A stretch of DNA of 64,000 bases from Flavobacteriaceae bacterium (GTDB taxonomy: Bacteria; Bacteroidota; Bacteroidia; Flavobacteriales; Flavobacteriaceae), in contig JAOXRU010000012.1 in assembly GCA_025800395.1 (NCBI GenBank), forward strand, positions 62,001 to 126,000, given 5' to 3'. The notes below the pieces were generated by a model. That model searched no databases, had not been told where the DNA came from, and worked only from the letters and a program-made list of their open reading frames with translations. Position numbers and translations under genes: made by a program. This document shows positions 1-64,000 of this stretch, piece after piece (position 1 is the first letter of the stretch; each line of letters starts with the position of its first letter).

Positions 1-333
1 AAACGCCGATTGCGATTCTCGGTTGGGTAAATAAAGTTAATAAGAATGTTATTGACATCATAAATTTACGCTTCCCTTCTACAAGCGGTTCTATTCTTGT
101 ATGAAGGCGGGTAAAATTAGTAAAATTCTATGAATTAAATCCCCTCTAAAACCTTATACTAAGGAATATTCGCTTGTTTGGAAGCGTTATAAATAATGGT
201 GTTCCTAGTGGGTAGGGTTGCAAATTATCAAAGTTGTAATTACAGCTGTAATTTTTGAAAAGGAGATAATTTGTAGAGATGTTTTTTGTTGAATTGATAA
301 AAACTGAAAAGCGTTTACTGGCTCTTAAAGTTA
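1..333. other. Gene-poor left edge with a short palindrome
   Basis: No convincing gene lies here. A frame open from base 1 closes at TAA 28-30 and could be the last nine codons of a plus-strand gene outside the window, but that is too little to call. A perfect 16-nt palindrome, AATTACAGCTGTAATT, sits at 238-253. It lies about 80 bp beyond the stop codon of the neighbouring minus-strand sulfurtransferase and could be an operator for something to the left or chance in AT-rich DNA. Confidence 0.5.
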
Positions 334-1143
334 TTATTCAGGAAATAAGGTTGCCCATTCGGTCCATGAACCGTCGTATATTTTCATGTTTTTGAAGCCT
401 ATGCTCGCTGCGGCGGCGTATAGCACACAAGCGGTAACTCCAGAACCGCAGCTACACCAGATTTCTTTGTCTTCATAGGGTTCGAATATAGCATATAGTT
501 GGTTTTGTGGTAGGATGCGCCCGTTTTCTCGTAGGAGACTGGAATAAGGGATGTTGAAGGAGTTAGGAATATGGCCACTGCGCAATCCTTCTCGGGGTTC
601 GGCTACTCTGGCATGAAAACGATCGGCCGAACGGGCATCCAATATCGCAATATTGGGGTCCTCTATGGCGGCCTCTAGTTGCTTGCAATCTACCAGTGCA
701 TCGGGAACACGGTTTACGGTATAATTGCTTCTTTCGAACTTCATAGGGATGTCTCGCAATTCCCAATCGCCCCGTTCGGATCGGAAGTAGTACAAGCCCC
801 CATCTAGTATATAGCATTGTTCGTGGCCAAATTGTTTGAAAAGAAACCATATGCGGGCAGCACTATACAATCCTTTGTCGTCGTATATGACCACGGTTTG
901 TTCTTTGCGTATGCCCAAGTTGCGTACCGTCTCCTCAAAGCGCTCCGCACTGGGAAATGTATTGGGAAATCGCCCCTCGGGATCAGAAAAGGCTTTGAAA
1001 TCCACCAAAGTGGCGCCTACAATTTTTCTGGCTGTAAGCATACTCTCCTCAGTGACTACCTTCGGAATACTGGCGTCTAAGATTCTTACATTTTCATGGG
1101 AGGTATGGGCATTTACCCAAGCGGCTGATACAAATACATGCAT
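334..1143 (-). CDS. 3-mercaptopyruvate/thiosulfate sulfurtransferase (two-domain rhodanese)
   Basis: 269 residues, the usual size for a tandem rhodanese of the SseA/TST family. These enzymes move a sulfane sulfur from 3-mercaptopyruvate or thiosulfate to a thiol or cyanide acceptor in the cytoplasm. The N-terminal inactive rhodanese domain covers about residues 1-130 and the catalytic domain about 150-269. The active-site loop reads CSCGSGVTA; Cys232, the first residue of CGSGVT, is the expected persulfide carrier, and that loop form favours mercaptopyruvate sulfurtransferase over thiosulfate rhodanese. The C-terminal DGSWTEWA motif is also typical. The gene stands alone, and the start is the first in-frame ATG. 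Family assignment is secure; substrate preference is inferred from the loop. Confidence 0.9.
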   Translation of the reverse strand: MHVFVSAAWVNAHTSHENVRILDASIPKVVTEESMLTARKIVGATLVDFKAFSDPEGRFPNTFPSAERFEETVRNLGIRKEQTVVIYDDKGLYSAARIWFLFKQFGHEQCYILDGGLYYFRSERGDWELRDIPMKFERSNYTVNRVPDALVDCKQLEAAIEDPNIAILDARSADRFHARVAEPREGLRSGHIPNSFNIPYSSLLRENGRILPQNQLYAIFEPYEDKEIWCSCGSGVTACVLYAAAASIGFKNMKIYDGSWTEWATLFPE

Positions 1144-1200
1144 TTTTCTATTTTTTTAATTAAACAATTTCTTACCACTATTTACGATATGGGAGCTATC

Positions 1201-1274
1201 GTTGTTGCTTGCAACATTGCAGTTGCATTGCCAGCATTGCCATTGCATTGCCATCGGAAGGATATATCCTTCCG
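1201..1274. repeat. REP-like palindromic repeat left of the RAYT gene
   Basis: The stretch carries several TTGCATTGCCA/CATTGCCATTGC-like units and then a perfect 20-nt palindrome, CGGAAGGATATATCCTTCCG, at 1255-1274. A degenerate copy of the same arrangement (TTGGCATTGCCATTGCC followed by AGGATATGTCCTTCCG) lies just past the transposase gene at 2084-2122. Repeats of this kind on both sides of a RAYT gene are what REP/REPtron loci look like. The link is inferred from position and shared sequence. Confidence 0.6.
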
Positions 1275-1285
1275 TTAGCGATGTT

Positions 1286-1431
1286 GTTTCGCTTTTCGCT
1301 TTTCGCTTTCGCTTTTCGCTTTCGCTTTTCGCTTTCGCTTTTCGCTTTCGCTTTTCGCTTTGGCTTTCGTTTTTCGCTTTTCGCTTTGGCTTTCGTTTTT
1401 CGCTTTTCGCTTTTCGCTTTGGCTTTCGTTT
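1286..1431. repeat. TTTTCGC/TTTCGC tandem low-complexity array
   Basis: About 145 bp are built almost wholly from TTTTCGC and TTTCGC heptamer and hexamer units. In the right half a longer unit containing CGCTTTGGCTTTCG recurs three times. Several frames are open across it on both strands only because the unit lacks stop codons, giving Lys/Arg/Ser/Glu-rich or Phe/Ala/Arg-rich strings that are not credible proteins. It lies between the REP-like palindrome and the RAYT gene. The rest of 1144-1586 shows no gene. Confidence 0.85.
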
Positions 1432-1586
1432 AAACAAAATTAAAGAAATTTTATTAAGGAGGTTCGTCGAAATTAAACACGCGCTTACCGAAATAAAACG
1501 GTGTGTTTGTCGAATAAAAAACATAATAATGGTAGTTATCACTATGTTTATTAGGAGAAGTGCTATGATGAAAAAGAGAACAGCTT

Positions 1587-2069
1587 ATGAATCTAGGGTT
1601 GCGATTATCAAATTGGGACTATCGTTCGGCAGCCAGTTATTTTGTGAGTTTTAATACTAAGAAGCGGCGGCCTTATTTTGGTGCCATACATGATGGAAAA
1701 GTAGTATTGTCATCTGTAGGATGTATTGCAGATGTGCTTTGGCGCGTGCAGAAGCATCTACGGGATGATATTGTTCTAGGAACCTATATAGTAATGCCCG
1801 ATCATTTTCATGGCATTCTTCGAATAGAACATGATGAACTTTTGAAAGATAGTAGAGAAGAGAATCTGGGAACAAACCGATTTCAAAATCCAGGGAAACG
1901 TTCCCTATCCAGTATTATAGGTACGTATAAAGCGGCAGTAAGTCGGGAATCCCATCGCTTGGGTTTTGAAATGGCTTGGCAAATAGGCTTTCATTCCAAT
2001 ATTATTCCAGATGCAGCGTCAGAAGTGCGTATTAGAAATTATATAATTAATAATCCGAATAAAGTTTAG
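1587..2069 (+). CDS. REP-associated tyrosine transposase (RAYT, TnpA_REP/Y1 family)
   Basis: 160 residues of the Y1/HUH single-strand transposase family that acts on REP palindromes. The N-terminal NWDYRSAASYFVSFNT strand is typical of RAYTs. The HUH motif is present as VMPDHFHGIL (His-Phe-His near residue 75), and the C-terminal signature is WQIGFHSNII...YIINNPNK. Where many relatives have a tyrosine (WQxxYYxHII) this protein has Phe-His, so the nucleophile may be lost or supplied from elsewhere; some relatives I recall also read FHDHII here. The protein ends right after NNP-K, shorter than many. REP-like repeats lie on both sides. An ATG upstream in another frame (1564) was not used. Mobility is doubtful. 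Confidence 0.8.
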   Translation: MNLGLRLSNWDYRSAASYFVSFNTKKRRPYFGAIHDGKVVLSSVGCIADVLWRVQKHLRDDIVLGTYIVMPDHFHGILRIEHDELLKDSREENLGTNRFQNPGKRSLSSIIGTYKAAVSRESHRLGFEMAWQIGFHSNIIPDAASEVRIRNYIINNPNKV

Positions 2070-2070
2070 T

Positions 2071-2124
2071 AGCAAGCTGTTGCTTGGCATTGCCATTGCC
2101 AACAGTAGGATATGTCCTTCCGAA
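2071..2124. repeat. REP-like repeat right of the RAYT gene
   Basis: Immediately after the transposase stop codon, GCTTGGCATTGCCATTGCC is followed by AGGATATGTCCTTCCG at 2107-2122. Order and sequence match the left-flanking copy at 1201-1274, but the palindrome is imperfect. Together the two copies bracket the RAYT gene. Confidence 0.55.
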
Positions 2125-2134
2125 CAGAAGCGCT

Positions 2135-2911
2135 TTAATGCCCGTTGGAAAAGCAGTCCAATAGTCGCTGGCTGTACCAGCTGTAATGGGTGCCATCTAC
2201 CAAAAGTACTTTGGTGTGGGGGAACTGCGCTTGCAAGCGGACTACATCAGTTTCTTTAAAGGGGTAGGGTTCTGTAGATAGCAAGAGGTAGTCGGGTTGT
2301 ATGTTTTGTATTTCTGCTATACTGCTGATAGGATACCTTTTTTGCTGGAGGTAACTATTTGTAAATCCCTTGTGTTGCATCACACTGTGGATAAAGGTAT
2401 CTGCCCCTGCTACCATATAGGGATCTTTCCAGATGCAGTAGACTGCTGTTTTGCCTTGGTAGGCTGGAGCGTAATCTCGGAGCTGCTGCCGCAAGCTATC
2501 GGAGAGTGCTTTGGCTTTTTGTTGTACCCCCAACAAGAGACCCAAATCTTCCAATAAGGGATACATATCTTCTATCGCATTGGGATCGGATACGTATACT
2601 GGAGCAATCTGCTCTAGTTTGCTTACCATCTCTTGGGTGTTCTCTTCCTTGTTTGCCAAAATGATATTGGGTCGCAAGCTTGCAATTTTATCTATATGTA
2701 CTTGTTTGGTGCCGCCTACTATGGTTTTGGTTTTTCGCAAATAAGCAGGAGCGATGCAAAATTTGGTAATCCCCAAGATTTGATCCTCCAAGCCTAAGCC
2801 CACCAATAGTTCGCTTATACTTGGTACCAAAGAAACAATGCGCAATGGGAGTTGGGGTATGGGTACTATTCTGCCTAACGGATCTGTAAGTTGCTTTTTC
2901 ATCGCAAACAT
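2135..2911 (-). CDS. BtuF-like (cobalamin/Fe-siderophore) ABC substrate-binding protein
   Basis: 258 residues of the helical-backbone metal-receptor family (TroA/BtuF). The opening half contains the hallmark RIVSLVPSISELLVGLGL followed by ILANKEENTQEM..L, and the second lobe has YCIWKDPYMVAGADTFIHSV. These proteins bind vitamin B12 or ferric siderophores for an ABC importer. No signal peptide or lipobox is visible, so it may act in the cytoplasm or the true N-terminus may differ; leaderless versions occur in Bacteroidota. It is the last gene of a minus-strand run with prfA and pyrF, about 20 bp behind pyrF. ATG at 2902 is an equally plausible start. Ligand unknown; B12 would suit the B12-dependent mutase at 8.6 kb. 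Confidence 0.75.
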   Translation of the reverse strand: MFAMKKQLTDPLGRIVPIPQLPLRIVSLVPSISELLVGLGLEDQILGITKFCIAPAYLRKTKTIVGGTKQVHIDKIASLRPNIILANKEENTQEMVSKLEQIAPVYVSDPNAIEDMYPLLEDLGLLLGVQQKAKALSDSLRQQLRDYAPAYQGKTAVYCIWKDPYMVAGADTFIHSVMQHKGFTNSYLQQKRYPISSIAEIQNIQPDYLLLSTEPYPFKETDVVRLQAQFPHTKVLLVDGTHYSWYSQRLLDCFSNGH

Positions 2912-2930
2912 TTAAGCGCTGTTGCTTTGC

Positions 2931-3758
2931 TTAGCGCTGTGGTCTAGCTTTTAGCTGCTTTGCCATGTCGCTTTGTAGCTTTTCTGCTGCTGTGGCGGCT
3001 GCTTGGGCAAATTCGGTGTCTTGTCTGGCATAAATGATGCCTCTAGAGGAATTGATGAGCAATCCGACTTGGGCATTCATGCCGTATTTGCATACTTCGG
3101 TGAGGCTTCCGCCTTGGGCGCCTACGCCGGGTACAAGCAAAAAGCTATCGGGTATTACTTTTCGTATTTCAGTCAAATATTCTGCCTTGGTAGCGCCTAC
3201 TACATACATGAGCTGTTGGGCGTTTTCCCAGGTTCTAGATACTTCTAATACCTGCATATAGAGCGGCTTGCCGTCTACTTCTTTGGTTTGCAAATCAAAG
3301 GCGCCTTGGTTGGAGGTTAGGGCTAGTAATATGGTGTGTTTGTCTGTATAGGCTAAGAAAGGCTCCACCGAGTCTTTTCCCATATAGGGCGCCACGGTAA
3401 TGCTGTCGAAGCCCATATCGTCAAATACTGCCTTGGCATACATAGATGAGGTATTGCCTATATCGCCACGCTTGGCATCGGCTATGGTAAATACCTCTGG
3501 GTAATTCTTGTTGAGGTAGTCTATGGTTTTTTTTAAGGCTTGCCAGCCTGCAATGCCATAGGCTTCATAGAAAGCAGTATTGGGTTTGTAGGCTACAGCC
3601 AAATGATGGGTGGCATCTATGATGGCTTTGTTAAAAGCAAATATAGGGTCTTCTTCTGCTAGTAAATGCTCCGGAATTTTGTTTAAATCTACATCTAATC
3701 CGATGCATAAAAAGGATTGTTTGCGCTCTATCTCGGCTAGGAGTTTTTTGGTGTCCAT
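2931..3758 (-). CDS. pyrF: Orotidine 5'-phosphate decarboxylase
   Basis: 275 residues, matching the larger type-2 PyrF subfamily. It converts OMP to UMP, the last step of pyrimidine synthesis. The N-terminus [14 protein letters not shown] carries the first phosphate and substrate-binding strand. The catalytic Asp-x-Lys-x-x-Asp motif appears as DAKRGDIG, and [11 protein letters not shown] is the phosphate-binding loop. The start lies 6 bp after the prfA stop codon, so the two are co-transcribed. Another pyrimidine gene, pyrD, lies 20 kb away. Confidence 0.97.
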
Positions 3759-3764
3759 CTAGCT

Positions 3765-4841
3765 TTAGAAAATTTCGTTGGCTTCTTTTAGTTTCTCGGT
3801 ATTCTCGGCAAGCATCAGCTCGTCTATGATCTTCTGTATATCCCCGTTTACAATGTTTTGTAAATCATATAGGGTGAGTCCAATTCGGTGGTCGGTTACC
3901 CTTCCTTGCGGATAGTTATAGGTGCGTACCTTGGCAGAGCGGTCGCCACTGCTTACCATACTTTTTCGTTTGGCAGAATCGGCAGCCATTTTTTTCTCCA
4001 ATTCTCTTTCGTACAAACGAGAACGAAGTACCTTCTTGGCTTTCTCTAGGTTTTTGTGAGATGATTTTTGGTCTTGACAACTTACAATCATACCCGTAGG
4101 CTCATGGTGTAGTTTAATGGCGGAGTAGGTGGTGTTTACACTTTGTCCCCCTGGTCCGGTGGAGGTGGTACGCTCTATTCGTACTTCGCTCATATCGAGC
4201 TCTACATCAAATTCTTCTGCTTCTGGCAGTACAATTACTGTAGCGGCAGAAGTATGCACCCTTCCTTGGGTCTCGGTCTGTGGTACCCGCTGAACACGAT
4301 GTACCCCAGCTTCAAATTTTAGCGTGCCATATACATCTTCTCCATTTACCTCCATGATGATTTCCTTAAAACCACCGGAGGTGCCTTCGTTAAAATCCAT
4401 GATAGAGGTGTTCCAACCCTTGCTGTCGCAATATTTTTGATACATACGCTGCAAATCCCCTGCAAATATGCTGGCCTCGTCTCCTCCAGTTCCCGCGCGA
4501 ATCTCCATCACCACATTCTTGCCATCTTCCGGATCTTTTGGTATGAGTAAGTACTTTATTTCTTCCTCCAATGCGGGTAGCTGCTCCTTTGCTTCTTCCA
4601 ATTGCATCTTGGCCATTTCTACCATTTCCGCATCGCTACCATCGGCTATGATTTCTTCCGCCTCGGCTATGTTTTCGGTAAGGGTAATATAGGTGTCTCG
4701 CTTTTCTACAAGCTCTTTCAAATCCTTGTATTCCTTGGTAAGACCTACATATCTTTTCTGATCTGCAATCACATCCGGTTGGATAATGAGATCCGAGACC
4801 TCGTCAAAGCGTTGTTTTACAATGTTTAATTTATCTAACAT
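3765..4841 (-). CDS. prfA: Peptide chain release factor 1
   Basis: 358 residues. It reads UAA and UAG in the ribosomal A site and triggers peptide release. The GGQ loop is [12 protein letters not shown]. The tripeptide recognition site is PQT ([14 protein letters not shown]), the RF1 form rather than the SPF of RF2. The frame is open 23 codons further upstream, but [12 protein letters not shown] is the conserved family N-terminus, so the start is placed at 4841. It heads the operon with pyrF and the BtuF-like gene. Confidence 0.97.
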
Positions 4842-5080
4842 AGATACAAATGAAATTAGTGCCAGCAAATTTACAAAATTTATCCATGTACCCATGGAGC
4901 AATTGTTCAATGTAGCAATTTATCAATGATCAATGTACCCCTTGTTGGGGTGGACTCATGTGTCCGCCCTTCCAATTTGAAGATCTCGCTACAGACAAGA
5001 CAGGTTTTGAAAATGTAGCAATGTGGTTTACCAATACGTTTAGACTGGTTTTAAATCTGTTGTCTCTAATGTGATTTTTA

Positions 5081-5226
5081 GGAGCTATTTCCCGCTATCC
5101 GCTGTATCTTTTTGGGCTTTGGTTTATGTTATAGGTTGCAGGTAGATGAGACTGACATGAGATCCTGCAAGATGCGCATAAAAAGAAAGCCCAAAAAGGA
5201 TGCCGCTACTATCGGGGCTAGGGCAT
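5081..5226. repeat. Composite interspersed repeat, copy 1
   Basis: The left part reads GGAGCTATTTCCCGCTATCC then GTATCTTTTTGGGCTTTGG. The right part reads AAAGCCCAAAAAGGATG, CCGCTACTATC (5203-5213), then GGGGCTAGGGC. TTTTTGGGCTTT and AAAGCCCAAAAA can pair across a variable middle segment. The same CCGCTACTATC, GCTAGGG/CCTAGCCC parts recur in the repeat at 62647-62812. This looks like a variable-core repeat family; the wider distribution is from memory of related genomes. Confidence 0.6.
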
Positions 5227-5268
5227 ACAACTATTTTGAAGATTTAAGCACGAATAAACTATAAAAAG

Positions 5269-5297
5269 AAAAACCGACGCTCTCAACATCGGTTTTT
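5269..5297. terminator. Bidirectional intrinsic-terminator-like hairpin
   Basis: A perfect 9-bp stem, AAAAACCGA (5269-5277) with TCGGTTTTT (5289-5297), encloses an 11-nt loop. A/T runs on both sides would let it work in either direction. No gene ends directly beside it; the nearest upstream minus-strand gene (DUF4197) stops about 360 bp away. Confidence 0.5.
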
Positions 5298-5655
5298 GAA
5301 AAACTAGCTAACTCAAATAATTTACTATATAATATGAAGTAATATCTTATGCAAAAGTATGCGGTCACTCTTGCTTGTATGTTACCAAACTATTAAATGC
5401 TAAATTAATAAATTTCATACACTTAATAGTGTGTATTCACAAAATAATAACGTTTTTGTCCCCTATAAATTGTTTAGTTCTTAAAAAATTAACAAAATGT
5501 CCTCGAAAAGCGAAATAATAAAGAAGGAGATTTACGTTTAAAAAAGGTTAATTGTGAAAGTAGCTATCGAGAAACCGTTAAAGTCTTGTTAAAAAATGTT
5601 TTGCAACTGGTTGTTTCTCCGTTAGAAGCCCATGTGATTCTAGTAGAGATAAACA

Positions 5656-6372
5656 TTATTTGTTGTCTTGAAGGGCAAACACCTGTCTTAACAGATTTGT
5701 GGTGCGGGCACCAACTTTGTTTCTGATTTCTTTTTCTTCCACAGCTATCATAGTGAATACCCCATCCAGGGCTTTATTGGTGACATATTGGGTAAGATCT
5801 GGATTTACTTGTTTGACAAAAGGTATGGTGTTGTATTTATGGATGAGGTTTTCCCATATAGCATCCGCCCCTACTTTGCCAAAAGAATTTTTGATAACGG
5901 GATGAAATTTGTTGTACAAAGGAGAAGTTGTGCGGGATTGGAGGTAAGTAGTTGCAGCATTATCTGCTCCCAGCAAAATATTTTTGGCATCGGCAAAGCT
6001 TATTCCACTCACAGCATCAATAAAAATGGGAGTGGCTTCTTTTACTGCATCTTCCGCAGCACGATTGAGGGCTTTTACTCCTTCGTCTGCTAGATTTCCC
6101 AAGCCTATTTTACGCAATCCGTCTTCTACTACCTTTAGCTCCTCCGGTATGGCAATTTTTACCAGAGCATTACCTAGAAAACCATCGGTTTGGGTAAGCT
6201 TGCTTACCTGTTTATCTATTCCAAATTGTAATGCTTGTTTTAATCCATCGCCGATTTGTGCTTCGGAGAGTACGCCACCGCCTTGGGGGAGTTGGTTTAC
6301 TACTTGTTGCAATTCGGCACAAGAACTTAGTACAAGACATAGCAAAATTGTAAGAATTTTAGATAGTTTCAT
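5656..6372 (-). CDS. DUF4197 domain lipoprotein
   Basis: 238 residues from the start MKLSKILTILL. A lipobox, LVLSSC, near residue 18 predicts a lipid-anchored envelope protein. The remainder matches DUF4197: LSEAQIGDGLKQALQFGI, then helices with KIAIPEELK, a DAKNILLGADNAATTYL segment, a FV-x-V-NPDLTQYVT region and a C-terminal GVFTMIAVEEKEIR. The function of the family is unknown. The frame is open 13 codons upstream to 6411, but that extension would destroy the signal peptide, so 6372 is preferred. It is divergent from the decayed lipoprotein-like segment that follows. Confidence 0.85.
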   Translation of the reverse strand: MKLSKILTILLCLVLSSCAELQQVVNQLPQGGGVLSEAQIGDGLKQALQFGIDKQVSKLTQTDGFLGNALVKIAIPEELKVVEDGLRKIGLGNLADEGVKALNRAAEDAVKEATPIFIDAVSGISFADAKNILLGADNAATTYLQSRTTSPLYNKFHPVIKNSFGKVGADAIWENLIHKYNTIPFVKQVNPDLTQYVTNKALDGVFTMIAVEEKEIRNKVGARTTNLLRQVFALQDNK

Positions 6373-6416
6373 TGCTTTATTTTTTTTATATATTGAACCG
6401 CAAAAGTACAATAAGT

Positions 6417-6752
6417 ATGTCTAATTTTTCTATATACCCAAAAATCTTCTTCCTGCTATTTGCCTTTGCATGGTTTGGATGCAACAAGCTGCTCAAGAGG
6501 AACCCGTTCCTCAAAAGAAAATCCTAGCAGCTGCTGCCCAAGTGCCTGGAGTCTGCATGCGTGTGCTTGGAGTGGCTTCAGATGCAGGGTATCTATAATT
6601 ACAATGTAATACCGTGTCCAATGTCTGAGGAGTGGCATCCGCTTATAACAGAAAAAGTAAAGTCGTTTGAAAACAGTGCGTTAGCGGATAAAAAGAACAT
6701 TTTTTCCGCTTTAATCACAGTAAAACAGCTTTGCGCGATTCCAACCGACTAA
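6417..6752 (+). pseudogene. Putative decayed small lipoprotein gene
   Basis: An ATG at 6417 opens a signal-peptide-like segment (IFFLLFAFAWFGC, a good lipobox) that stops after 36 codons. From about 6481 another frame continues with a plausible protein text (QQAAQEEPVPQKKILAAAAQ) to a stop near 6598, and a third frame then runs to 6752. This pattern suggests a lipoprotein gene broken by at least two frameshifts. No family was recognised, and chance open frames cannot be ruled out. The rest of 6753-6887 holds nothing recognisable. Confidence 0.3.
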
Positions 6753-6887
6753 AAGGATAGCATATCAAAACTTAAATTTTAATTTGCGAAGGAGGAGATG
6801 CGCCTAGAGCTTTAGGAGGCTGTAGAAGAAAAGTATGGTCTACAGCTAGGATGAAGATAGGCAAATACGATGCGGTTTTTTTGTAAG

Positions 6888-7148
6888 CTATTTCTTTTTG
6901 TATTTGAAGTGATTGGATAGTTTATACGCCCCCATGGCACTGCCAAAGGCTACAAAGCGCAAGGTAAATCCCAATAGGCTAAACTCTTTGTCGTGGGCGT
7001 ATTCGTAGCTGGTTAGTAGAAACGCAAAAAGAAATCCTACAGGTATGCATCCAGATAGGAAAACTATAGCATAGATTCGAAATTTGGCTAATAATTTGTG
7101 CCAATGGGTTTTGGTAGCATTTGTACTTGTGAGTTGGAAGTATTTCAT
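6888..7148 (-). CDS. Small membrane protein of unknown function
   Basis: 86 residues. A basic, polar N-terminus (to about residue 24) is followed by a hydrophobic segment, YAIVFLSGCIPVGFLFAFLL, and a second weaker one, LLGFTLRFVAFGSAMGAY, ending in a Lys-rich tail. The likely topology is two membrane spans with both ends inside. It stands alone, and no family was recognised. The coding potential rests on the clean hydrophobic pattern and the ATG. Confidence 0.5.
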   Translation of the reverse strand: MKYFQLTSTNATKTHWHKLLAKFRIYAIVFLSGCIPVGFLFAFLLTSYEYAHDKEFSLLGFTLRFVAFGSAMGAYKLSNHFKYKKK

Positions 7149-7655
7149 CGCTAACAGGTTTTTGGTTGCGGCTGGTTAGCTGTTACTTCAGTAGGTTTTA
7201 AGCAAGGAGTGTAAAGTTACGTCACAATTTCCACAAGAAGAAACATAGCGAGCCTAAAGTGGTGAATGCTTCTAAAAACTAAGGTGAAACCTCCTGTAAA
7301 TGTTGTGAAGTGCTGTAAAACAGTAAGAAATAAAGGGATTTAAAACTGGGAAAGGAGTTGTATGAGCTTACTGTATTTCGAAATTTCTGGGGTCACAGTA
7401 ACCATAAGCTAATATTTGGGTTCCAATACCCAAAAGACCAATTGCCACTGTAAGCATATGAGAAGTTGGTGTCTTTTTTAAAATTGTAGAAGTCTTCATT
7501 TCTACCTACGCCATTTTTATAAAACCCAATCTCGATATGCAATGCCGTTTCTAATATGTCATTCGGTTTTTATTCTGAAATATAAAGAAAAAAATAATCT
7601 ATTTCTTTTCTAGTAACTTCAAAAAATAACTGGTATAAAAAGACGGGACTCGTAT
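7149..7655. other. Intergenic region with an orphan coding fragment
   Basis: No intact gene. On the minus strand a frame from about 7570 down to TGA at 7393-7395 encodes some 58 residues that read like protein (GFYKNGVGRNEDFYNF and then YSGNWSFGYWNPN), but it has no ATG and follows a stop codon. It may be the 3' remnant of a lost gene. The rest shows nothing recognisable. Confidence 0.3.
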
Positions 7656-8351
7656 TTAAAAACTGTGATGCAAGCTTAATTGCATTTGATATTTGCTCCA
7701 ATTGTCGGTGGTTTGTTTCATAACACCAAGTTGCATTTTTAGTCCTTTTCTAAACATATAGCCCAGAGCTAAATAGGTACGGTTTCTATCAAATATTTCT
7801 ACTGTACGATCATCGCCAATTTGTCTTTCTCCGTTTATAAATAGTTCGTTGTACATAGAAAGATAAACAGTTTTTGCCTGAAAATCTGCGCTATTTAGCG
7901 GAATGTTCAAAAATAGATTGTACCGATAACGGGTTCTAAAGTCTTGGTTTTCCACAAAACGTTGTTCGTATCGAAATCGGTGGTTGGTGTAGAAACGACT
8001 TCCAAATTTAACGGGGAATAAGGCTTCTTGGTAGATTCTACTCTCTGTGGTGGTACTAGAAGATTCCCCAAAGGCACCTGTAGTAATATGTCCGTACCCT
8101 AAGGTGAGTTTTACTTTGGCAGTGCTTGGGCTATAGGTGATTCCTCCTCTAAGTAGCAATTGTTCTAAATCGCCTCCTAGATCCCAATTTCTAAACTGGA
8201 CATCTCCTTGTAGGCCCCATTTGCTTTCTTTGAAGTTGGTATTAAAAAAGTACATATACCAGGCACCCATTTGGTCCTCGTCGAATTGGGCATTACTTTT
8301 TTGAGGGAGTAAGAAGGCTAAAAATAAGATGCAGTAAACTGTTTTATTCAT
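7656..8351 (-). CDS. DUF2490 domain outer-membrane-like protein
   Basis: 231 residues starting MNKTVYCILFLAFLLPQ, with a signal peptide ending near SNAQ. The body has the DUF2490 pattern: GAWYMYFFNTNFKESKWGL, RYEQRF, alternating short beta strands rich in aromatic residues, and a final LSLHHSF ending in Phe as outer-membrane beta-barrel proteins do. The family role is unknown. The frame is open to 8465, but that part crosses a GC-rich hairpin and lacks the signal peptide start, so 8351 is chosen. Monocistronic, divergent from icmF. Confidence 0.85.
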   Translation of the reverse strand: MNKTVYCILFLAFLLPQKSNAQFDEDQMGAWYMYFFNTNFKESKWGLQGDVQFRNWDLGGDLEQLLLRGGITYSPSTAKVKLTLGYGHITTGAFGESSSTTTESRIYQEALFPVKFGSRFYTNHRFRYEQRFVENQDFRTRYRYNLFLNIPLNSADFQAKTVYLSMYNELFINGERQIGDDRTVEIFDRNRTYLALGYMFRKGLKMQLGVMKQTTDNWSKYQMQLSLHHSF

Positions 8352-8407
8352 TATAAATAGTTGTGTTTTGAGATAATAAATAGATTTGGAAACAAACATA
8401 ATAAAAT

Positions 8408-8454
8408 TTTTTTTGCGGAACGGCCCACCCGCCCGCCCCCGATCCGCAAAAAAA
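8408..8454. repeat. GC-rich hairpin in the DUF2490/icmF divergent region
   Basis: A perfect 12-bp stem, TTTTTTTGCGGA (8408-8419) with TCCGCAAAAAAA (8443-8454), closes over a 23-nt loop made almost only of G and C, far from the local base composition. It looks like a terminator in both directions but lies in the shared 5' region of two divergent genes, not behind one. It may be an interspersed repeat unit or a 5'-UTR structure of the DUF2490 gene. Confidence 0.6.
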
Positions 8455-8581
8455 CATATATTCACCTAAGACCGATTGTAATCTATACTTTAAATTTTAA
8501 TATTGTGATTAATATAGGGAAACCCCCAAAATCGTTGCATTTTTCGTAAATTGCGAACCATAAAACGTACATTTATTAACA

Positions 8582-11500
8582 ATGGAACAAACTACACCTT
8601 ATAATCCTACAAATAAAGTAAGAGTGGTAACTGCGGCCTCCCTTTTTGATGGGCATGATGCTGCTATTAACATCATGCGACGTATTATTCAGGCAACTGG
8701 AGTGGAAGTGATTCATTTGGGGCACGACCGTAGCGTGGAAGAGGTAGTGAATACTGCAATACAAGAAGATGTAAATGCCATAGCCATGACTTCCTATCAG
8801 GGAGGGCATAATGAATATTTCAAGTATATGTATGATCTCTTGCAAGAGAATGGTGCTGGGCATATAAAAATATTTGGCGGCGGTGGCGGTGTAATTCTCC
8901 CTGAAGAAATAGAAGATTTACATGCATACGGCATTACTCGGATTTATTCTCCTGACGATGGAAGGGAAATGGGGTTGCAAGGGATGATAAATGATTTGGT
9001 TCGGCAAAGCGATTATACCATTGGAGACCGCTTAGAAGTAGGTATAAAAGATTTACAAGCCAAGAAAGTTCCAGCTATAGCGAGAGCAATTAGCGCTGCA
9101 GAAAATCACCCAGAGGTTGCAGCATCCTTATTAGAAAATGTAAAAGAAGCCAATAAAAGTAGCGTGACTCCAGTGCTAGGAATCACCGGAACAGGTGGGG
9201 CAGGAAAATCTAGTTTGGTAGACGAATTGGTTCGTAGGTTTTTGTTATATTTCCCAGATAAGCAGTTGGCTATTGTTTCTGTAGACCCTTCCAAAAGAAA
9301 GACCGGTGGTGCTTTATTGGGAGATCGTATTCGTATGAATGCGATAAATAGTAGCAGGGTTTATATGCGCTCTCTGGCAACCCGACAAAGCAATTTGGCA
9401 TTATCTAAGTATGTAGCAGAGGCGGTGGAAATCTTAAAAGCTGCGCAATATGATCTAATCATCTTGGAAACATCGGGTATAGGACAGTCCGATACAGAAA
9501 TACTAGAACATTCGGACGCTTCTTTGTATGTGATGACTCCAGAATTTGGTGCTGCTACTCAGTTAGAAAAAATTGATATGCTCGATTTTGCCGATTTAGT
9601 AGCCATAAACAAATTTGATAAAAGAGGTGCATTAGATGCCTTGCGTGATGTAAAGAAGCAATACCAGCGCAATCATAACTTATGGGAGACGGGAATAGAT
9701 GACTTACCAGTTTTTGGAACCATAGCATCTCAGTTCAACGATCCTGGTATGAACAAGCTATATAAGGCAATCATGGATTTGGTAAATAGTAAAACTACTG
9801 CCAAGCTAGAATCTGGAATGGCTATTACCAAGGCTATGAGCGAAAAGGTGTATGTGATTCCTCCAAATAGAACAAGATATTTGTCGGAGATTGCGGAGAA
9901 CAATAGGGGTTACGATGAAAAAGGGAATACCCAACAGGAAGTAGCACAAAAATTATATGGAATTTATAAGACCATTGAAAGTGTTATAGGAGTAGCACCT
10001 ACGAAGACGAAAAATGGTATAGAACTCGCAGCAACAGACACCAATGAGGAGCAACAAATGTTGGTAGATCTGCTGTTAAAGGAATTTGATAGGGTGAAGA
10101 TGAATTTAGATCCGTATCATTGGGAAACCATATTAGGATGGGATGCATTAGTAGCGCGATATAAGGCACCAGAATATATTTTTAGGGTAAGAAATAAGGA
10201 GATAAAAATGGCTACGCACACCAAGAGTTTGTCACATAGTGACATTCCTAAGGTGAGTTTGCCAAAATATCAAGCATGGGGAGACATATTGGCTTGGTGT
10301 TTACAAGAAAATGTGCCCGGTGCATTCCCTTACACTGCCGGACTTTATCCTTTTAAACGAACAGGAGAAGACCCTACGCGCATGTTTGCTGGAGAAGGAG
10401 GACCAGAGCGTACCAATAGACGTTTTCATTATGTAAGTATGGCTATGACTGCTAAGCGATTGTCTACTGCTTTTGATTCGGTTACTCTATATGGAAACGA
10501 CCCAGACCTTAGACCAGATATATATGGAAAAATAGGGAATTCTGGGGTGTCTATTTGTTGTTTGGACGATGCAAAAAAATTGTATTCAGGATTTGATTTA
10601 GTTGCAAATACCACTTCGGTGAGTATGACCATTAATGGACCAGCTCCGATGATGTTGGGCTTCTTTATGAATGCCGCCATAGACCAACAATGCGAGGTGT
10701 ATATCAAAGAGAATGGTTTAGAAGCTGATGTGGAGAAGAAGATAACGGCATTCTATAAAGGAAAAGAAAGACCAAAATACGAAGGAGAGTTACCAGAAGG
10801 ACACAATGGGCTTGGTTTGCTATTGCTTGGGGTAACAGGAGATCAGGTGTTGGAGGAATCCGTATATCAAGAAATTAAGCTTAGAACGCTTACTCAGGTA
10901 AGAGGAACCGTTCAAGCAGACATTTTGAAAGAAGATCAGGCGCAAAATACGTGTATCTTCTCCACCGAATTTGCATTGCGATTGATGGGTGATGTGCAAG
11001 AATATTTTATAGATAAAGGCGTGCGTAACTTTTATTCGGTTTCTATCTCAGGTTACCATATAGCAGAAGCAGGCGCAAACCCTATATCGCAATTGGCTTT
11101 TACTTTGGCAAACGGATTTACTTATGTAGAATACTACTTAAGTCGCGGAATGGATATTAACCAATTTGGACCAAATTTATCCTTTTTCTTTAGTAATGGG
11201 GTAGATCCAGAATATGCAGTAATTGGTAGGGTAGCTCGAAGATTATGGGCAAAAGCCTTGAAGCATAAATACGGTGCCAATTCCAGAGCACAGATGTTAA
11301 AATATCATATACAAACCTCTGGTAGAAGTTTGCATGCTCAGGAAATCGACTTTAATGATATTAGAACCACATTGCAAGCTTTGTATGCGATTTATGACAA
11401 TTGTAATTCCTTGCATACCAATGCTTATGATGAGGCAATAACCACGCCAACAGAAGAATCGGTTCGTAGGGCTATGGCTATACAGTTGATTATCAATAAA

Positions 11501-12001
11501 GAATTGGGCTTGGCCAAAAATGAGAATCCAATTCAGGGCGCTTTTATCATTGAAGAATTGACCGATTTGGTGGAAGAAGCAGTATTGATGGAATTTGATA
11601 GAATCACCGAGCGGGGTGGAGTGCTTGGCGCTATGGAAACCATGTATCAACGTAGTAAAATACAAGAAGAAAGCTTGTATTATGAAACCCTCAAGCACAC
11701 AGGAGAGTATCCTATTGTAGGGGTAAATACCTTTTTGAGTTCCAAAGGATCGCCAACTGTAATTCCTACCGAAGTCATTCGTGCAACAGAAGAAGAAAAA
11801 AAGGTACAGATCAACACGTTAAATAAGTTACATAGCAGGTTTGAATCAGAAGCAAAAGAAGCCTTGCAAAAGGTATCTTATGCTGCTGTAAATAACGAAA
11901 ATATATTTGAAGCTTTAATGGAGGCGGCTAAAGTTTGTTCTATAGGTCAGATTACCAATGCATTGTTTAAAGTGGGTGGGCAGTACAGAAGAAATATGTA
12001 G
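8582..12001 (+). CDS. icmF: Fused isobutyryl-CoA mutase/methylmalonyl-CoA mutase family (IcmF)
   Basis: 1139 residues with the IcmF order: an N-terminal B12-binding domain (residues 1-150; DGHD near 23 and SYQGG, GGGGG further on), a MeaI-type G-protein chaperone (P-loop GTGGAGKSS near 202-210, NKFDKRG as guanine specificity motif), a linker, and the large mutase subunit ([18 protein letters not shown] from about 585 to the end). IcmF interconverts isobutyryl-CoA and n-butyryl-CoA with adenosylcobalamin, and its GTPase gates cofactor loading. Which acyl-CoA is used here cannot be read with certainty. Single gene with ATG at 8582. An HMG-CoA-lyase-like gene at 21 kb suits branched-chain acyl-CoA catabolism. 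Confidence 0.92.
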
Positions 12002-12063
12002 AAAAGTGCATCTTTTTAGTGCTTAGTCCGTCTTATTAATAGAAACATTAAAAGAATAAATCT

Positions 12064-12165
12064 ATGTCATCTAAAAATTGTACCTGTAAATGTGAAAACT
12101 GTAGAAAAGGAAACTGCGGCGGTTGTACTTGTGAAAACTGTAGTTGTAATCATTGTACTTGTTAA
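12064..12165 (+). CDS. Metallothionein-like 33-residue cysteine-rich peptide
   Basis: ATG at 12064 to TAA at 12163-12165 encodes 33 residues, 11 of them cysteine. The pattern is CxCxCxxC in the first half and CxxCxCxxCxCxxCxC in the second (for example CTCKCENC and CTCENCSC), with no aromatic residues and few hydrophobic ones. That composition is the hallmark of small metallothioneins, which bind Cu(I), Zn or Cd through thiolates; no named family was recognised. It lies 62 bp after icmF and 52 bp before a sigma factor gene on the same strand. A weak hairpin (AAAGGC with GCCTTT, about 12172-12202) separates them. Metal binding is inferred from composition alone. Confidence 0.72.
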   Translation: MSSKNCTCKCENCRKGNCGGCTCENCSCNHCTC

Positions 12166-12217
12166 ATTAAAAAAAGGCTATACTAGTATTGGTGTGGCCT
12201 TTAATATTTTTAGAACT

Positions 12218-12769
12218 ATGCAATTAAATATAGAGGCTATTTGGGCGGCAACACATGAAGCGGTTTATGCATTTGCATTAAAGAAACTTCAGGATGTCGA
12301 TTTGGCAAAAGATATTACCCAAGAGGTGTATCTAACTTTGTTGGATAAGCAAGAGCAACTACAAGACACGGATAAGATAAAATCTTGGTTGCTAACCGTT
12401 ACGTACAGAAAATGCATGGATGTGTTTCGCCTTAAACAAAAAAACTATGGGATAGCTGCCGAAGAATCAGAAAAGATCATTTCTCTCGCAGAAGAAGCGC
12501 ATGATGTACAGGATTGTATGCAGGGAATTTTAAACCAAATGCCTGAAAAATATGCTACTCCATTGCGTATGGTATCTATGGAAGGACTAAAGCAACAACA
12601 AATAGCAGAACGCATGAATCTACCGCTTACTACTGTGAAAACAAGAATTCTACGAGCAAAAAAAATGTTGGCACAAGGCTATATAGATTGTTGCGACTTT
12701 CGCTATAACGATAAAGGCTATTTAGTGGGTGCAGTAAAAAGCAAAGCGGATTGTAAAGTTTGTAGATAA
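12218..12769 (+). CDS. SigZ-like ECF sigma factor with Cys-rich C-terminus
   Basis: 183 residues from MQLNIEAIWA. Region 2 (about 1-75) has FALKKLQDVDLAKDITQEVYL and SWLLTVTYRKCMD; region 4 (about 105-155) has MPEKYATPLRMVSMEGLKQQ then LPLTTVKTRILRAKK, a helix-turn-helix for the -35 box. This is an extracytoplasmic-function sigma factor resembling SigZ. The last 25 residues carry CC near the start of the tail and CKVC at the very end, a possible four-thiolate metal or redox site. No anti-sigma gene is adjacent. The frame is open to 12092, but that would overlap the metallothionein-like gene; 12218 matches the family start. Confidence 0.88.
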   Translation: MQLNIEAIWAATHEAVYAFALKKLQDVDLAKDITQEVYLTLLDKQEQLQDTDKIKSWLLTVTYRKCMDVFRLKQKNYGIAAEESEKIISLAEEAHDVQDCMQGILNQMPEKYATPLRMVSMEGLKQQQIAERMNLPLTTVKTRILRAKKMLAQGYIDCCDFRYNDKGYLVGAVKSKADCKVCR

Positions 12770-12777
12770 GTTTATCC

Positions 12778-13182
12778 TTATAAAGTTTCTGACCAAGTTT
12801 TGTAAAGAGAAGTTAGTTTTTGTAATTCTCTTCTAAAAACACCAAGATATTCCTTAGCATTCGGGTAGCTACTATATAGTTGTTGTGATCTCCAATTTAA
12901 ACTAGCAATTGTTTGTTGCATTTGACTGAGCTCCGATTGCTTTAAGCTTGGATTTTTTGTGCTAAAAATAGTTGCGATGCTTTGCGGTACTAGCAATACA
13001 TTCATGATAAGCAGACTGGTTTGCTGATCGGTAGCATGTTGGCTAGAGTGCATTTGTTGTATGCTTTTGTTGTTGGTGAGCACTACACCAAGCCCTCTTC
13101 CTAACTGGAATAAGGATAAGGCCTGTCGGTAGACAGGTAGATCTCTCAAATCATTTTGATCTTCTTGGGGAATATTCGCCAT
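12778..13182 (-). CDS. Hypothetical helical protein
   Basis: 134 residues, soluble and rich in Gln, Ser and Leu, with no signal peptide. Predicted helices such as PVYRQALSLFQLGRGLGVVL and YLGVFRRELQKLTSLYKTW suggest an all-alpha fold. The stop codon lies 8 bp from that of the converging sigma factor. No family was recognised. There is an ATG, a clean frame, and no competing frame. Confidence 0.6.
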   Translation of the reverse strand: MANIPQEDQNDLRDLPVYRQALSLFQLGRGLGVVLTNNKSIQQMHSSQHATDQQTSLLIMNVLLVPQSIATIFSTKNPSLKQSELSQMQQTIASLNWRSQQLYSSYPNAKEYLGVFRRELQKLTSLYKTWSETL

Positions 13183-13230
13183 AAAAACACAACTTATTAT
13201 TACAAAATTACATTCAAATTAGTCTAGTCT

Positions 13231-13320
13231 TTATTTTGATTTTAAGGCTAATTGTTGATTTTGCTTTAGAAATTAAATTAATATAATTATATTGCATTAA
13301 AAATTAAGGCAATCAAAATC
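13231..13320. promoter_or_regulatory. AT-rich upstream region with repeated TTGATTTT sites
   Basis: Before the Lrp-type gene the motif TTTTGATTTT recurs at 13234-13243, TTGATTTTG at 13255-13263, and an inverted copy CAATCAAAATC at 13310-13320. Lrp/AsnC proteins usually repress their own genes by binding several degenerate AT-rich sites upstream, so these are candidate autoregulatory boxes. The evidence is pattern only. Confidence 0.35.
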
Positions 13321-13325
13321 ATCTT

Positions 13326-13775
13326 ATGCAGGCTATACATCATAATATGGATTTGTTTAACAAACATATTCTCAAATTACTACAGAAAAACGCTCGAATA
13401 AGTAATGCGGAAATCGGAAGACGGGTTGGGCTGAGTTCGCCTGCGGTTTCTGAGCGAATAAAAAAAATGGAAGATGCGGGAGTGATTAGGGGGTACGGCG
13501 TACAGCTAAGCCCTTACGAGATAGGATATCAGATTACAGCTATAATCAGTCTTCGAGTTTTTATGGGGCGACTACGCCCATTTTTGCAGCAAGTGGATAA
13601 TTTCAAAGAAATTGTAAATTGCTATCGAATTACTGGTAATGAAAACATCATAATGGAAGTAGTTTTATCCAACCAAAAGCATTTGGAGGAATTGATTAAT
13701 CAATTAATACAGTATGGGGAAACAAAAACCAATGTAGTTTTGTCTCGTTTGGTGGAAAACAATATCATCGAATGA
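13326..13775 (+). CDS. Lrp/AsnC family transcriptional regulator
   Basis: 149 residues. The N-terminal winged helix-turn-helix (about 8-65) reads LLQKNARISNAEIGRRVGLSSPAVSERIKKMEDAGVI, split by the usual turn. The RAM ligand-binding domain follows (about 75-149; ITGNENIIMEVV). Family members sense amino acids and control their metabolism or export. The target is not visible; the neighbours (sigma factor locus and a secreted protein) are unrelated. The start may be ATG 13326 or 13347, the latter (MDLFNKHIL) closer to the family norm. Confidence 0.92.
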   Translation: MQAIHHNMDLFNKHILKLLQKNARISNAEIGRRVGLSSPAVSERIKKMEDAGVIRGYGVQLSPYEIGYQITAIISLRVFMGRLRPFLQQVDNFKEIVNCYRITGNENIIMEVVLSNQKHLEELINQLIQYGETKTNVVLSRLVENNIIE

Positions 13776-13824
13776 TCGGTGTTTGGCTTTATTTTTGATA
13801 TAATTACTTCATAACACCTAAACT

Positions 13825-15225
13825 ATGATACAGCGATTTCTTTTCTTTCTATTTTTTATATGGACTGGTACTGTGTTGCAGGCACAAAGAATGGCGTTAA
13901 AATCCGACACCTTGGTATTTGAAACGGTGAAAACGGATAGTATAGAAGCTAGTTATTCTTACTATTATCCGAGCCAAGCAAAGGCAAAAAGACAAGATGT
14001 TTTGGTGGTCCACATATCCAAAGCAGATGCCAAGAAATGGATGGCGTATTTTAGAAAAGTAGCCACAGCACAAGGAATGCTATTGTTTGGTAATCACAAT
14101 GTAGATGCCAAAGAGCATTTTGTGGCGCAGAGTGAGAAGTACAATTTGGCCATACGCGATTTTTCTTCTCGTTATGCGCTGTCTACACGTAGTATTTATT
14201 TTGTGGGTATAAAGCAGTCTTGTGGATTTGTACAACAAATGTCTTATTCATTAAGAAGGCTAGCAGGGGTGCTTTTGGTAAACCCTCAAGAGCTATTGCC
14301 TCAAAAGACTACGTTAAAAAATGAGATGCTGCGTCATGTGGTATTGAGTTCGGATAATAATTACTATAGTTATGGAGCCCAATTCGCAGCTTCCAATATG
14401 AAACTAAAAATACCGCCACAGTTTTATTGGTATCCTGCAACAGATTCTATAGTGCCGCTAACTTATATGCTTTTTTCAATCGATCAAATGTCGCGAAAAT
14501 TGCCCGAACAAAATCTTAGTCCTACAGATAGCCTAGTGATGCAAAAACGATTGGGGCATTTGGAGGCATATATAAAACAGTTGAAAACCGATAAAAGGTA
14601 TCTAGAAGCTCTGGAAGCTTTGCAGCTCATGCAGGACACCTATAAACCCTATATGTCGAGATCGTATTTGAAGGAACGAATCAAGACCTTTAAAAGAAGT
14701 GGTGCGCTCAAGACCGCTTTGAATCAGTATTTTAAGGCGCAAAGCAAGGCGCAGTTGCTACAGGAAGATTATAGCTATTATTTTGATGAAGATATGTATC
14801 GGTATAATTTTGAAAATTTGGGTTGGTGGAATTACCAAATGTCTGAATTGTTGAAGTTCGAACAAGGTGAGGATTTATACTTGAAACGCATGGGAGTGCT
14901 ACTCCGCGGGGAGTTATTGCTCCGAATCGACCAGCAAATTCCTATAGTAGAAAATAGGAGACCCTTAGATGATAAACTGTTGGATTTGTTATTGATGTTA
15001 AAAACTGTAGTCTATCCCGATTCTTATCAAGCCTATCTTCGCATAATCAGTATGAGTTCGCAGCGGGAAGATTTTGGAACCGCTTTGTTCTATACAGAAG
15101 AATTGCTTAAAAATGGATTTAAGGATTATCAGCAAATGTATACGATACCCAAAACCACTTTTTTGAAATTATCGCCAGAGTTCAACGATATTGTTCGTTC
15201 ATATTTCGGCAAATCTCGTTATTGA
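13825..15225 (+). CDS. Secreted protein with possible degenerate alpha/beta-hydrolase fold
   Basis: 466 residues with a signal peptide (MIQRFLFFLFFIWTGTVLQAQ). Residues about 30-200 alternate strands and helices, as in esterases: DVLVVHISKADAKKWMAYF, then IYFVGIKQSCGFVQQM, where QSCG sits where the GxSxG nucleophile elbow would be. The C-terminal half is helical and TPR-like (RYLEALEALQLMQ, GTALFYTEELLKNG). A carbohydrate-esterase-like ancestry is only a guess, and catalysis cannot be claimed. It stands alone downstream of the Lrp regulator. Confidence 0.65.
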   Translation: MIQRFLFFLFFIWTGTVLQAQRMALKSDTLVFETVKTDSIEASYSYYYPSQAKAKRQDVLVVHISKADAKKWMAYFRKVATAQGMLLFGNHNVDAKEHFVAQSEKYNLAIRDFSSRYALSTRSIYFVGIKQSCGFVQQMSYSLRRLAGVLLVNPQELLPQKTTLKNEMLRHVVLSSDNNYYSYGAQFAASNMKLKIPPQFYWYPATDSIVPLTYMLFSIDQMSRKLPEQNLSPTDSLVMQKRLGHLEAYIKQLKTDKRYLEALEALQLMQDTYKPYMSRSYLKERIKTFKRSGALKTALNQYFKAQSKAQLLQEDYSYYFDEDMYRYNFENLGWWNYQMSELLKFEQGEDLYLKRMGVLLRGELLLRIDQQIPIVENRRPLDDKLLDLLLMLKTVVYPDSYQAYLRIISMSSQREDFGTALFYTEELLKNGFKDYQQMYTIPKTTFLKLSPEFNDIVRSYFGKSRY

Positions 15226-15305
15226 TTTGGGATCGCAATATCTGGGACTTTGTTTAAATTCCAATATATACTGAGACCTTCAGCCAATTGGTCTGCAACT
15301 TTTTT

Positions 15306-15521
15306 TTAATCATATAATATTTTACAGAGGTGTCTTGCTGCTTCAAAGCTTTTAGTACCACCAGCAGAGGTAATGTATTTTTCATCATGCACAAACAAAG
15401 TACTGTCTCGTATGTCCAATAGAGGAAAGCGTTTTCTAAAAGCTTCTGTGTCGTTTGGAAACGTAGTGCTTACTGCTTCATCCATGATCAAAAAAGCAAC
15501 ATTGTAGCAGTTGGACTTCAT
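15306..15521 (-). pseudogene. DJ-1/PfpI family gene with large internal deletion
   Basis: The 71-residue frame joins the typical N-terminus of a DJ-1/PfpI-family protein (NVAFLIMD) directly to its C-terminal part (VSTTFPND...FVHDEKYITSAGGTKSFEAA..L). Intact relatives are around 200 residues, so the central region with the flavodoxin-like core and nucleophile-elbow cysteine is missing. The junction is in frame and the ends are well kept, so the deletion looks recent. A functional mini-protein is unlikely. Family recognition is from memory of the C-terminal motif. Confidence 0.65.
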
Positions 15522-15987
15522 ATTTGGCTTATAATACCATTTCTAGTTTAAAATTACCCCAATAATTAACCCTTTTTTCCTTTCTATTTCAATAAATCCC
15601 GAATTGCGCATTAGAAAATCTATTACGTATTGAAATTGCTTCAAAAACAAGAAGCTGCGCTGCTTTTTGCTTTCCCCATAACGGCGCTATGCGGAAAGCA
15701 ATAAAGCACTTGTTTTTATTGCAATTCCAACCCTCATAACGAAGTTCTAATGCGTAATTCGGGATAAAAAGAAACCGTAGCTGAGGCTATGCTTGATTTT
15801 TCTCCTTTATATATAGCTATATATAAAGAAAAAAAACTTCTATTTCTTTTAAGGGCATTTCAAAATAGAAATGGGATAAGTTTCTTTTTTTCTGCATTTA
15901 CAGTTTTGGGTTCTACGCTGGACAAAGTGTGCTCATGGCAATTCCAAAACGAGAGGGCGATAAGGTCAAAGCAGATATAAGAAGTTT
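15522..15987. other. Intergenic region containing a MITE-like palindrome
   Basis: No supported gene in 466 bp. The main content is the palindromic element at 15597-15764. Downstream of it a short plus-strand frame (15789-15980) has no plausible protein character, and the DNA before the MFS stop codon is otherwise featureless. Confidence 0.6.
15597..15764. repeat. MITE-like palindromic interspersed element
   Basis: The ends are inverted repeats of 20 nt with one mismatch: TCCCGAATTGCGCATTAGAA (15597-15616) and TTCTAATGCGTAATTCGGGA (15745-15764). The arms keep pairing inward (ATTG-AATTGC, AAAAACAAG and TGCTTTCC blocks match the reverse complement of the right half) toward a centre near 15680. 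The whole 168 bp can therefore fold into one long imperfect hairpin. It contains no coding frame and is flanked by ATAAA-like sequence on both sides. The structure suggests a non-autonomous mobile repeat. Confidence 0.75.
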
Positions 15988-17235
15988 TCATTTTTTGCGC
16001 AATTTGTGTTTAAATGTAAGCACAGAAATTGAATATAGTTGAAATCTTTTGTGCTGAAGACGCATTACTATGATACTTGCGAGTACCAATATGGCTGTCA
16101 TCACGATCCAAGTAAGATCAAAACCATATTTTTCAATGAAATTTAAGCTGCCATTGTGTCCAAAAATATGTGAAATCGAGAAAGACATACTATACAGTCC
16201 CATATATTGCCCTTTTTTGCCTAGTTTGGAGCGTTCCATGGCGTAGGCATTCGAAAAAGGAAAGGCAATCATTTCTCCTATGGTCATCAAAAACATCCCT
16301 ATAATCAATACGCCTACCCATGTACTACTTATTAATATTAAGAAGCTAGCGGCAATGAGTAGCAATCCTATAAAATAATTGTCGAGATTGCTCCAGGATT
16401 TGCTTTCGAAATATTTTACTAAAGGCATTTCAAATAAGGCAATGATTGCGCCATTCATAAACATAAGTAAACCGATTTGAAATTCGCTAAGGTGGTGGAT
16501 GTCTCTATAATAGATTGGAATAGTAGAAAAATATTGAACAAATGCCACAGCCATAAACACCATAGTAAGCACAAATAAAACATATGGTCGGTCTTTATGT
16601 GCTTTTAATGGTTGGTCGGGTATTTTTTCTTTGTGTAATACTTTGGCTTTTTTTGGGTGCAATAAAGCAAGAAATATAATGGAAGCACCTATACAGGTGA
16701 AACCGTCTATATAGAATAATCCGCTATACCCCATTTGTATAATTATAAGACCTCCAATGGCTGGGCCAAATGAAAATCCCAAGTTGATTGCCAGCCTAAT
16801 TAGAGTCAGCGATCGGGTTCTGTTTTCTGGTTTGCTATAACTACTTAAGGCCACAAAAATGGCAGGTCTAAAGCTGTCTGCTATGGTCATCAGCAAAAAG
16901 ATGGCTATGCAAAGCATCCAAAATTCTTGGACAAATTGAATGCCAATAAAACAAAGCCCCGATAAGAATAAACTGCTAAACATGACTTTATAAGCCCCGA
17001 TTTGGTCGGTGAGTTTGCCCCCTATCCAACCACCAGCAGTGGAGCCTATGCCAAATGCAGACATGATCCAGCCCACTTCCGTCAATCCAAATTCTAGGTC
17101 CTCTGTAAGGTATAAAGACAGAAACGGAATCACCATAGTGCCAGCTCTATTGATAAGGGTAATGAATGCCAGATACCAGATTTCTTTGGATAGTCCTTTG
17201 TAGGCATCGAAATATTGATGGATTAAGTTTTTCAT
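15988..17235 (-). CDS. MFS transporter, multidrug-exporter type
   Basis: 415 residues with about 12 hydrophobic segments, beginning MKNLIHQYFDAYKGLSKEIW. The motif-A region between TM2 and TM3 reads GWIGGKLTDQIGAYKV. The loop after TM4 has FRPAIFVALSSYSKPENRTRSLTLIRLAINLGFSFGPAIGG, typical of DHA1-type drug exporters. Substrate unknown. The frame is open to 17280, but that part overlaps a terminator hairpin, so the start is set at 17235. A 24-codon ORF and an intrinsic terminator lie in its 5' leader (17261-17393), implying attenuation control. Confidence 0.88.
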   Translation of the reverse strand: MKNLIHQYFDAYKGLSKEIWYLAFITLINRAGTMVIPFLSLYLTEDLEFGLTEVGWIMSAFGIGSTAGGWIGGKLTDQIGAYKVMFSSLFLSGLCFIGIQFVQEFWMLCIAIFLLMTIADSFRPAIFVALSSYSKPENRTRSLTLIRLAINLGFSFGPAIGGLIIIQMGYSGLFYIDGFTCIGASIIFLALLHPKKAKVLHKEKIPDQPLKAHKDRPYVLFVLTMVFMAVAFVQYFSTIPIYYRDIHHLSEFQIGLLMFMNGAIIALFEMPLVKYFESKSWSNLDNYFIGLLLIAASFLILISSTWVGVLIIGMFLMTIGEMIAFPFSNAYAMERSKLGKKGQYMGLYSMSFSISHIFGHNGSLNFIEKYGFDLTWIVMTAILVLASIIVMRLQHKRFQLYSISVLTFKHKLRKK

Positions 17236-17260
17236 AGTTTCTATCGTTGTTTTTTGAAAC

Positions 17261-17291
17261 AAAAAAAGCCCGGTTTTCAAACAAACCGGGC
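17261..17291 (-). terminator. Intrinsic terminator/attenuator in the MFS gene leader
   Basis: On the minus strand GCCCGGTTT and AAACCGGGC (17283-17291 and 17268-17276) form a perfect 9-bp stem with a 6-nt loop, followed directly by seven T residues. It lies 26 bp before the MFS start codon and 27 bp after a short ORF, the position of an attenuator. An alternative reading is that it simply ends the short transcript or that of crcB. No convincing antiterminator pairing could be drawn by eye. Confidence 0.75.
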
Positions 17292-17318
17292 AACTATATC
17301 TTATAAGTAAAAATATGC

Positions 17319-17393
17319 TTATAATATCCAGAATTCCGGAGGTGTCCTATAGACAGTCCAATTGCGCTTCGAAATATTATAAATTTGTTTCAT
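17319..17393 (-). CDS. Putative 24-residue leader peptide of the MFS gene
   Basis: ATG at 17393 to TAA at 17319-17321 encodes 24 residues starting MKQIYNIS and ending PPEFWIL. It holds two Trp, two Tyr and one Phe, and a Pro-Pro pair near the end, a context where ribosomes tend to pause. The stop codon overlaps the left arm of a small TTATAAG/CTTATAA hairpin, and a strong terminator follows 27 bp later, just before the MFS gene. That layout resembles translation-controlled attenuators ahead of efflux or biosynthetic genes. Translation is inferred; upstream, AAAAAAAG may serve as a weak ribosome binding site. Confidence 0.5.
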   Translation of the reverse strand: MKQIYNISKRNWTVYRTPPEFWIL

Positions 17394-17477
17394 GACTTTT
17401 TTTAATTGTAATGTAAAAATAGAAAAAAAATGTACAAGACTGTTTTATTTAAAAAAAAAAAGATTTTAAGTGCTTGC

Positions 17478-17864
17478 TTATAGTGAGTTAGGGAGTTGTT
17501 TGCTAAGCCATATTCCCAACCATACAGCAAGTAAACCTATGGTGATGCTCAATATCAAATAAGCAGCAAACCAAATAAATTGTTGGTTTTTTAGCAGTTC
17601 TATTTTTTCATAAGCAAAAGAAGAAAATGTGGTAAAGCCTCCGCAAAATCCGGTAACTAGGAGTAGCATATATTGTTGGTTCCAATTGCTGTATTTAGCA
17701 CTGATGCCAAACAAAAAACCTATTAAAAGAGATCCAGTAAAGTTGACGGTAAAAGTACCTATGGGAAAAGGGTGCTGATGTTGCTGCTGTATCCATTTGG
17801 ATAATAAAAACCGACAGGCACTACCAAATCCGCCTCCTATAAATACCAATAGTAAATGCTTCAA
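17478..17864 (-). CDS. crcB: Fluoride exporter CrcB/Fluc
   Basis: 128 residues if translation begins at TTG 17864 (LKHLLLVFIGGGFGSACRF), which gives the normal family length. The upstream ATG at 17939 adds an unlikely hydrophobic extension. Four membrane spans and the family motifs are present: GGGFGSACRFLLS, GTFTVNFTGSLLIGFL with the pore Asn, and GFCGGFTTFSSFAYE with the phenylalanine box. Dimers form a fluoride channel in the inner membrane. I looked for a fluoride riboswitch upstream and saw none. Confidence 0.9.
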   Translation of the reverse strand: MKHLLLVFIGGGFGSACRFLLSKWIQQQHQHPFPIGTFTVNFTGSLLIGFLFGISAKYSNWNQQYMLLLVTGFCGGFTTFSSFAYEKIELLKNQQFIWFAAYLILSITIGLLAVWLGIWLSKQLPNSL

Positions 17865-17965
17865 AATATATATTTTCTGATTATAAAAGTAATCAAAAAA
17901 AATAGGGAATTTAAAGAGGTTAAGAAAACTTGTGCACAAGGGACAAACAAATGCTAAAGATCAAA

Positions 17966-18148
17966 TTATACAGCCTTTTTGTAGGTAGGCAGGGAATTTG
18001 TAGAATCTTTTAACTTGATTTTGTTTGCGTTTTTCAGAATGTAGCTCTTGGATTCTCTTACTTCTCTTTTAGTTTTATTTACATTGAAAAGTAGCAGAAC
18101 TCCATTGACGGCCACTAACCCCAACAGGATTGAAAAAAATGTTACCAT
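17966..18148 (-). CDS. Small single-span membrane protein
   Basis: 60 residues: an N-terminal membrane segment, FFSILLGLVAVNGVLLLF, then a basic, Lys/Arg-rich cytoplasmic-type tail. It has an ATG and no competing frame. No family was recognised. It lies 26 bp upstream of the longest possible crcB frame and may share its transcript. Confidence 0.45.
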   Translation of the reverse strand: MVTFFSILLGLVAVNGVLLLFNVNKTKREVRESKSYILKNANKIKLKDSTNSLPTYKKAV

Positions 18149-18285
18149 TGCTTATAATTTAAAATACCACATTACAAATGTAAGCTATTTACGATAATAA
18201 ATTGCCTTTCAACGGGGATTTTGTTGTGAAAATCGATGATTATGTGGTCATATAGAAAATAAGAGGCTTGAATGAGGATTGTTGG

Positions 18286-18474
18286 TTAGGAATTTAACTG
18301 GTTCTTTAGAAGGAAAAGTCCTAGGACAAACAAAACAAATCCTACGAGTACCCATTTTGCACCTTTGTAGTTCTTGGTATGTAACTTTTTATCCTTTCTA
18401 TAGCTAAGAATCATGATGATAGTAAAAGCAATAATAAAGAAAATTGCGAAAGTCTTTTGCCCAGGAGTAAACAT
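18286..18474 (-). CDS. Small two-span membrane protein
   Basis: 62 residues with two hydrophobic segments, KTFAIFFIIAFTIIMIL and WVLVGFVLFVLGLFLL, separated by a Lys-rich loop (YRKDKKLHTKNYKGAK). The pattern is clean and the start is an ATG. Its family seems common in Flavobacteriia from memory, without a known role. Divergent from the NTP pyrophosphohydrolase gene 39 bp away. Confidence 0.6.
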   Translation of the reverse strand: MFTPGQKTFAIFFIIAFTIIMILSYRKDKKLHTKNYKGAKWVLVGFVLFVLGLFLLKNQLNS

Positions 18475-18513
18475 AGTTTTATTTTTAGGTGCAAATATAA
18501 TCCAAAATAGAAA

Positions 18514-18900
18514 ATGAAAAGAAAATTAGCAGCGGTTAAAGAGTTTCACAAGGCATTTGGTTTAGGGATAAATCAGCAGCCAACTGTAAAGTTGTCGAAA
18601 GAGACCTTGGCTTTACGTTTTAAATTAATGGCAGAAGAAAATGAAGAATATTTGGAGGCTGCTGAAGATGGTGATTTGGTAGAAGTTGCCGATGCCCTTG
18701 GAGATATGCTATACATTTTGTGCGGAACTATTTTGGAGCATGGCATGCAACATAAAATAGAAGAGGTGTTTGAAGAAATACAAAAAAGCAATATGAGTAA
18801 GCTTGGTGCCGATGGGAAACCAATTTATCGCGAGGATGGTAAGGTGATGAAAGGCCCCAATTATTTTAAACCAGATATCGCTAAAATTTTGAGAAATTAA
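18514..18900 (+). CDS. MazG-like nucleoside triphosphate pyrophosphohydrolase
   Basis: 128 residues of the all-alpha NTP-pyrophosphohydrolase superfamily. The Mg-binding signature is split as usual: EENEEYLEA (about 48-56) and EVADALGDMLYIL (about 67-79), the ExxE...ExxD ligands. The C-terminus (SNMSKLGADGKPIYREDGKVMKGPNY) is a feature of the phage/eukaryote-type HisE-like subgroup. It should hydrolyse NTPs or dNTPs to NMP and pyrophosphate, perhaps to clear damaged nucleotides. Converges on guaB over a shared terminator. Confidence 0.85.
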   Translation: MKRKLAAVKEFHKAFGLGINQQPTVKLSKETLALRFKLMAEENEEYLEAAEDGDLVEVADALGDMLYILCGTILEHGMQHKIEEVFEEIQKSNMSKLGADGKPIYREDGKVMKGPNYFKPDIAKILRN

Positions 18901-18908
18901 GGCATAAA

Positions 18909-18940
18909 AAAACCGCTATCTCTGAAAAGGTAACGGTTTT
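18909..18940. terminator. Shared terminator between the MazG-like gene and guaB
   Basis: AAAACCG (18909-18915) pairs with CGGTTTT (18934-18940), with partial pairing inside the 18-nt interval. A and T runs on both sides fit a bidirectional terminator for the two converging genes. Confidence 0.6.
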
Positions 18941-18961
18941 GAATAAATATATAATTAGATT

Positions 18962-20434
18962 TTATCTACTATAATTAGGTGCTTCTTTGGTGATGGTTAC
19001 ATTGTGTGGGTGGCTTTCTTTGATGCCGCTAGCGGTTATTTTTATAAACTGTGCTTTCTCTTTTAAAGTGGCAATGTTTTTGGATCCACAGTAGCCCATA
19101 CCTGCGCGTAGGCCACCGACAAATTGGTGAATGCTCTCTACCAATTCTCCTTTGTAAGGAACGCGTCCTACGATACCTTCTGGTACCAATTTTTTGATAT
19201 CATCTTCCACATCTTGAAAATAGCGATCTTTACTTCCTTTTTTCATGGCTTCTACGCTACCCATTCCTCTATAAGATTTGAACTTTCTTCCTTCGTAGAT
19301 GATGGTTTCTCCTGGCGATTCTTTGGTTCCTGCCAATAGGGAGCCTAGCATCACACAATCTGCTCCAGCGGCTAGAGCTTTTGGAATGTCTCCTGTATAG
19401 CGTATACCACCATCTGCAATTACAGGTACACCAGATCCTTTGATAGCTTCGGCTACTTCCAATACGGCAGAAAACTGAGGGAACCCGACTCCAGCAACTA
19501 TACGTGTGGTACAGATAGAACCTGGTCCAATACCTACTTTTACCGCATCTGCACCAGCGTCTACCAAGTATTGCGCTGCTGCTGCAGTTGCTATATTTCC
19601 AACAACGATATCCAATTTTGGATATCGTTTTTTAACAGATTGTAAAACATTCACTACTCCTGCGGTATGGCCATGAGCAGTATCAATTACAATAGCATCT
19701 ACACCAGCATTTACCAATGCTGTTGCTCTTTCTATGGAATCTCCTGTAACCCCTATTGCTGCAGCCACTCTCAATCGGCCAAAAGAATCTTTGTTTGCTT
19801 GTGGTTTTAAAGTAAGCTTGGTAATGTCTCTAAAAGTGATCAATCCGATGAGCTTGTTGTCATTGGATACTACTGGAAGCTTTTCAATTTTATTTTCTTG
19901 TAAAATCCCTTCAGCATCTTTGAGCGATGTTCCTTCTGCTGCAGTTACCAAATTGTCACTAGTCATGACTTCAATTATTGGGCGCTCGCTATTTTTTTCA
20001 AATCGCAAATCTCTATTGGTAACGATTCCCTTCAAAAAACCTTCGTTATCTACCACGGGTATACCGCCGATACGGTGTTCGCGCATACAGGCATTTGCAT
20101 CTTTTACCTTAGCATCTAATGGTAAGGTGACAGGATCGATTATCATACCGCTTTCTGCTCGCTTTACTTTGCGGACCTTCAGGGCTTGCTTTTCAATGCT
20201 CATATTCTTGTGAAGGACTCCTATACCTCCTTCTCGTGCCATGGCAATAGCCATGCGACTTTCTGTAACGGTGTCCATGGCTGCAGAAACCATAGGAACA
20301 TTTATAGTAATATTTCTTGTGAATTTGGATTGGATGGAAACTTCTCTAGGAAGAACCTCCGAATATGCCGGTACGAGTAAGACGTCGTCGTAGGTGAGTC
20401 CTTCGCCCAAAATTTTGTTGGTGTGTGCAATCAT
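18962..20434 (-). CDS. guaB: IMP dehydrogenase
   Basis: 490 residues. It oxidises IMP to XMP with NAD+, the committed step of GMP synthesis. The TIM barrel is interrupted by two CBS domains (about residues 95-210; [13 protein letters not shown] and [15 protein letters not shown]). The catalytic loop [11 protein letters not shown] holds Cys308; [17 protein letters not shown] and [10 protein letters not shown] complete the active site and flap. The longer frame to 20455 overlaps a -7-like box (TATATTTG, 20457-20464, minus strand), which favours the start at 20434. Confidence 0.97.
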
Positions 20435-20869
20435 GCCTTTATGGATTAATTGCATGCAAATATACGTTATTTCTCCATATAGAATGGAAGTTTGTGGTTT
20501 AGTTGCCTAAATTTAACGTTCCCTTTATGCCGTTTTACGAAAATGAACTGCAAAATGAAAGTGGACAATTTTTGCAATTGTGTTTTTTGGGTTTTTTGTA
20601 TTTTTCGCAACAGTTTGTTTTTAAGCGTTTAGGTTTGTTCTGAGGAACATAACAGAGCACAAAACCATAAACTAAAATAAGACTGCTATTTACCATGAGT
20701 CGTTTGCTTCTAAGTATAAGACAAAGCCTAAACTGTATCCGTCATCTTATCGAAAGAAGGATGGGTAGGGTTTGTGCAAATTTATTTAAATTAATTAAAA
20801 ATAAGAAGAAATAGATGCAAATTTTTAACTCTTATAAGGGGAGTCACTAAAATTATGTTAGAATTAGAC
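20435..20869. other. Intergenic region upstream of guaB
   Basis: A TATATTTG -7-type element for guaB lies on the minus strand at 20457-20464; no clear TTG partner is seen. A 39-codon plus-strand frame at 20695-20814 (Arg/Lys-rich) and an overlapping frame read partly like protein but have no recognisable relatives. Otherwise empty. Confidence 0.45.
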
Positions 20870-21736
20870 CTAATGATAACAGCCAAAAATTTTAGAAGCT
20901 TCGTTGTAAGCACTTTCAAATTTTAGAGGATGCACTCCGGTCTGTGTTTGTTGTTGGGTGCAATAGGATAATACTTTTTCCATGGGCATATTGCCTACCA
21001 ATTGGTCTTTTGCCATCGGACAGCCACCAAAACCTTGTATAGCCCCATCAAAACGTCGGCAACCTGCTTTATAGGCTGCATCTATTTTTTCATACCATGT
21101 ACTAGGGTTGGTATGCAGATGGGCGCCAAATTCTATTGCGGGGTATAAGGGGATGATATTGGAAAACAAATAATCTATAATATCTGGCGTGGAAGAACCA
21201 ATGGTGTCGGACAATGACAAGATTTTTACACCCATCTTGGCGAGTTTTTCCGTCCATTCTGATACAATTTCCACATCCCATGGATCGCCATATGGATTGC
21301 CAAAACCCATAGATATGTAGGTTACCACTTCTTTGTTGTGTTGGTAAGCCAATTCCAAAATGTCTTGCAAAATGGCTACGGATTGGGTTATTGTTTTATG
21401 CGTGTTGCGCATTTGAAAATTCTCCGATATAGAAAAAGGGTATCCTAGGTATTGAATTTCCTTATGTGCTACTGCGGATTGCGCTCCGCGAAAATTGGCA
21501 ACTATGGCAAGTAATTTGCTATTGGTTTTTGTCAAATCCAAGCCTGCAAGTACCTCCGCAGTATCCTGCATTTGAGGGATAGCTTTCGGACTTACAAAAC
21601 TGCCGAAGTCTACAGTGTCAAAGCCACAATTGAGTATGGATTGGATGTATAGTGTTTTTTTTGCAGTGGGAATAATAGTTTTAATTCCCTGCATTGCATC
21701 TCTAGGACATTCTATAAGTTTTACTTTTTGTGCCAT
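20870..21736 (-). CDS. Hydroxymethylglutaryl-CoA lyase family protein
   Basis: 288 residues starting MAQKVKLIECPRDAMQGIK. The HMGL-like TIM barrel has its first-strand Arg-Asp pair (CPRDAMQ in place of the classic GPRDGLQ) and the C-terminal signature GFGGCPMAKDQLVGNMP with the catalytic-loop cysteine. HMG-CoA lyase splits HMG-CoA to acetoacetate and acetyl-CoA in leucine breakdown. Related lyases use other substrates, so the name is at family level. It is the last gene in a run with LysE, a kinase-like gene and pyrD. The open frame to 21766 overlaps LysE and is not used. Confidence 0.85.
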   Translation of the reverse strand: MAQKVKLIECPRDAMQGIKTIIPTAKKTLYIQSILNCGFDTVDFGSFVSPKAIPQMQDTAEVLAGLDLTKTNSKLLAIVANFRGAQSAVAHKEIQYLGYPFSISENFQMRNTHKTITQSVAILQDILELAYQHNKEVVTYISMGFGNPYGDPWDVEIVSEWTEKLAKMGVKILSLSDTIGSSTPDIIDYLFSNIIPLYPAIEFGAHLHTNPSTWYEKIDAAYKAGCRRFDGAIQGFGGCPMAKDQLVGNMPMEKVLSYCTQQQTQTGVHPLKFESAYNEASKIFGCYH

Positions 21737-21762
21737 ATTAAACACAAATTTAAAGTAAAAAA

Positions 21763-22380
21763 TCACATCAATATAAAAACTGCGATTCCAATTAGTACCA
21801 GAATTTGTATCCAGGACATAAATAACTGAAATCCTCGGTGGTTTTTAATATAAGATGCCAGATGATCTGCCAAAAAACTTACCCCTAAAAAAATGCTAAA
21901 AGCCTGAATCATAAATAAGCCGCCTAGAATGATAAATTGTAAGGCAGTAGGCCATTGGTCGTGGAACTGAAATCCGGGAAAAAAAGCAAGAAAAAAAATG
22001 GTAACCTTGGGATTGAGGATATTCATAATGAATCCTTCTTTGAAAAGTGCCTTTTGAGACTTGTTTTTTACTTCTTGAGATGTGTTTATAACATCTTTTC
22101 GGTGTTGGTAGTTTTTGAGTGCCAAAAAAAGGAGGTAAGCTGCGCCTAGATATTGTATGCTGCTAAGTAAGATGGGTGATTGGGAAATGATGCTTCCTAG
22201 GCCAAAAGCTACCACCATGGTGTGTATGACAATACCGCATACAAGTCCTGCGGAAAGCGCAAAACCACTTTTTTTTCCGTTTCTCAGACTTTGGGTAAGT
22301 ACATAAATAATATCGGGCCCTGGGGCAAGGGTCAATATAGAGGAAGCGACTAAAAAAGAAAAAAGTATTTCTATCTTCAC
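21763..22380 (-). CDS. LysE/RhtB family amino-acid exporter
   Basis: 205 residues, six hydrophobic segments. The first spans and loop carry the family motif LAPGPDIIYVLTQSLRNGKKSGFALSAGLV, then GSIISQSPILLSSIQYLGAAYLLFLALK. MNILNPKVTIFFLAFFPGF is the typical TM4 region. Such proteins export lysine, threonine, homoserine or related metabolites across the inner membrane. Substrate unknown. It starts 3 bp after the upstream kinase-like gene, implying co-transcription. Confidence 0.88.
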   Translation of the reverse strand: MKIEILFSFLVASSILTLAPGPDIIYVLTQSLRNGKKSGFALSAGLVCGIVIHTMVVAFGLGSIISQSPILLSSIQYLGAAYLLFLALKNYQHRKDVINTSQEVKNKSQKALFKEGFIMNILNPKVTIFFLAFFPGFQFHDQWPTALQFIILGGLFMIQAFSIFLGVSFLADHLASYIKNHRGFQLFMSWIQILVLIGIAVFILM

Positions 22381-22383
22381 CTA

Positions 22384-23205
22384 TTACATTTTTGGTAATT
22401 GCAGGCTAAAAATAAGCATTTCTTCGTTTTTCTCTTCTAGTCGCAAAGCACCACCTACATCTTCCAATAGCTTTTTGCTGATAATATAATTGACGCTAGA
22501 TTTTATTTTGTGTAGGGTATCTACTTTGGTCAACCGTGGTCCCACTATGGTATTATTGACTTGTATGGTAAAAGCATCGTTGCAAATGGCAAGGGAAATA
22601 TGAATTTCTTGGACTCCGTTTTCATGCTGTTGCATGATTTTTAGTACATTGAGCAAAGATGCTCTCAGCGCCATGCTGTCTGAATACACGTTGAGGTCGG
22701 GCATGATATGATTGATGCAGGTAATCGTGTTCGGTTGTATCTCTGGCAAAAATTCTTTTTCCACCACCTCGTTTACAAAGCTGTGAAGACTTATTTCTTG
22801 CATGAGCAGGGGGTTGTCTTCCTTTAGGTTATTGGACCAGTCTACAAAATGCTCCATCTTGCCTTTGAGCTCCAGCATTTCTTGGTTTACAAATTCGATA
22901 TCGGTATACACCTTGGCATGCTCTATTTCGTCGATTTTGTGCTCCAATTTTTGAAGTGTCTTCATGGTTTTATACAAGGGTAAGGCGATTTCGGTATGCA
23001 ACAAACTACAGGTTTGTGCTCTAGAAGTCTCTCTCTCCATTAGCTTATTCGTTTTTTCTCTCAGGTCCAATTGTAGTTTGCGAACCAAATCTATATAATG
23101 TTCTTTGTTCTTTTTTAATTGCCACCTGGTATACGCAATGTATAGCAATAGACATAAACTGATCACGCTAAGTGCATTGATCGCCACAACAGAATTTACT
23201 ATCAT
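22384..23205 (-). CDS. Membrane-anchored degenerate histidine-kinase-like protein
   Basis: 273 residues. One N-terminal membrane span (ALSVISLCLLLYIAY), a coiled coil (about 30-70), a segment resembling a DHp helix (SLLHTEIALPLYKTMKTL, with a His where HELRTPL kinases have theirs), a second helix, and a C-terminal domain shaped like HATPase_c (RASLLNVLKIM in the N-box position). The glycine-rich ATP boxes are not recognisable: VNNTIVGPRL stands where DDGxGI would be. It may be a pseudokinase or scaffold. It sits between pyrD and lysE, with no response regulator nearby. Confidence 0.6.
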   Translation of the reverse strand: MIVNSVVAINALSVISLCLLLYIAYTRWQLKKNKEHYIDLVRKLQLDLREKTNKLMERETSRAQTCSLLHTEIALPLYKTMKTLQKLEHKIDEIEHAKVYTDIEFVNQEMLELKGKMEHFVDWSNNLKEDNPLLMQEISLHSFVNEVVEKEFLPEIQPNTITCINHIMPDLNVYSDSMALRASLLNVLKIMQQHENGVQEIHISLAICNDAFTIQVNNTIVGPRLTKVDTLHKIKSSVNYIISKKLLEDVGGALRLEEKNEEMLIFSLQLPKM

Positions 23206-23260
23206 AATAATGATATTAAAAGTTTGTAAAAAATGTTGAGGTCAGATAAGAACTTGTTTT

Positions 23261-24277
23261 TTAAGCTTTTATCAGTGCTTTGTTGATGTTTTTTATCAAA
23301 CGGGGACCCTCGTATACAAAACCTGTGTATAGCTGTACTAGGCTGGCACCTGCTTCCAGTTTTTCTATAGCGTCCTCGGCCGAATAAATACCTCCAACTC
23401 CTATTATGGGAATGGAAGCATTGCTGTGTTTTGTGATAAATCTAATTATTTCTGTGGACTTTTGCTCTAAAGGTTTACCACTAAGTCCACCAATCTCTTT
23501 TTTATTCGTTGAATGCAACCCGTCCCTACCAATGGTGGTATTGGTCGCAATAAGTCCATCCGTTTTGCTGATTTTTACAATGTCGATGATGTCCAATAGC
23601 TGTGCTTGGTTTAAGTCGGGTGCGATTTTCAATAATATCGGCTTTGGGTTTTCCATGGTCTGGTTGCGCTCTTGCAAACTCATCAACAGCTTGGTTAAGG
23701 GTTCTTTGTCTTGTAAGGCTCTAAGATTGGGGGTGTTGGGAGAACTGACGTTTACTACAAAATAATCGACATGCTCGTACAAGGCATCAAAACATATCAA
23801 ATAATCCGTAGTGGCTTCTTCGTTGGGAGTGATTTTGTTTTTTCCGATATTTCCACCGATGAGAACTCCTTTGTTTTTCTTCAGACGTTCTACCGCCTGA
23901 ATTACACCACCATTGTTGAAGCCCATTCTATTGATAATAGCTTGGTCTTCGGTAAGGCGAAACAAGCGTTTTTTGGGATTTCCCTCCTGAGGCTTGGGGG
24001 TAAGTGTGCCTATTTCTATGAAACCAAAACCAAAATTGGACAATTCCTGATAGAGATTGGCATCTTTGTCAAATCCAGCCGCTAAACCGACTGGGTTTTT
24101 AAATTGCAGCCCAAATACTTCACGCTCTAAAGAAGGATGCGAAACTTGCCAATATGCCCTAGTTAGATTTGCAACTCCTGGTATGGCTTGAAAAATTTTT
24201 AAGAATTTAAAAGTGAAATGATGGACTTTTTCTGGATCAAAAGAAAATAATAATGGTCGAATTAGTTGTTTGTACAT
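23261..24277 (-). CDS. pyrD: Quinone-dependent dihydroorotate dehydrogenase
   Basis: 338 residues, class 2. It oxidises dihydroorotate to orotate and passes electrons to the quinone pool at the inner membrane. The N-terminal helices (about 1-40) form the membrane and quinone entry. [25 protein letters not shown] and [12 protein letters not shown] (with the catalytic Ser of class 2) and IGVGGI line the FMN site. First gene of the minus-strand run leading to the HMGL-like gene; divergent from pepT with 56 bp between. Confidence 0.96.
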
Positions 24278-24333
24278 CCCAAGTAGCTGTTTCCTGCAAA
24301 AATAACTTAAATTTGATGAATAATCTTTTGTAA

Positions 24334-25566
24334 ATGGATAAAAATAAACTGCTCAACCGATTTATTAGTTATGTCACTATAGATACAGAAAGTGATCCAA
24401 ATTCTTCAGCTACCCCTAGTACGGAAAAACAATGGGTTTTGGCCAATAAATTGGCTGATGAATTGCGAGAAATGGGGATGCAAAATGTGGATATAGACGA
24501 CAAGGCTTATGTGATGGCTACCCTTCCTTCCAATGTGGAGAAAGAAGTACCTACTATTGGCTTTATTGCACATTTTGATACGAGCCCCGATTTTTGTGGT
24601 GCCAATGTAAAACCGCAGCTTATCCAAAATTACGACGGGGGAGATATTGTATTAAATGCAGAAAAGAATATAGTGCTTTCTCCAGACTATTTTGAAGATT
24701 TACTCGATTATAAAGGACAGAATTTGGTGACTACCGATGGGAATACCTTGTTGGGAGCCGATGATAAGGCAGGAATAACAGAGATAATGGAAGCCATGCA
24801 ATATTTGATTTCTCATCCAGAAATACCACATGGTACAATAAAGGTTGGTTTTACACCAGATGAAGAGATCGGCAGAGGTGCCCATCATTTTGATGTAGAG
24901 AAATTTGGTGCAGATTGGGCATATACCATGGATGGTAGCCAAATAGGGGAGTTGGAATATGAAAATTTTAATGCGGCTGGAGCTACGCTTACCATCAAAG
25001 GAAAAAGTGTACACCCAGGTTATGCAAAGAATAAAATGGTAAATTCCATACAGATTGGTCAGCAATTATTGGGAATGCTGCCAACCGAGGCAGTTCCTGA
25101 GAGAACTACCAAAAAAGAAGGTTTCTATCATGTATATCAATTTGAAGGAGGGATAGAGGAAACCAAAATTTCTATGATTATAAGGGATCATGATATGCAA
25201 TTGTTTCAAGAAAAAAAGGCTTATCTGGAACAATTGGTGCAGGATTTCAATAAAAAATTTAATGACGCAGTTTCTCTACATATGGTAGATCAATATTATA
25301 ATATGCGCGAAAAAATAATCCCAGTATTTCATATAGTTGAGATAGCCGAAACTGCAATGAAAAATTTGGGAATTCAACCTGTAGTGAAAGCTATTCGCGG
25401 AGGAACAGACGGGGCACAACTCAGCTATAAAGGCCTGCCTTGTCCAAATATTTTTGCAGGAGGGCACAATTTTCATGGTAAATACGAATATGTTCCTGTT
25501 GAAAGTATGATAAAAGCAACGGCAGTAATTGTGGAAATAGCAAAGCTGACTGCACAAGAGAGGTAA
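24334..25566 (+). CDS. pepT: Peptidase T (tripeptide aminopeptidase)
   Basis: 410 residues, M20B family. It removes the N-terminal residue from tripeptides in the cytoplasm. Zinc ligands are visible in IAHFDTSPD (His), GADDKAGI (bridging Asp), [14 protein letters not shown] (catalytic Glu pair), YTMDGS (Asp) and [11 protein letters not shown] (His). The inserted dimerisation domain lies around residues 210-320. A TAAATTTG -7-type box at 24308-24315 lies 19 bp before the ATG, without an evident TTG partner. Confidence 0.95.
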
Positions 25567-25694
25567 ATGCTTGAAACGATTCTCTGCTGTTGACTGGTAT
25601 TTAACGTAAGTTTTATTGAATATACCTTATTAGATTTTCATGAAATGTATCCCGAATTATGGATTTGTTTTCGAAACATTTTTTTTGCATAGGT

Positions 25695-25957
25695 ATGGAA
25701 GAAACTATAAAATGGGGTGTGCCTGTGTATACCTATAAAGGAAAAAAGTGGTATTGCTGGGCTTGTTGCAATTAGCTTGGTAAGAAGAACGGCAATTGCA
25801 TCAAGCCTTTGAAAAACTGTCTCCATACAAACACAAGGCGTATGTGGTCTATATAAATACTGGTAGGCAAGAAGCTATCAAGCGGAGTCGCTTGGAGAAA
25901 ATACTGTCGGCGATTCCAAAAGGATTTGGACTAAACGATAAATACAGAAACTGTTGA
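25695..25957 (+). pseudogene. Decayed YdeI/OmdA-DUF1801 family gene
   Basis: A frame from 25695 gives EETIKWGVPVYTYKGKK, the signature of DUF1801 proteins, then runs into stops. A second frame continues it briefly. A third frame, ending at TGA 25955-25957, encodes the classic C-terminus of YdeI-type proteins (FEKLSPYKHKAYVVYIN, EAIKRSRLEKIL, then GFGLNDKYRNC). The middle of the protein, where intact relatives have about 80-100 more residues, is missing. At least one frameshift and one deletion are needed to explain this. Family assignment rests on both ends matching from memory. Confidence 0.7.
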
Positions 25958-25997
25958 TATTTAAATTGGTGAAAGGAGCTTTAGACAAATATGAGAT

Positions 25998-26034
25998 AAA
26001 AAAAAGATCGTCCGAATAGAACGATCTTTTTTTT
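25998..26034. terminator. Strong bidirectional terminator after yajC
   Basis: AAAAAAAAGATCGT (25998-26011) pairs perfectly with ACGATCTTTTTTTT (26021-26034), a 14-bp stem with a 9-nt loop and U-tract potential in both directions. It lies 21 bp past the yajC stop codon and ends the nusB-DUF1573-yajC transcript. Confidence 0.85.
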
Positions 26035-26054
26035 GTTTGGTAATCCAAATTTCT

Positions 26055-26336
26055 TTATTTTTTCGCAGGAGTATTCAGCTTTTTGCTCATCTCCATAGAG
26101 ATAGCCGAACGTTGAAATTTTATTTTCCCAGCCATGGTTTCGATGATACAGTTGTTGTCATCTAGATCAATAATCTTACCATGCATACCACTTTTGGTAA
26201 TTACTTTATCGCCTTTCGAAAGATTGGAGGCGAATTTTTTTTCATCTTTTTGACGTTTCATTTGTGGGCGTATTATAAGGAAATAAAATACACCTAACAT
26301 CAAAATAAAGGGAGCAAATTGGTTTAATAATTCCAT
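26055..26336 (-). CDS. yajC: Preprotein translocase accessory subunit YajC
   Basis: 93 residues: an N-terminal span (QFAPFILMLGVFYFLIIRPQ) followed by the conserved MKRQKDEKKFASNLSKGDKV and ITKSGMHGKI segments of the YajC cytoplasmic domain. YajC associates with SecDF at the inner membrane. The start is 1 bp from the DUF1573 lipoprotein stop codon, so the two are co-transcribed, as in many Bacteroidota. Confidence 0.93.
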   Translation of the reverse strand: MELLNQFAPFILMLGVFYFLIIRPQMKRQKDEKKFASNLSKGDKVITKSGMHGKIIDLDDNNCIIETMAGKIKFQRSAISMEMSKKLNTPAKK

Positions 26337-26337
26337 T

Positions 26338-26811
26338 CTAATTGGTTACTTTTAATAGTGAGCCTTCCGAACCGTTTTTTGGGTTGACAAAGGCTTTTAT
26401 AGTTAATTTATCGATTCCTTTTGCGGTATTCGAGTTTACGGTTACTTGTTTGCTGACCTGGTTGGTTCCAGCACCATTAAAACGCACTTCCAATTCTCCA
26501 GATTCTCCTGGAAGTATAGGATCTTTTGGTGTTTTGGGAACGGTACACCCGCAAGTACTACTGGCCGAAGTGATCACCAAAGGGGCATTACCGGTGTTGG
26601 TAAATTTAAAAATGGTGCTTTGGTTCTCGTTTTGGTTGATTACGCCAAAATCGTGCTCGGTCTTTTCGAAAGTTATCACTGGAACTTTCTTAGCAGCTTG
26701 ATCTCTGGCAGAGGCTATAGCTACATTTTCTGATTTGATTTTACTTGTTGCACTCTCTTTACACGAAAGAAAACTGAAGAGGGCAACGAAAATAAAAAGT
26801 TTCGTTTTCAT
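26338..26811 (-). CDS. DUF1573 lipoprotein (Ig-like, ASH/MSP type)
   Basis: 157 residues. A lipobox (LFSFLSC) follows a short signal peptide. The DUF1573 core is clear: FEKTEHDFGVINQNENQ, FKFTNTGNAPLVITSASSTC with the following GCT, and an Ig-like strand pattern ending in IKAFV. Family function unknown; it is an envelope protein. Lies between nusB and yajC on one strand, an order often kept in Flavobacteriia. Confidence 0.9.
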   Translation of the reverse strand: MKTKLFIFVALFSFLSCKESATSKIKSENVAIASARDQAAKKVPVITFEKTEHDFGVINQNENQSTIFKFTNTGNAPLVITSASSTCGCTVPKTPKDPILPGESGELEVRFNGAGTNQVSKQVTVNSNTAKGIDKLTIKAFVNPKNGSEGSLLKVTN

Positions 26812-26855
26812 GAAATTTTATTTATTTATTGATTTCAAATGTACGCATTATTTAA

Positions 26856-27800
26856 TTAAAGCAAGCCTCTTCCCATTTTATTGAGTTTGTTTTCGGCTTG
26901 ATATTGTTTTACCAATTTATCCAAAATACCGTTTATAAAAATACTGCTCTTAGGTGTGGAATACTCCTTGGCAAGTTCTAAATATTCGTTCATGCTTACC
27001 TTGGTGGGAATGCTTGGGAAATGCTGTAGCTCACAGATTCCCATCTGTAGTAAAATGCTATCTAGTTCTGCGATACGGTCTTTGTCCCAATTTACGGTTT
27101 TGTCTACATAGGCCTGTTCTAGATCTTTTTGGTGCATTAGGGTTTTGTTGAGTAGCTTTATGGCAAATTCTTTGTCTTCTAAGTCTTTAAACAAATCTGG
27201 AGTGAAATAAGCATTGCTGCTACTTTCTTTGGCCTTTTTGAAGAGTTTGATGATATAGGTGTTTACCAAAGGAATATCGTCTACCCAAGTGAGTTTGTGG
27301 TCTTCCAAATATTCGTATATCTTGTCGTTTGGAGCGATGATCTGTTTGTAGAGTTCGATGATAAACTTTTTGTCGTTGGTATAGTTTTTTTCTCCAGTAC
27401 TGATGTATTGCGCATAGATCGGACTTTCTACCATTTCTTTATGTACTATTTTTAGGTAGTCTTCATTGAGGTCCCAGTCGTTGAGTTTGCGCTTCTCTAA
27501 AAGATCAGTCAAAGCCAAATTGGTGCTCAATTGATGTAACAATTTGTTCTCTACAAATGCGGTGTTGGGATTTTTGTCTTGTTCTGTGGCCAAGTATTTC
27601 TTTTTAGAAAGCTCCATTTGGGATTTGGCCATTTTGTGCAATTCTCTTAAAAAACTAAGCGATAATAAATACAGATCATAGGTGTCTTCCATACTTTGCA
27701 GGAGAAACTTTTTTGTAGCATCCAGATCGTTTGTTTTGGATTGGCTAAGGGCGTATATAGCCTGCATTACTTTGATACGAATATGTCGTCTTGTAAGCAT
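26856..27800 (-). CDS. nusB: Transcription antitermination factor NusB
   Basis: 314 residues, about twice the E. coli protein. The start MLTRRHIRIKVMQAIYALSQ and the C-terminal RIAELDSILLQMGICEL...SIPTKVSMNEYLELAKEYSTPKSSIFINGIL match the NusB RNA-binding fold; the long middle helical insertion is typical of Bacteroidota. NusB with NusE(S10) binds boxA in rRNA leaders and prevents early termination. First gene of the nusB-DUF1573-yajC run. Confidence 0.93.
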   Translation of the reverse strand: MLTRRHIRIKVMQAIYALSQSKTNDLDATKKFLLQSMEDTYDLYLLSLSFLRELHKMAKSQMELSKKKYLATEQDKNPNTAFVENKLLHQLSTNLALTDLLEKRKLNDWDLNEDYLKIVHKEMVESPIYAQYISTGEKNYTNDKKFIIELYKQIIAPNDKIYEYLEDHKLTWVDDIPLVNTYIIKLFKKAKESSSNAYFTPDLFKDLEDKEFAIKLLNKTLMHQKDLEQAYVDKTVNWDKDRIAELDSILLQMGICELQHFPSIPTKVSMNEYLELAKEYSTPKSSIFINGILDKLVKQYQAENKLNKMGRGLL

Positions 27801-27958
27801 ATAAAAGAACTTTATTGTTTTCGGTTAATTTCCTGCTGCAAAAATATAATTTATTTAAAAACGTAAAAGACTATTACATTATTTTTTCTTTACGTTTTTT
27901 TTAAGAACAGTTTAGCAACAATCTTCTATATTTGCCAAGCAATTTTGGAGGGACTTCT

Positions 27959-29719
27959 ATGAAAGCTTTAAAACACGTAAATAAGTATTTCTATAAATAT
28001 AGATGGCAGATGCTTGTGGGAATACTTATCACTATAGTTGCAAGGGTGTTTTCTTTGGTGACGCCACCTTATATCAACAAGTCAATAGCGGCTGTAGAGG
28101 TCTATATGCAGTCGGATTCGGGTAGTTTGTCAGAAATAAAAGGAGTTCTCATTACGCATATTCTCATTATTTTGGGGGCAGCATTGAGCTCGGGTTTTTT
28201 TACCTTTCTCATGCGCCAAACGATTATAAATGTGTCTCGTTATATTGAATTTGATCTGAAGAATGAGGTTTATGATCATTATCAAAAATTAGATCTTTCT
28301 TTTTATAAAAAAAATCGAACCGGAGATCTTATGAACCGTATTAGTGAGGATGTTGCGCAGGTGAGAATGTATGCTGGGCCTGCTATTATGTATAGTATGC
28401 AGACACTTACTTTATTTGTATGTGTGGTGCCAATTATGTTTATTAAAGCTCCGCAATTGGCCATGTATACTTTGATTCCTTTGCCAGTGCTGTCTTATCT
28501 CATATATAGAATCAGCAAAATGATTCACAATAAAAGTAATAAGGTACAGGAATTTTTGTCGGATCTGTCGACTTTTACCCAAGAAGCGTTTTCGGGTATA
28601 GGTGTGATCAAGGCATATTCTATAGAATCGAGAGTTTCGGAAGAAATGAAAATCTTGTCCGATAAAGGACGCTCCAAGGCTATTGATTTGGCAAAGATAA
28701 ATGCTTGGTTTTTTCCCCTGATGTTGTTGCTAATTGGTATTAGCAATCTTGTTGTGATCTATATCGGAGGAAGGATGTATTTGGATGGACGAATAGAGAC
28801 TATTGGTGTGATAGCCGAATTCATCATATATGTCAATATGCTTACTTGGCCCGTGGCTATTGTGGGATGGGTCACCTCTATTGTACAACGTGCAGAAGTT
28901 TCTCAAAAACGAATCAACGATTTTTTGCATCAGCAGCCAACTATACAGAATGCAGAGAATACCGTAGTGCGTCCGATATTGGGGAATTTGCGTTTTGAGC
29001 AAGTGTCTTTTACTTATAAAGATACTGGTATACAGGCCTTGAAAAATGTGAGCTTCGAAATACAAGCGGGTGAAACCGTTGCATTTATAGGCAAAACAGG
29101 ATCTGGAAAATCGACCCTATTGGAATTGATTGCCAGGTTATACGATGCAGATACTGGGTCGATTTTATTGGATGGGGTAGCGGTAAATCAATACGATTTG
29201 GCACATTTGAGAGGCGCTATAGGGTTCGTACCCCAAGATGCCATACTTTTTTCGGATAGCATTGAAAACAACATACGTTTTGGCAAAGCCGATGCCGATA
29301 AAAAGGCTATAGAGAAGGTGGCCAAAGATGCTGCGGTACATCAAAATATTATAGGCTTTAAGGAGGGCTATCAAACGGTGTTGGGAGAAAGAGGGATCAC
29401 CCTCAGTGGAGGGCAAAAGCAACGTATTTCTATTGCTAGAGCCCTTTTGAAGAATCCTGCTATCTTTTTGTTCGACGATTGTCTCTCTGCAGTCGATACA
29501 GAAACCGAAGAGCAAATTCTGTCCAATTTAAATTCCGCTTCAGTGAATAAGACTACAATACTCGTAAGTCATAGAATTTCTTCAGCTAAAAATGCCGATA
29601 AAGTCTTTGTTTTAGACCAAGGAGCTATTATTCAGCAAGGAACGCACGATCAATTGATAGAGGAAAAAGGTTATTATAAAGAACTATATTTGACGCAGTT
29701 GTCGGAAAAAGAAATGTAA
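27959..29719 (+). CDS. ABC exporter, MsbA/MDR-type half-transporter
   Basis: 586 residues: a six-span transmembrane domain (about 1-320) fused to one ATPase domain (about 340-586). Walker A is GKTGSGKST, the signature LSGGQKQRISIARAL, and the switch His is in LVSHR. Walker B reads IFLFDDCLSAVD, with Asp where the catalytic Glu is usual; this form occurs in one half of some heterodimeric exporters, so a partner elsewhere is possible. Start at 27959, preceded by a good GGAGGG ribosome binding site (27947-27952); the frame open from 27932 is not used. Substrate unknown. Confidence 0.92.
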   Translation: MKALKHVNKYFYKYRWQMLVGILITIVARVFSLVTPPYINKSIAAVEVYMQSDSGSLSEIKGVLITHILIILGAALSSGFFTFLMRQTIINVSRYIEFDLKNEVYDHYQKLDLSFYKKNRTGDLMNRISEDVAQVRMYAGPAIMYSMQTLTLFVCVVPIMFIKAPQLAMYTLIPLPVLSYLIYRISKMIHNKSNKVQEFLSDLSTFTQEAFSGIGVIKAYSIESRVSEEMKILSDKGRSKAIDLAKINAWFFPLMLLLIGISNLVVIYIGGRMYLDGRIETIGVIAEFIIYVNMLTWPVAIVGWVTSIVQRAEVSQKRINDFLHQQPTIQNAENTVVRPILGNLRFEQVSFTYKDTGIQALKNVSFEIQAGETVAFIGKTGSGKSTLLELIARLYDADTGSILLDGVAVNQYDLAHLRGAIGFVPQDAILFSDSIENNIRFGKADADKKAIEKVAKDAAVHQNIIGFKEGYQTVLGERGITLSGGQKQRISIARALLKNPAIFLFDDCLSAVDTETEEQILSNLNSASVNKTTILVSHRISSAKNADKVFVLDQGAIIQQGTHDQLIEEKGYYKELYLTQLSEKEM

Positions 29720-29793
29720 AAAAGTTGTTTCCTTAGTTTTTTTTTTTTCATTTTTGAAAGCAGATTAATATCATAACAACTAGAAATTGAACT

Positions 29794-30156
29794 ATGGGGG
29801 ATAAAGAATTATTAGATAAAGATGAAATTTTTTCAAAGGTACTTCGTGCCGGAAGGAGAACATATTTCTTTGATGTGAGAAGCACCAAAGCTGGAGATTA
29901 CTACTTGACCATCACCGAAAGTAAAAAGTTTACACATGAAGATGGCTCATTTCATTATAAAAAACACAAAATTTACTTGTACAAAGAAGATTTTGTGTCT
30001 TTTAGAGAAATTCTGGGTGAAATGATGGATTTCGTAATCGAAGAAAAAGGAGAAGAAGTGATTTCTGAAAGACACCAAAAAGATTTTAAAAAGGAGTATG
30101 AATCAGAAGAACAATCCAAAGACAGTTTTACGGAAATAAGTTTTGAAGATATTTAA
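29794..30156 (+). CDS. DUF3276/PUR-alpha-like nucleic-acid-binding protein
   Basis: 120 residues. The core KVLRAGRRTYFFDVRSTKAG-DYYLTITESKK matches the bacterial PUR domain, with the rest of the fold at KHKIYLYKEDFVSF and an acidic tail (about 90-120). PUR-like proteins bind single-stranded RNA or DNA; in Bacteroidota this is a conserved small protein of unclear role. Single gene followed by a terminator. Confidence 0.92.
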   Translation: MGDKELLDKDEIFSKVLRAGRRTYFFDVRSTKAGDYYLTITESKKFTHEDGSFHYKKHKIYLYKEDFVSFREILGEMMDFVIEEKGEEVISERHQKDFKKEYESEEQSKDSFTEISFEDI

Positions 30157-30180
30157 AGCTTTTATTAGGACAATTTTAAC

Positions 30181-30214
30181 AAACGATCTTATCTCTGTGG
30201 TAAGATCGTTTTTG
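30181..30214 (+). terminator. Intrinsic terminator after DUF3276
   Basis: AAACGATCTTA (30181-30191) pairs with TAAGATCGTTT (30201-30211), an 11-bp stem with a 9-nt loop followed by more T residues, 25 bp past the stop codon. Confidence 0.85.
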
Positions 30215-30295
30215 TATATTTAAACCAGACTTATCGGGCTGTTGGCTCTGGTCAGCTAATTGAAGTGTAACTAACTAATTCCTAACTAGCATATA

Positions 30296-32815
30296 ATGAA
30301 AAAACTAAGTTTTTTATTGCTGTTTGTGGTCCAGCTTTCCTTTGCACAGACCACAGTAGATTTGAACTATTATCTACCGCAAAATGTACAGTATAACAAG
30401 GAAATTCCTACTCCAAAATCGGTGGTGGGACACGAAGTTGGAGAATGGCATATTACCCACGACAAATTGTTGTTCTATATGCAGTCTTTGGCTAAAGCTT
30501 CGGATCGTATTTCTATAGAAGATAGAGGTACTACTTTTGAAGGTAGGCCTCTTGTATTGCTCACTATTACTAGTCCCAGAAACCATGCTAACTTAGTCAA
30601 AATCAGAAAGGATCATATCCAACTCACCGAAGAAAATGCCGTAGGCATGGATGTAGAAAAGATGCCTTTGGTGGTTTATCAGGGTTTTTCTATTCATGGT
30701 AATGAGCCTAGTGGTTCTAATGCTGCACTGGCCTTGGCGTATTATCTGGCTGCTGCACAAGGAGCAGAGGTAGAAGCGCTGTTGAACGATGTTGTCATTT
30801 TGTTTGATCCTTGCTACAATCCCGACGGCTTGCAGCGATTTGCTTCTTGGGTAAATGTACATAAAAGCAAAAACCTAAATCCGGATAACAACGATAGAGA
30901 ATATGAGGAAGTTTGGCCCCGCGGACGTACCAACCACTATTGGTTTGATATGAACAGAGATTGGTTACCAGTACAGTTGCCAGAGAGTAGAGCGCGAATT
31001 GAGAGTTTTCATAAATGGTACCCAAATATTCTAACCGATCATCATGAAATGGGAACCAATTCTACCTTCTTCTTTCAACCAGGTGTGCCAAGTAGAACCA
31101 ATCCTTCTACACCGGCTATGAACCAACAATTGACTAAGGAAATCGCACAATTCCATATAAAAGCATTTGACAAAATAGGATCTCTATATTATTCCGAAGA
31201 AAATTTTGACGATTTTTATTATGGTAAAGGATCCACTTTTCCAGATATTACTGGTGCTGTTGGTATATTGTTTGAACAAGGTAGCGCAAGAGGACATATT
31301 CAAAATAGTGAAAATGGGGTATTGACTTTTCCATTTGCCATCCGCAACCAGTTTACCGCTGGTTTGTCCACTTTGGCCGCAGCCAAGTCTATGCGCGTAA
31401 AAATGCTCAATTACCAAAGAGATTTTTATAAAAATGTGCGCGCCAATGCACAGAAGTCTAAAACTAAAGCTTATGTGTTTGGCGATCCAAAAGATGCAGC
31501 CAAATCTTGGCATATGGCAGAAATCCTCAAACGGCACAAAATTGACTTTTACCAATTGAAACAAGATGCGATCATCGAAGGAAAACAATATAAGAAAGGC
31601 TATAGCTATGTGGTGCCATTGGAGCAAAAAAACAACAAGCTCATACATGCCATGTTTGATACCAGAACCAAATTTCGGGATAGTATCTTTTATGATATAT
31701 CGGGCTGGACTTTTCCTTTGGCTTTCAACCTGGGTTATGCACCTTTAAAAAACATGTCTCATGCAGGTGAAAAGATTGGCGATTTACCTATTTTGAAAGC
31801 AGGAGTGGATCAAAAAAGCGATTATGCTTATTTGTTTGAATGGCATGAGTATTATACGCCAAAATTGCTCAATGCGATATTGCAAAAAGGTCTTAGAGCA
31901 AAAGTGGGTAAGTCTAAGTTTAAACTTGGAAACAAGCAATATGATTATGGAACCATAATGATTCCAGTGCAAAATCAAAAATTAGATGCGGCCCAATTGT
32001 ATGCGTTTTTGGACAAAGCGGCCAAAGAAGCTAAGGTTGTAATTGATGGGGTGCACACCGGAAACACCGAAGGTATTGATTTGGGCAGTAGAAGTTTCTT
32101 TGCACTAAAAAATCCCAAGGTAGCCATCTTGGTTGGTGGTTCTGTTACTTCTTATGATGCTGGAGAAATTTGGCACCTTATGGACCAAAGATATGATATA
32201 CGACTTACCAAAATAGATGTGAATAGCCTGTCGCGCATAGATCTGTCTGGCTATACGGCTTTTATTCTGCCCAATTCCTGGGGAGGTATGTCCGAAAATG
32301 TCGGAAACAAACTGCGTGACTATGTGCGTGATGGAGGGGTGCTTATCGGTTATAGAAATGCGGTGAGTTGGTTGAAGAAAGAGAAATTGCTGAAGGTAGA
32401 CTATAAAGAGAATAAAGCTTTGGAAGCAAAGAATATTCGATTTGATCAGCGTGGTGATTTTCGTGGCGCCCAGGTTACAGGTGGTGCTATTTTTAATGCG
32501 ACCATTGATCGTTCACATCCTATAAATTATGGATATAGCTGGGACCAATTGCCTATGTTTAGGAATACCAATGTATACCTAAAACCCAATAAACAGAGTT
32601 ATAACAATCCAATCCAATACACCAACAATCCGTTGCTGTGTGGGTATATATCCGAAGAAAACTTGGAGGTGCTCAAAAGGTCTGTACCGTTTGCTGTGAA
32701 TGGCTTTGGGCGAGGTCGCGTAATTGGGTTTACCGACAATACCAATTTTAGAGCTTTTTGGTATGGAACCAATAAGCTGCTGATGAACGCTATTTTCTTT
32801 GGTAAAATGATGTAA
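30296..32815 (+). CDS. Secreted M14-family zinc carboxypeptidase with DJ-1-like C-terminal domain
   Basis: 839 residues with a signal peptide (MKKLSFLLLFVVQLSFAQ). Zinc ligands: HGNE (His134, Glu137) and a His in DHHEMG (249/250). The catalytic Glu is in LFEQGSARG (Glu327). RGRTNHYWFDMNRDW is the substrate-binding region. The last third (from about 600) has a class-I glutamine-amidotransferase/DJ-1-like fold: VAILVGGSVTSYDAGEIW, AFILPNSWGG, LRDYVRDGGVLIGY, without an obvious catalytic Cys. This fits a large periplasmic or exported metallopeptidase group in Bacteroidota. Peptide substrate unknown. Converges with the acyltransferase 2 bp away. Confidence 0.9.
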   Translation: MKKLSFLLLFVVQLSFAQTTVDLNYYLPQNVQYNKEIPTPKSVVGHEVGEWHITHDKLLFYMQSLAKASDRISIEDRGTTFEGRPLVLLTITSPRNHANLVKIRKDHIQLTEENAVGMDVEKMPLVVYQGFSIHGNEPSGSNAALALAYYLAAAQGAEVEALLNDVVILFDPCYNPDGLQRFASWVNVHKSKNLNPDNNDREYEEVWPRGRTNHYWFDMNRDWLPVQLPESRARIESFHKWYPNILTDHHEMGTNSTFFFQPGVPSRTNPSTPAMNQQLTKEIAQFHIKAFDKIGSLYYSEENFDDFYYGKGSTFPDITGAVGILFEQGSARGHIQNSENGVLTFPFAIRNQFTAGLSTLAAAKSMRVKMLNYQRDFYKNVRANAQKSKTKAYVFGDPKDAAKSWHMAEILKRHKIDFYQLKQDAIIEGKQYKKGYSYVVPLEQKNNKLIHAMFDTRTKFRDSIFYDISGWTFPLAFNLGYAPLKNMSHAGEKIGDLPILKAGVDQKSDYAYLFEWHEYYTPKLLNAILQKGLRAKVGKSKFKLGNKQYDYGTIMIPVQNQKLDAAQLYAFLDKAAKEAKVVIDGVHTGNTEGIDLGSRSFFALKNPKVAILVGGSVTSYDAGEIWHLMDQRYDIRLTKIDVNSLSRIDLSGYTAFILPNSWGGMSENVGNKLRDYVRDGGVLIGYRNAVSWLKKEKLLKVDYKENKALEAKNIRFDQRGDFRGAQVTGGAIFNATIDRSHPINYGYSWDQLPMFRNTNVYLKPNKQSYNNPIQYTNNPLLCGYISEENLEVLKRSVPFAVNGFGRGRVIGFTDNTNFRAFWYGTNKLLMNAIFFGKMM

Positions 32816-32817
32816 GT

Positions 32818-33870
32818 TCAACACCATCGTTTGTGTACATACAACAAGAGTATATGGGCTGCGAAATAGACTAGTGCTGTTTCCCAGCCCATTGTTTTGG
32901 ATAGTATAGCACAAACGCCAATTAATTGTATGGGAACATATCCTTTGCCAAAACCAAAACGAAGTGTACTAATGAACTCTCGTTCTTTTATTTTTGGAAA
33001 GACCTTAAAGTGCCATATTAATTCTAAGGGGAAAAAGCATATTTTTCGAACATATCGGATGGCATGTGCTATCCAATATATTTTGGAATTACTTACCGGA
33101 AGCCCACTATTGGGGTCTTTGAGATATTTATGAATTTCTCGAACGGCTGTAAAATCTGCATTTTTACCCTCCAGTGATTCCAATTGGCTTTGGTAGGAGC
33201 TGTCTTCTAGGTGTACGGTGAGCTCCTTCAGGGAATTACTGCAAGCTTCTTTGAGTTGCAGTGTGGCATTTCTTGGCTGTTCTTCATCCCAATAAGCTCT
33301 GGCATCTATGGCAGCCCCGTAGTGAACTGATACGTTATCCGGAAATTTGGTTGCTTGTTGGTAACTCACGCCTACAGGTATGATCTGTAAATGAAGGTTT
33401 GGGTTTTTCTTTAAAGCTTTAAAAACGATACGCGTAAATCCCTTACTTAGGGGGCGTACTGCTCGTTTTAGCTTGTGACTTCCTTCCGGAAAAATAAGGA
33501 TTTGCTTTTTTTCTAATAAAAGCGATACACTGGTGTCAAAAGTAGCATCGTTGTTTTTTAGGCTATGTCTGCCGTCTCTTATTCGAAACACTGGCATCAT
33601 ACGCAGGCTTCTTAGAATTTTGGCAATGATCGCGTTTCTAAAAACATCGGATCGGGCCAAGAAGTATGTTTTTTTGCCGCAACTGGTTCCTACCAGTAAG
33701 GGATCCAATAGTGCATTTTGATGATTGCATATAAAGAGTATAGCGCCTTTTTGGGGAATATGGTGTTTGCCGTATATCTTTACCTTTTTAAAATAAAAAA
33801 ATAAGGCGATTTCGATAAGGCTTCTGTAGGTATAGTACCAGAGCGTTGGTATGATATTTGTCTTCTTCAA
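32818..33870 (-). CDS. PlsC-like glycerophosphate acyltransferase
   Basis: 350 residues. The acyltransferase block I is NHQNALLDPLLV (His and Asp spaced as in the NHPNSFLD-type subgroup), block II TYFLARSDVFRN, block III FPEGSHK, block IV PVGVSY. A hydrophobic C-terminal segment (about 300-345) anchors it to the membrane. It should transfer a fatty acyl group to a glycerophosphate or lysolipid. It ends 2 bp from the stop of the M14 peptidase and lies just downstream of the BASS transporter on the same strand. Confidence 0.87.
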   Translation of the reverse strand: MKKTNIIPTLWYYTYRSLIEIALFFYFKKVKIYGKHHIPQKGAILFICNHQNALLDPLLVGTSCGKKTYFLARSDVFRNAIIAKILRSLRMMPVFRIRDGRHSLKNNDATFDTSVSLLLEKKQILIFPEGSHKLKRAVRPLSKGFTRIVFKALKKNPNLHLQIIPVGVSYQQATKFPDNVSVHYGAAIDARAYWDEEQPRNATLQLKEACSNSLKELTVHLEDSSYQSQLESLEGKNADFTAVREIHKYLKDPNSGLPVSNSKIYWIAHAIRYVRKICFFPLELIWHFKVFPKIKEREFISTLRFGFGKGYVPIQLIGVCAILSKTMGWETALVYFAAHILLLYVHKRWC

Positions 33871-33874
33871 TTGT

Positions 33875-34774
33875 TTATTTTTTATTCCAGAGGCTAGCGA
33901 GAATTAGGCCAGATACGATATGCCATATGCCCCAAAACGCTGCCAATAGAGCCATTCCTCCCAAGCCTTTAAAAAAAGAAAATATGAGCAACAAGCCTAA
34001 ACCAGAGTTTTGAATGCCAGTTTCTATCGTAATAGTTTTTATGTTTGAAGACGATAATCTCATGGTATTGGCAAGACCAAATCCGAGCCCAAAAGCCAAA
34101 AGATTGTGAGCCACTACAATCCAAAAAACGACCAAAATATAGCCTATAAAATGCTCCCAATTTTTGACCAAAGCAATCCCCACTAGGCAAAGGAAAATCA
34201 AAACGGATATTTTTTTGAAATACACCGCCGCTTTTGCACTCCAATTTTCAAAAAAATGATTGCACAGCATTCCCAATACCAATGGAGCGCCCAATAAAAG
34301 AACGATGGCTTTGAACATGTCTTTGGGAGAAATACGGATCTGTTGAAGCAATTCTTGGGTGGGGCCATAGTTGCCCGCCCAAATCTGGAAATTGAGTGGT
34401 GTCATAAAAATAGCAAGTAAAGTTGCGCAGGCGGTAAGACATACCGATAGGGCCACATTTCCTTTAGAATAATGAGTCATAAAGTTGGATATGTTACCAC
34501 CTGGACAGGCTGCCACCATGAACATGCCTAAGGCAATACTCGGAATTGGTTCCCAGATAGAGACTAATAAGAAAGTACCAAATGGCAATAGGATAAATTG
34601 GCTAAATACACCAGTGAGTACTGCCCTTGGGTTTTGTTTTAATATTTTAAAATCTTCTATTTTAATTTCCAGAGCTACACCAAACATGATTCCTGCAAGA
34701 ATAAGATTGAGTAACCACAATTCGTCCGCATCAAAAGCGATTTGAACCTCATCGATAGAATTGTATTGGGTCAT
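33875..34774 (-). CDS. Bile acid:sodium symporter (BASS) family transporter
   Basis: 299 residues with nine or ten hydrophobic spans. Family motifs: LAGIMFGVALEIKIEDFK at the start and MVAACPGGNISNFMTHYSKGNVALSV in the crossover region that binds sodium and substrate, plus ETGIQNSGLGLLL. Bacterial BASS proteins move organic anions such as pantoate or keto acids; the substrate here is not evident. The gene lies 4 bp upstream of the acyltransferase and directly after csaA. Confidence 0.9.
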   Translation of the reverse strand: MTQYNSIDEVQIAFDADELWLLNLILAGIMFGVALEIKIEDFKILKQNPRAVLTGVFSQFILLPFGTFLLVSIWEPIPSIALGMFMVAACPGGNISNFMTHYSKGNVALSVCLTACATLLAIFMTPLNFQIWAGNYGPTQELLQQIRISPKDMFKAIVLLLGAPLVLGMLCNHFFENWSAKAAVYFKKISVLIFLCLVGIALVKNWEHFIGYILVVFWIVVAHNLLAFGLGFGLANTMRLSSSNIKTITIETGIQNSGLGLLLIFSFFKGLGGMALLAAFWGIWHIVSGLILASLWNKK

Positions 34775-34777
34775 ATG

Positions 34778-35107
34778 TTACAAGAGACGCAAACCATTGG
34801 GAACTTTTTTGCCAGGCTGTATTAGGGTAACTTTGTCCTCTTCTACTAATCCCAATACCAGACATTCACTCATAAAGTTTGCGATTTGTTTTTTGGGAAA
34901 ATTCACTACTGCTATAATTTGTTTCCCTATTAATGCTTCTTTGTTGTAGAGTTTGGTGATCTGGGCCGAACTCTTTTTAATGCCTATTTCGGATCCAAAA
35001 TCGATATGTAATTGAAAGGCTGGTTGTCGTGCTTTGGGGAAATCCAAAACTTCTAGGATTGTACCTACTCGCATATCTACTTTCAAAAAATCCGCATAGT
35101 CTAGCAT
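34778..35107 (-). CDS. csaA: CsaA-type tRNA-binding protein
   Basis: 109 residues, a single EMAP/tRNA-binding OB fold. VDMRVGTILEVLDFPKARQPAFQL and FGSEIGIKKSSAQIT are the diagnostic strands, closing with QPGKKVPNG. CsaA dimers bind tRNA and are reported to have export-chaperone activity in Bacillus. It starts 3 bp after the Mpo1-like gene and runs into the BASS gene, so the four minus-strand genes probably form an operon. Confidence 0.9.
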   Translation of the reverse strand: MLDYADFLKVDMRVGTILEVLDFPKARQPAFQLHIDFGSEIGIKKSSAQITKLYNKEALIGKQIIAVVNFPKKQIANFMSECLVLGLVEEDKVTLIQPGKKVPNGLRLL

Positions 35108-35110
35108 CGC

Positions 35111-35572
35111 TTACTTTTTAAATAAATTTTCCATAACCCAAGCGGGGCCAATGAGCAAAAATTGTAAGTCTTCCAAAAAAGATGGTTTTTTGCCCTCTAT
35201 ATGATGCCCGTAAAATTGTCCGATCCATGCGAGTACAAATACACTTAAAGAAAAGAGCCAAAGCGAAACATAATTGCTGATTATATAGTTGCCGTACAGG
35301 CAAATAAAAGAGAATATGGCTATTTTAATGGCTAAACTTATAGATAAGCGTATATAGAACAACAAAACGAATAGGAGGATAGGAAGTGCCCAATTGGCTA
35401 AAGCTGGATGCAGTCCTGGTAGTACATTGTTAATCAGCTGATTGGGAATACTCATCAGTAAGCCAACGATAGTAAAAAATATTACAGGAACACAGATGTA
35501 GTGAATTCTCTTGTTGGTATGGTTTTGATGGCTTTCTCCATAAGCCGCAAACCATTGGTTTAAAGTTCTCAT
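35111..35572 (-). CDS. Mpo1-like (DUF962) membrane protein
   Basis: 153 residues with four hydrophobic segments. Conserved histidines lie in SHQNHTNKRIHYICVP near the N-terminus and QFYGHHIEGKKPS near the C-terminus, the metal-binding pattern of the Mpo1 family. Yeast Mpo1 is an Fe(II)-dependent dioxygenase that shortens 2-hydroxy fatty acids by one carbon. A role in fatty-acid alpha-oxidation here is inferred from the family. First gene of the run with csaA, BASS and the acyltransferase, the last also lipid-related. Confidence 0.85.
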   Translation of the reverse strand: MRTLNQWFAAYGESHQNHTNKRIHYICVPVIFFTIVGLLMSIPNQLINNVLPGLHPALANWALPILLFVLLFYIRLSISLAIKIAIFSFICLYGNYIISNYVSLWLFSLSVFVLAWIGQFYGHHIEGKKPSFLEDLQFLLIGPAWVMENLFKK

Positions 35573-35723
35573 TTCTTATCGTTTTTAGGTTGTGTTGTTT
35601 GCTATATCTTCTTATTTTTTTTGTTAGTCAAGATGTGGTTATAAAGCAAAACGATTTTAATTTGTTTATTTGCGCCTTACAAAATACGATTTTTATATTT
35701 TATGTAGCTTTGTATAAAAAAAT

Positions 35724-36278
35724 ATGGCAAGAACACCAAGTAATATGTTGGCTTTGCAGACCAAAGCACCTGATTTTCGATTGCCCAATGTAATAGATGA
35801 GAAGCTTTATGAATTGAAACAGTTGCGTGGCAGTGAGGTTACGGTCCTGATGTTTATCTGCAATCATTGTCCTTTTGTTGTGCATTTGCAGAAAGCACTT
35901 GTGAGCTGTGCTCGAGCTTATGATAGCGATCGTGTTGGTTTTATTGCCATATCTAGCAACGATGTAGAGAACTATCCGCAAGATGGGCCCGACAAAATGA
36001 AAGAATTGGCGATGCATTTGCATTTCCCTTTTCCTTATCTGTACGATCAGAGTCAGGAAGTGGCCAAAGCCTATGATGCTGCTTGTACACCAGATTTTTA
36101 TGTGTTTGATAAACGAATGAAGCTTGTATATCGGGGACAGTTTGACGATAGCCGTCCTGGAAATGATATTTCTGTTACAGGAGAAGATCTTCGCAATGCT
36201 ATAGATGCGATATTAGAAAATAGAAAAGTATCTTCAATACAAAAACCAAGTATTGGATGTAATATCAAGTGGAAATAA
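35724..36278 (+). CDS. Thioredoxin-like redoxin (AhpC/TSA-type)
   Basis: 184 residues, no signal peptide. The thioredoxin fold begins at APDFRLPNVIDEKLYELKQL; the redox site is CNHCPF (Cys46, Cys49). ACTPDFYVFDKRMKLVYRGQFDDSRP contains the conserved cis-Pro and later strands. This subgroup of cytoplasmic TlpA-like redoxins is common in Bacteroidota; its partner is unknown. It stands alone, divergent from the Mpo1-like operon. Confidence 0.9.
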   Translation: MARTPSNMLALQTKAPDFRLPNVIDEKLYELKQLRGSEVTVLMFICNHCPFVVHLQKALVSCARAYDSDRVGFIAISSNDVENYPQDGPDKMKELAMHLHFPFPYLYDQSQEVAKAYDAACTPDFYVFDKRMKLVYRGQFDDSRPGNDISVTGEDLRNAIDAILENRKVSSIQKPSIGCNIKWK

Positions 36279-36339
36279 GCTAGCATTTTGGATAGAAACA
36301 TTTTTTGCTATAAAAATTTGTTAAGTAGGAACTTAATCC

Positions 36340-36369
36340 TTGCGCATCACCGATGATTTATTAAATTTG
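36340..36369 (+). promoter_or_regulatory. Consensus Bacteroidota promoter for the SurA-pair/MoxR operon
   Basis: TTG at 36340-36342, a 19-bp spacer, then TAAATTTG at 36362-36369. This matches the -33 TTG / -7 TAnnTTTG pattern of primary-sigma promoters in Bacteroidota with ideal spacing. The ATG of the following lipoprotein lies 22 bp downstream. Confidence 0.75.
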
Positions 36370-36391
36370 CTGCTTTATATTTTTAAAATCG

Positions 36392-37249
36392 ATGTTAAAA
36401 AAACACCTTAAACTACTTTTATTAGTCTTTTTGATTACCTCTTGTAAATGGCTTCATTCCGAAGAGACTTATGAGGATGCTATCGCCAAGGCTGGAAATG
36501 CTTACTTATTTGTGGAAGAAATTCCCGAGTATCTGCACAAAAACGTATCTAAGGAGGACAGCATTATAGCTGTAAAGAGCTATATAGACAAATGGGCAGC
36601 GACCCAATTGTTGTTGGAAAAGGCCTTGATTAACTTGCCAGAGGAAGAACAACGAGATTTTGATAAATTAGTGACTTCATACAAAGCGGATTTGTATACT
36701 AGAGCTTACAAACAGGCACTTATGCGCAATGCATTGGATACCATCGTAAAAGTGGAAGATATGGAGGCTTTTTATGCGCAAAATAAGGAGAACTTCAAAC
36801 TCAATGAAAAATTGGTAAAGTTTCGATACATCGCACTTCCTTTAGAGAATGCCAGTGTGAATCAAATCACGTCAAAACTAAAACGCTACAATGAGGAGGA
36901 TGCTAAGTATTTGGATTCCATTGATGTGCAATTCAAAAGCCATAGTCTGAGTACAGATAGATGGATCTCTGCCCAGCAAATCCTTCAAAAAATACCTATT
37001 GTTGCGCAAAACAATCCGGAGAAAATACTAAAAAAATCACAATTTGTCTCCTTAAAAGATTCAATTGGGGTATATTTGATCCGAGTGGAAGATGTCTTGC
37101 AGCGCAATGAAACTGCACCATTGGAATATGTAGTAGGAACTATTCGACAAATTTTATTGAATAAGAAGAAATTAGAATATATTAAGAAATTAGAAAAAGA
37201 TATTTTGACCGAAGCGGTTGAAAAAAATGATTTTGAGATTTATGAATAA
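36392..37249 (+). CDS. SurA-like periplasmic chaperone lipoprotein (degenerate PPIase)
   Basis: 285 residues. The N-terminus MLKKHLKLLLLVFLITSC has a lipobox. The rest is helical and matches the SurA/PpiD-type chaperone layout: an N-terminal helical module, a short middle domain (VKFRYIALPLENASVNQ) where a parvulin domain would be, and a long C-terminal helix. Clear parvulin catalytic motifs are missing, so a holdase role is more likely than isomerase activity. The stop codon overlaps the next gene's start (ATGAATAA), so the two are coupled. A good promoter lies upstream. Confidence 0.75.
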   Translation: MLKKHLKLLLLVFLITSCKWLHSEETYEDAIAKAGNAYLFVEEIPEYLHKNVSKEDSIIAVKSYIDKWAATQLLLEKALINLPEEEQRDFDKLVTSYKADLYTRAYKQALMRNALDTIVKVEDMEAFYAQNKENFKLNEKLVKFRYIALPLENASVNQITSKLKRYNEEDAKYLDSIDVQFKSHSLSTDRWISAQQILQKIPIVAQNNPEKILKKSQFVSLKDSIGVYLIRVEDVLQRNETAPLEYVVGTIRQILLNKKKLEYIKKLEKDILTEAVEKNDFEIYE

Positions 37250-38624
37250 ACTACAAAGTATAGTACTGTTTCTTGGAGTGTTGGCATCGGTACAATTGGC
37301 TAATGGACAAGAGGCTACAGCAAACGGAAAGACACGTATCAAAATAGACGGTGTAGCAGCGGTTATCGGTGACTATGCCATATTAGAATCGGATATAGAC
37401 AAATCTTATATCGATTTGCAAACCCAAGGTGTAGATGTTAAAAACATCAGTCGTTGTGAAGTTTTGGGAAAATTGATGGAAGATAAACTGTATGCCCATC
37501 AGGCCATCCAAGATAGTATTGTTGTAGATGATGCCCACGTGCGTTCTTATGGAGAAAATCAGATTAATTATCTGATTGAAACCAAATTTCAAACATTAGA
37601 TCGTTTGTTGGAGTTTTACAAGTCGGAGAGCGAAGAAAGTTTTAAAGAAAAATTGTTTGAAGCCAACAAGATAAAAATGCTTTCGGATAAGATGAAGGAG
37701 AAAATCATTGAAGAGATGGATATCACTCCTGATGAAATCCGACAGTTTTTTGACGACATTCCAGAAGAGGATTTGCCAGTATTTGGCGCGGAATTGGAAA
37801 TTGCCCAAATTGTAAAAAATCCTGAAATTCCAGAAGCGGAAAAACAAAAAGTGGTGCAGAGACTGCAAGAGATCCGGTCAGATGTAATGGATAATGGTTC
37901 GAGTTTTAACGTAAAAGCCATATTGTATTCCAAAGATCCTGCTTCTGCTCCCAAAGGAGGTTTTTATAAAATTACCAAACAGACCCCTTTTGTAAAAGAG
38001 TTTAAGGATATAGCATTTAGCTTGGCAGAAGGAGAAATATCAGAACCGTTTGAAACCATATATGGATTTCATATTATTAAAATAGATAAAATACGTGGTC
38101 AGGAATTGGATTTGAGACATATTTTATTGGTGCCAGAAATTCCACAGTGGTCTGTAGAAAAAGCTAAAGACGAAATAGAGGGGATCCGTACCAAAATACA
38201 AAAAGGGGAATTGACATTTGAAGAAGCTGCTCGTTTACATTCGGATGAAAAAGAAACCAAACACGATGGTGGACAGCTTCGCAACCCTACAAATTTTGAT
38301 ACCCGTTTTGAGCTTACCAAGCTAGACCCAACCTTCTACAATCAGGTGAGAAACTTGGATGGAGACCAAATATCAGATCCTATCATTTATAGAGATGAGC
38401 GCACTCAAAAAATGGCTTATAAAATCATTCGTGTTACAGGAAGATATGACGAACATCGTGCAGATTATGCCAAAGATTATATTAAAATCAAAGATTTAGC
38501 GTTACAAGAAAAGAAGTACAAGGCAATTCAGAAATGGATGCGGGAAAAGATTGAAGAAACTTTTATCAGCATCAATGGAACGAATCGCGAGTGTGACTTC
38601 CAAAATAATTGGCTTAAAAAATAA
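37242..38624 (+). CDS. Periplasmic peptidyl-prolyl isomerase, SurA family
   Basis: 460 residues from MNKLQSIVLFLG, with a signal peptide ending near NGQ. An N-terminal chaperone module (IDGVAAVIGDYAILESDID...EDKLYAHQAI) is followed by two parvulin domains: first about 175-270 (EIAQIVKNP, GGFYKITKQTPFVKEFKDIAFSL and GFHIIKID), second about 280-385 (LDLRHILLVPEI, FEEAARLHSDEKETKHDGGQL). It should help fold outer-membrane proteins. The frame open from 37218 is rejected because the chosen start gives a proper signal peptide and the coupled 8-bp overlap. Confidence 0.9.
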   Translation: MNKLQSIVLFLGVLASVQLANGQEATANGKTRIKIDGVAAVIGDYAILESDIDKSYIDLQTQGVDVKNISRCEVLGKLMEDKLYAHQAIQDSIVVDDAHVRSYGENQINYLIETKFQTLDRLLEFYKSESEESFKEKLFEANKIKMLSDKMKEKIIEEMDITPDEIRQFFDDIPEEDLPVFGAELEIAQIVKNPEIPEAEKQKVVQRLQEIRSDVMDNGSSFNVKAILYSKDPASAPKGGFYKITKQTPFVKEFKDIAFSLAEGEISEPFETIYGFHIIKIDKIRGQELDLRHILLVPEIPQWSVEKAKDEIEGIRTKIQKGELTFEEAARLHSDEKETKHDGGQLRNPTNFDTRFELTKLDPTFYNQVRNLDGDQISDPIIYRDERTQKMAYKIIRVTGRYDEHRADYAKDYIKIKDLALQEKKYKAIQKWMREKIEETFISINGTNRECDFQNNWLKK

Positions 38625-38627
38625 GAT

Positions 38628-39581
38628 ATGTCTGATGTAGCAGCTATAGATGCCTTGGTAAACAAGCATAGAGAACTTCGCGAAGAAATCGCCAAAATTA
38701 TCGTTGGTCAAGATGAGGTAGTGGATCAAATATTACTATCGATCTATGCTGGAGGTCATGCGCTGCTCATAGGGGTTCCTGGTTTGGCTAAGACATTGAT
38801 GATAAACACTATAGCCCAAACATTGGGTTTGGATTTTAAACGTATACAGTTTACGCCTGATTTGATGCCCAGTGATATTTTGGGAAGCGAAATATTGGAT
38901 CAGGATCGAAAATTTAAATTCATTAAAGGGCCGATTTTTGCCAATATCATTCTAGCGGATGAAATCAATAGAACACCACCAAAAACGCAAGCAGCTTTAC
39001 TAGAAGCAATGCAGGAGAGGGCGGTGACGGTGGCAGGACATCATTACAAATTGGATTTGCCATATTTTGTTTTGGCTACCCAAAACCCCATAGAACAAGA
39101 AGGAACCTATCCTTTGCCAGAGGCGCAACTGGATCGCTTTATGTTTGCCATATCGCTAAACTATCCGAGTATACAAGAAGAGATCGATATTGTAAAAAAT
39201 ACGACCAATGATGAAACTCCAGAAATAAGAAGCTTGTTTACAGCAGAAGAAATTGTAGCTGTACAGCATTTGATACGTAGAATTCCGGTAACTGATGAAG
39301 TGATTGCTTATGCGGTAAATTTGGTAAATGCTACCAGACCCAATGTGGAGACAGCAACGGAGTATGTGAAGAATTATATCGATTGGGGCGCAGGACCGAG
39401 AGCATCTCAAAACCTAATTCTCGCTGCCAAAGCCCATGCAGCAATAAATGGCAAATACGCTCCGGATATTGAAGATGTAAAAGCTGTGGCGTATGGCATA
39501 CTGAAACACCGTATTATTAAAAATTACAAAGCAGTAGCAGAGGGAATCGGTGAAAAAGAGATAATCAATACCTTGCTGTAA
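38628..39581 (+). CDS. MoxR-family AAA+ ATPase
   Basis: 317 residues. Walker A reads GVPGLAKT, Walker B IILADEINRTPPKTQAALLEAM, then LATQNPIEQEGTYPLPEAQLDRF with sensor 1; the C-terminal helical lid is GPRASQNLILAAKAHA. MoxR proteins act as chaperones for cofactor insertion or envelope complexes, usually with a VWA/DUF58 protein; no such partner follows here. It starts 3 bp after the SurA-like gene and completes that operon. Confidence 0.94.
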   Translation: MSDVAAIDALVNKHRELREEIAKIIVGQDEVVDQILLSIYAGGHALLIGVPGLAKTLMINTIAQTLGLDFKRIQFTPDLMPSDILGSEILDQDRKFKFIKGPIFANIILADEINRTPPKTQAALLEAMQERAVTVAGHHYKLDLPYFVLATQNPIEQEGTYPLPEAQLDRFMFAISLNYPSIQEEIDIVKNTTNDETPEIRSLFTAEEIVAVQHLIRRIPVTDEVIAYAVNLVNATRPNVETATEYVKNYIDWGAGPRASQNLILAAKAHAAINGKYAPDIEDVKAVAYGILKHRIIKNYKAVAEGIGEKEIINTLL

Positions 39582-39771
39582 TAAGGAGTGTGCAATTTGC
39601 TTTTGAGTGTATGGGATCTATTTAGATTGTTCCTTATCTTTTAGGAGATTACTATATTGTTTGAGCGTTTTAAAGGGCTGGTTGTTAAAATATAGCAATA
39701 AACTTTGTGATTTGCCTCGTGTTTTTAATTTTCAAACACATTTCTTAAATTAGTAATCTAAAATATTACTT

Positions 39772-42039
39772 ATGGCTTTTGATATAGAAATGATTAAATC
39801 GGTGTACGCTAGCATGGCGAAGCGGGTGGATAAGGCGCAACAACTTACAGGTAAACCACTTACTCTTTCAGAAAAGATTTTGTACGCTCATTTGTGGGAA
39901 GAAACACCCTCAAAAGCATTTGAAAGAGGGGTGGATTATGTGGATTTTGCACCAGATCGTGTAGCTTGCCAAGATGCTACGGCTCAGATGGCACTTTTAC
40001 AGTTTATGCAAGCGGGTAAAAAAAAGGTGGCTGTACCTACCACTGTACATTGCGATCATTTAATTCAGGCTAAAATTGGCGCTGATAAAGACCTGCAGGC
40101 TGCTTTAAATAATAGTAATGAGGTTTTTAATTTTTTAGAATCCGTATCCAATAAATATGGAATTGGCTTTTGGAAGCCAGGAGCAGGTATTATACATCAG
40201 GTAGTATTAGAGAACTATGCTTTTCCAGGTGGGATGATGATTGGAACCGATTCCCATACCGTAAATGCCGGTGGATTGGGAATGGTAGCAATTGGTGTTG
40301 GAGGTGCAGATGCTGTGGATGTGATGGCAGGAATGCCTTGGGAATTAAAGTTTCCAAAGTTAATTGGGGTGAAACTAACCGGAAAATTGTCTGGTTGGAC
40401 AGCGCCTAAAGATGTCATTTTAAAGGTAGCTGGTATTCTTACTGTAAAAGGAGGTACAGGCAGCATTGTGGAATATTTTGGGGAAGGAGCCACGGCAATG
40501 TCTTGTACAGGTAAAGGAACCATTTGTAATATGGGAGCAGAAATAGGAGCCACTACATCTACATTTGGTTATGATGCGTCTATGGAACGTTACTTAAGGG
40601 CTACAGATAGAGATGATGTTGCAGATGCAGCGAATGAAGTAAAAGAATACTTAACCGCAGATGCAGAAGTATATGCAAATCCAGAAAAATACTTTGACCA
40701 AGTAATTGAAATAAACTTATCTGAATTAAAACCACACTTAAATGGTCCGTTTACACCAGATTTGGCTACACCTGCTGGATCAGAAATGACAAAAAAAGCC
40801 AAGGAAAACGATTGGCCTTTGGAAGTAGAGTGGGGTCTTATAGGTTCTTGTACCAATTCTTCTTACGAAGATTTATCTCGCGCGGCCTCCATTGCACAGC
40901 AAGCATTGGATAATGGATTGTCTACCAAGGCAGCGTTTGGAATAAACCCAGGATCTGAACAAGTGAGGTACACAGCCGAAAGAGATGGTATTTTGGAAGT
41001 TTTTGAAAAATTAAATGCAAGAATATTTACCAATGCCTGCGGACCGTGTATTGGGCAATGGGCACGTTATAAAGACCCCAAAAATGCACCTAAAAATTCT
41101 ATAGTGCATTCCTTCAATCGTAACTTTGCAAAACGTGCAGATGGAAACCCTAATACACATGCTTTTGTAGCTTCTCCAGAGTTGGTTGCTGCGGTTGCTA
41201 TTGCCGGTAGGCTCGATTTTAACCCTGTTACAGATAGTTTAATAAATAAAGATGGGCAGGAGGTAAGACTAGAAGCGCCTACTGGATGGGAATTGCCGCC
41301 AAAGGGCTTTGATGTAAAAGATGCGGGTTATTTAGAGCCCCTAGAAGATGGCAGTGGAGTAGAGGTAGTGGTAAAAGAAGATTCTGAACGTTTGCAATTG
41401 CTTACGCCTTTTGAACCCATAGGTAGGGAAATAAAAGGTGCAAAACTATTGATAAAGGCATATGGTAAATGCACAACAGATCATATCTCGATGGCCGGAC
41501 CATGGTTGCGTTACAGAGGACATTTGGATAATATTTCCAACAATTGCCTCATAGGAGCAGTAAATGCATTTAACAAACAAACCAATTTTGTAAAAAGCCA
41601 AATAGACGGAGAGCACGATGCTGTGCCAAAAACCCAAAGAGCGTATAAAGCGGCAGGTATCCCCACTATAGTGGTGGGTGATCATAACTATGGCGAAGGC
41701 TCTTCTAGGGAGCATGCGGCTATGGAACCAAGGCATCTTGGTGTGGTAGCCGTTTTGGTAAAATCTTTTGCCCGTATACACGAAACCAATCTCAAAAAAC
41801 AAGGTATGCTTGGTTTGACCTTTGCCAATGAAAATGATTATGATTTAATACAAGAAGGGGATACATTTAATTTTTTGGATTTGGACGAATTTTCTCCAGG
41901 AAAAGCATTGACTATAGAAGTGGTACACCAAGATGGAAGCAAAGATGTGATACTTGCCAATCATACCTACAACCAGGGACAAATAGAGTGGTATGACGAA
42001 GGATCTGCTTTAAATCTGATTAAAAAGCATAATGCTTAG
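39772..42039 (+). CDS. acn: Aconitate hydratase (mitochondrial-type)
   Basis: 755 residues, the length of the mitochondrial-type aconitase common in Bacteroidota. It isomerises citrate to isocitrate in the TCA cycle with a [4Fe-4S] cluster. The cluster ligands are Cys360 ([10 protein letters not shown]) and Cys423/Cys426 ([10 protein letters not shown]). Substrate motifs include [21 protein letters not shown] (split by the turn), and the swivelling domain has [14 protein letters not shown]. Single gene with a terminator; a 190-bp spacer before it shows nothing striking. Confidence 0.97.
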
Positions 42040-42060
42040 AAGTTAGAAAAAGAAAAACCA

Positions 42061-42092
42061 AAAAAACTCCTATTTATTCTTAGGAGTTTTTT
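42061..42092 (+). terminator. Intrinsic terminator after aconitase
   Basis: AAAAAACTCCTA (42061-42072) pairs perfectly with TAGGAGTTTTTT (42081-42092), a 12-bp stem with an 8-nt loop, 21 bp past the stop codon. Confidence 0.85.
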
Positions 42093-42207
42093 AGTTTTAC
42101 TATCTATTCTAGTCGGGTGGTATTGCAAATGTAAACCGATCGATAGGAATTAAATTTTGAATATTTATTGATTTAGCTTTGCGCAGGCAACATATGTAGC
42201 TTTTATT

Positions 42208-42759
42208 ATGAAGAAAAAAACTGTTCTGAATATCCTCCTGATCTTGTTTATACTCTCCTTTTTTGTGACGCCATTAGGGCATTATGCTAAAATTGGACTC
42301 AATCGTTTGTTTGCTTTTTCACCCGATATTGAAGAGGTTTTGGCAGAAGATGCTATTGATTATGACTGGAGGTTGAAAGATCCGGAGTGGAACATTTTTA
42401 ATTTTGAACAATCTAAAGGAAAGGTTGTTTTTGTAAATTTTTGGGCTTCATGGGTGTTGCCTTGTGAAGCAGAGTTGTACAGTATAGAAAAGTTATATAA
42501 AAAATATGGAGATCAGGTAGATTTTTATATTATCACCAATGAGGAAAGGGGCCCAGTTGAAGCTTTTATGAAAGAGAAAAAATTTGATTTTCCGGTTACC
42601 TATTTAATCATTGGGGATAAAATGCCTTTTGACGCTACAATAGTGCCCTCTTCCTATATCATTGATAAAAATGGTAAGGTAGTAGTGCAACAACCAAAAA
42701 TAGCCGATTGGAATACTTCCAAGGTACACCAATTATTGGACGAATTGTTAAAATCTTAA
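42208..42759 (+). CDS. TlpA-like thioredoxin-fold protein lacking the first active-site Cys
   Basis: 183 residues. An N-terminal membrane segment (ILLILFILSFFVTPLG) anchors a periplasmic thioredoxin fold: VVFVNFWASWVLPCEAELYSIEKLY. The site expected as WCPPC reads WVLPC: Val83 replaces the nucleophilic Cys, and only Cys86 remains. Disulfide exchange by the normal mechanism is therefore not possible. The next gene is its paralog with an intact site, 12 bp downstream, so the two form a co-transcribed pair that arose by duplication. Confidence 0.85.
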   Translation: MKKKTVLNILLILFILSFFVTPLGHYAKIGLNRLFAFSPDIEEVLAEDAIDYDWRLKDPEWNIFNFEQSKGKVVFVNFWASWVLPCEAELYSIEKLYKKYGDQVDFYIITNEERGPVEAFMKEKKFDFPVTYLIIGDKMPFDATIVPSSYIIDKNGKVVVQQPKIADWNTSKVHQLLDELLKS

Positions 42760-42771
42760 AAACCAGTTGTC

Positions 42772-43332
42772 TTGAAGTTGAATAAATCACAAATATCAAA
42801 TCTGATTTTTGCAGCAATCATTATTATATTGTTGTTTACGCCTATTGGAAAATTTGTAAAGGTACAATTGCATAAAATCATCAGCTTTTCTCCTAGTATC
42901 GAAAATATAGAGGATCGGGTGTCTCTATCCGACTATAATTGGAGCTTGCAAGACTTGCAGGCAAACAAGCTGGATTTTGAAAATACTCGAGAAAAGGTGG
43001 TGTTGGTAAATTTTTGGGCTACTTGGTGTCCACCTTGCGTGGCAGAAATGCCGAGTATTCAAAAATTGTATGACGATTATAAAGATAAAGTGGTCTTTGT
43101 GTTGGTGAGTAATGAGAAGCCAGATTTGATTCAAAACTTTTTGAATAAGAACAAGTATAGTTTTCCAATTTACCAGGAGTTAAGTCAAGCTCCTAGCGAA
43201 TTTGCAACGACCTCTATTCCTGCTACTTTTGTATTGGATAAACAAGGAGCAATAGTGATTGATAAACGAGGTGCCGCAGATTGGAACGCAACTAAGGTTC
43301 GGGAGTTATTAGATTCTCTTATAGATGACTAG
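42772..43332 (+). CDS. Membrane-anchored TlpA-like thiol-disulfide oxidoreductase
   Basis: 186 residues starting at TTG 42772, with ATG absent nearby; the N-terminal span SNLIFAAIIIILLFTPIG aligns with that of the preceding paralog, supporting this start. The active site is WATWCPPC (Cys86, Cys89) within VVLVNFWATWCPPCVAEMPS; TSIPATFVLDKQG contains the cis-Pro. It likely reduces or oxidises periplasmic thiols, as TlpA/ResA proteins do. The partner pathway is not visible. Confidence 0.9.
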   Translation: MKLNKSQISNLIFAAIIIILLFTPIGKFVKVQLHKIISFSPSIENIEDRVSLSDYNWSLQDLQANKLDFENTREKVVLVNFWATWCPPCVAEMPSIQKLYDDYKDKVVFVLVSNEKPDLIQNFLNKNKYSFPIYQELSQAPSEFATTSIPATFVLDKQGAIVIDKRGAADWNATKVRELLDSLIDD

Positions 43333-43521
43333 AAAATATTGAATTCTTAGTGTATTTTTCACTGTGAAAAGTTTCCAATATTCGATTGGATCTAAATTAG
43401 TGAAAGTGTTGCTTCAAATTTCAAATTCCAGAATAAAAACTACACTTTCATTGGTGAAATATGGGCTTAAAAGGAATTTGGTTTATGGCTCTTAAGACGA
43501 TACAAGGTGTTGGTTTGACAG

Positions 43522-44103
43522 CTATGAGGCGTCCAATACCCCAGCCAACAACAAATCGGTGATCTGTTTTTGAACTTCCAGTGGATTTTTATCTACATGT
43601 TCCTCGGTAAACATATCATAGGTCCAACGGATTGCTGCTAGCATGGCGTTGGTGGCCAATTTGGTGTCGATCTCGCGAATGCTCTTTTCCTCTTTACAGG
43701 CTTCTAAAACGGATTGAAATTTGCCTTCGTAGGCATTGCGTTCTTCCAAAAAAAGGACTCTCTTTTCTATGGGCAAATTGCGCCATTCGTTTTGAACCAA
43801 TGCAGTTTCATAAGGTTTGTCCGCTGCTAGTTGTATATGCATGGCAATTATCAACTTTAGCTTTTCTAGTGGAGGATAGGTAGATTGAAGAATTCTATCG
43901 ATGTTTTTGTGAAACTTAGCAGACATAGAGAAAAGGTAATTTTCTAATAAAGCATCTTTTGAGTCGATATAGTTATATATGTTGGCAACTTCAAATTCCA
44001 ACTTCTCTGCTATATCTCGCATAGTGGTTGCTTTAAACCCTTTTTCGTGAAAGAGAGTGAGGGCAGCATGAAAAAACTTTTCTTTTTTGGAATGAGTCTG
44101 CAT
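43522..44103 (-). CDS. TetR/AcrR family transcriptional regulator
   Basis: 193 residues from MQTHSKKEKFFHAALTLF. The DNA-binding domain is clear: KGFKATTMRDIAEKLEFEVANIYNYIDSKDALLENYL (residues about 20-57, counting the usual helix-turn-helix). The C-terminal helical domain should bind an effector. Divergent from the DMT transporter gene 135 bp away, which is a candidate target. Start set at 44103 by the family N-terminus; the frame extends 6 codons upstream. Confidence 0.9.
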   Translation of the reverse strand: MQTHSKKEKFFHAALTLFHEKGFKATTMRDIAEKLEFEVANIYNYIDSKDALLENYLFSMSAKFHKNIDRILQSTYPPLEKLKLIIAMHIQLAADKPYETALVQNEWRNLPIEKRVLFLEERNAYEGKFQSVLEACKEEKSIREIDTKLATNAMLAAIRWTYDMFTEEHVDKNPLEVQKQITDLLLAGVLDAS

Positions 44104-44238
44104 TCTACAATTTTTCAACAAAAATATGGAAATTATCCAATTTGAAATACATTAAGGGAAAAAGCTTTTTGTGACTTTCGCTCTAGAATACGAAGTCAAA
44201 TCATAGGCGGTGCGTCAAAAAATGCCGTCCTTTGTATT

Positions 44239-45093
44239 ATGAAAGGATCCAGTTTTTTACAAGCAGTAGGAGCTATGTTGCTCAGTACGATGTCTTTTGC
44301 GGTGATGAATATCATTGTAAAGTATCTGCATGACTTTGGAGGACACCAATTGGTGTTTTTTAGGTCTTTGGGTTCTCTTATGATATCGATGCCATTGCTG
44401 CGTATACAGTCTATACCAATGTGGGGAAACAATATTCGCTTGCTGGTATTGCGTGGTTTGGCTGGGGTTACTTCTATGTTTTTGTTTTTTAGTTCTATTA
44501 AGTATATTCCTGTGGGTACGGCTACAACGCTTCGATATGTGGCTCCGATATTTGCAGCCATCCTAGCAGTATTGGTCTGGAAGGAAAAAATAAGACCTTT
44601 GCAATGGCTATTTTTTTTGATGTCATTTGTTGGGATTTTTATTATCAAAGGCTTTGACGCAGAGTTGCAATTATTGGGGGTATTTATGGCTATAGTATCG
44701 GCTTTCTTTACGGCTATGGTGTTTTTAATTATTCAAAAAATTGGTAGCACAGAGCACAGCTTGGTTATTGTAAATTATTTTATGCTTATTGCTACAGCTG
44801 TAGGGGGAATTGTGTGCTTGTTCGATTGGAAACAACCCACGGCAATGGAGTGGGTTTGGTTATTGGTTCTTGGAGTATTTGGCTTTTTTGGACAGTTGTT
44901 TATGACCAAAGCTTTTCAGCTTGCAAATGCGTCTTCAATAGCGCCATTCAAATATATAGAAGTCGTTTTTGTGATCGGTATTGGCGGATGGTTGTTGGAA
45001 GAAAGTTATCCGTGGTTCACTATTTTAGGAATACTATTTGTAATTTTGGGGCTATTGTTGAACATTTGGTATAAAACAAGATATCTATCATGA
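44239..45093 (+). CDS. DMT superfamily (EamA) transporter
   Basis: 284 residues, ten hydrophobic spans arranged as two EamA repeats. Repeat 1 holds FRSLGSLMISMPLL and KYIPVGTATTLRYVAPIFAAILAVLVWKEKI; repeat 2 ends with ASSIAPFKYIEVVFVIGIGGWLLEE. Such proteins export metabolites or drugs. The stop codon overlaps the nitroreductase start by ATGA, so the two are translationally coupled. A TetR-family gene is divergent from it. Confidence 0.9.
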   Translation: MKGSSFLQAVGAMLLSTMSFAVMNIIVKYLHDFGGHQLVFFRSLGSLMISMPLLRIQSIPMWGNNIRLLVLRGLAGVTSMFLFFSSIKYIPVGTATTLRYVAPIFAAILAVLVWKEKIRPLQWLFFLMSFVGIFIIKGFDAELQLLGVFMAIVSAFFTAMVFLIIQKIGSTEHSLVIVNYFMLIATAVGGIVCLFDWKQPTAMEWVWLLVLGVFGFFGQLFMTKAFQLANASSIAPFKYIEVVFVIGIGGWLLEESYPWFTILGILFVILGLLLNIWYKTRYLS

Positions 45094-45644
45094 GTACATT
45101 ATCGAAAATCATTAAAATGAGACGATCTGTTTTTCCTCCTCAGTATAATGGAAAACCTATTGATAAAACAGTTATTGAAAAAGTATTAGAAGCGGCAAAT
45201 TGGGCACCTACCCATGCAAAGACAGAACCATGGCGGTTTAAAGTACTAAGTGGTGATAAAAAGAATGAATTAGGTGTTTTTTTAGCTAAAAAGTATAAGG
45301 AAACTGCTGCCAAGTTTTCAGAAATAAAATTTAGAAAAATTCAAGATAACGCGGTTCATTCAGATTGGGCTATAGTTATAGGAATGCAAAGAGATTCTAA
45401 AGAAAGAATACCAGAATGGGAAGAAGTTGCTGCTGTGGCTATGGCAGTTCAAAATCTTTGGTTAAAAGCTACAGAACTTGGTGTTGGAGGGTATTGGAGC
45501 TCACCAGCTGTTGTAAGATATTTACCAGAAATTTTCCCCTTTGAAGAAGGAGAAAGTTGTTTGGGAGTATTTTACTTAGGTAATTATGATATGCCGTCGG
45601 AGCGTACTCCAGGTGCTTGGGAAGAAAAAGTGAATTGGTTATAG
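45090..45644 (+). CDS. Nitroreductase-family FMN oxidoreductase
   Basis: 184 residues. The N-terminus KIIKMRRSVFPPQY matches the family RRSxR FMN-phosphate site, ANWAPTHAKTEPWRFKVL is the second FMN-binding strand, and LGVGGYWSSPAVVRYLPEIF lies at the dimer interface. It resembles the YdjA-like short nitroreductases that reduce nitro compounds or quinones with NAD(P)H. The ATGA overlap with the DMT transporter suggests a shared role, such as detoxifying and exporting one compound; that is inference. The 3' end overlaps the converging response regulator by 6 bp. Confidence 0.92.
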   Translation: MSTLSKIIKMRRSVFPPQYNGKPIDKTVIEKVLEAANWAPTHAKTEPWRFKVLSGDKKNELGVFLAKKYKETAAKFSEIKFRKIQDNAVHSDWAIVIGMQRDSKERIPEWEEVAAVAMAVQNLWLKATELGVGGYWSSPAVVRYLPEIFPFEEGESCLGVFYLGNYDMPSERTPGAWEEKVNWL

Positions 45645-46280
45645 ATGTAATTCGTATTCCAAAGCAATTTTCACAAGTCCTGCGGTGTTTCTAGCACCAG
45701 TTTTTATTAGCATATTTCGTCGGTGTGTTTCTACTGTACCGAAACTAATGCATAATTTATCTGCTATTTCTTGGGTTGTAAACTCATCTAAAATACAATT
45801 TAAAACATCCTTTTCTCGTCTGGAAATGGCTGGAAAAGGATGGCTTTTTTCTTCTTTTTTCTTTTGGAAAACATTTTGTAATACAATTTCATTTACTGCT
45901 TTGCCCAAATAAGTCTGATTTTGGTAAACTGCTTCAATAGCAGCTACTACCTCTTCTTTTCCTGCGTTTTTTAAAACGTATCCCTTTGCGCCATTTTGCA
46001 GCATAAGCTTGATGAGACTATTCTCCTTATGCATGGAAATGGCAATTATCTTTAATTCTGGATGTTTTTTTAATAGTTTCTTGCAGCAATCTATCCCATT
46101 CATTCTTGGTAGGTTGATGTCTAAAAGAACCACATCTACCTTTGCTGGAGATATTTTTTCCAATGCCTCTTCTGCGTTTAAAGAATAGCCGATAACTTCA
46201 ATATCCTTTTCGTCTTGTAACAAAAGGCTTAAGCCGTCTATTACCAATTTATGGTCGTCTACAATATAAACTGAGATCAT
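45639..46280 (-). CDS. NarL/LuxR-family response regulator
   Basis: 213 residues. The receiver domain (about 1-120) has VDDHKLVIDGLSLLL, the phosphoacceptor Asp54 (VVLLDINLPRMNG) and the Lys in GYVLKNAG. The LuxR helix-turn-helix (about 148-205) reads SRREKDVLNCILDEFTTQEIADKLCISFGTVETHRRNM, across the usual positions. Its partner is most likely the HisKA_3 kinase at 48.5 kb on the same strand, with two secreted-protein genes between. NarL-type proteins bind palindromes; the TCTATGAWWTCATAGA sites upstream of the 50.6 and 51.3 kb genes are candidate targets. Confidence 0.93.
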   Translation of the reverse strand: MISVYIVDDHKLVIDGLSLLLQDEKDIEVIGYSLNAEEALEKISPAKVDVVLLDINLPRMNGIDCCKKLLKKHPELKIIAISMHKENSLIKLMLQNGAKGYVLKNAGKEEVVAAIEAVYQNQTYLGKAVNEIVLQNVFQKKKEEKSHPFPAISRREKDVLNCILDEFTTQEIADKLCISFGTVETHRRNMLIKTGARNTAGLVKIALEYELHL

Positions 46281-46379
46281 GATTGGAGTGTTGTGTGGTT
46301 TAAATTAGAGAAGATAATGGAGAATTACAAAAAATGAAGAAAAATTTTATAAGTCTTATTCTTGTGACACCAATTATTT

Positions 46380-46411
46380 CAAACTCGAAGAGTTTATATT
46401 CTTCGAGTTTG
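46380..46411. terminator. Hairpin downstream of the beta-helix gene
   Basis: CAAACTCGAAGA (46380-46391) pairs perfectly with TCTTCGAGTTTG (46400-46411), a 12-bp stem and 8-nt loop, 11 bp past the stop codon of the minus-strand beta-helix gene. There is no strong T-run on the minus side, so it may be a weak terminator or a processing hairpin. Confidence 0.55.
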
Positions 46412-46422
46412 AAAACAAAATA

Positions 46423-47829
46423 TTATTGTGCTTTTGGTGTAAAACTGCCTTTACCGTTCCAAGGTCCTGCCCCAGCAGGAAGCGCCTCTTCAATAGTTAT
46501 GAGCGGCAAAAATATTTCTGCATCCATTTTCACGGTGTTTCCTTTTAAATTTAGACCTAGCATACTTCGCAACTGATTGGCTGCCGAGTTATTAGCACTA
46601 GCAGCTGCATCTACCTGCGCCCTACTTAATTCTTTTCGGTTTCCGTAAATATTAGCCCAGCGTTCTGCTACTGCAATTTTTATGAGCGCTGTTTCATTGC
46701 CATCGCTTTCATCAGAAATAAGAGAAGCTTCGTCTATGATGTCTTCTGCTGCCATAGCATCGTTTATTTCCTTATAATCGTATTTAGAATTGCCGGTAAA
46801 CATATTATTGTTAAGGTTTATCTTGGCACCTTTGTTGTATAATCCGCCTAGATGAGAAAAACCAAAAACATTATTATCGATATCTGCGGTAAGATTCTGA
46901 TCTAAAGCCAAACCACTACCGCCATATGAGGCAATAGGATCGTGTTTCCAGTTAAATAAAGTCGTATTATGCCTTATGACAAAGTGCGGAATCATTTTCT
47001 GATCAGTACCCATATAGCCTGTTCTTGCATGTATACCATAGCCTGTGTTATTGATACAAAAGTTGTTTTGAATGAGTGCTTTTGCGCCATGGAAAATACG
47101 AACAGAAATTGCACCTTCTGTAGGAGCAGTATTCATTACCACGCAGTTTTGTACCACCACATTGGTGAATTTGCTGGCCACAATTACAATTCCGCCAGAT
47201 TCTGGTGATGGGTTTTGTTGTGTAACAGGGCTTGCTTTTCTTCTGATTGCGAGGTTTTTGTCTTTATGATAACGATTTCGAGGACCATTGTCAAAGATGA
47301 TGCCGTCTACCAAAATTTGCGAGCCAAAGGATTTTTGGTTGTTTTTTTCTCTTTGTTGATCTGTGCGTATATACAATCTAGGTGTGGTAAGTTTCAGGTA
47401 TTCATTTGTTCCCGTAAAAATAGTTTTCAAACTTCCCCAAGGGTCTCTTTTTTCAAAGCTGTTGTCATAGCCGCCAATGATGCTAACCGGAACATTTATC
47501 TCGTCAGATCCTCTTTTGCCTTTACTCATATAAGTGCCGTTGGCGATATGTACTCTATCGTTCGGTTTTAAAAGATGAATGATGTTGCCAAGGTCTTTGG
47601 CAGGCATTTCCTTGGTGCCTTTCTTACCTCTCCCTTTAGTTTTGCTCACATACCAATCTCTGCCCTGATTGGCGAAATTGGTGCTAGTGTTTGGGTTCGT
47701 GTTACTAGTCGTAGCTGTAGTGTTTTTGCCACTCACTTTATCTTTTAGCTTTTTTAAAAACTGTGCTTCTGTGTGGTTGCTGGCAAATAAACAGCAAATC
47801 ACACAAATTATTCCTTTGATATTTTTCAT
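46423..47829 (-). CDS. Secreted right-handed beta-helix protein
   Basis: 468 residues with a signal peptide (MKNIKGIICVICCLFASNHTEAQ) and a Ser/Thr/Asn-rich linker (about 35-52). The main domain, from YVSKTKGRGKKGTKEMPAKDL, shows the repeating pattern of pectate-lyase-type beta-helices (VVVQNCVVMNTAP, KALIQNNFCINNTGYGIHA, ADIDNNVFGFSHLGG, KINLNNNMFTGN). Such folds bind or cleave polysaccharides, but no catalytic residues can be assigned. It lies inside the two-component locus, between the response regulator and the kinase genes. Confidence 0.8.
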   Translation of the reverse strand: MKNIKGIICVICCLFASNHTEAQFLKKLKDKVSGKNTTATTSNTNPNTSTNFANQGRDWYVSKTKGRGKKGTKEMPAKDLGNIIHLLKPNDRVHIANGTYMSKGKRGSDEINVPVSIIGGYDNSFEKRDPWGSLKTIFTGTNEYLKLTTPRLYIRTDQQREKNNQKSFGSQILVDGIIFDNGPRNRYHKDKNLAIRRKASPVTQQNPSPESGGIVIVASKFTNVVVQNCVVMNTAPTEGAISVRIFHGAKALIQNNFCINNTGYGIHARTGYMGTDQKMIPHFVIRHNTTLFNWKHDPIASYGGSGLALDQNLTADIDNNVFGFSHLGGLYNKGAKINLNNNMFTGNSKYDYKEINDAMAAEDIIDEASLISDESDGNETALIKIAVAERWANIYGNRKELSRAQVDAAASANNSAANQLRSMLGLNLKGNTVKMDAEIFLPLITIEEALPAGAGPWNGKGSFTPKAQ

Positions 47830-47840
47830 TTTTTTTGGTA

Positions 47841-48401
47841 TTAAAGTATTTCAAATGAAGACACTATGTTGTTTAATGTTTTGTGGTGTTTGTTTTTAAA
47901 ATCTTTTAAAGTCCATGCCATTATCATGTATACTTTATCTTTGTTTTCTGCAAAACTGATATAGTAGGCAACATCTAGGTTGATATTTTCATTGTTTCCA
48001 TCCATTTGCACAATGGGCGATGGCTCGGCACACCCCTTGAATTGTTTGTTGGTAGTGCTTTGTATTTCTGGGTTTTTTATGCCTTTTGAAATCTGTTGAA
48101 TTTGAATTTCTCTGTAGTTTTCGGTAGCACTGATGTTTTCGTTGTATTTGTTTAATCTTTTGTACGTATTTTTAAAATTCTCTTTGTCCTCGTCTATCAC
48201 TATAACGTAAAGTTCTTCCTCCGGATTTTGGTATTGTAATTTTGCAATATCGTTTAAAGCAGTAGTTTGTTCCATTATTTCTGGTACTGCGAGTTTGTAT
48301 TCATTACTACCACCAATGGTATCTGTGGTTTTAAGTACTTTTTGGCACTGGATAGCGTTTGAGCAAATGAATAATAATAATATTTTAGTTAAAGTCTTCA
48401 T
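47841..48401 (-). CDS. Secreted hypothetical protein in the two-component locus
   Basis: 186 residues with a signal peptide (MKTLTKILLLFICSNAIQCQ; the Cys near residue 19 lacks a good lipobox). The mature part is acidic, with one further Cys (KGCAEPSP) and strands such as EELYVIVIDEDKE and VYMIMAWTLKDF, resembling small alpha/beta extracytoplasmic domains. No family was recognised. It follows the kinase gene by about 100 bp and precedes the beta-helix gene by 11 bp, so it is probably co-transcribed with the latter. Confidence 0.65.
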   Translation of the reverse strand: MKTLTKILLLFICSNAIQCQKVLKTTDTIGGSNEYKLAVPEIMEQTTALNDIAKLQYQNPEEELYVIVIDEDKENFKNTYKRLNKYNENISATENYREIQIQQISKGIKNPEIQSTTNKQFKGCAEPSPIVQMDGNNENINLDVAYYISFAENKDKVYMIMAWTLKDFKNKHHKTLNNIVSSFEIL

Positions 48402-48501
48402 AATTGATTTTTTGTAGTTTGTTTAAGTTTTAAAGTTAGATAATGGATCGCTTGGCTACTTTGAAAAAAGTAGGGAATAGGAGCGATGCATGTCTTTTTT
48501 G

Positions 48502-50508
48502 TTAAACTGGAATTTCTATATTGATAGTGGTTCCTTTGTTGTGTTCGCTATCCCATTGTAGATTTCCGTCCATAAAGGCAACTCGGCTTTCGATATTGGA
48601 TAGCCCAAGTCCGCCTTTGGCTTTAGCGTCTTTTGTATTAAACCCTTTACCGTCATCTTCAATGGTAAGATGTAGTTTGTTGTTATGTGTAAAAAATTGT
48701 AATAAGATTTGCTTTGCGGCTGCATGCTTTTTAATGTTAGAAATTATTTCTTGAATTAGCCTGTAAAGCATTACTTTTTTTGTTTCCTCTAGATGTGGAA
48801 TTCCTTCTAGTTCAAATTGTGTTTCATATCCATTGGCTTGTAGTTGCTCTTCCATATCCATAAGAACCCCTTTTAGTCCAGAAAGATGCAGTGCATGCGG
48901 CATCATATTGTGAGAAATGCGTCTAACTTCTATACAAGCTTCATCCACTAATGTGGCGGTTTTTTTTGATAACTCTTTGTCTTGCTGAGCTTTGTTTTGA
49001 GCACAAAGGCTCTCATAATGCGATTTAATAGTGCTTAGTAGTCCTCCTAAACTGTCGTGCAAATCTTTTGCTATTCGCATTCTTTCAGCTTCTTGGCCCT
49101 CAATCATACTATTTAGGGCAGTAAGCTTGTTTTTTTGTTGTAGTTCTACTATTTTTTGATGATGTAGCTCTTTTTGTTGCTTGGATATGGTTTTCTGGAA
49201 TTGTAATTTATTTCTATAGAATAGAAATAGTAAAATACCAATAATTGAAATGGCAATTAATCCATAAATTAATTGATTCTTCTGGCGATTTTTTCGTTCT
49301 TGAATTAAAAAACGCTCCGCTTCTTTTCTGTCAAATTCTGCCTGCATACTCATTTCTGTCATCTGCCTAACTTTCTTCTCGTTGTACATAGAGTCTTTTA
49401 AAACGGTATAGATTTCAAAGTTGGCTAATGCTCTGTCGGAATCTTTTATTTGTTTTGCCGCTTGGTAAATTTGATAACTGGCTTGCTGTATGTGCTCGGT
49501 GTCTTTTGCTTCTTTTGCCAAAGCTTTTCCTGCCTCACTATACAATAATGATTTTTGGTATTGTTTGGTTTTAAGAAACAAATCTCCCAAGGCGTTATTG
49601 GTATAAATTAATCCGGAGGTGAAGTTTATTTTTGTATATCCAAGGTAGGCTTCTTGTAAAAAAACTTGTGCCAACGAATCCTTCCTTAAAAACTTATAAG
49701 CTCTACCTAAGCGCAAACTATTAGAGTACATAAATCTTTCTGGAAAATGGAGTTCTTTCTTTAATTTTCTGTTCAAAAGAAAAATGTCTAAAGCTTCTTT
49801 TCCTTTTTCTATATCTAATAGTAATTCTCCTTTGTTTCCTTGGATAAGAATAAGGTTTCTTTCGTCTCCTAGCTTATTGGCTTCAACTATTGCTTGGTCA
49901 TAACAGGCCAAAGATTTTTCATAATCTGTTGTCTGTAAATACAAATTGGCTAGGCCGTTTAAGAGTACAAAGCTTTTTCCTCTCCTCTTCACTTTTTCTT
50001 TTTCCGATAATTTTAGGGTGTCTATATCATCAAGAATGCGTTTGGACTCTAAAAAGGTGGATATGGCTAGTATAGTACTGCCTTTTCGTTTGTATATACC
50101 TCCTTGCGAACTTATAATTGAAGATTCTAAAAGAGGGTCTGAAATCTGATCCACATATTCTTTTGCATGGTTCAAATGAATAAGTGCTGAGTCCAATTTG
50201 GAATGAAAGAATTGATAGTTCCCTAATGCGTAATGACTATGTGCTAAACTTTTAATGTCTTCAGCACCTTGTGAAATTAATAGCGCTTCATCTAATAAAA
50301 CTTTGGTAGAATTGCTATACCTATTTTGTCCAGCAAAACTTACCATTATTTGAACTTTTTTAAAAGGAATTTTCATTTTAGCAACACTGTCCAAAACGTC
50401 TTGAGGTTCTTTGAGTTGTGCAAAATTGTTTTGTGTCAAAAGTACAAGATGAAGAATTGCAACAACTCTAAAAATATGAACTAAACGATATGTAAAGAAA
50501 GGTTTCAA
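48502..50508 (-). CDS. TPR-sensor histidine kinase (HisKA_3, NarX-like)
   Basis: 668 residues. A signal-anchor start, then a periplasmic array of TPR-like repeats (about 40-370; LAHSHYALGNYQFFHSKLDSAL, GLANLYLQTTDYEKSLACYDQA), one membrane span (about 410-430; IYGLIAISIIGILLFLFYRN), a coiled coil, HisKA_3 with the phospho-His in RIAKDLHDSLGGLLS, and HATPase_c with NIKKHAAAKQILLQFF, DDGKGFN and KGGLGLSNI. This architecture pairs with NarL-type regulators, and one lies 2.2 kb downstream. TPR sensors probably bind proteins or peptides; the signal is unknown. Confidence 0.92.
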   Translation of the reverse strand: MKPFFTYRLVHIFRVVAILHLVLLTQNNFAQLKEPQDVLDSVAKMKIPFKKVQIMVSFAGQNRYSNSTKVLLDEALLISQGAEDIKSLAHSHYALGNYQFFHSKLDSALIHLNHAKEYVDQISDPLLESSIISSQGGIYKRKGSTILAISTFLESKRILDDIDTLKLSEKEKVKRRGKSFVLLNGLANLYLQTTDYEKSLACYDQAIVEANKLGDERNLILIQGNKGELLLDIEKGKEALDIFLLNRKLKKELHFPERFMYSNSLRLGRAYKFLRKDSLAQVFLQEAYLGYTKINFTSGLIYTNNALGDLFLKTKQYQKSLLYSEAGKALAKEAKDTEHIQQASYQIYQAAKQIKDSDRALANFEIYTVLKDSMYNEKKVRQMTEMSMQAEFDRKEAERFLIQERKNRQKNQLIYGLIAISIIGILLFLFYRNKLQFQKTISKQQKELHHQKIVELQQKNKLTALNSMIEGQEAERMRIAKDLHDSLGGLLSTIKSHYESLCAQNKAQQDKELSKKTATLVDEACIEVRRISHNMMPHALHLSGLKGVLMDMEEQLQANGYETQFELEGIPHLEETKKVMLYRLIQEIISNIKKHAAAKQILLQFFTHNNKLHLTIEDDGKGFNTKDAKAKGGLGLSNIESRVAFMDGNLQWDSEHNKGTTINIEIPV

Positions 50509-50585
50509 ATTAAAATAATTGGATGGCTACGGTTAAAGGTTTTAAATATAGTTTATATTATATAAAATTCATAGCTAAGGTTTTG

Positions 50586-51131
50586 CTACTCCGCTTTGAT
50601 TCTATATTTAAATTTATTGGCAACAGAAAGGTTTTTTACCGCTACTATTATAATTTTGCCTTTTACTCCAGTTAACCTAAAGGTTTTATCAATTCCGTTG
50701 TTTTCTTTTGGGAATATATAAGATTTTTTTTCTGTGGTAACGCCATTTCTTCCTTGAACGCATATGACCACTGCTGTTCTGGCTCTACCATCGTGTTTGT
50801 TGATGGTCAGGTTTACAACATTGTTAAAAGAGGGTGCGGTAACAAATGTTCTTTTGGTTTGTCCGGCTATACTACCAGTTTCATACCCACCATCTAGCTC
50901 TAAGTATCTTGGGCCGATAGTCGCACTGCCGTTTGAAGCAATTGCATTCCATCCTCTCTTTAAAGATCGGGTGGCTGTTTTCCATGGGTTTAGTGTGATG
51001 TTTGGTTTCCAAGGGCCCCATTTAGCCCAAGTAGCTTTTGCTAATTTTGCGCCCTGATTACAGTTTTGTGCTTGTAGTTGTGTGCTGGAAAATAAAAACA
51101 CAACCAAAGTGAATAAAATTAAATTTTTCAT
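50586..51131 (-). CDS. Secreted protein of unknown function, paralog A
   Basis: 181 residues with a signal peptide (to about residue 22, LQAQ). The mature start NCNQGAKLAK and the C-terminal half (INKHDGRARTAVVICVQGRNG, FPKENNGIDKTFRLTG, then AVKNLSVANKFKYRI) match the neighbouring gene at 51343-51834. Two cysteines are shared and could form a disulfide. The strand-rich end suggests a beta-sandwich or jelly roll, but no family was recognised. It lies 77 bp upstream of the kinase gene on the same strand. A 15-bp element and a 16-bp palindrome lie upstream at 51185-51199 and 51216-51231. Confidence 0.75.
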   Translation of the reverse strand: MKNLILFTLVVFLFSSTQLQAQNCNQGAKLAKATWAKWGPWKPNITLNPWKTATRSLKRGWNAIASNGSATIGPRYLELDGGYETGSIAGQTKRTFVTAPSFNNVVNLTINKHDGRARTAVVICVQGRNGVTTEKKSYIFPKENNGIDKTFRLTGVKGKIIIVAVKNLSVANKFKYRIKAE

Positions 51132-51184
51132 TTTAATAAAGTATTAAATTATTTGTAGCTAAACTACTAGAAAGAGAGTGCAGA

Positions 51185-51231
51185 GGTATCAAAGAATTCC
51201 TTTAGTGCACAAAAATCTATGAATTCATAGA
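51185..51231 (-). promoter_or_regulatory. Shared upstream element of paralog A (box plus palindrome)
   Basis: GGTATCAAAGAATTC at 51185-51199 and the perfect 16-nt palindrome TCTATGAATTCATAGA at 51216-51231, 54 and 85 bp before the start codon. Both parts, in the same order and spacing, occur before paralog B. The inverted symmetry fits a dimeric regulator; the response regulator at 45.6 kb is the obvious candidate, by inference. Confidence 0.6.
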
Positions 51232-51342
51232 CTTGTGGCAGATTTAGAATTGGTAATTGAAAAAGGCAACAAAAATATGTTGCCTTATATGGAAAAAATG
51301 GAGGTAAAAATGGATGCTTTCTATCGTGTTTGACGATTTTTT

Positions 51343-51834
51343 TTAGTTAGAATTTCCCCAATATTCAGTCTCTATACGGTATTTAAATTTGTTGCCAACC
51401 GATAGATTTTTCATAGATATAATAATGATTTCATCTTTTGTGCCGGCTATTTTAAATCTTTTAGACAAGGTATTGTTTCCATTTGGAAATGTATGCTCTC
51501 GGCGAAACCTAGTTGTTCCGTTTTTATTTAGACTACAAACAACTACTTTGGTTTTTGCTCTACCATCTGTTTTCTGTATGGTGATATAACAAGTGTATTT
51601 TTTTGGTGGATCTGTTATAATAGTTTTAGTGCCTTGCCCATAAAGTGTACCTGTTTTGTTGACCCCTTCTATACGCATATAAGGGATTTTGGTGTTGTTT
51701 AAAGATTGGTTGTTTTGTTCGTAATAGGCTTTGAGTTGTCTAGCCAACTTTGCACCTTTTATGCAGTTTTGCCCATGAATGGGTACTGCAAGTAATAAAA
51801 CTGTTAAGATGGTAAGCAATTGTAATTTTTTCAT
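51343..51834 (-). CDS. Secreted protein of unknown function, paralog B
   Basis: 163 residues with a signal peptide (to about residue 22, IHGQ). It shares NCIKGAKLAR, the segment IQKTDGRAKTKVVVCSLNKNG, FPNGNNTLSKRFKIAGTK and MKNLSVGNKFKYRIETE with paralog A, but the first half of the mature protein differs. The conserved cysteine pair and C-terminal strands point to one fold. Function unknown. It precedes paralog A by about 210 bp, and its own upstream element (51883-51929) indicates separate but parallel control. Confidence 0.75.
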   Translation of the reverse strand: MKKLQLLTILTVLLLAVPIHGQNCIKGAKLARQLKAYYEQNNQSLNNTKIPYMRIEGVNKTGTLYGQGTKTIITDPPKKYTCYITIQKTDGRAKTKVVVCSLNKNGTTRFRREHTFPNGNNTLSKRFKIAGTKDEIIIISMKNLSVGNKFKYRIETEYWGNSN

Positions 51835-51882
51835 ATGGTGTTCTTTGTTTTGAACACTAAATTAGGGGGTATGACTCTTAAG

Positions 51883-51929
51883 GGTATCAAAGAATTCTAA
51901 TAGAGGTAAAAAATCTATGATTTCATAGA
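51883..51929 (-). promoter_or_regulatory. Shared upstream element of paralog B (box plus palindrome)
   Basis: GGTATCAAAGAATTC at 51883-51897 is identical to the copy before paralog A. TCTATGATTTCATAGA at 51914-51929 differs from that palindrome by one base. They lie 49 and 80 bp before the start codon, close to the 54 and 85 bp of the other copy. Conservation of both blocks while the intervening DNA differs argues for function. Confidence 0.6.
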
Positions 51930-51950
51930 TAAGTCGCCAGAAAACAAGGG

Positions 51951-51993
51951 TATAAAAAAACCTCAACCAATTAATTTATAAGTGGTCAAGGTT
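51951..51993 (-). terminator. Terminator after tRNA-Leu
   Basis: On the minus strand AACCTTGACCA and TGGTTGAGGTT form an 11-bp stem (two G-U pairs) followed by a run of seven T residues (51952-51958 as A on the plus strand). It lies 10 bp past the tRNA-Leu 3' end and separates the tRNA transcript from paralog B. Confidence 0.8.
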
Positions 51994-52002
51994 TGTTCTC
52001 TG

Positions 52003-52086
52003 TGCTCACGACTGGAGTCGAACCAGCACGTCCGGAAGGACACTACCCCCTCAAGATAGCGTGTCTACCAATTCCACCACGTGAGC
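52003..52086 (-). tRNA. tRNA-Leu(GAG)
   Basis: 84 nt. Acceptor arms GCTCACG and CGTGAGC pair fully, with A as discriminator. The D loop is GGTGGAATTGGTAGACA, the anticodon stem CTATC/GGTAG with loop TTGAGGG (anticodon GAG, reading CUC and CUU), a long class-II variable arm, and the T loop GGTTCGACTCC. CCA is not encoded. It is the second gene of the tRNA-Lys/tRNA-Leu pair. Confidence 0.95.
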
Positions 52087-52093
52087 GTATCAT

Positions 52094-52125
52094 ACAAAAA
52101 AAGTTAAGCGAATAGCCTAACTTTT
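52094..52125 (-). terminator. Hairpin with T-run between the tRNA genes
   Basis: AAAAGTTA (minus strand 52125-52118) pairs with TAACTTTT (52106-52099), followed by more T residues. It could partly terminate after tRNA-Lys or act as a processing signal between the two tRNAs. Confidence 0.5.
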
Positions 52126-52126
52126 G

Positions 52127-52199
52127 TGACTTGGCTGGGGCTCGAACCCAGGACCCTCTCCTTAAAAGGGAGATGCTCTACCAACTGAGCTACCAAGTC
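52127..52199 (-). tRNA. tRNA-Lys(UUU)
   Basis: 73 nt. Acceptor GACTTGG/CCAAGTC with discriminator A, D arm TAGCTCAGTTGGTAGAGCA, anticodon stem TCTCC/GGAGA with loop CTTTTAA (anticodon UUU), variable loop and T arm CTGGGTTCGAGCCCCAG all intact. CCA is not encoded. First gene of the tRNA pair, with a consensus promoter upstream. Confidence 0.96.
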
Positions 52200-52202
52200 T
52201 TC

Positions 52203-52226
52203 TTGCAATGCCATTGTGGCAATGCG
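52203..52226. repeat. REP-like palindrome in the tRNA leader
   Basis: TTGCAATGCCATTGTGGCAATG is an imperfect inverted repeat lying between the promoter and tRNA-Lys. Its CAATGCCATTG/TGGCA units resemble the CATTGCCATTGCC units flanking the RAYT gene at 1.2 and 2.1 kb. It may instead be a leader stem involved in tRNA 5' processing. Confidence 0.35.
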
Positions 52227-52230
52227 GGTG

Positions 52231-52260
52231 CAAATATAAGAGGTATAATTTATTTTTCAA
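52231..52260 (-). promoter_or_regulatory. Consensus promoter of the tRNA-Lys/tRNA-Leu operon
   Basis: On the minus strand TTG (52260-52258), a 19-bp spacer and TATATTTG (52238-52231) exactly fit the -33 TTG / -7 TAnnTTTG pattern of Bacteroidota. Transcription would start near 52224 and read through tRNA-Lys and tRNA-Leu. Confidence 0.85.
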
Positions 52261-52448
52261 GATAAAATTGAATTAAATTTATGATTTTTTTCTTATGTGT
52301 TGATTATCCGTCTTTTTGACTCAAAAATTCCGTCTGATTTATCCTATACTTCATAGAAAAATTGGAGGAGTGCCTTGGGGAAAGCCTTTTTTGGAATATA
52401 TGGATTCAAATTACTAGTTTTGTGACAGAAAATTGCAAATTAAAGAGT

Positions 52449-52964
52449 ATGAAAATAGTGTTGCTTGGATATATGGGAAGTGGGAAATCAGCAATAGGTA
52501 AAAGATTGGCATCGGTTTTATCTTTCCCTTTTTTGGACTTAGATGAATATATAGTTGAAAAGGAAAGAATGTCTATTTCCGATATATTTGCGCAGAAAGG
52601 CGAATTGTTTTTTAGAAAAATAGAAAAAAAACATTTGGAAGCTGTTTTGTCAGGCGATACAGAGTTTGTACTTTCTTTGGGAGGAGGAACCCCTTGTTAT
52701 TATGATAATATGGATAGCATCCATCGGTTTACCCAAAATACGATTTATTTAAAGGCAAGCATCAGTACTTTGGTAGAGCGTTTGCGGAAGGAACGGGAAA
52801 ATCGCCCTTTGTTGTCTCACCTCAAAGAGGAGGATATGCCTGAGTATATTGGGAAGCATCTATTTGAGAGAAACAATTACTACAACCTAGCCACGCACAA
52901 TGTGTTGGTAGACCAAAAAAAAGTACCGGAATTGGTAAACGAAATCCGTCAATTGCTTGTCTAA
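52449..52964 (+). CDS. aroK: Shikimate kinase
   Basis: 171 residues from MKIVLLGYMGSGKS. It phosphorylates shikimate at the 3-OH in aromatic amino acid synthesis. The P-loop is GYMGSGKS; LDLDEYIVEKERMSISDIF holds the shikimate-binding Asp; LSLGGGTPC is the Walker B-like/substrate strand; ENRPLL is the lid. The frame open from 52362 is rejected because the P-loop normally lies at the N-terminus. The 3' end overlaps the converging phosphoribosyltransferase by 4 bp. Confidence 0.95.
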   Translation: MKIVLLGYMGSGKSAIGKRLASVLSFPFLDLDEYIVEKERMSISDIFAQKGELFFRKIEKKHLEAVLSGDTEFVLSLGGGTPCYYDNMDSIHRFTQNTIYLKASISTLVERLRKERENRPLLSHLKEEDMPEYIGKHLFERNNYYNLATHNVLVDQKKVPELVNEIRQLLV

Positions 52965-53467
52965 TACAATCTCGCTTCCTTTTTAATGGCCGTTACGCTT
53001 ACACCGATGTGCTCTTGTAGAGAGGTGGATAAAGATATGCCTTTAAAATCGGCTTTTACTGGAAATTTCTTGTGATTTCTATTCACCAATACGGCGGTTT
53101 TGAACTGTTTGAGCGGAACGTCTAAAAAATGATTGACGCCATAAATGAGTGTTTTACCCGAATTGAGTACATCATCTACCAATACAAGGGATTTGTGAGC
53201 ACATTCTTCCTTGGGAATGGTAGTTTGTATTGGATGTTTTAAGGGGGCTTGTTTGTTTATTTCTAACTCACACAAATGAACTTTCAAATCCGAAACTTCC
53301 GTTAGGCGTGCTTGTATTTCTTTGGCAAAATCCAATCCGCCTCCTACAATGCCAGCAAGTATCACCTCTTTCTCGTTTACATTTACTTCGTAAATCTGAT
53401 AGGCAATCCGTGTGATGATATGTTCAATTTGTTGTTGATTGAGGATGATACTGCCCTTGGATGTCAT
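52961..53467 (-). CDS. PyrR-like phosphoribosyltransferase
   Basis: 168 residues. The PRPP-binding loop is LVLVDDVLNSGKTLIYG (about 92-108) and the N-terminal part has ILAGIVGGGLDFAKEI. This is the type-I PRTase fold; similarity in size and PRPP loop is closest to PyrR/uracil PRTase-like proteins, but the nucleobase is not determined and regulation of pyr genes is unproven. It is coupled to the methyltransferase gene by a 4-bp ATGA overlap (53464-53467). Confidence 0.85.
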   Translation of the reverse strand: MTSKGSIILNQQQIEHIITRIAYQIYEVNVNEKEVILAGIVGGGLDFAKEIQARLTEVSDLKVHLCELEINKQAPLKHPIQTTIPKEECAHKSLVLVDDVLNSGKTLIYGVNHFLDVPLKQFKTAVLVNRNHKKFPVKADFKGISLSTSLQEHIGVSVTAIKKEARLY

Positions 53468-54060
53468 AAGCTTAATTTTTTTTCAAAGATAACAAAGAGT
53501 TCGTTGCCTGCACGTGGTGCTATAGAATTGTGGCAGGCTTGCATGTGCATTTTTTCGAATTGATCTCCAAAAAGCTCTTGATATTCGGTTTTAGAACCAC
53601 CAAAGGGAGGGCCATCTGTTTTGGACATGTCAAAAAGTAAACCTACGAGTTTACCGCTGGGAGTCAATAGTTCTGCCATTTTTTTTACATATGCCTTTCG
53701 CATACCAGGAGGAAGAGCGCAAAAAAAAGTCTGTTCCAATATCAAATCGTATTGTCCCTTATGTTCAAAAAAATCTTGGTGGAGACATTGCGGTTTGGGA
53801 AAGTTTGGCAAGCGCTTTTGCAAGTCTTGGAGAGGTTCTATGGCAAAATCGAGGACGTTTACATTGTCAAAACCCTTATTAAAAGCATATTCCGCCTCAT
53901 ATGCATTTCCTGCTCCAGGTATAAGAATAGTAATGTTTTTGTCCTCCAATTGATCGATATAGCTGCAAATCGGAGGAGAGGCATAGCCTATGTTCCAGCC
54001 CGTATTTTGATTTTGATAGCGATCCGACCAATAAGTCGCTTGGTTTTCTTTGGCTTTCAT
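53464..54060 (-). CDS. TPMT-family SAM-dependent methyltransferase
   Basis: 198 residues. Class-I methyltransferase with motif I ILIPGAGNAYEAEYAF, the opening YWSDRYQNQNTGWNIG typical of the thiopurine S-methyltransferase group, and EQTFFCALPPGMRKAYV as motif IV region. It would methylate a small thiol, selenium or tellurium species, or a halide; the true substrate is unknown. Both ends overlap neighbours by 4 bp, so it is the middle of a coupled hslR-TPMT-PRTase operon. Confidence 0.87.
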   Translation of the reverse strand: MKAKENQATYWSDRYQNQNTGWNIGYASPPICSYIDQLEDKNITILIPGAGNAYEAEYAFNKGFDNVNVLDFAIEPLQDLQKRLPNFPKPQCLHQDFFEHKGQYDLILEQTFFCALPPGMRKAYVKKMAELLTPSGKLVGLLFDMSKTDGPPFGGSKTEYQELFGDQFEKMHMQACHNSIAPRAGNELFVIFEKKLSL

Positions 54061-54440
54061 TCTGTTTGGTTTTCGTCTTCACCCAAATATTCTTCCATAT
54101 CCCGGCGGTCTTTTTTTGTAGGGCGACCTGTTCCTTTTTTCCTGTAATAGTCTTTAGCGTATTTTACCATTTCCACATTGTTAAAAGCCTCCTTGGGAGT
54201 GAGGTCCTTGCGATAAATGTCTACTAGCTTGGCACCAACCCTGCTTTTGGGTAGATCCAAAACTTCTAGTTTGTAATTGATTTGGTTTTTGCGCAATTCT
54301 ATTTGGTCCCCAGGATAAACTTCTCTCGAGGGTTTTACCGATACTCCTTCAATTTTTACCTGGCCCTTTTTTACAGCATTGCTCGAAATAGATCGAGTTT
54401 TGAAGTAACGAGTATGCCACAAATATTTATCAATACGCAT
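54057..54440 (-). CDS. hslR: S4-domain RNA-binding protein, Hsp15 (HslR) family
   Basis: 127 residues. The S4 domain opens the protein: MRIDKYLWHTRYFKTRSISSNAVKKGQVKIEGVSVKPSREV read in two parts, then GDQIEL. A basic tail (KGTGRPTKKDRR) follows. In E. coli Hsp15 binds free 50S subunits carrying nascent chains and helps rescue them. The E. coli gene is heat-inducible; no heat-shock promoter is visible here. First gene of the coupled operon. Confidence 0.9.
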   Translation of the reverse strand: MRIDKYLWHTRYFKTRSISSNAVKKGQVKIEGVSVKPSREVYPGDQIELRKNQINYKLEVLDLPKSRVGAKLVDIYRKDLTPKEAFNNVEMVKYAKDYYRKKGTGRPTKKDRRDMEEYLGEDENQTE

Positions 54441-54595
54441 AAATCAAAAATCTATGTTAAGACCAATACAAAAATAATAGAAAATTGTATCTTGTGCACC
54501 TATTTTAAAAAAAACCATTTCCTTTTCAAGCAAACGGCAATGGTGGATATGGGCGAATGCGCAATTTGCGACGAAAAATATTAAAAAAAAGCTAG

Positions 54596-55507
54596 ATGAG
54601 AGTTAGAGTTGTTGGAATATTATTTTTGGGTCTTATAGGTATAATGGCTTGTAGTAAAAATAATAACACTGGAGCAGTCTTTGTTCCTGCAGAACCATAT
54701 GCAGAGCAGGCGGCCAAGGATCATGATTCGATAGAGAAATTTTTAAAAACCCATTTTTATAATTATGATCAATTTGAAAATCCACCAGCAAATTTTGATT
54801 TTAAAATTAAAGTGGAAAAAATAGAAGGAGCCAATGCCGATAAAACTCCCTTGTTTGATCAAATGTCCTATAGAGAAGTATTGTTGTCGGATGAGCATGA
54901 TGATGATGTAAAACACAAAGTATATTACCTGATAGCCAGAGAAGGATTGGGGGGGCAAAAGCCTACAGTAGCCGATTCTACCTTTTTAAACTATAGGGGA
55001 ATGTTGCTCGATAAAACACAATTTGATAAATCGGTGAATCCAATATGGTTCGATTTGTTGGCTGTTACCAAAGGTTTTCGCGAAGGAGTTGCCGAGTTAA
55101 AACCTGGTGGGGACTATGTGGATAATGGAGATGGGACAGGACAATATAAAGATTATGGCGTTGGTATGATCGTCATGCCATCGGCTTTGGGATATTTTAA
55201 TAGCCCACCAACTGGTAGCAAGGTAAAGGTATACTCTCCACTGATTTTCTTTGTAGATCTTTTCCGAGTAAATGAAGCAGATCATGATAAAGATGGAATA
55301 CCAAGTATAGAGGAAGATCTCAACGGAGATGGTAATTTGTTTAACGATGATACAGACGAAAACCGTATAGCAAATTATAATGACAATGATGATGATGGTG
55401 ATGGGATACTTACCAAAGACGAAATTATCATTAATGATGATGGTACCTACACCTTTAAAGATAGCGATAATGACGGTACTCCAGATCATCTGGATATAGA
55501 TAGTTAA
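54596..55507 (+). CDS. FKBP-type isomerase lipoprotein with calcium-binding tail
   Basis: 303 residues. Signal peptide and lipobox (LIGIMAC) predict a surface or outer-membrane lipoprotein. The FKBP-like domain (about 110-230) has FLNYRGMLLDKTQFDKS, TKGFREGVAELKPGGD and IVMPSALGYFN in order, although key catalytic aromatic residues cannot all be matched. The C-terminal 70 residues are Asp/Asn-rich (DHDKDGIPSIEEDLNGDGN, NDNDDDGDGILTKDE, DSDNDGTPDHLDIDS), like thrombospondin type 3 or EF-hand calcium repeats. Related to gliding-associated FKBP lipoproteins of Flavobacteriia, by general resemblance. Confidence 0.85.
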   Translation: MRVRVVGILFLGLIGIMACSKNNNTGAVFVPAEPYAEQAAKDHDSIEKFLKTHFYNYDQFENPPANFDFKIKVEKIEGANADKTPLFDQMSYREVLLSDEHDDDVKHKVYYLIAREGLGGQKPTVADSTFLNYRGMLLDKTQFDKSVNPIWFDLLAVTKGFREGVAELKPGGDYVDNGDGTGQYKDYGVGMIVMPSALGYFNSPPTGSKVKVYSPLIFFVDLFRVNEADHDKDGIPSIEEDLNGDGNLFNDDTDENRIANYNDNDDDGDGILTKDEIIINDDGTYTFKDSDNDGTPDHLDIDS

Positions 55508-55533
55508 ACCAATGCTAGAGATAATAAAATTAG

Positions 55534-55569
55534 AAAACCACTCTTTTTTGATATAGGGTGGTTTTTTTT
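55534..55569 (+). terminator. Terminator after the FKBP lipoprotein gene
   Basis: AAAACCAC (55534-55541) pairs with GTGGTTTT (55558-55565), followed by T residues, 27 bp past the stop codon. Confidence 0.75.
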
Positions 55570-55642
55570 AACCTGGTTATAGTTGCTAGATGCATCTATG
55601 GCTATCGCTTTTTGAAACTAGTGCTAATGGTTTTCTTGGGGT

Positions 55643-55677
55643 AAAAAAAAATACCTAGATCATTTTCTAGGCATTTT
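55643..55677 (-). terminator. Terminator after the OMP gene
   Basis: On the minus strand AAAATGCCTAGA and TCTAGGTATTTT form a 12-bp stem with one mismatch and a 6-nt loop, followed by T residues (55642-55647). It is 26 bp past the beta-barrel gene stop. Confidence 0.75.
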
Positions 55678-55702
55678 AATGGTTTGAATTGGTTTGTTCT
55701 TT

Positions 55703-56302
55703 TTAGAGTTTTAAGGATACTGCAAATATCAGTTGAGATGGTCTTGTGTCAATTCTTCCGCTAAAACTCTCTCCGATATTACTGCTTACAAAATCTGCTT
55801 CATTGGTTTTGAGTCCTCTTTCATAACGAACATCTAAGCCAAGTCGTCCTAGATTGACTCCTAGTCCAACTTGCAGACCAAAACTAAACTCGTTTTCGAT
55901 ATCTTTTAAATCGATATTTTCTGCCTCAAAATTGTTGTCTAATATATACTGAAAAGACGGGCCTCCAAACACATGAAGAGGTCCCAAAACATCTATTCCT
56001 ACTAAAACAGGGACATCAATTTTCTGGATTTCTAATTCTCCACTAGGGTAGCTACTGATAGTTTTGGTGTATATCAATTCTGGACGGAGGTAAACTACGG
56101 GTAGCTTTATTTTGCCATATACCCCAGCATGAAAACCTACTTTGGATTCCGAGCCATTGATGGCGTCTTGGGTTTCATTTATAAAATCTCCATTGGAATT
56201 GTAGTTTATCCCTCCTTTTATTCCAAATCCGGAGCCGCTTTGTGCAAATGCCACCACACTGCAAAATAATGCGATTAGGAAGCTTAGTTTAGTGTTTTTC
56301 AT
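55703..56302 (-). CDS. PorT-like outer-membrane beta-barrel protein
   Basis: 199 residues. Signal peptide ends near FAQ; GFGIKGGINYNSNGDF is the characteristic first strand. Alternating amphipathic strands follow (VGFHAGVYGKIKLPVVYLRPELIYT, EFSFGLQVGLGVNLGRLGLDVRYERGL with turns), ending in SQLIFAVSLKL. It belongs to the outer membrane protein beta-barrel (OMP_b-brl_2, PorT-like) group, which in some species serves type IX secretion; that role is not shown here. Single gene. Confidence 0.88.
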   Translation of the reverse strand: MKNTKLSFLIALFCSVVAFAQSGSGFGIKGGINYNSNGDFINETQDAINGSESKVGFHAGVYGKIKLPVVYLRPELIYTKTISSYPSGELEIQKIDVPVLVGIDVLGPLHVFGGPSFQYILDNNFEAENIDLKDIENEFSFGLQVGLGVNLGRLGLDVRYERGLKTNEADFVSSNIGESFSGRIDTRPSQLIFAVSLKL

Positions 56303-56392
56303 GTGTTAGAATTTAAAAAAACTACAAAAATGAGAAATCATTCTTGTAGTTTTTGATTTAAGTTTATTATACTTAACGCAGAAAGGGTTGAA

Positions 56393-57346
56393 TTATTTTC
56401 TGTCGATCACTTTTTTTGCAGCTGTTACTACAGCATTTCTGTCTAAGCCATATTTCGCCATCAACTGATCTGGAGTGCCACTTTCTCCAAAGGTGTCCTT
56501 GGTGCCTACAAATTCTTGTGGAACAGGGTTGTTTGTCGTTAATAAGCGAGAAACACTTTCTCCTAAACCACCATAAATATTATGTTCTTCGGCAGTAACA
56601 ATACATTTTGTTTTTTCTATAGAATCCAATATTATCTTGTTGTCTAGCGGTTTAATGGTGTGTATATTAATTACCTCAGCGGAGATACCTTCTGCATGCA
56701 GCGCTTCGGCTGCTTTCAAGGCTTCCCATACCAAATGCCCTGTAGCAACTATGGTTACATCCGACCCTTCTTGTAATAAGATTCCCTTTCCGATTTCGAA
56801 TTTTTGATTTTCTGGTAAAAATACAGGTACTTTTGGTCTTCCAAAACGCAAATATACTGGCCCGTGATGATCTGCAATAGCTAAGGTGGCTGCTTTGGTT
56901 TGGTTGTAATCACAAGGGTTGATCACCACCATGCCTGGCAACATTTTCATCATCCCTATATCTTCCAATACCTGGTGGGTGGCTCCGTCTTCCCCTAGAG
57001 TAACTCCAGCGTGGGAGGCACAAATCTTAACATTCTTTCCTGAGTAAGCTATAGATTGACGAATCTGGTCGTAAACTCTACTGGTAGAAAAGTTTGCAAA
57101 AGTACCTGTGAATGGTATTTTTCCACCAATGGTTAAACCTGCAGCGATACCAATCATATTGGCTTCTGCGATACCAACTTGGTAAAAACGCTCTGGATTT
57201 TCCTCTATGAAGGCATCCATTTTTAAAGATCCGATCAGGTCTGCGCAAAGGGCAACTACATGAGGGTTGGTTCTGCCCAATTCGGCTAATCCAGCGCCAA
57301 ATCCGCTACGAGTGTCTTTTTTTTCAGTGTATGTGTGTTTTTTCAT
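56393..57346 (-). CDS. Transketolase, C-terminal subunit
   Basis: 317 residues from MKKHTYTEKKDTRSGFG. It holds the pyrimidine-binding and C-terminal domains of transketolase: GLAELGRTNPHVVALCADLIGS, VGIAEANMIGIAAGLTIGGKIP (with the Glu that activates TPP), SHAGVTLGEDGATHQ, and VIVTAEEH-like CIVTAEEHNIYGGLG. With the N-terminal subunit encoded at 58.0-58.8 kb it forms a split transketolase that moves C2 units in the pentose phosphate pathway. The start codon overlaps the stop of the secreted-protein gene between them (TAATG). Confidence 0.94.
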   Translation of the reverse strand: MKKHTYTEKKDTRSGFGAGLAELGRTNPHVVALCADLIGSLKMDAFIEENPERFYQVGIAEANMIGIAAGLTIGGKIPFTGTFANFSTSRVYDQIRQSIAYSGKNVKICASHAGVTLGEDGATHQVLEDIGMMKMLPGMVVINPCDYNQTKAATLAIADHHGPVYLRFGRPKVPVFLPENQKFEIGKGILLQEGSDVTIVATGHLVWEALKAAEALHAEGISAEVINIHTIKPLDNKIILDSIEKTKCIVTAEEHNIYGGLGESVSRLLTTNNPVPQEFVGTKDTFGESGTPDQLMAKYGLDRNAVVTAAKKVIDRK

Positions 57347-58002
57347 TATTCTAGAATGCATTGTGTTGTAAGCGATATGTTCTTTTTGATCTCTTTAAGA
57401 CTTATAGTTTCCATGACTTTCTTCCCCTTGTGATCAATCATTTCCATAGGAAATCCAGAAGGTAGTTTTACAGATAAGTCCTTGTTTTTATAAAGCAGTT
57501 GAAGGACATAATCAAATATTTTGTTTAAAGAAAAGGGTTTTTTCGTATCAAGAGCTAAAATTAATGGTTTATCAGGCTCCGTTGAAGAAGCCAAGGAGTA
57601 ATAGGTTAAATCGCCCTCTTTTTCTTGGGGCATGCAAATAATTGCTTCAGGGCTTTCATGTGTAGCTTCTTCTGGTATTAATTCTGGTATATACATTTGC
57701 AGGATAGCATTAGATTTACCAACATCCATTTTCAGGGTGAGATAATTAGAATTGGTGTCAAATAATACTTGAACTCCCATTTCTTCTTTTGCATTTCTAA
57801 ATGTTGTTGAAAGTCCTTTAGCAATAACTTTCGTAAGTTTATTGTCTTTAAAAAAAACTACATTGCCTTTCTTGTTGAACAATAAAGTAATTGTGTCTTT
57901 TTGGACAAGCAATACCGCTTCATATTGTAGCGTGTATTCCTTGCTCTGTGCTAGAAGAATAGAAACCCAAAAGAAACATAAAAGGAAGCAATATTTTTTC
58001 AT
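57346..58002 (-). CDS. Secreted hypothetical protein between the transketolase halves
   Basis: 218 residues from MKKYCFLLCFFWVSILLAQ, a clear signal peptide. The mature part is beta-rich with segments such as LQYEAVLLVQKDTITLLF, VQVLFDTNSNYLTLKMDVG and a Lys-rich KGKKVMETISLKEIKKN end, resembling small envelope proteins. No family was recognised. It starts 1 bp after the transketolase N-terminal subunit stop and shares a base with the C-terminal subunit start, so all three genes are tightly coupled. Role unknown. Confidence 0.7.
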   Translation of the reverse strand: MKKYCFLLCFFWVSILLAQSKEYTLQYEAVLLVQKDTITLLFNKKGNVVFFKDNKLTKVIAKGLSTTFRNAKEEMGVQVLFDTNSNYLTLKMDVGKSNAILQMYIPELIPEEATHESPEAIICMPQEKEGDLTYYSLASSTEPDKPLILALDTKKPFSLNKIFDYVLQLLYKNKDLSVKLPSGFPMEMIDHKGKKVMETISLKEIKKNISLTTQCILE

Positions 58003-58003
58003 T

Positions 58004-58849
58004 CTAATAATCAATTAAAGTTACTGGATTTTGTTCCAAGGCCCTTGCCAGTTGTTCATCATTCGGTGCCTTACCGTGCCAAGCGTGGGTGTGCATCATA
58101 AAATCTACACCATTACCCATCTCTGTATAAAGCAATACACAAACTGGTTTTCCTTGTCCTGTTTTTGCCTTGGCTGATGCCATGCCTTCTATAATGGAGC
58201 TAACGTCATTCCCTGCTTTTATTTCTAATACTTCCCAATCGAAAGCTTCGAACTTCTTTTTCAAATCGCCCATGGCCAATACATGATCCGTAGAACCATC
58301 GATTTGTTTTCCATTTAGATCAATTGTAGCTATTAAATTGTCTACATTCTTTGCGGAAGCATACATTATGGCTTCCCAGTTTTGACCTTCTTGTAGCTCT
58401 CCATCTCCGTGTAAGCTATATACCAAATGGTGGTCGTTGTTTAGCTTTTTGGCATGTGCCGCTCCGATGGCTACAGACATCCCTTGTCCTAAAGAGCCAC
58501 TAGCAATTCGAACACCTTCTAAGCCTTCATGTGTGGTAGGGTGTCCTTGCAGACGGGAATCAATTAGGCGGAAAGTGTTTAATTCGGATACTGGGAAATA
58601 TCCGCGTCTGGCTAATACACTGTAAAAAACTGGAGAAATATGTCCGTTAGACAAGAAGAAAAGATCTTCTCCTATACCGTCCATATCAAATCCTTCTTTC
58701 AATTCCATTATCTCGTTGTAAAGACATACCAAAAATTCCGCACAACCCAAAGAACCTCCCGGGTGACCAGAATTTACTTTGTGTACCATACGTAGGATGT
58801 CTCGTCGAACCTGAACGGTTAAATCTTGTAATTCTTGCTGCGTAGCCAT
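58004..58849 (-). CDS. Transketolase, N-terminal subunit
   Basis: 281 residues. It carries the TPP diphosphate-binding domain: VNSGHPGGSLGCAEFLV, LSNGHISPVFYSVLA, ASGSLGQGMSVAIGAAHAKK, and the GDGELQEGQNWEA motif with Mg-binding Asp and Asn. Together with the subunit at 56.4 kb it makes a full transketolase of about 600 residues. Split transketolases are known in many bacteria. First gene of the three-gene operon. Confidence 0.94.
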   Translation of the reverse strand: MATQQELQDLTVQVRRDILRMVHKVNSGHPGGSLGCAEFLVCLYNEIMELKEGFDMDGIGEDLFFLSNGHISPVFYSVLARRGYFPVSELNTFRLIDSRLQGHPTTHEGLEGVRIASGSLGQGMSVAIGAAHAKKLNNDHHLVYSLHGDGELQEGQNWEAIMYASAKNVDNLIATIDLNGKQIDGSTDHVLAMGDLKKKFEAFDWEVLEIKAGNDVSSIIEGMASAKAKTGQGKPVCVLLYTEMGNGVDFMMHTHAWHGKAPNDEQLARALEQNPVTLIDY

Positions 58850-58934
58850 GTGATCAAATTATATTTTCTCTAGCAAAAGTAAGTTGCATTATGCTTACAA
58901 GCAACTCTAATTTGTTATTACTTATCAACGATAC

Positions 58935-60365
58935 TTAACAGTCGGTTAGATATACCCCAACTGCCAAGCCTCCTTCGGAGGTTTCTTTGTATTTGGTGTT
59001 CATGTCCAAGGCGGTTTTCCACATGGTGTTTACCACGGTGTCTAGTGGTATACGCGCGTTTTTTGGATCTGAATCTAATGCCAGTTCTGCTGCATTGATC
59101 GCTTTTATAGCTCCCATAGAATTACGTTCTATACAGGGCACTTGTACCAAACCGTTTATGGGGTCACAGGTGAGGCCCAAATGATGTTCCATTGCAATTT
59201 CTGCAGCCATTAATGCTTGTTCGGGCGTGCCACCCAATAATTCGGTTAATGCGCCAGCAGCCATAGCGGAAGAAACGCCTATCTCTGCTTGACAACCACC
59301 CATAGCTGCTGAAATGGTAGCTCCTTTTTTAAAAATACTGCCTATTTCCCCAGCTACTAATAGAAACTTTTTGATATGGGAAAAATCAGCTTGGTGGTTT
59401 TCTATCACCAAATAATACATCAATACTGCAGGAATTACCCCTGCGCTACCATTGGTGGGTGCGGTAACCACCCTTCCCAAGGATGCGTTTACTTCATTTA
59501 CGCTTAAAGCAAAACAACTTACCCATTTCAGGATTTGTCTAAATTTTACCTCGGTTTTTCTTATGGCTTCCAACCAACTTTCTGGATTTTGGTATGTGGC
59601 AGCAGAGTTGGCCATTAGTTTTTGATGGCTGTCAAAGGCCCTTCGGCGTACATTTAGTCCACCTGGCAATGTCCCTTCTGTATGACAACCAATATACATG
59701 CATTCTAGCATGGTATGCCAAATGGCTTGTAATTCTCTATCTATTTCTTGTGTAGTGCGCAGACTTAATTCGTTTTTGAATACTACATCTGAAATGTCGC
59801 AATCTAAATCTGCACAGTGTTTTTCTAGGTCTTTCCCTTTGATGATCGGATAAGGAAATTTGTTGCCTTCGGTTGGGGTATCATGCAGGGGTTCTTCATT
59901 CTCTTGTACCACAAAACCACCGCCTATCGAATAATAGGCTTCTTCTTCCCAGCTTCCATCAGTAAATAATGCCTTTAAAACCATTCCATTGGGGTGAAAT
60001 TCTAGAAAATCTCGATGAAAATGGATGTCCTTTTCAAAATCAAAAGAAACCATCTTTTGTCCTTTGCAGTGCAATCGTTTTGTAGTTTTTATTTCTTCAA
60101 TGACTTTTGAAATATTGGCTACTGGAAAACTAACCGGATCTGCACCGAATAAGCCTAATAATATGGCCAAATCGGTAGCGTGACCTTTGCCTGTAAGGGA
60201 GAGGGAACCGTATAAATGAACTTCAATATGTTCTACCATAGAAAGCTTGTTCTCGCTTTCTAATGTATTTACCCATTGTTCTGCGGCGCGCCAAGGACCC
60301 AAAGTGTGTGAGCTGGAAGGACCTACGCCAATTTTTAGCATATCAAATACACTAATCATTTCCAT
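58935..60365 (-). CDS. sdaA: L-serine ammonia-lyase (iron-sulfur type)
   Basis: 476 residues, the single-chain form. It deaminates L-serine to pyruvate with an oxygen-labile [4Fe-4S] cluster. The beta domain begins [25 protein letters not shown]; the alpha domain holds [18 protein letters not shown], and the cluster cysteines appear in SCFALSV-like, [25 protein letters not shown] and the C-terminal LTDC. ATG 60365 or 60359 may start it. Single gene. Confidence 0.95.
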
Positions 60366-60537
60366 ATGTTGATTGTTTTTTTAGTTGGTTCGTGCTCCCG
60401 AGTATCCAATAAGATCACTTAAGAGCAGCCCTGCAAATTATTGTTTTTTCCATGAAATTTTTGAAAAAACGCAAAAACCAATGCATTTGGATAATATGTT
60501 ATTATTTGTATTGGGTAATGGGGGAAAATAATATAAA

Positions 60538-60567
60538 AAAAGACTGCCCATTTACAGGCAGTCTTTT
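60538..60567 (-). terminator. Terminator after dnaK
   Basis: AAAAGACTGCC (60538-60548) pairs perfectly with GGCAGTCTTTT (60557-60567), an 11-bp stem with an 8-nt loop and a T-run on the minus strand, 28 bp past the dnaK stop codon. The rest of 60366-60595 is spacer. Confidence 0.85.
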
Positions 60568-60595
60568 CATATGTTATTAGTATTTCGAACTAAAA

Positions 60596-62509
60596 TTACT
60601 TCACTTCTTCGAAGTCTACATCTTGTACATCATCTGCTTGGTCTGCAGTTCCGCCTCCAGCTTGTGCACCTGGGTCTCCTCCTGGAGCACCGTTTTGTTG
60701 TGCTTCTGCTTGTGCTTTATACATATCTTCTGATGCTGCTTTCCAGGCTTCGTTTAGGGTATCCAAAGCTGGAGCAATAGTAGCTACGTCTTTGGTCTCA
60801 TATGCTTTTTTCAAAGCTTCCAAAGCATCCTCGATTGGTTTTTTCTTGTCGTCCGACAATTTATCGCCAAACTCTCCAAGTTGCTTCTCGGTTTGGAAAA
60901 TCATCCCATCCGCTTCGTTGAGCTTGTCTGCCTTTTCTTTTGCGGCCTTATCTGCCTCCGCATTGGCTTCAGCCTCTTGCTTCATTTTTTGGATTTCTTC
61001 GTCTGTAAGCCCAGAAGAAGCCTCTATACGAATGTTTTGCTCCTTGTTGGTGCCTTTGTCTTTTGCAGATACATTGATGATGCCATTGGCATCTATATCA
61101 AAAGTTACCTCAATTTGTGGTACTCCTCTTGGTGCTGGTGGAATACCATCTAAGTGAAATCTACCAATGGTTTTGTTATCTGTAGCCATTGGACGTTCTC
61201 CTTGCAATACATGTATCTCAACAGAAGGTTGGCTGTCTGCAGCTGTGGAGAATACCTGAGACTTTTTGGTAGGTATCGTTGTGTTTGATTCGATTAACTT
61301 GGTGAATACGCCACCCATGGTTTCTATACCAAGAGAAAGTGGTGTAACGTCCAATAATAATACGTCTTTTACGTCACCAGTAAGTACCCCACCTTGTATA
61401 GCAGCTCCTACAGCTACTACCTCGTCTGGGTTTACTCCTTTGGAAGGCTTCTTTCCGAAGAATTTTTCTACCGCTTCCTGTACTGCAGGAATACGAGTAG
61501 ATCCACCAACTAAAATAATTTCGTCTATATCGCCGGTAGACAAACCAGCATTTTTTAATGCCGTTTGACATGGCTCGATGGTTCTTTTTACCAAATCATC
61601 TATCAATTGCTCAAATTTTGAGCGGGTAAGGGTACGTACCAAGTGCTTTGGCCCTGTAGCAGTAGCCGTTACATAAGGCAAGTTGATTTCGGTTTGTGGA
61701 GAAGCAGATAATTCAATCTTTGCTTTTTCCGCAGCTTCTTTCAAGCGTTGCAAGGCCATAGGATCTTTACGCAAATCCATATTTTCTTCTGCTTGGAACT
61801 CTTCCGCCAACCAGTTGATGATTTTTTCATCTACATCATCACCACCAAGGTGTGTATCTCCGTCGGTAGATAATACCTCAAATACTCCGTCTCCCAATTC
61901 TAAGATAGAAACATCATGGGTACCACCTCCAAAGTCAAATACTACTATTTTTTGGTCTTCACCTTTTTTGTCCAATCCATAAGCCAAGGCAGCAGCAGTT
62001 GGTTCGTTGATGATACGACGAACTTTCAATCCTGAAATTTCTCCTGCCTCTTTGGTAGCCTGACGTTGGGCATCATTGAAATATGCAGGAACTGTAATTA
62101 CCGCTTCGGATACATCCTGTCCTAAATAATCCTCCGCAGTTTTTTTCATCTTCTGCAAAATCATGGCAGAAAGCTCCTGCGGGGAATACAAACGCCCGTC
62201 TATATCTACTCTAGGGGTATCATTGTCTCCTTGTACTACTTTATATGGAACGCGATCTTTTTCTAAACTCGATTCCGAGAACTTATTCCCCATGAATCGT
62301 TTGATGGAATAAATAGTTTTGATAGGATTAGTTACTGCTTGTCGCTTGGCAGGATCTCCAACTTTAATTTCACCGCCTTCTACAAAAGCAATTACCGAAG
62401 GGGTAGTGCGCTTCCCCTCTGCATTAGGGATTACTACCGGCTCGTTTCCTTCCATCACCGAAACACAAGAGTTGGTAGTTCCTAAGTCAATTCCAATTAT
62501 TTTACTCAT
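60596..62509 (-). CDS. dnaK: Hsp70 chaperone DnaK
   Basis: 637 residues. ATPase domain (about 1-380): [45 protein letters not shown]; the linker [15 protein letters not shown]; substrate-binding domain to about 505; helical lid and a Gly/Gln-rich tail ending in [12 protein letters not shown], with the EEVD-like acidic end typical of bacterial DnaK. It refolds and protects proteins with DnaJ and GrpE, which are not adjacent here. No CIRCE element was seen upstream. Confidence 0.98.
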
Positions 62510-62646
62510 TATTACTAATTATTAAATGTTGTCAAATAGATTTTTGCTTGGTTTATTTCAAAAGCTATGCCACTACTTTTTTACTGCCAAGCTGTCATTT
62601 TTTTGTAATTCTTGCTGACGTTTTTGGTGCTTTTGTGGCAGTTTTG

Positions 62647-62812
62647 TGGGGGCTACCCCGCCTATGGGCGGGGTCGGGCTCTACGCTATAGTTTTTTGTC
62701 ACAAAAAAGTACTGCTATGGCTGTGGTAGCTTCCTCTGGTCGCTTCCTCGCTCATGCAGTACTAGTTTTTCTTCCAAAAAAGCTACCGCTACTATCCCTA
62801 GCCCGATCGTGA
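62647..62812. repeat. Composite interspersed repeat, copy 2 (GC-rich)
   Basis: It starts GGGGGCTACCCCGCCTATGG with an inner GC hairpin (CCCCGCC with GGCGGGG), then CGGGCTCTACGCTATAG and TTTTTTGTCAC..., and ends AAAAAAGCTA, CCGCTACTATC (62786-62796), CCTAGCCCGATCG. GGGCT near the left and AGCCC near the right can pair. It shares the CCGCTACTATC/TAGCCC parts and the T-run/A-run bracketing with the repeat at 5081-5226, but carries a different middle segment. Confidence 0.65.
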
Positions 62813-62889
62813 ACTATAAAAATGAACTGGATAGATAGGGGACAATAATTTTTTAAAAAATATTAAGAAGCTTATTGCGAGAGGTTGGT

Positions 62890-62897
62890 TATATTTG
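62890..62897 (+). promoter_or_regulatory. Candidate -7 box for tgt
   Basis: TATATTTG at 62890-62897 matches TAnnTTTG and lies 16 bp before the ATG. The best TTG (62875-62877) is only 12 bp away, short of the usual 17-23, so the -33 element is uncertain. Confidence 0.45.
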
Positions 62898-62913
62898 CCC
62901 CAATACATTTTCT

Positions 62914-64000
62914 ATGCAATTCAAATTAGAAGGAAACGACCCCAATAGTAAAGCTCGTGCAGGAGAGATCACTACAGATCATGGTACTATACAAACGCCT
63001 ATATTTATGCCTGTGGGAACGGTAGGAACCGTGAAAACAGTGCATCAAAGAGAACTGAGAAACGACATCAATCCAGATATTATCTTAGGAAACACCTATC
63101 ACCTGTACTTGCGTCCTACTACGGCAATTTTAGAAGTTGCAGGTGGTTTGCACAAGTTTATGGGATGGGATAGAAACATACTTACCGATAGTGGGGGCTA
63201 TCAGGTGTACTCTCTATCTGGAAATAGAAAAATTAAAGAAGAAGGGGTGAAGTTCAAATCACATATAGATGGTTCTACGCATCTGTTTACTCCAGAAAAT
63301 GTCATGGAAATTCAACGCTCTATAGGAGCCGATATCATCATGGCTTTTGATGAGTGTACCCCGTATCCGTGTGATTATAGCTACGCCAAACGCTCTATGC
63401 ATATGACACATCGTTGGCTCGATCGTTGTGTAAATCATTTAGAAAAAGTGCCGCCCAAATATGGATATAACCAAACTCTTTTCCCTATAGTGCAAGGGAG
63501 TACATATAAAGAGCTGCGTATACAGTCAGCAGAATATATTGCAAGTGTTGGTGCGGCAGGAAACGCTATCGGTGGCTTATCGGTAGGGGAACCAGCCGAA
63601 GAAATGTATGCCATGACAGAAGTGGTGTGTAATGTATTGCCAGAAGATAAGCCAAGATATTTGATGGGGGTTGGAACGCCTATTAATATCTTGGAAAATA
63701 TCGCTCTCGGTATTGATATGTTTGACTGTGTGATGCCTACCCGAAACGCCCGAAATGGCATGTTGTTTACTGCCCATGGCACCATCAATATAAAAAACAA
63801 AAAATGGGCAGATGATTTTTCTCCTATAGATCCTATGGGGATTACCTATGTAGATACAGAGTATTCTAAAGCGTATTTGCGACATTTGTTTGTGTCCAAT
63901 GAGTTTTTGGGAAAACAAATAGCCAGTATTCACAACCTTGGTTTTTATTTGTGGTTGGTTCGCCAAGCTAGAAAGCATATTTTAGCAGGAGATTTTTATA
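62914..64000 (+). CDS. tgt: Queuine tRNA-ribosyltransferase (3' end outside window)
   Basis: 362 codons are visible from ATG 62914 and the frame is still open at base 64000; family members have about 376 residues, so only the last few are missing. Tgt exchanges guanine-34 for preQ1 in tRNAs with GUN anticodons. Motifs: PVGTVGTVKTVHQREL, LGNTYHLYLRP, ILTDSGGYQVYSLS with an active-site Asp, MAFDECTPYPC, VQGSTYKELR, GGLSVGEP, and FDCVMPTRNARNG with the nucleophilic Asp. The C-terminal zinc site is only partly visible (the last His lies near or beyond the edge). Confidence 0.96.
   Translation, partial: MQFKLEGNDPNSKARAGEITTDHGTIQTPIFMPVGTVGTVKTVHQRELRNDINPDIILGNTYHLYLRPTTAILEVAGGLHKFMGWDRNILTDSGGYQVYSLSGNRKIKEEGVKFKSHIDGSTHLFTPENVMEIQRSIGADIIMAFDECTPYPCDYSYAKRSMHMTHRWLDRCVNHLEKVPPKYGYNQTLFPIVQGSTYKELRIQSAEYIASVGAAGNAIGGLSVGEPAEEMYAMTEVVCNVLPEDKPRYLMGVGTPINILENIALGIDMFDCVMPTRNARNGMLFTAHGTINIKNKKWADDFSPIDPMGITYVDTEYSKAYLRHLFVSNEFLGKQIASIHNLGFYLWLVRQARKHILAGDFY

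Follow-up and report, generated by a model that had tools for sequence, protein, structure and literature searches.

The micro-gene and its sigma factor

The locus lies in a window of 64,000 nucleotides, by which we mean the whole stretch of DNA that was analysed. It consists of a metallothionein-like micro-gene followed on the same strand by the gene of a SigZ-like ECF sigma factor, whose ATG at 12218 stands 52 bp past the micro-gene stop (Table 1). An earlier note, made from the sequence alone, had described exactly this arrangement of a 33-codon, 11-Cys ORF ahead of a sigma factor. An ECF-type promoter precedes the micro-gene, and a terminator-like hairpin occupies the gap between both genes. 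On the 5' side, a 1139-aa ORF (8582-12001, +) looks by eye like an IcmF-type fused acyl-CoA mutase. On the 3' side of the sigma gene follow a 134-aa gene without family (12778-13182, -) and an Lrp-type regulator (13326-13775, +). None of these neighbours is an anti-sigma gene, as had been noted before. The genome is a 4.17 Mb draft of 667 contigs with an estimated contamination of 7.7%; another genome (G013, locus L010) has the same order of a reverse-strand gene and an Lrp-type regulator, and these conserved neighbours support the window locus despite the draft assembly.

Table 1. Features of the locus, in window positions
Feature	Position	Strand	Basis
Micro-gene, metallothionein-like, 33 aa, 11 Cys	12064..12165	+	ORF calling; conserved 5' of sigma; omega ~0.067
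SigZ-like ECF sigma factor gene, 183 aa	12218..12769	+	Profile matches; structure model (pLDDT 87) matching ECF sigma structures
ECF-type promoter: TGCATCTTTTT (-35-like, 12007-12017) and CGTCTTA (-10-like, 12029-12035)	12007..12035	+	56 distinct upstream sequences share motif and spacing
Terminator-like hairpin, 13-bp stem, then AATATTTTT	12173..12202	+	Folding energy and z-score
C100 codon, sigma2-sigma4 linker	12515..12517	+	Conserved in the micro-gene clade
Sigma Cys tail, C158-C159 and C179-x2-C182	12689..12766	+	Alignment of 25 SigZ-like sigmas

The product of the micro-gene is MSSKNCTCKCENCRKGNCGGCTCENCSCNHCTC. Cysteines make up 33% of it and follow the pattern C-x-C-x-C-x2-C-x4-C-x2-C-x-C-x2-C-x-C-x2-C-x-C. 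There is one His and no Phe, Trp or Tyr, and with its high content of Cys in CxC and CxxC clusters the peptide has the composition of a metallothionein. Within the window it is the sole ORF of at most 80 aa with at least 8 Cys and at least 12% Cys, and around 60 other sigma loci the flanking DNA yielded only 3 ORFs of this kind per 408 kb, which all seem to be accidental frames. Across 19 distinct sequences of the 11-Cys type and 9 of the 14-Cys type, codon comparison gave an omega of about 0.067. Among homologues no Cys column varies, although the codon switches between TGT and TGC, and conservation extends to several positions other than Cys. Freely varying cysteines, which the earlier note had named as an argument against its proposal, were thus found nowhere among dozens of homologues. 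By these codon comparisons the micro-gene is under strong purifying selection, and a chance ORF is ruled out by the codon analysis and the background counts.

Direct searches found homologues just 5' of orthologous sigma genes in two relatives of the same family, and reading of the upstream sequence added a third relative with a 14-Cys homologue in the same place. No Pfam or NCBIfam model matched the window peptide at E <= 1, no Pfam model matched any of 20 relatives and analogues, and a resembling solved structure was not found in the PDB; a known metallothionein family was rejected on these grounds. The peptide family was likewise not found in the databases and open-access papers searched. 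Bacterial metallothioneins like SmtA/BmtA and MymT are very small, Cys-rich proteins with CxC and CxxC clusters and no aromatic residue. The peptide described here shares the small size, the clusters and the lack of aromatics, and differs in being shorter (33 aa) and in its Cys spacing. The best reading is that of a predicted metallothionein, which would bind several d10 metal ions via thiolate clusters.

In the case of the sigma factor, SigZ models gave the best scores over nearly the full length, tail included: NF007215 with 131 bits (E = 5e-38) and TIGR02959 with 120 bits (E = 7e-35), both below the curated cut-offs of 212 and 168.65 bits, and with the next sigma family at 3e-23. Because the SigZ models score best yet under their cut-offs, SigZ-like is the right label, as the earlier note had chosen it; judged by profile scores, the protein is SigZ-like and not SigZ proper. 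SigZ (TIGR02959 / PRK09637; Bacillus subtilis and others) is thus the nearest named family, with relatives carrying a CC...CxxC tail across phyla. A 2023 table of B. subtilis enters SigZ only as 'ECF' (PMC10141391). In the open-access literature searched, neither a function for SigZ nor a paper linking it with metallothionein was found.

The tail has the pattern CC-x19-CxxC. The earlier note had placed both motifs in the last 25 residues, which is correct for CxxC (residues 179-182), whereas the CC pair (158-159) lies just outside. A fifth conserved Cys, C100, is situated in the linker. Among 25 aligned SigZ-like sigmas from Bacteroidota, Nitrospirota, Cyanobacteriota, Planctomycetota, Chloroflexota and Bacillota, C158 and C159 are invariant, C179 is nearly so, most have the CxxC, and C100 is common. 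The Cys tail is therefore shared by the wider SigZ-like family and not special to the pair described here. In the structure model the tail seems compact, with a helix end, a hairpin and a short helix; the pTM of 0.48 leaves the placement of the domains unsure.

Linkage, promoter and predicted regulon

Gene order was surveyed in 396 Flavobacteriales genomes, where a sigma reaching 167 bits or more with the subfamily profile was taken as a subfamily member. All 15 members had the micro-gene on their 5' side, and none of the 11 next-best sigmas read (116-147 bits) did. A separate scan of species-representative genomes gave 14 further subfamily loci, again all with the micro-gene 5' of sigma; their hosts are Olleya, Oceanihabitans, Seonamhaeicola, Gelidibacter, Bizionia, Tenacibaculum, Polaribacter, Aequorivita, Salegentibacter, Psychroflexus, a Saprospiraceae genome and three other Flavobacteriaceae. 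Pooled, the linkage amounts to 29/29 subfamily loci versus 0/11 of the next-closest sigmas (p = 4e-10), a count that includes two loci of the second survey (L126, L135) which are near-copies of loci of the first. In one further genus, all 37 distinct promoter-linked micro-genes had the sigma gene behind them, one with an intervening gene. The earlier note would have given up its proposal if the micro-ORF were not conserved next to SigZ homologs; across these 29/29 and 37/37 subfamily loci it is.

Sigmas with the 11-Cys peptide and those with the 14-Cys peptide fall into two supported clades of the sigma tree (98/90 and 100/99), which are probably sisters (support 91/88). The window sigma forms a long branch (1.46) and is divergent. 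Two genomes of another family (G412, G427) have an 11-Cys gene without a close sigma, and by eye the promoter motif is lost before these sigma-less genes, with a housekeeping-like promoter in its place. By eye as well, such a sigma-less 11-Cys micro-gene with a housekeeping-like promoter lies 5' of a GlcG/HbpS-like gene in family f5 (L046, L051). Gene order and promoter sequences show micro-gene and sigma to be a conserved two-gene unit of marine flavobacteria, with a probable role in metal defence.

The promoter, TGCATCTTTTT-N11-CGTCTW, stands at a fixed spacing before the micro-gene, 28 bp from its start in the window; the 56 distinct upstream sequences gave the consensus TGcATCTTTTT...GTCTA. 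The exact pattern occurs once in the whole genome, at 12007-12034. Allowing one mismatch, 7 matches were obtained versus 4 for the reversed control, which is little excess, and the sites read adjoin genes without an evident link. A large regulon in this genome is ruled out by these two counts, and no exporter with the exact promoter was found in it.

The picture is broader in genus g58 (59 genomes), where the scan gave 57 sites versus 4 for the reversed control. In most cases the micro-gene follows. Other sites lie ahead of metal transporters, namely CDF exporters (in 7 genomes), a heavy-metal ATPase of the P1B type and an RND pump of the CusA/CzcA family, and ahead of DUF3703 genes, a TonB receptor and, beside a second SigZ-like sigma, a gene resembling quinone oxidoreductases. 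Here, the CDF and P1B-ATPase targets score above curated cut-offs, while the RND fragment, cut by the end of the locus, is below its own. The promoter was present in 37 of the 42 genomes with the sigma versus 1 of the 17 without it (p = 2.8e-9), and this single exception sits inside a gene. At several loci a separate copy of the promoter belongs to a DUF3703 gene and lies about 385 bp before that of the micro-gene (L303:1543-1893, with equivalents in L293, L299, L314, L328 and L337); DUF3703 may be a metal-stress protein.

From the co-occurrence of sigma and promoter we infer that the sigma factor recognises this sequence. As the promoter is both conserved and found together with the sigma, there is strong support for the earlier note's idea of the peptide as the first target of the sigma. 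Regarding the signal, the window genome lacks a promoter-bearing exporter, so that the identity of the metal is judged by the exporters of the related genus; these make Zn/Cd-type metals the likeliest signal in this clade, with Cu or As(III) possible. Next to the micro-gene clade no conserved ars gene was found, and its exporter targets are of the divalent-metal type; an arsenic signal is therefore kept for distant relatives only.

The hairpin between both genes has a folding energy of -16.8 kcal/mol (z = -4.15) in the window. In 26 of 28 homologous intergenic regions z was below -2, with a mean of -4.7, and T-rich sequence often follows. A few loci lack the hairpin and some members have almost no gap. 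In some genomes it resembles a dispersed repeat (e.g. GTCACCTTGAGCGCAGTCGAAAGG; L059, L060, L129, L290, L308). The natural reading is that the hairpin keeps the peptide message abundant and the sigma low.

A proposed metal-stress circuit and its alternatives

We read the locus as a self-contained, autoregulated metal-stress circuit in which the sigma factor would switch on the metallothionein, and put the probability of this at roughly 0.7. In detail, a basal promoter and read-through past the hairpin would provide a low level of the sigma. A rise in soft or borderline metal ions would render it active, the likeliest sensor, by analogy with CorE, being its CC...CxxC tail together with linker C100. 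The active sigma would bring RNA polymerase to the promoter of the micro-gene, and the short transcript would yield abundant 11-Cys peptide, by which the metal would be bound. Some read-through would supply more sigma, until free metal falls and the loop turns off. In the window genome the micro-gene and the sigma seem to be the sole targets; in the related genus the exporters would respond too. The metal-stress module suggested by the earlier note is thus well supported by the linkage, the promoter and the metal-gene regulon. Concerning its choice of a metal or thiol signal, the predicted regulon of this clade favours metals and speaks against hypochlorite or peroxide, and among the roles it offered for the peptide that of a sink fits best.

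That the sigma senses through its own Cys tail is plausible from the comparison with CorE. In CorE, the metal dependence of an ECF sigma factor comes from a Cys-rich domain at the C-terminus, whose deletion or mutation removes or changes the control by metal (PMC3107203; PMC8999054). With CorE/CorE2 (former ECF44 and ECF238; Myxococcus xanthus) our sigma shares a short Cys-rich C-terminal extension, a Cys feature in the linker, the lack of a linked anti-sigma gene and a metal-export regulon, here a predicted one (PMC3107203, PMC8999054). In contrast, the four invariant Cys of the CorE tail read C-x2-C...C-x-C (PMC3107203) and not CC-x19-CxxC, its linker has CXC where our sigma has a single conserved Cys, and SigZ models score our sigma best. 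Moreover, the main predicted target here is a metallothionein gene, and none is described for the CorE regulon in PMC3107203. By Cys pattern the sigma is not a member of CorE; by analogy, it may work like one.

The tail could also be a structural zinc site. It would then be a zinc knuckle only, with control at the level of transcription or through a different regulator; another metal sensor would set the level of the sigma, and the peptide would still be a metallothionein made from the sigma's promoter. The compact shape of the modelled tail would suit this, CC and CxxC motifs may do no more than hold Zn, and at several loci sequences like housekeeping promoters were seen by eye between hairpin and sigma. 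However, no other regulator is conserved beside the pair, and CorE is proof that such a tail can sense (PMC3107203). We consider this explanation unlikely, although it is the one that fares best among the alternatives.

Somewhat less likely still is that the peptide mainly regulates the sigma, with the apo-peptide stripping metal from the tail, or the peptide binding the sigma, so that it would give negative feedback rather than bulk storage of metal. The strict one-to-one pairing within the subfamily points in this direction, as does the match of 11-Cys and 14-Cys types with two sister sigma clades. Against it, sigma-less copies exist, the regulon mates are exporters, and unrelated peptides pair with SigZ-like sigmas on the 5' or 3' side, which suits the buffering of metal more than a specific protein interface. 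Control of the sigma's metal loading by the peptide, a role the earlier note had listed, is given the same low chance and would be compatible with a sink.

Thiol oxidation or electrophiles as the signal, with the tail as a disulfide switch and the peptide as a thiol buffer, seem improbable. Vicinal and CxxC cysteines are suited to redox switching, a Trx-like gene with SCCxKG occurs at some SigZ-like loci, and one promoter precedes the quinone oxidoreductase-like gene; the predicted regulon, however, consists mostly of metal exporters, and distant loci have mostly arsenic genes.

Least probable, with only a slight chance, is a cis-acting Cys leader, where translation of Cys codons, or a nascent chain that senses metal, would control the terminator before sigma: the order of short Cys-rich ORF, hairpin and regulator gene would allow it and CruR, whose nascent upstream-ORF protein senses Cu, is a precedent (PMC9426467), but conserved non-Cys residues and the low omega, the near absence of gap or hairpin in some members, the sigma-less copies, peptide types 3' of sigma and the lack of a RAPP-like end all argue against it. 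An antiterminator pairing of the ORF with the hairpin was not evident either, as the local fold was kept in 58 of 61 full leaders with no evident competing structure. CruR itself (DUF2946, Bordetella) is a copper-responsive upstream ORF whose action in cis involves CXXC and a RAPP motif at the C-terminus (PMC9426467). Like our micro-gene it is a small Cys-containing ORF at the head of a metal-related unit (PMC9426467), and unlike it, our peptide has no DUF2946 similarity (no Pfam match) and no RAPP, ends in NHCTC and is conserved as a product.

The wider SigZ-like family

A related promoter, TGCRTC[C/T]TTTT...CGTC, was found in distant members of the family. It precedes ArsI/CadI in Nitrospira, a Cys-rich DF-family protein in Leptolyngbyaceae, arsenite methyltransferase in Syntrophomonadaceae and Thermobaculum, and CCVP-repeat peptides at two planctomycete-type loci. 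Genes for ACR3, ArsA, ArsC and an ArsP-type permease lie near distant SigZ-like loci, and ArsM, ArsI/CadI, ACR3 and ArsA score above NCBIfam cut-offs there. Judging from these neighbours, distant SigZ-like sigmas seem to serve arsenic.

In a Bacteroidota-wide sample, an ars-type gene lay within 5 kb of 21 of 40 SigZ-like loci versus 2 of 20 control sigma loci (p = 0.002), where both control matches are weak methyltransferases and many ArsI-like matches hold at the superfamily level only. The promoter was found at 16/40 versus 0/20 (p = 0.0005) and a Cys-rich micro-ORF at 10/40 versus 0/20 (p = 0.02). A further subgroup of SigZ-like sigmas has genes for a Trx-like protein of 78-81 aa (SCCxKG) and an ArsP/SaoE-type permease behind it (L013, L016, L017, L251, L257, L267).

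The micro-peptides of the family are of several apparently unrelated types, 5' or 3' of sigma. Between a SigZ-type promoter and a SigZ-like sigma, a 64-aa CCVP-repeat peptide with about 15 Cys was observed at planctomycete-type loci (L146:2788-2982; L152:2533-2727), apparently a pair that arose independently. Beside Bacteroidota SigZ-like sigmas there are 8-Cys 26-aa, 13-Cys 43-aa, 10-Cys 32-aa and other ORFs; small Cys-rich ORFs start about 600-715 bp past the sigma start in L238, L244, L246 and L240, and lie 5' of sigma in L258, L259 and L261.

From these comparisons the wider family looks like a regulator of metal and arsenic stress in several phyla. We hold more tentatively, at slightly less than an even chance, that SigZ-type sigmas with CC...CxxC are cytoplasmic one-component metal and metalloid sensors across phyla, which would share this promoter code and would, on several independent occasions, have taken up unrelated Cys-rich micro-peptides (of the 11/14-Cys, CCVP-repeat, 8-Cys and other types) as dedicated metal sinks alongside arsenic or divalent-metal exporters.

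SigZ-type sigmas are widespread, and the present analysis offers a testable role for them, with a promoter sequence, predicted targets and candidates for both the sensing cysteines and the signals. A further gain are families of unmodelled micro-metallothioneins, small enough for gene callers to miss, and the analysis suggests that such peptides were paired several times independently with the same kind of sigma factor. As a one-gene sensor with a sharp promoter, the system could possibly serve as a part for metal or arsenic biosensors.
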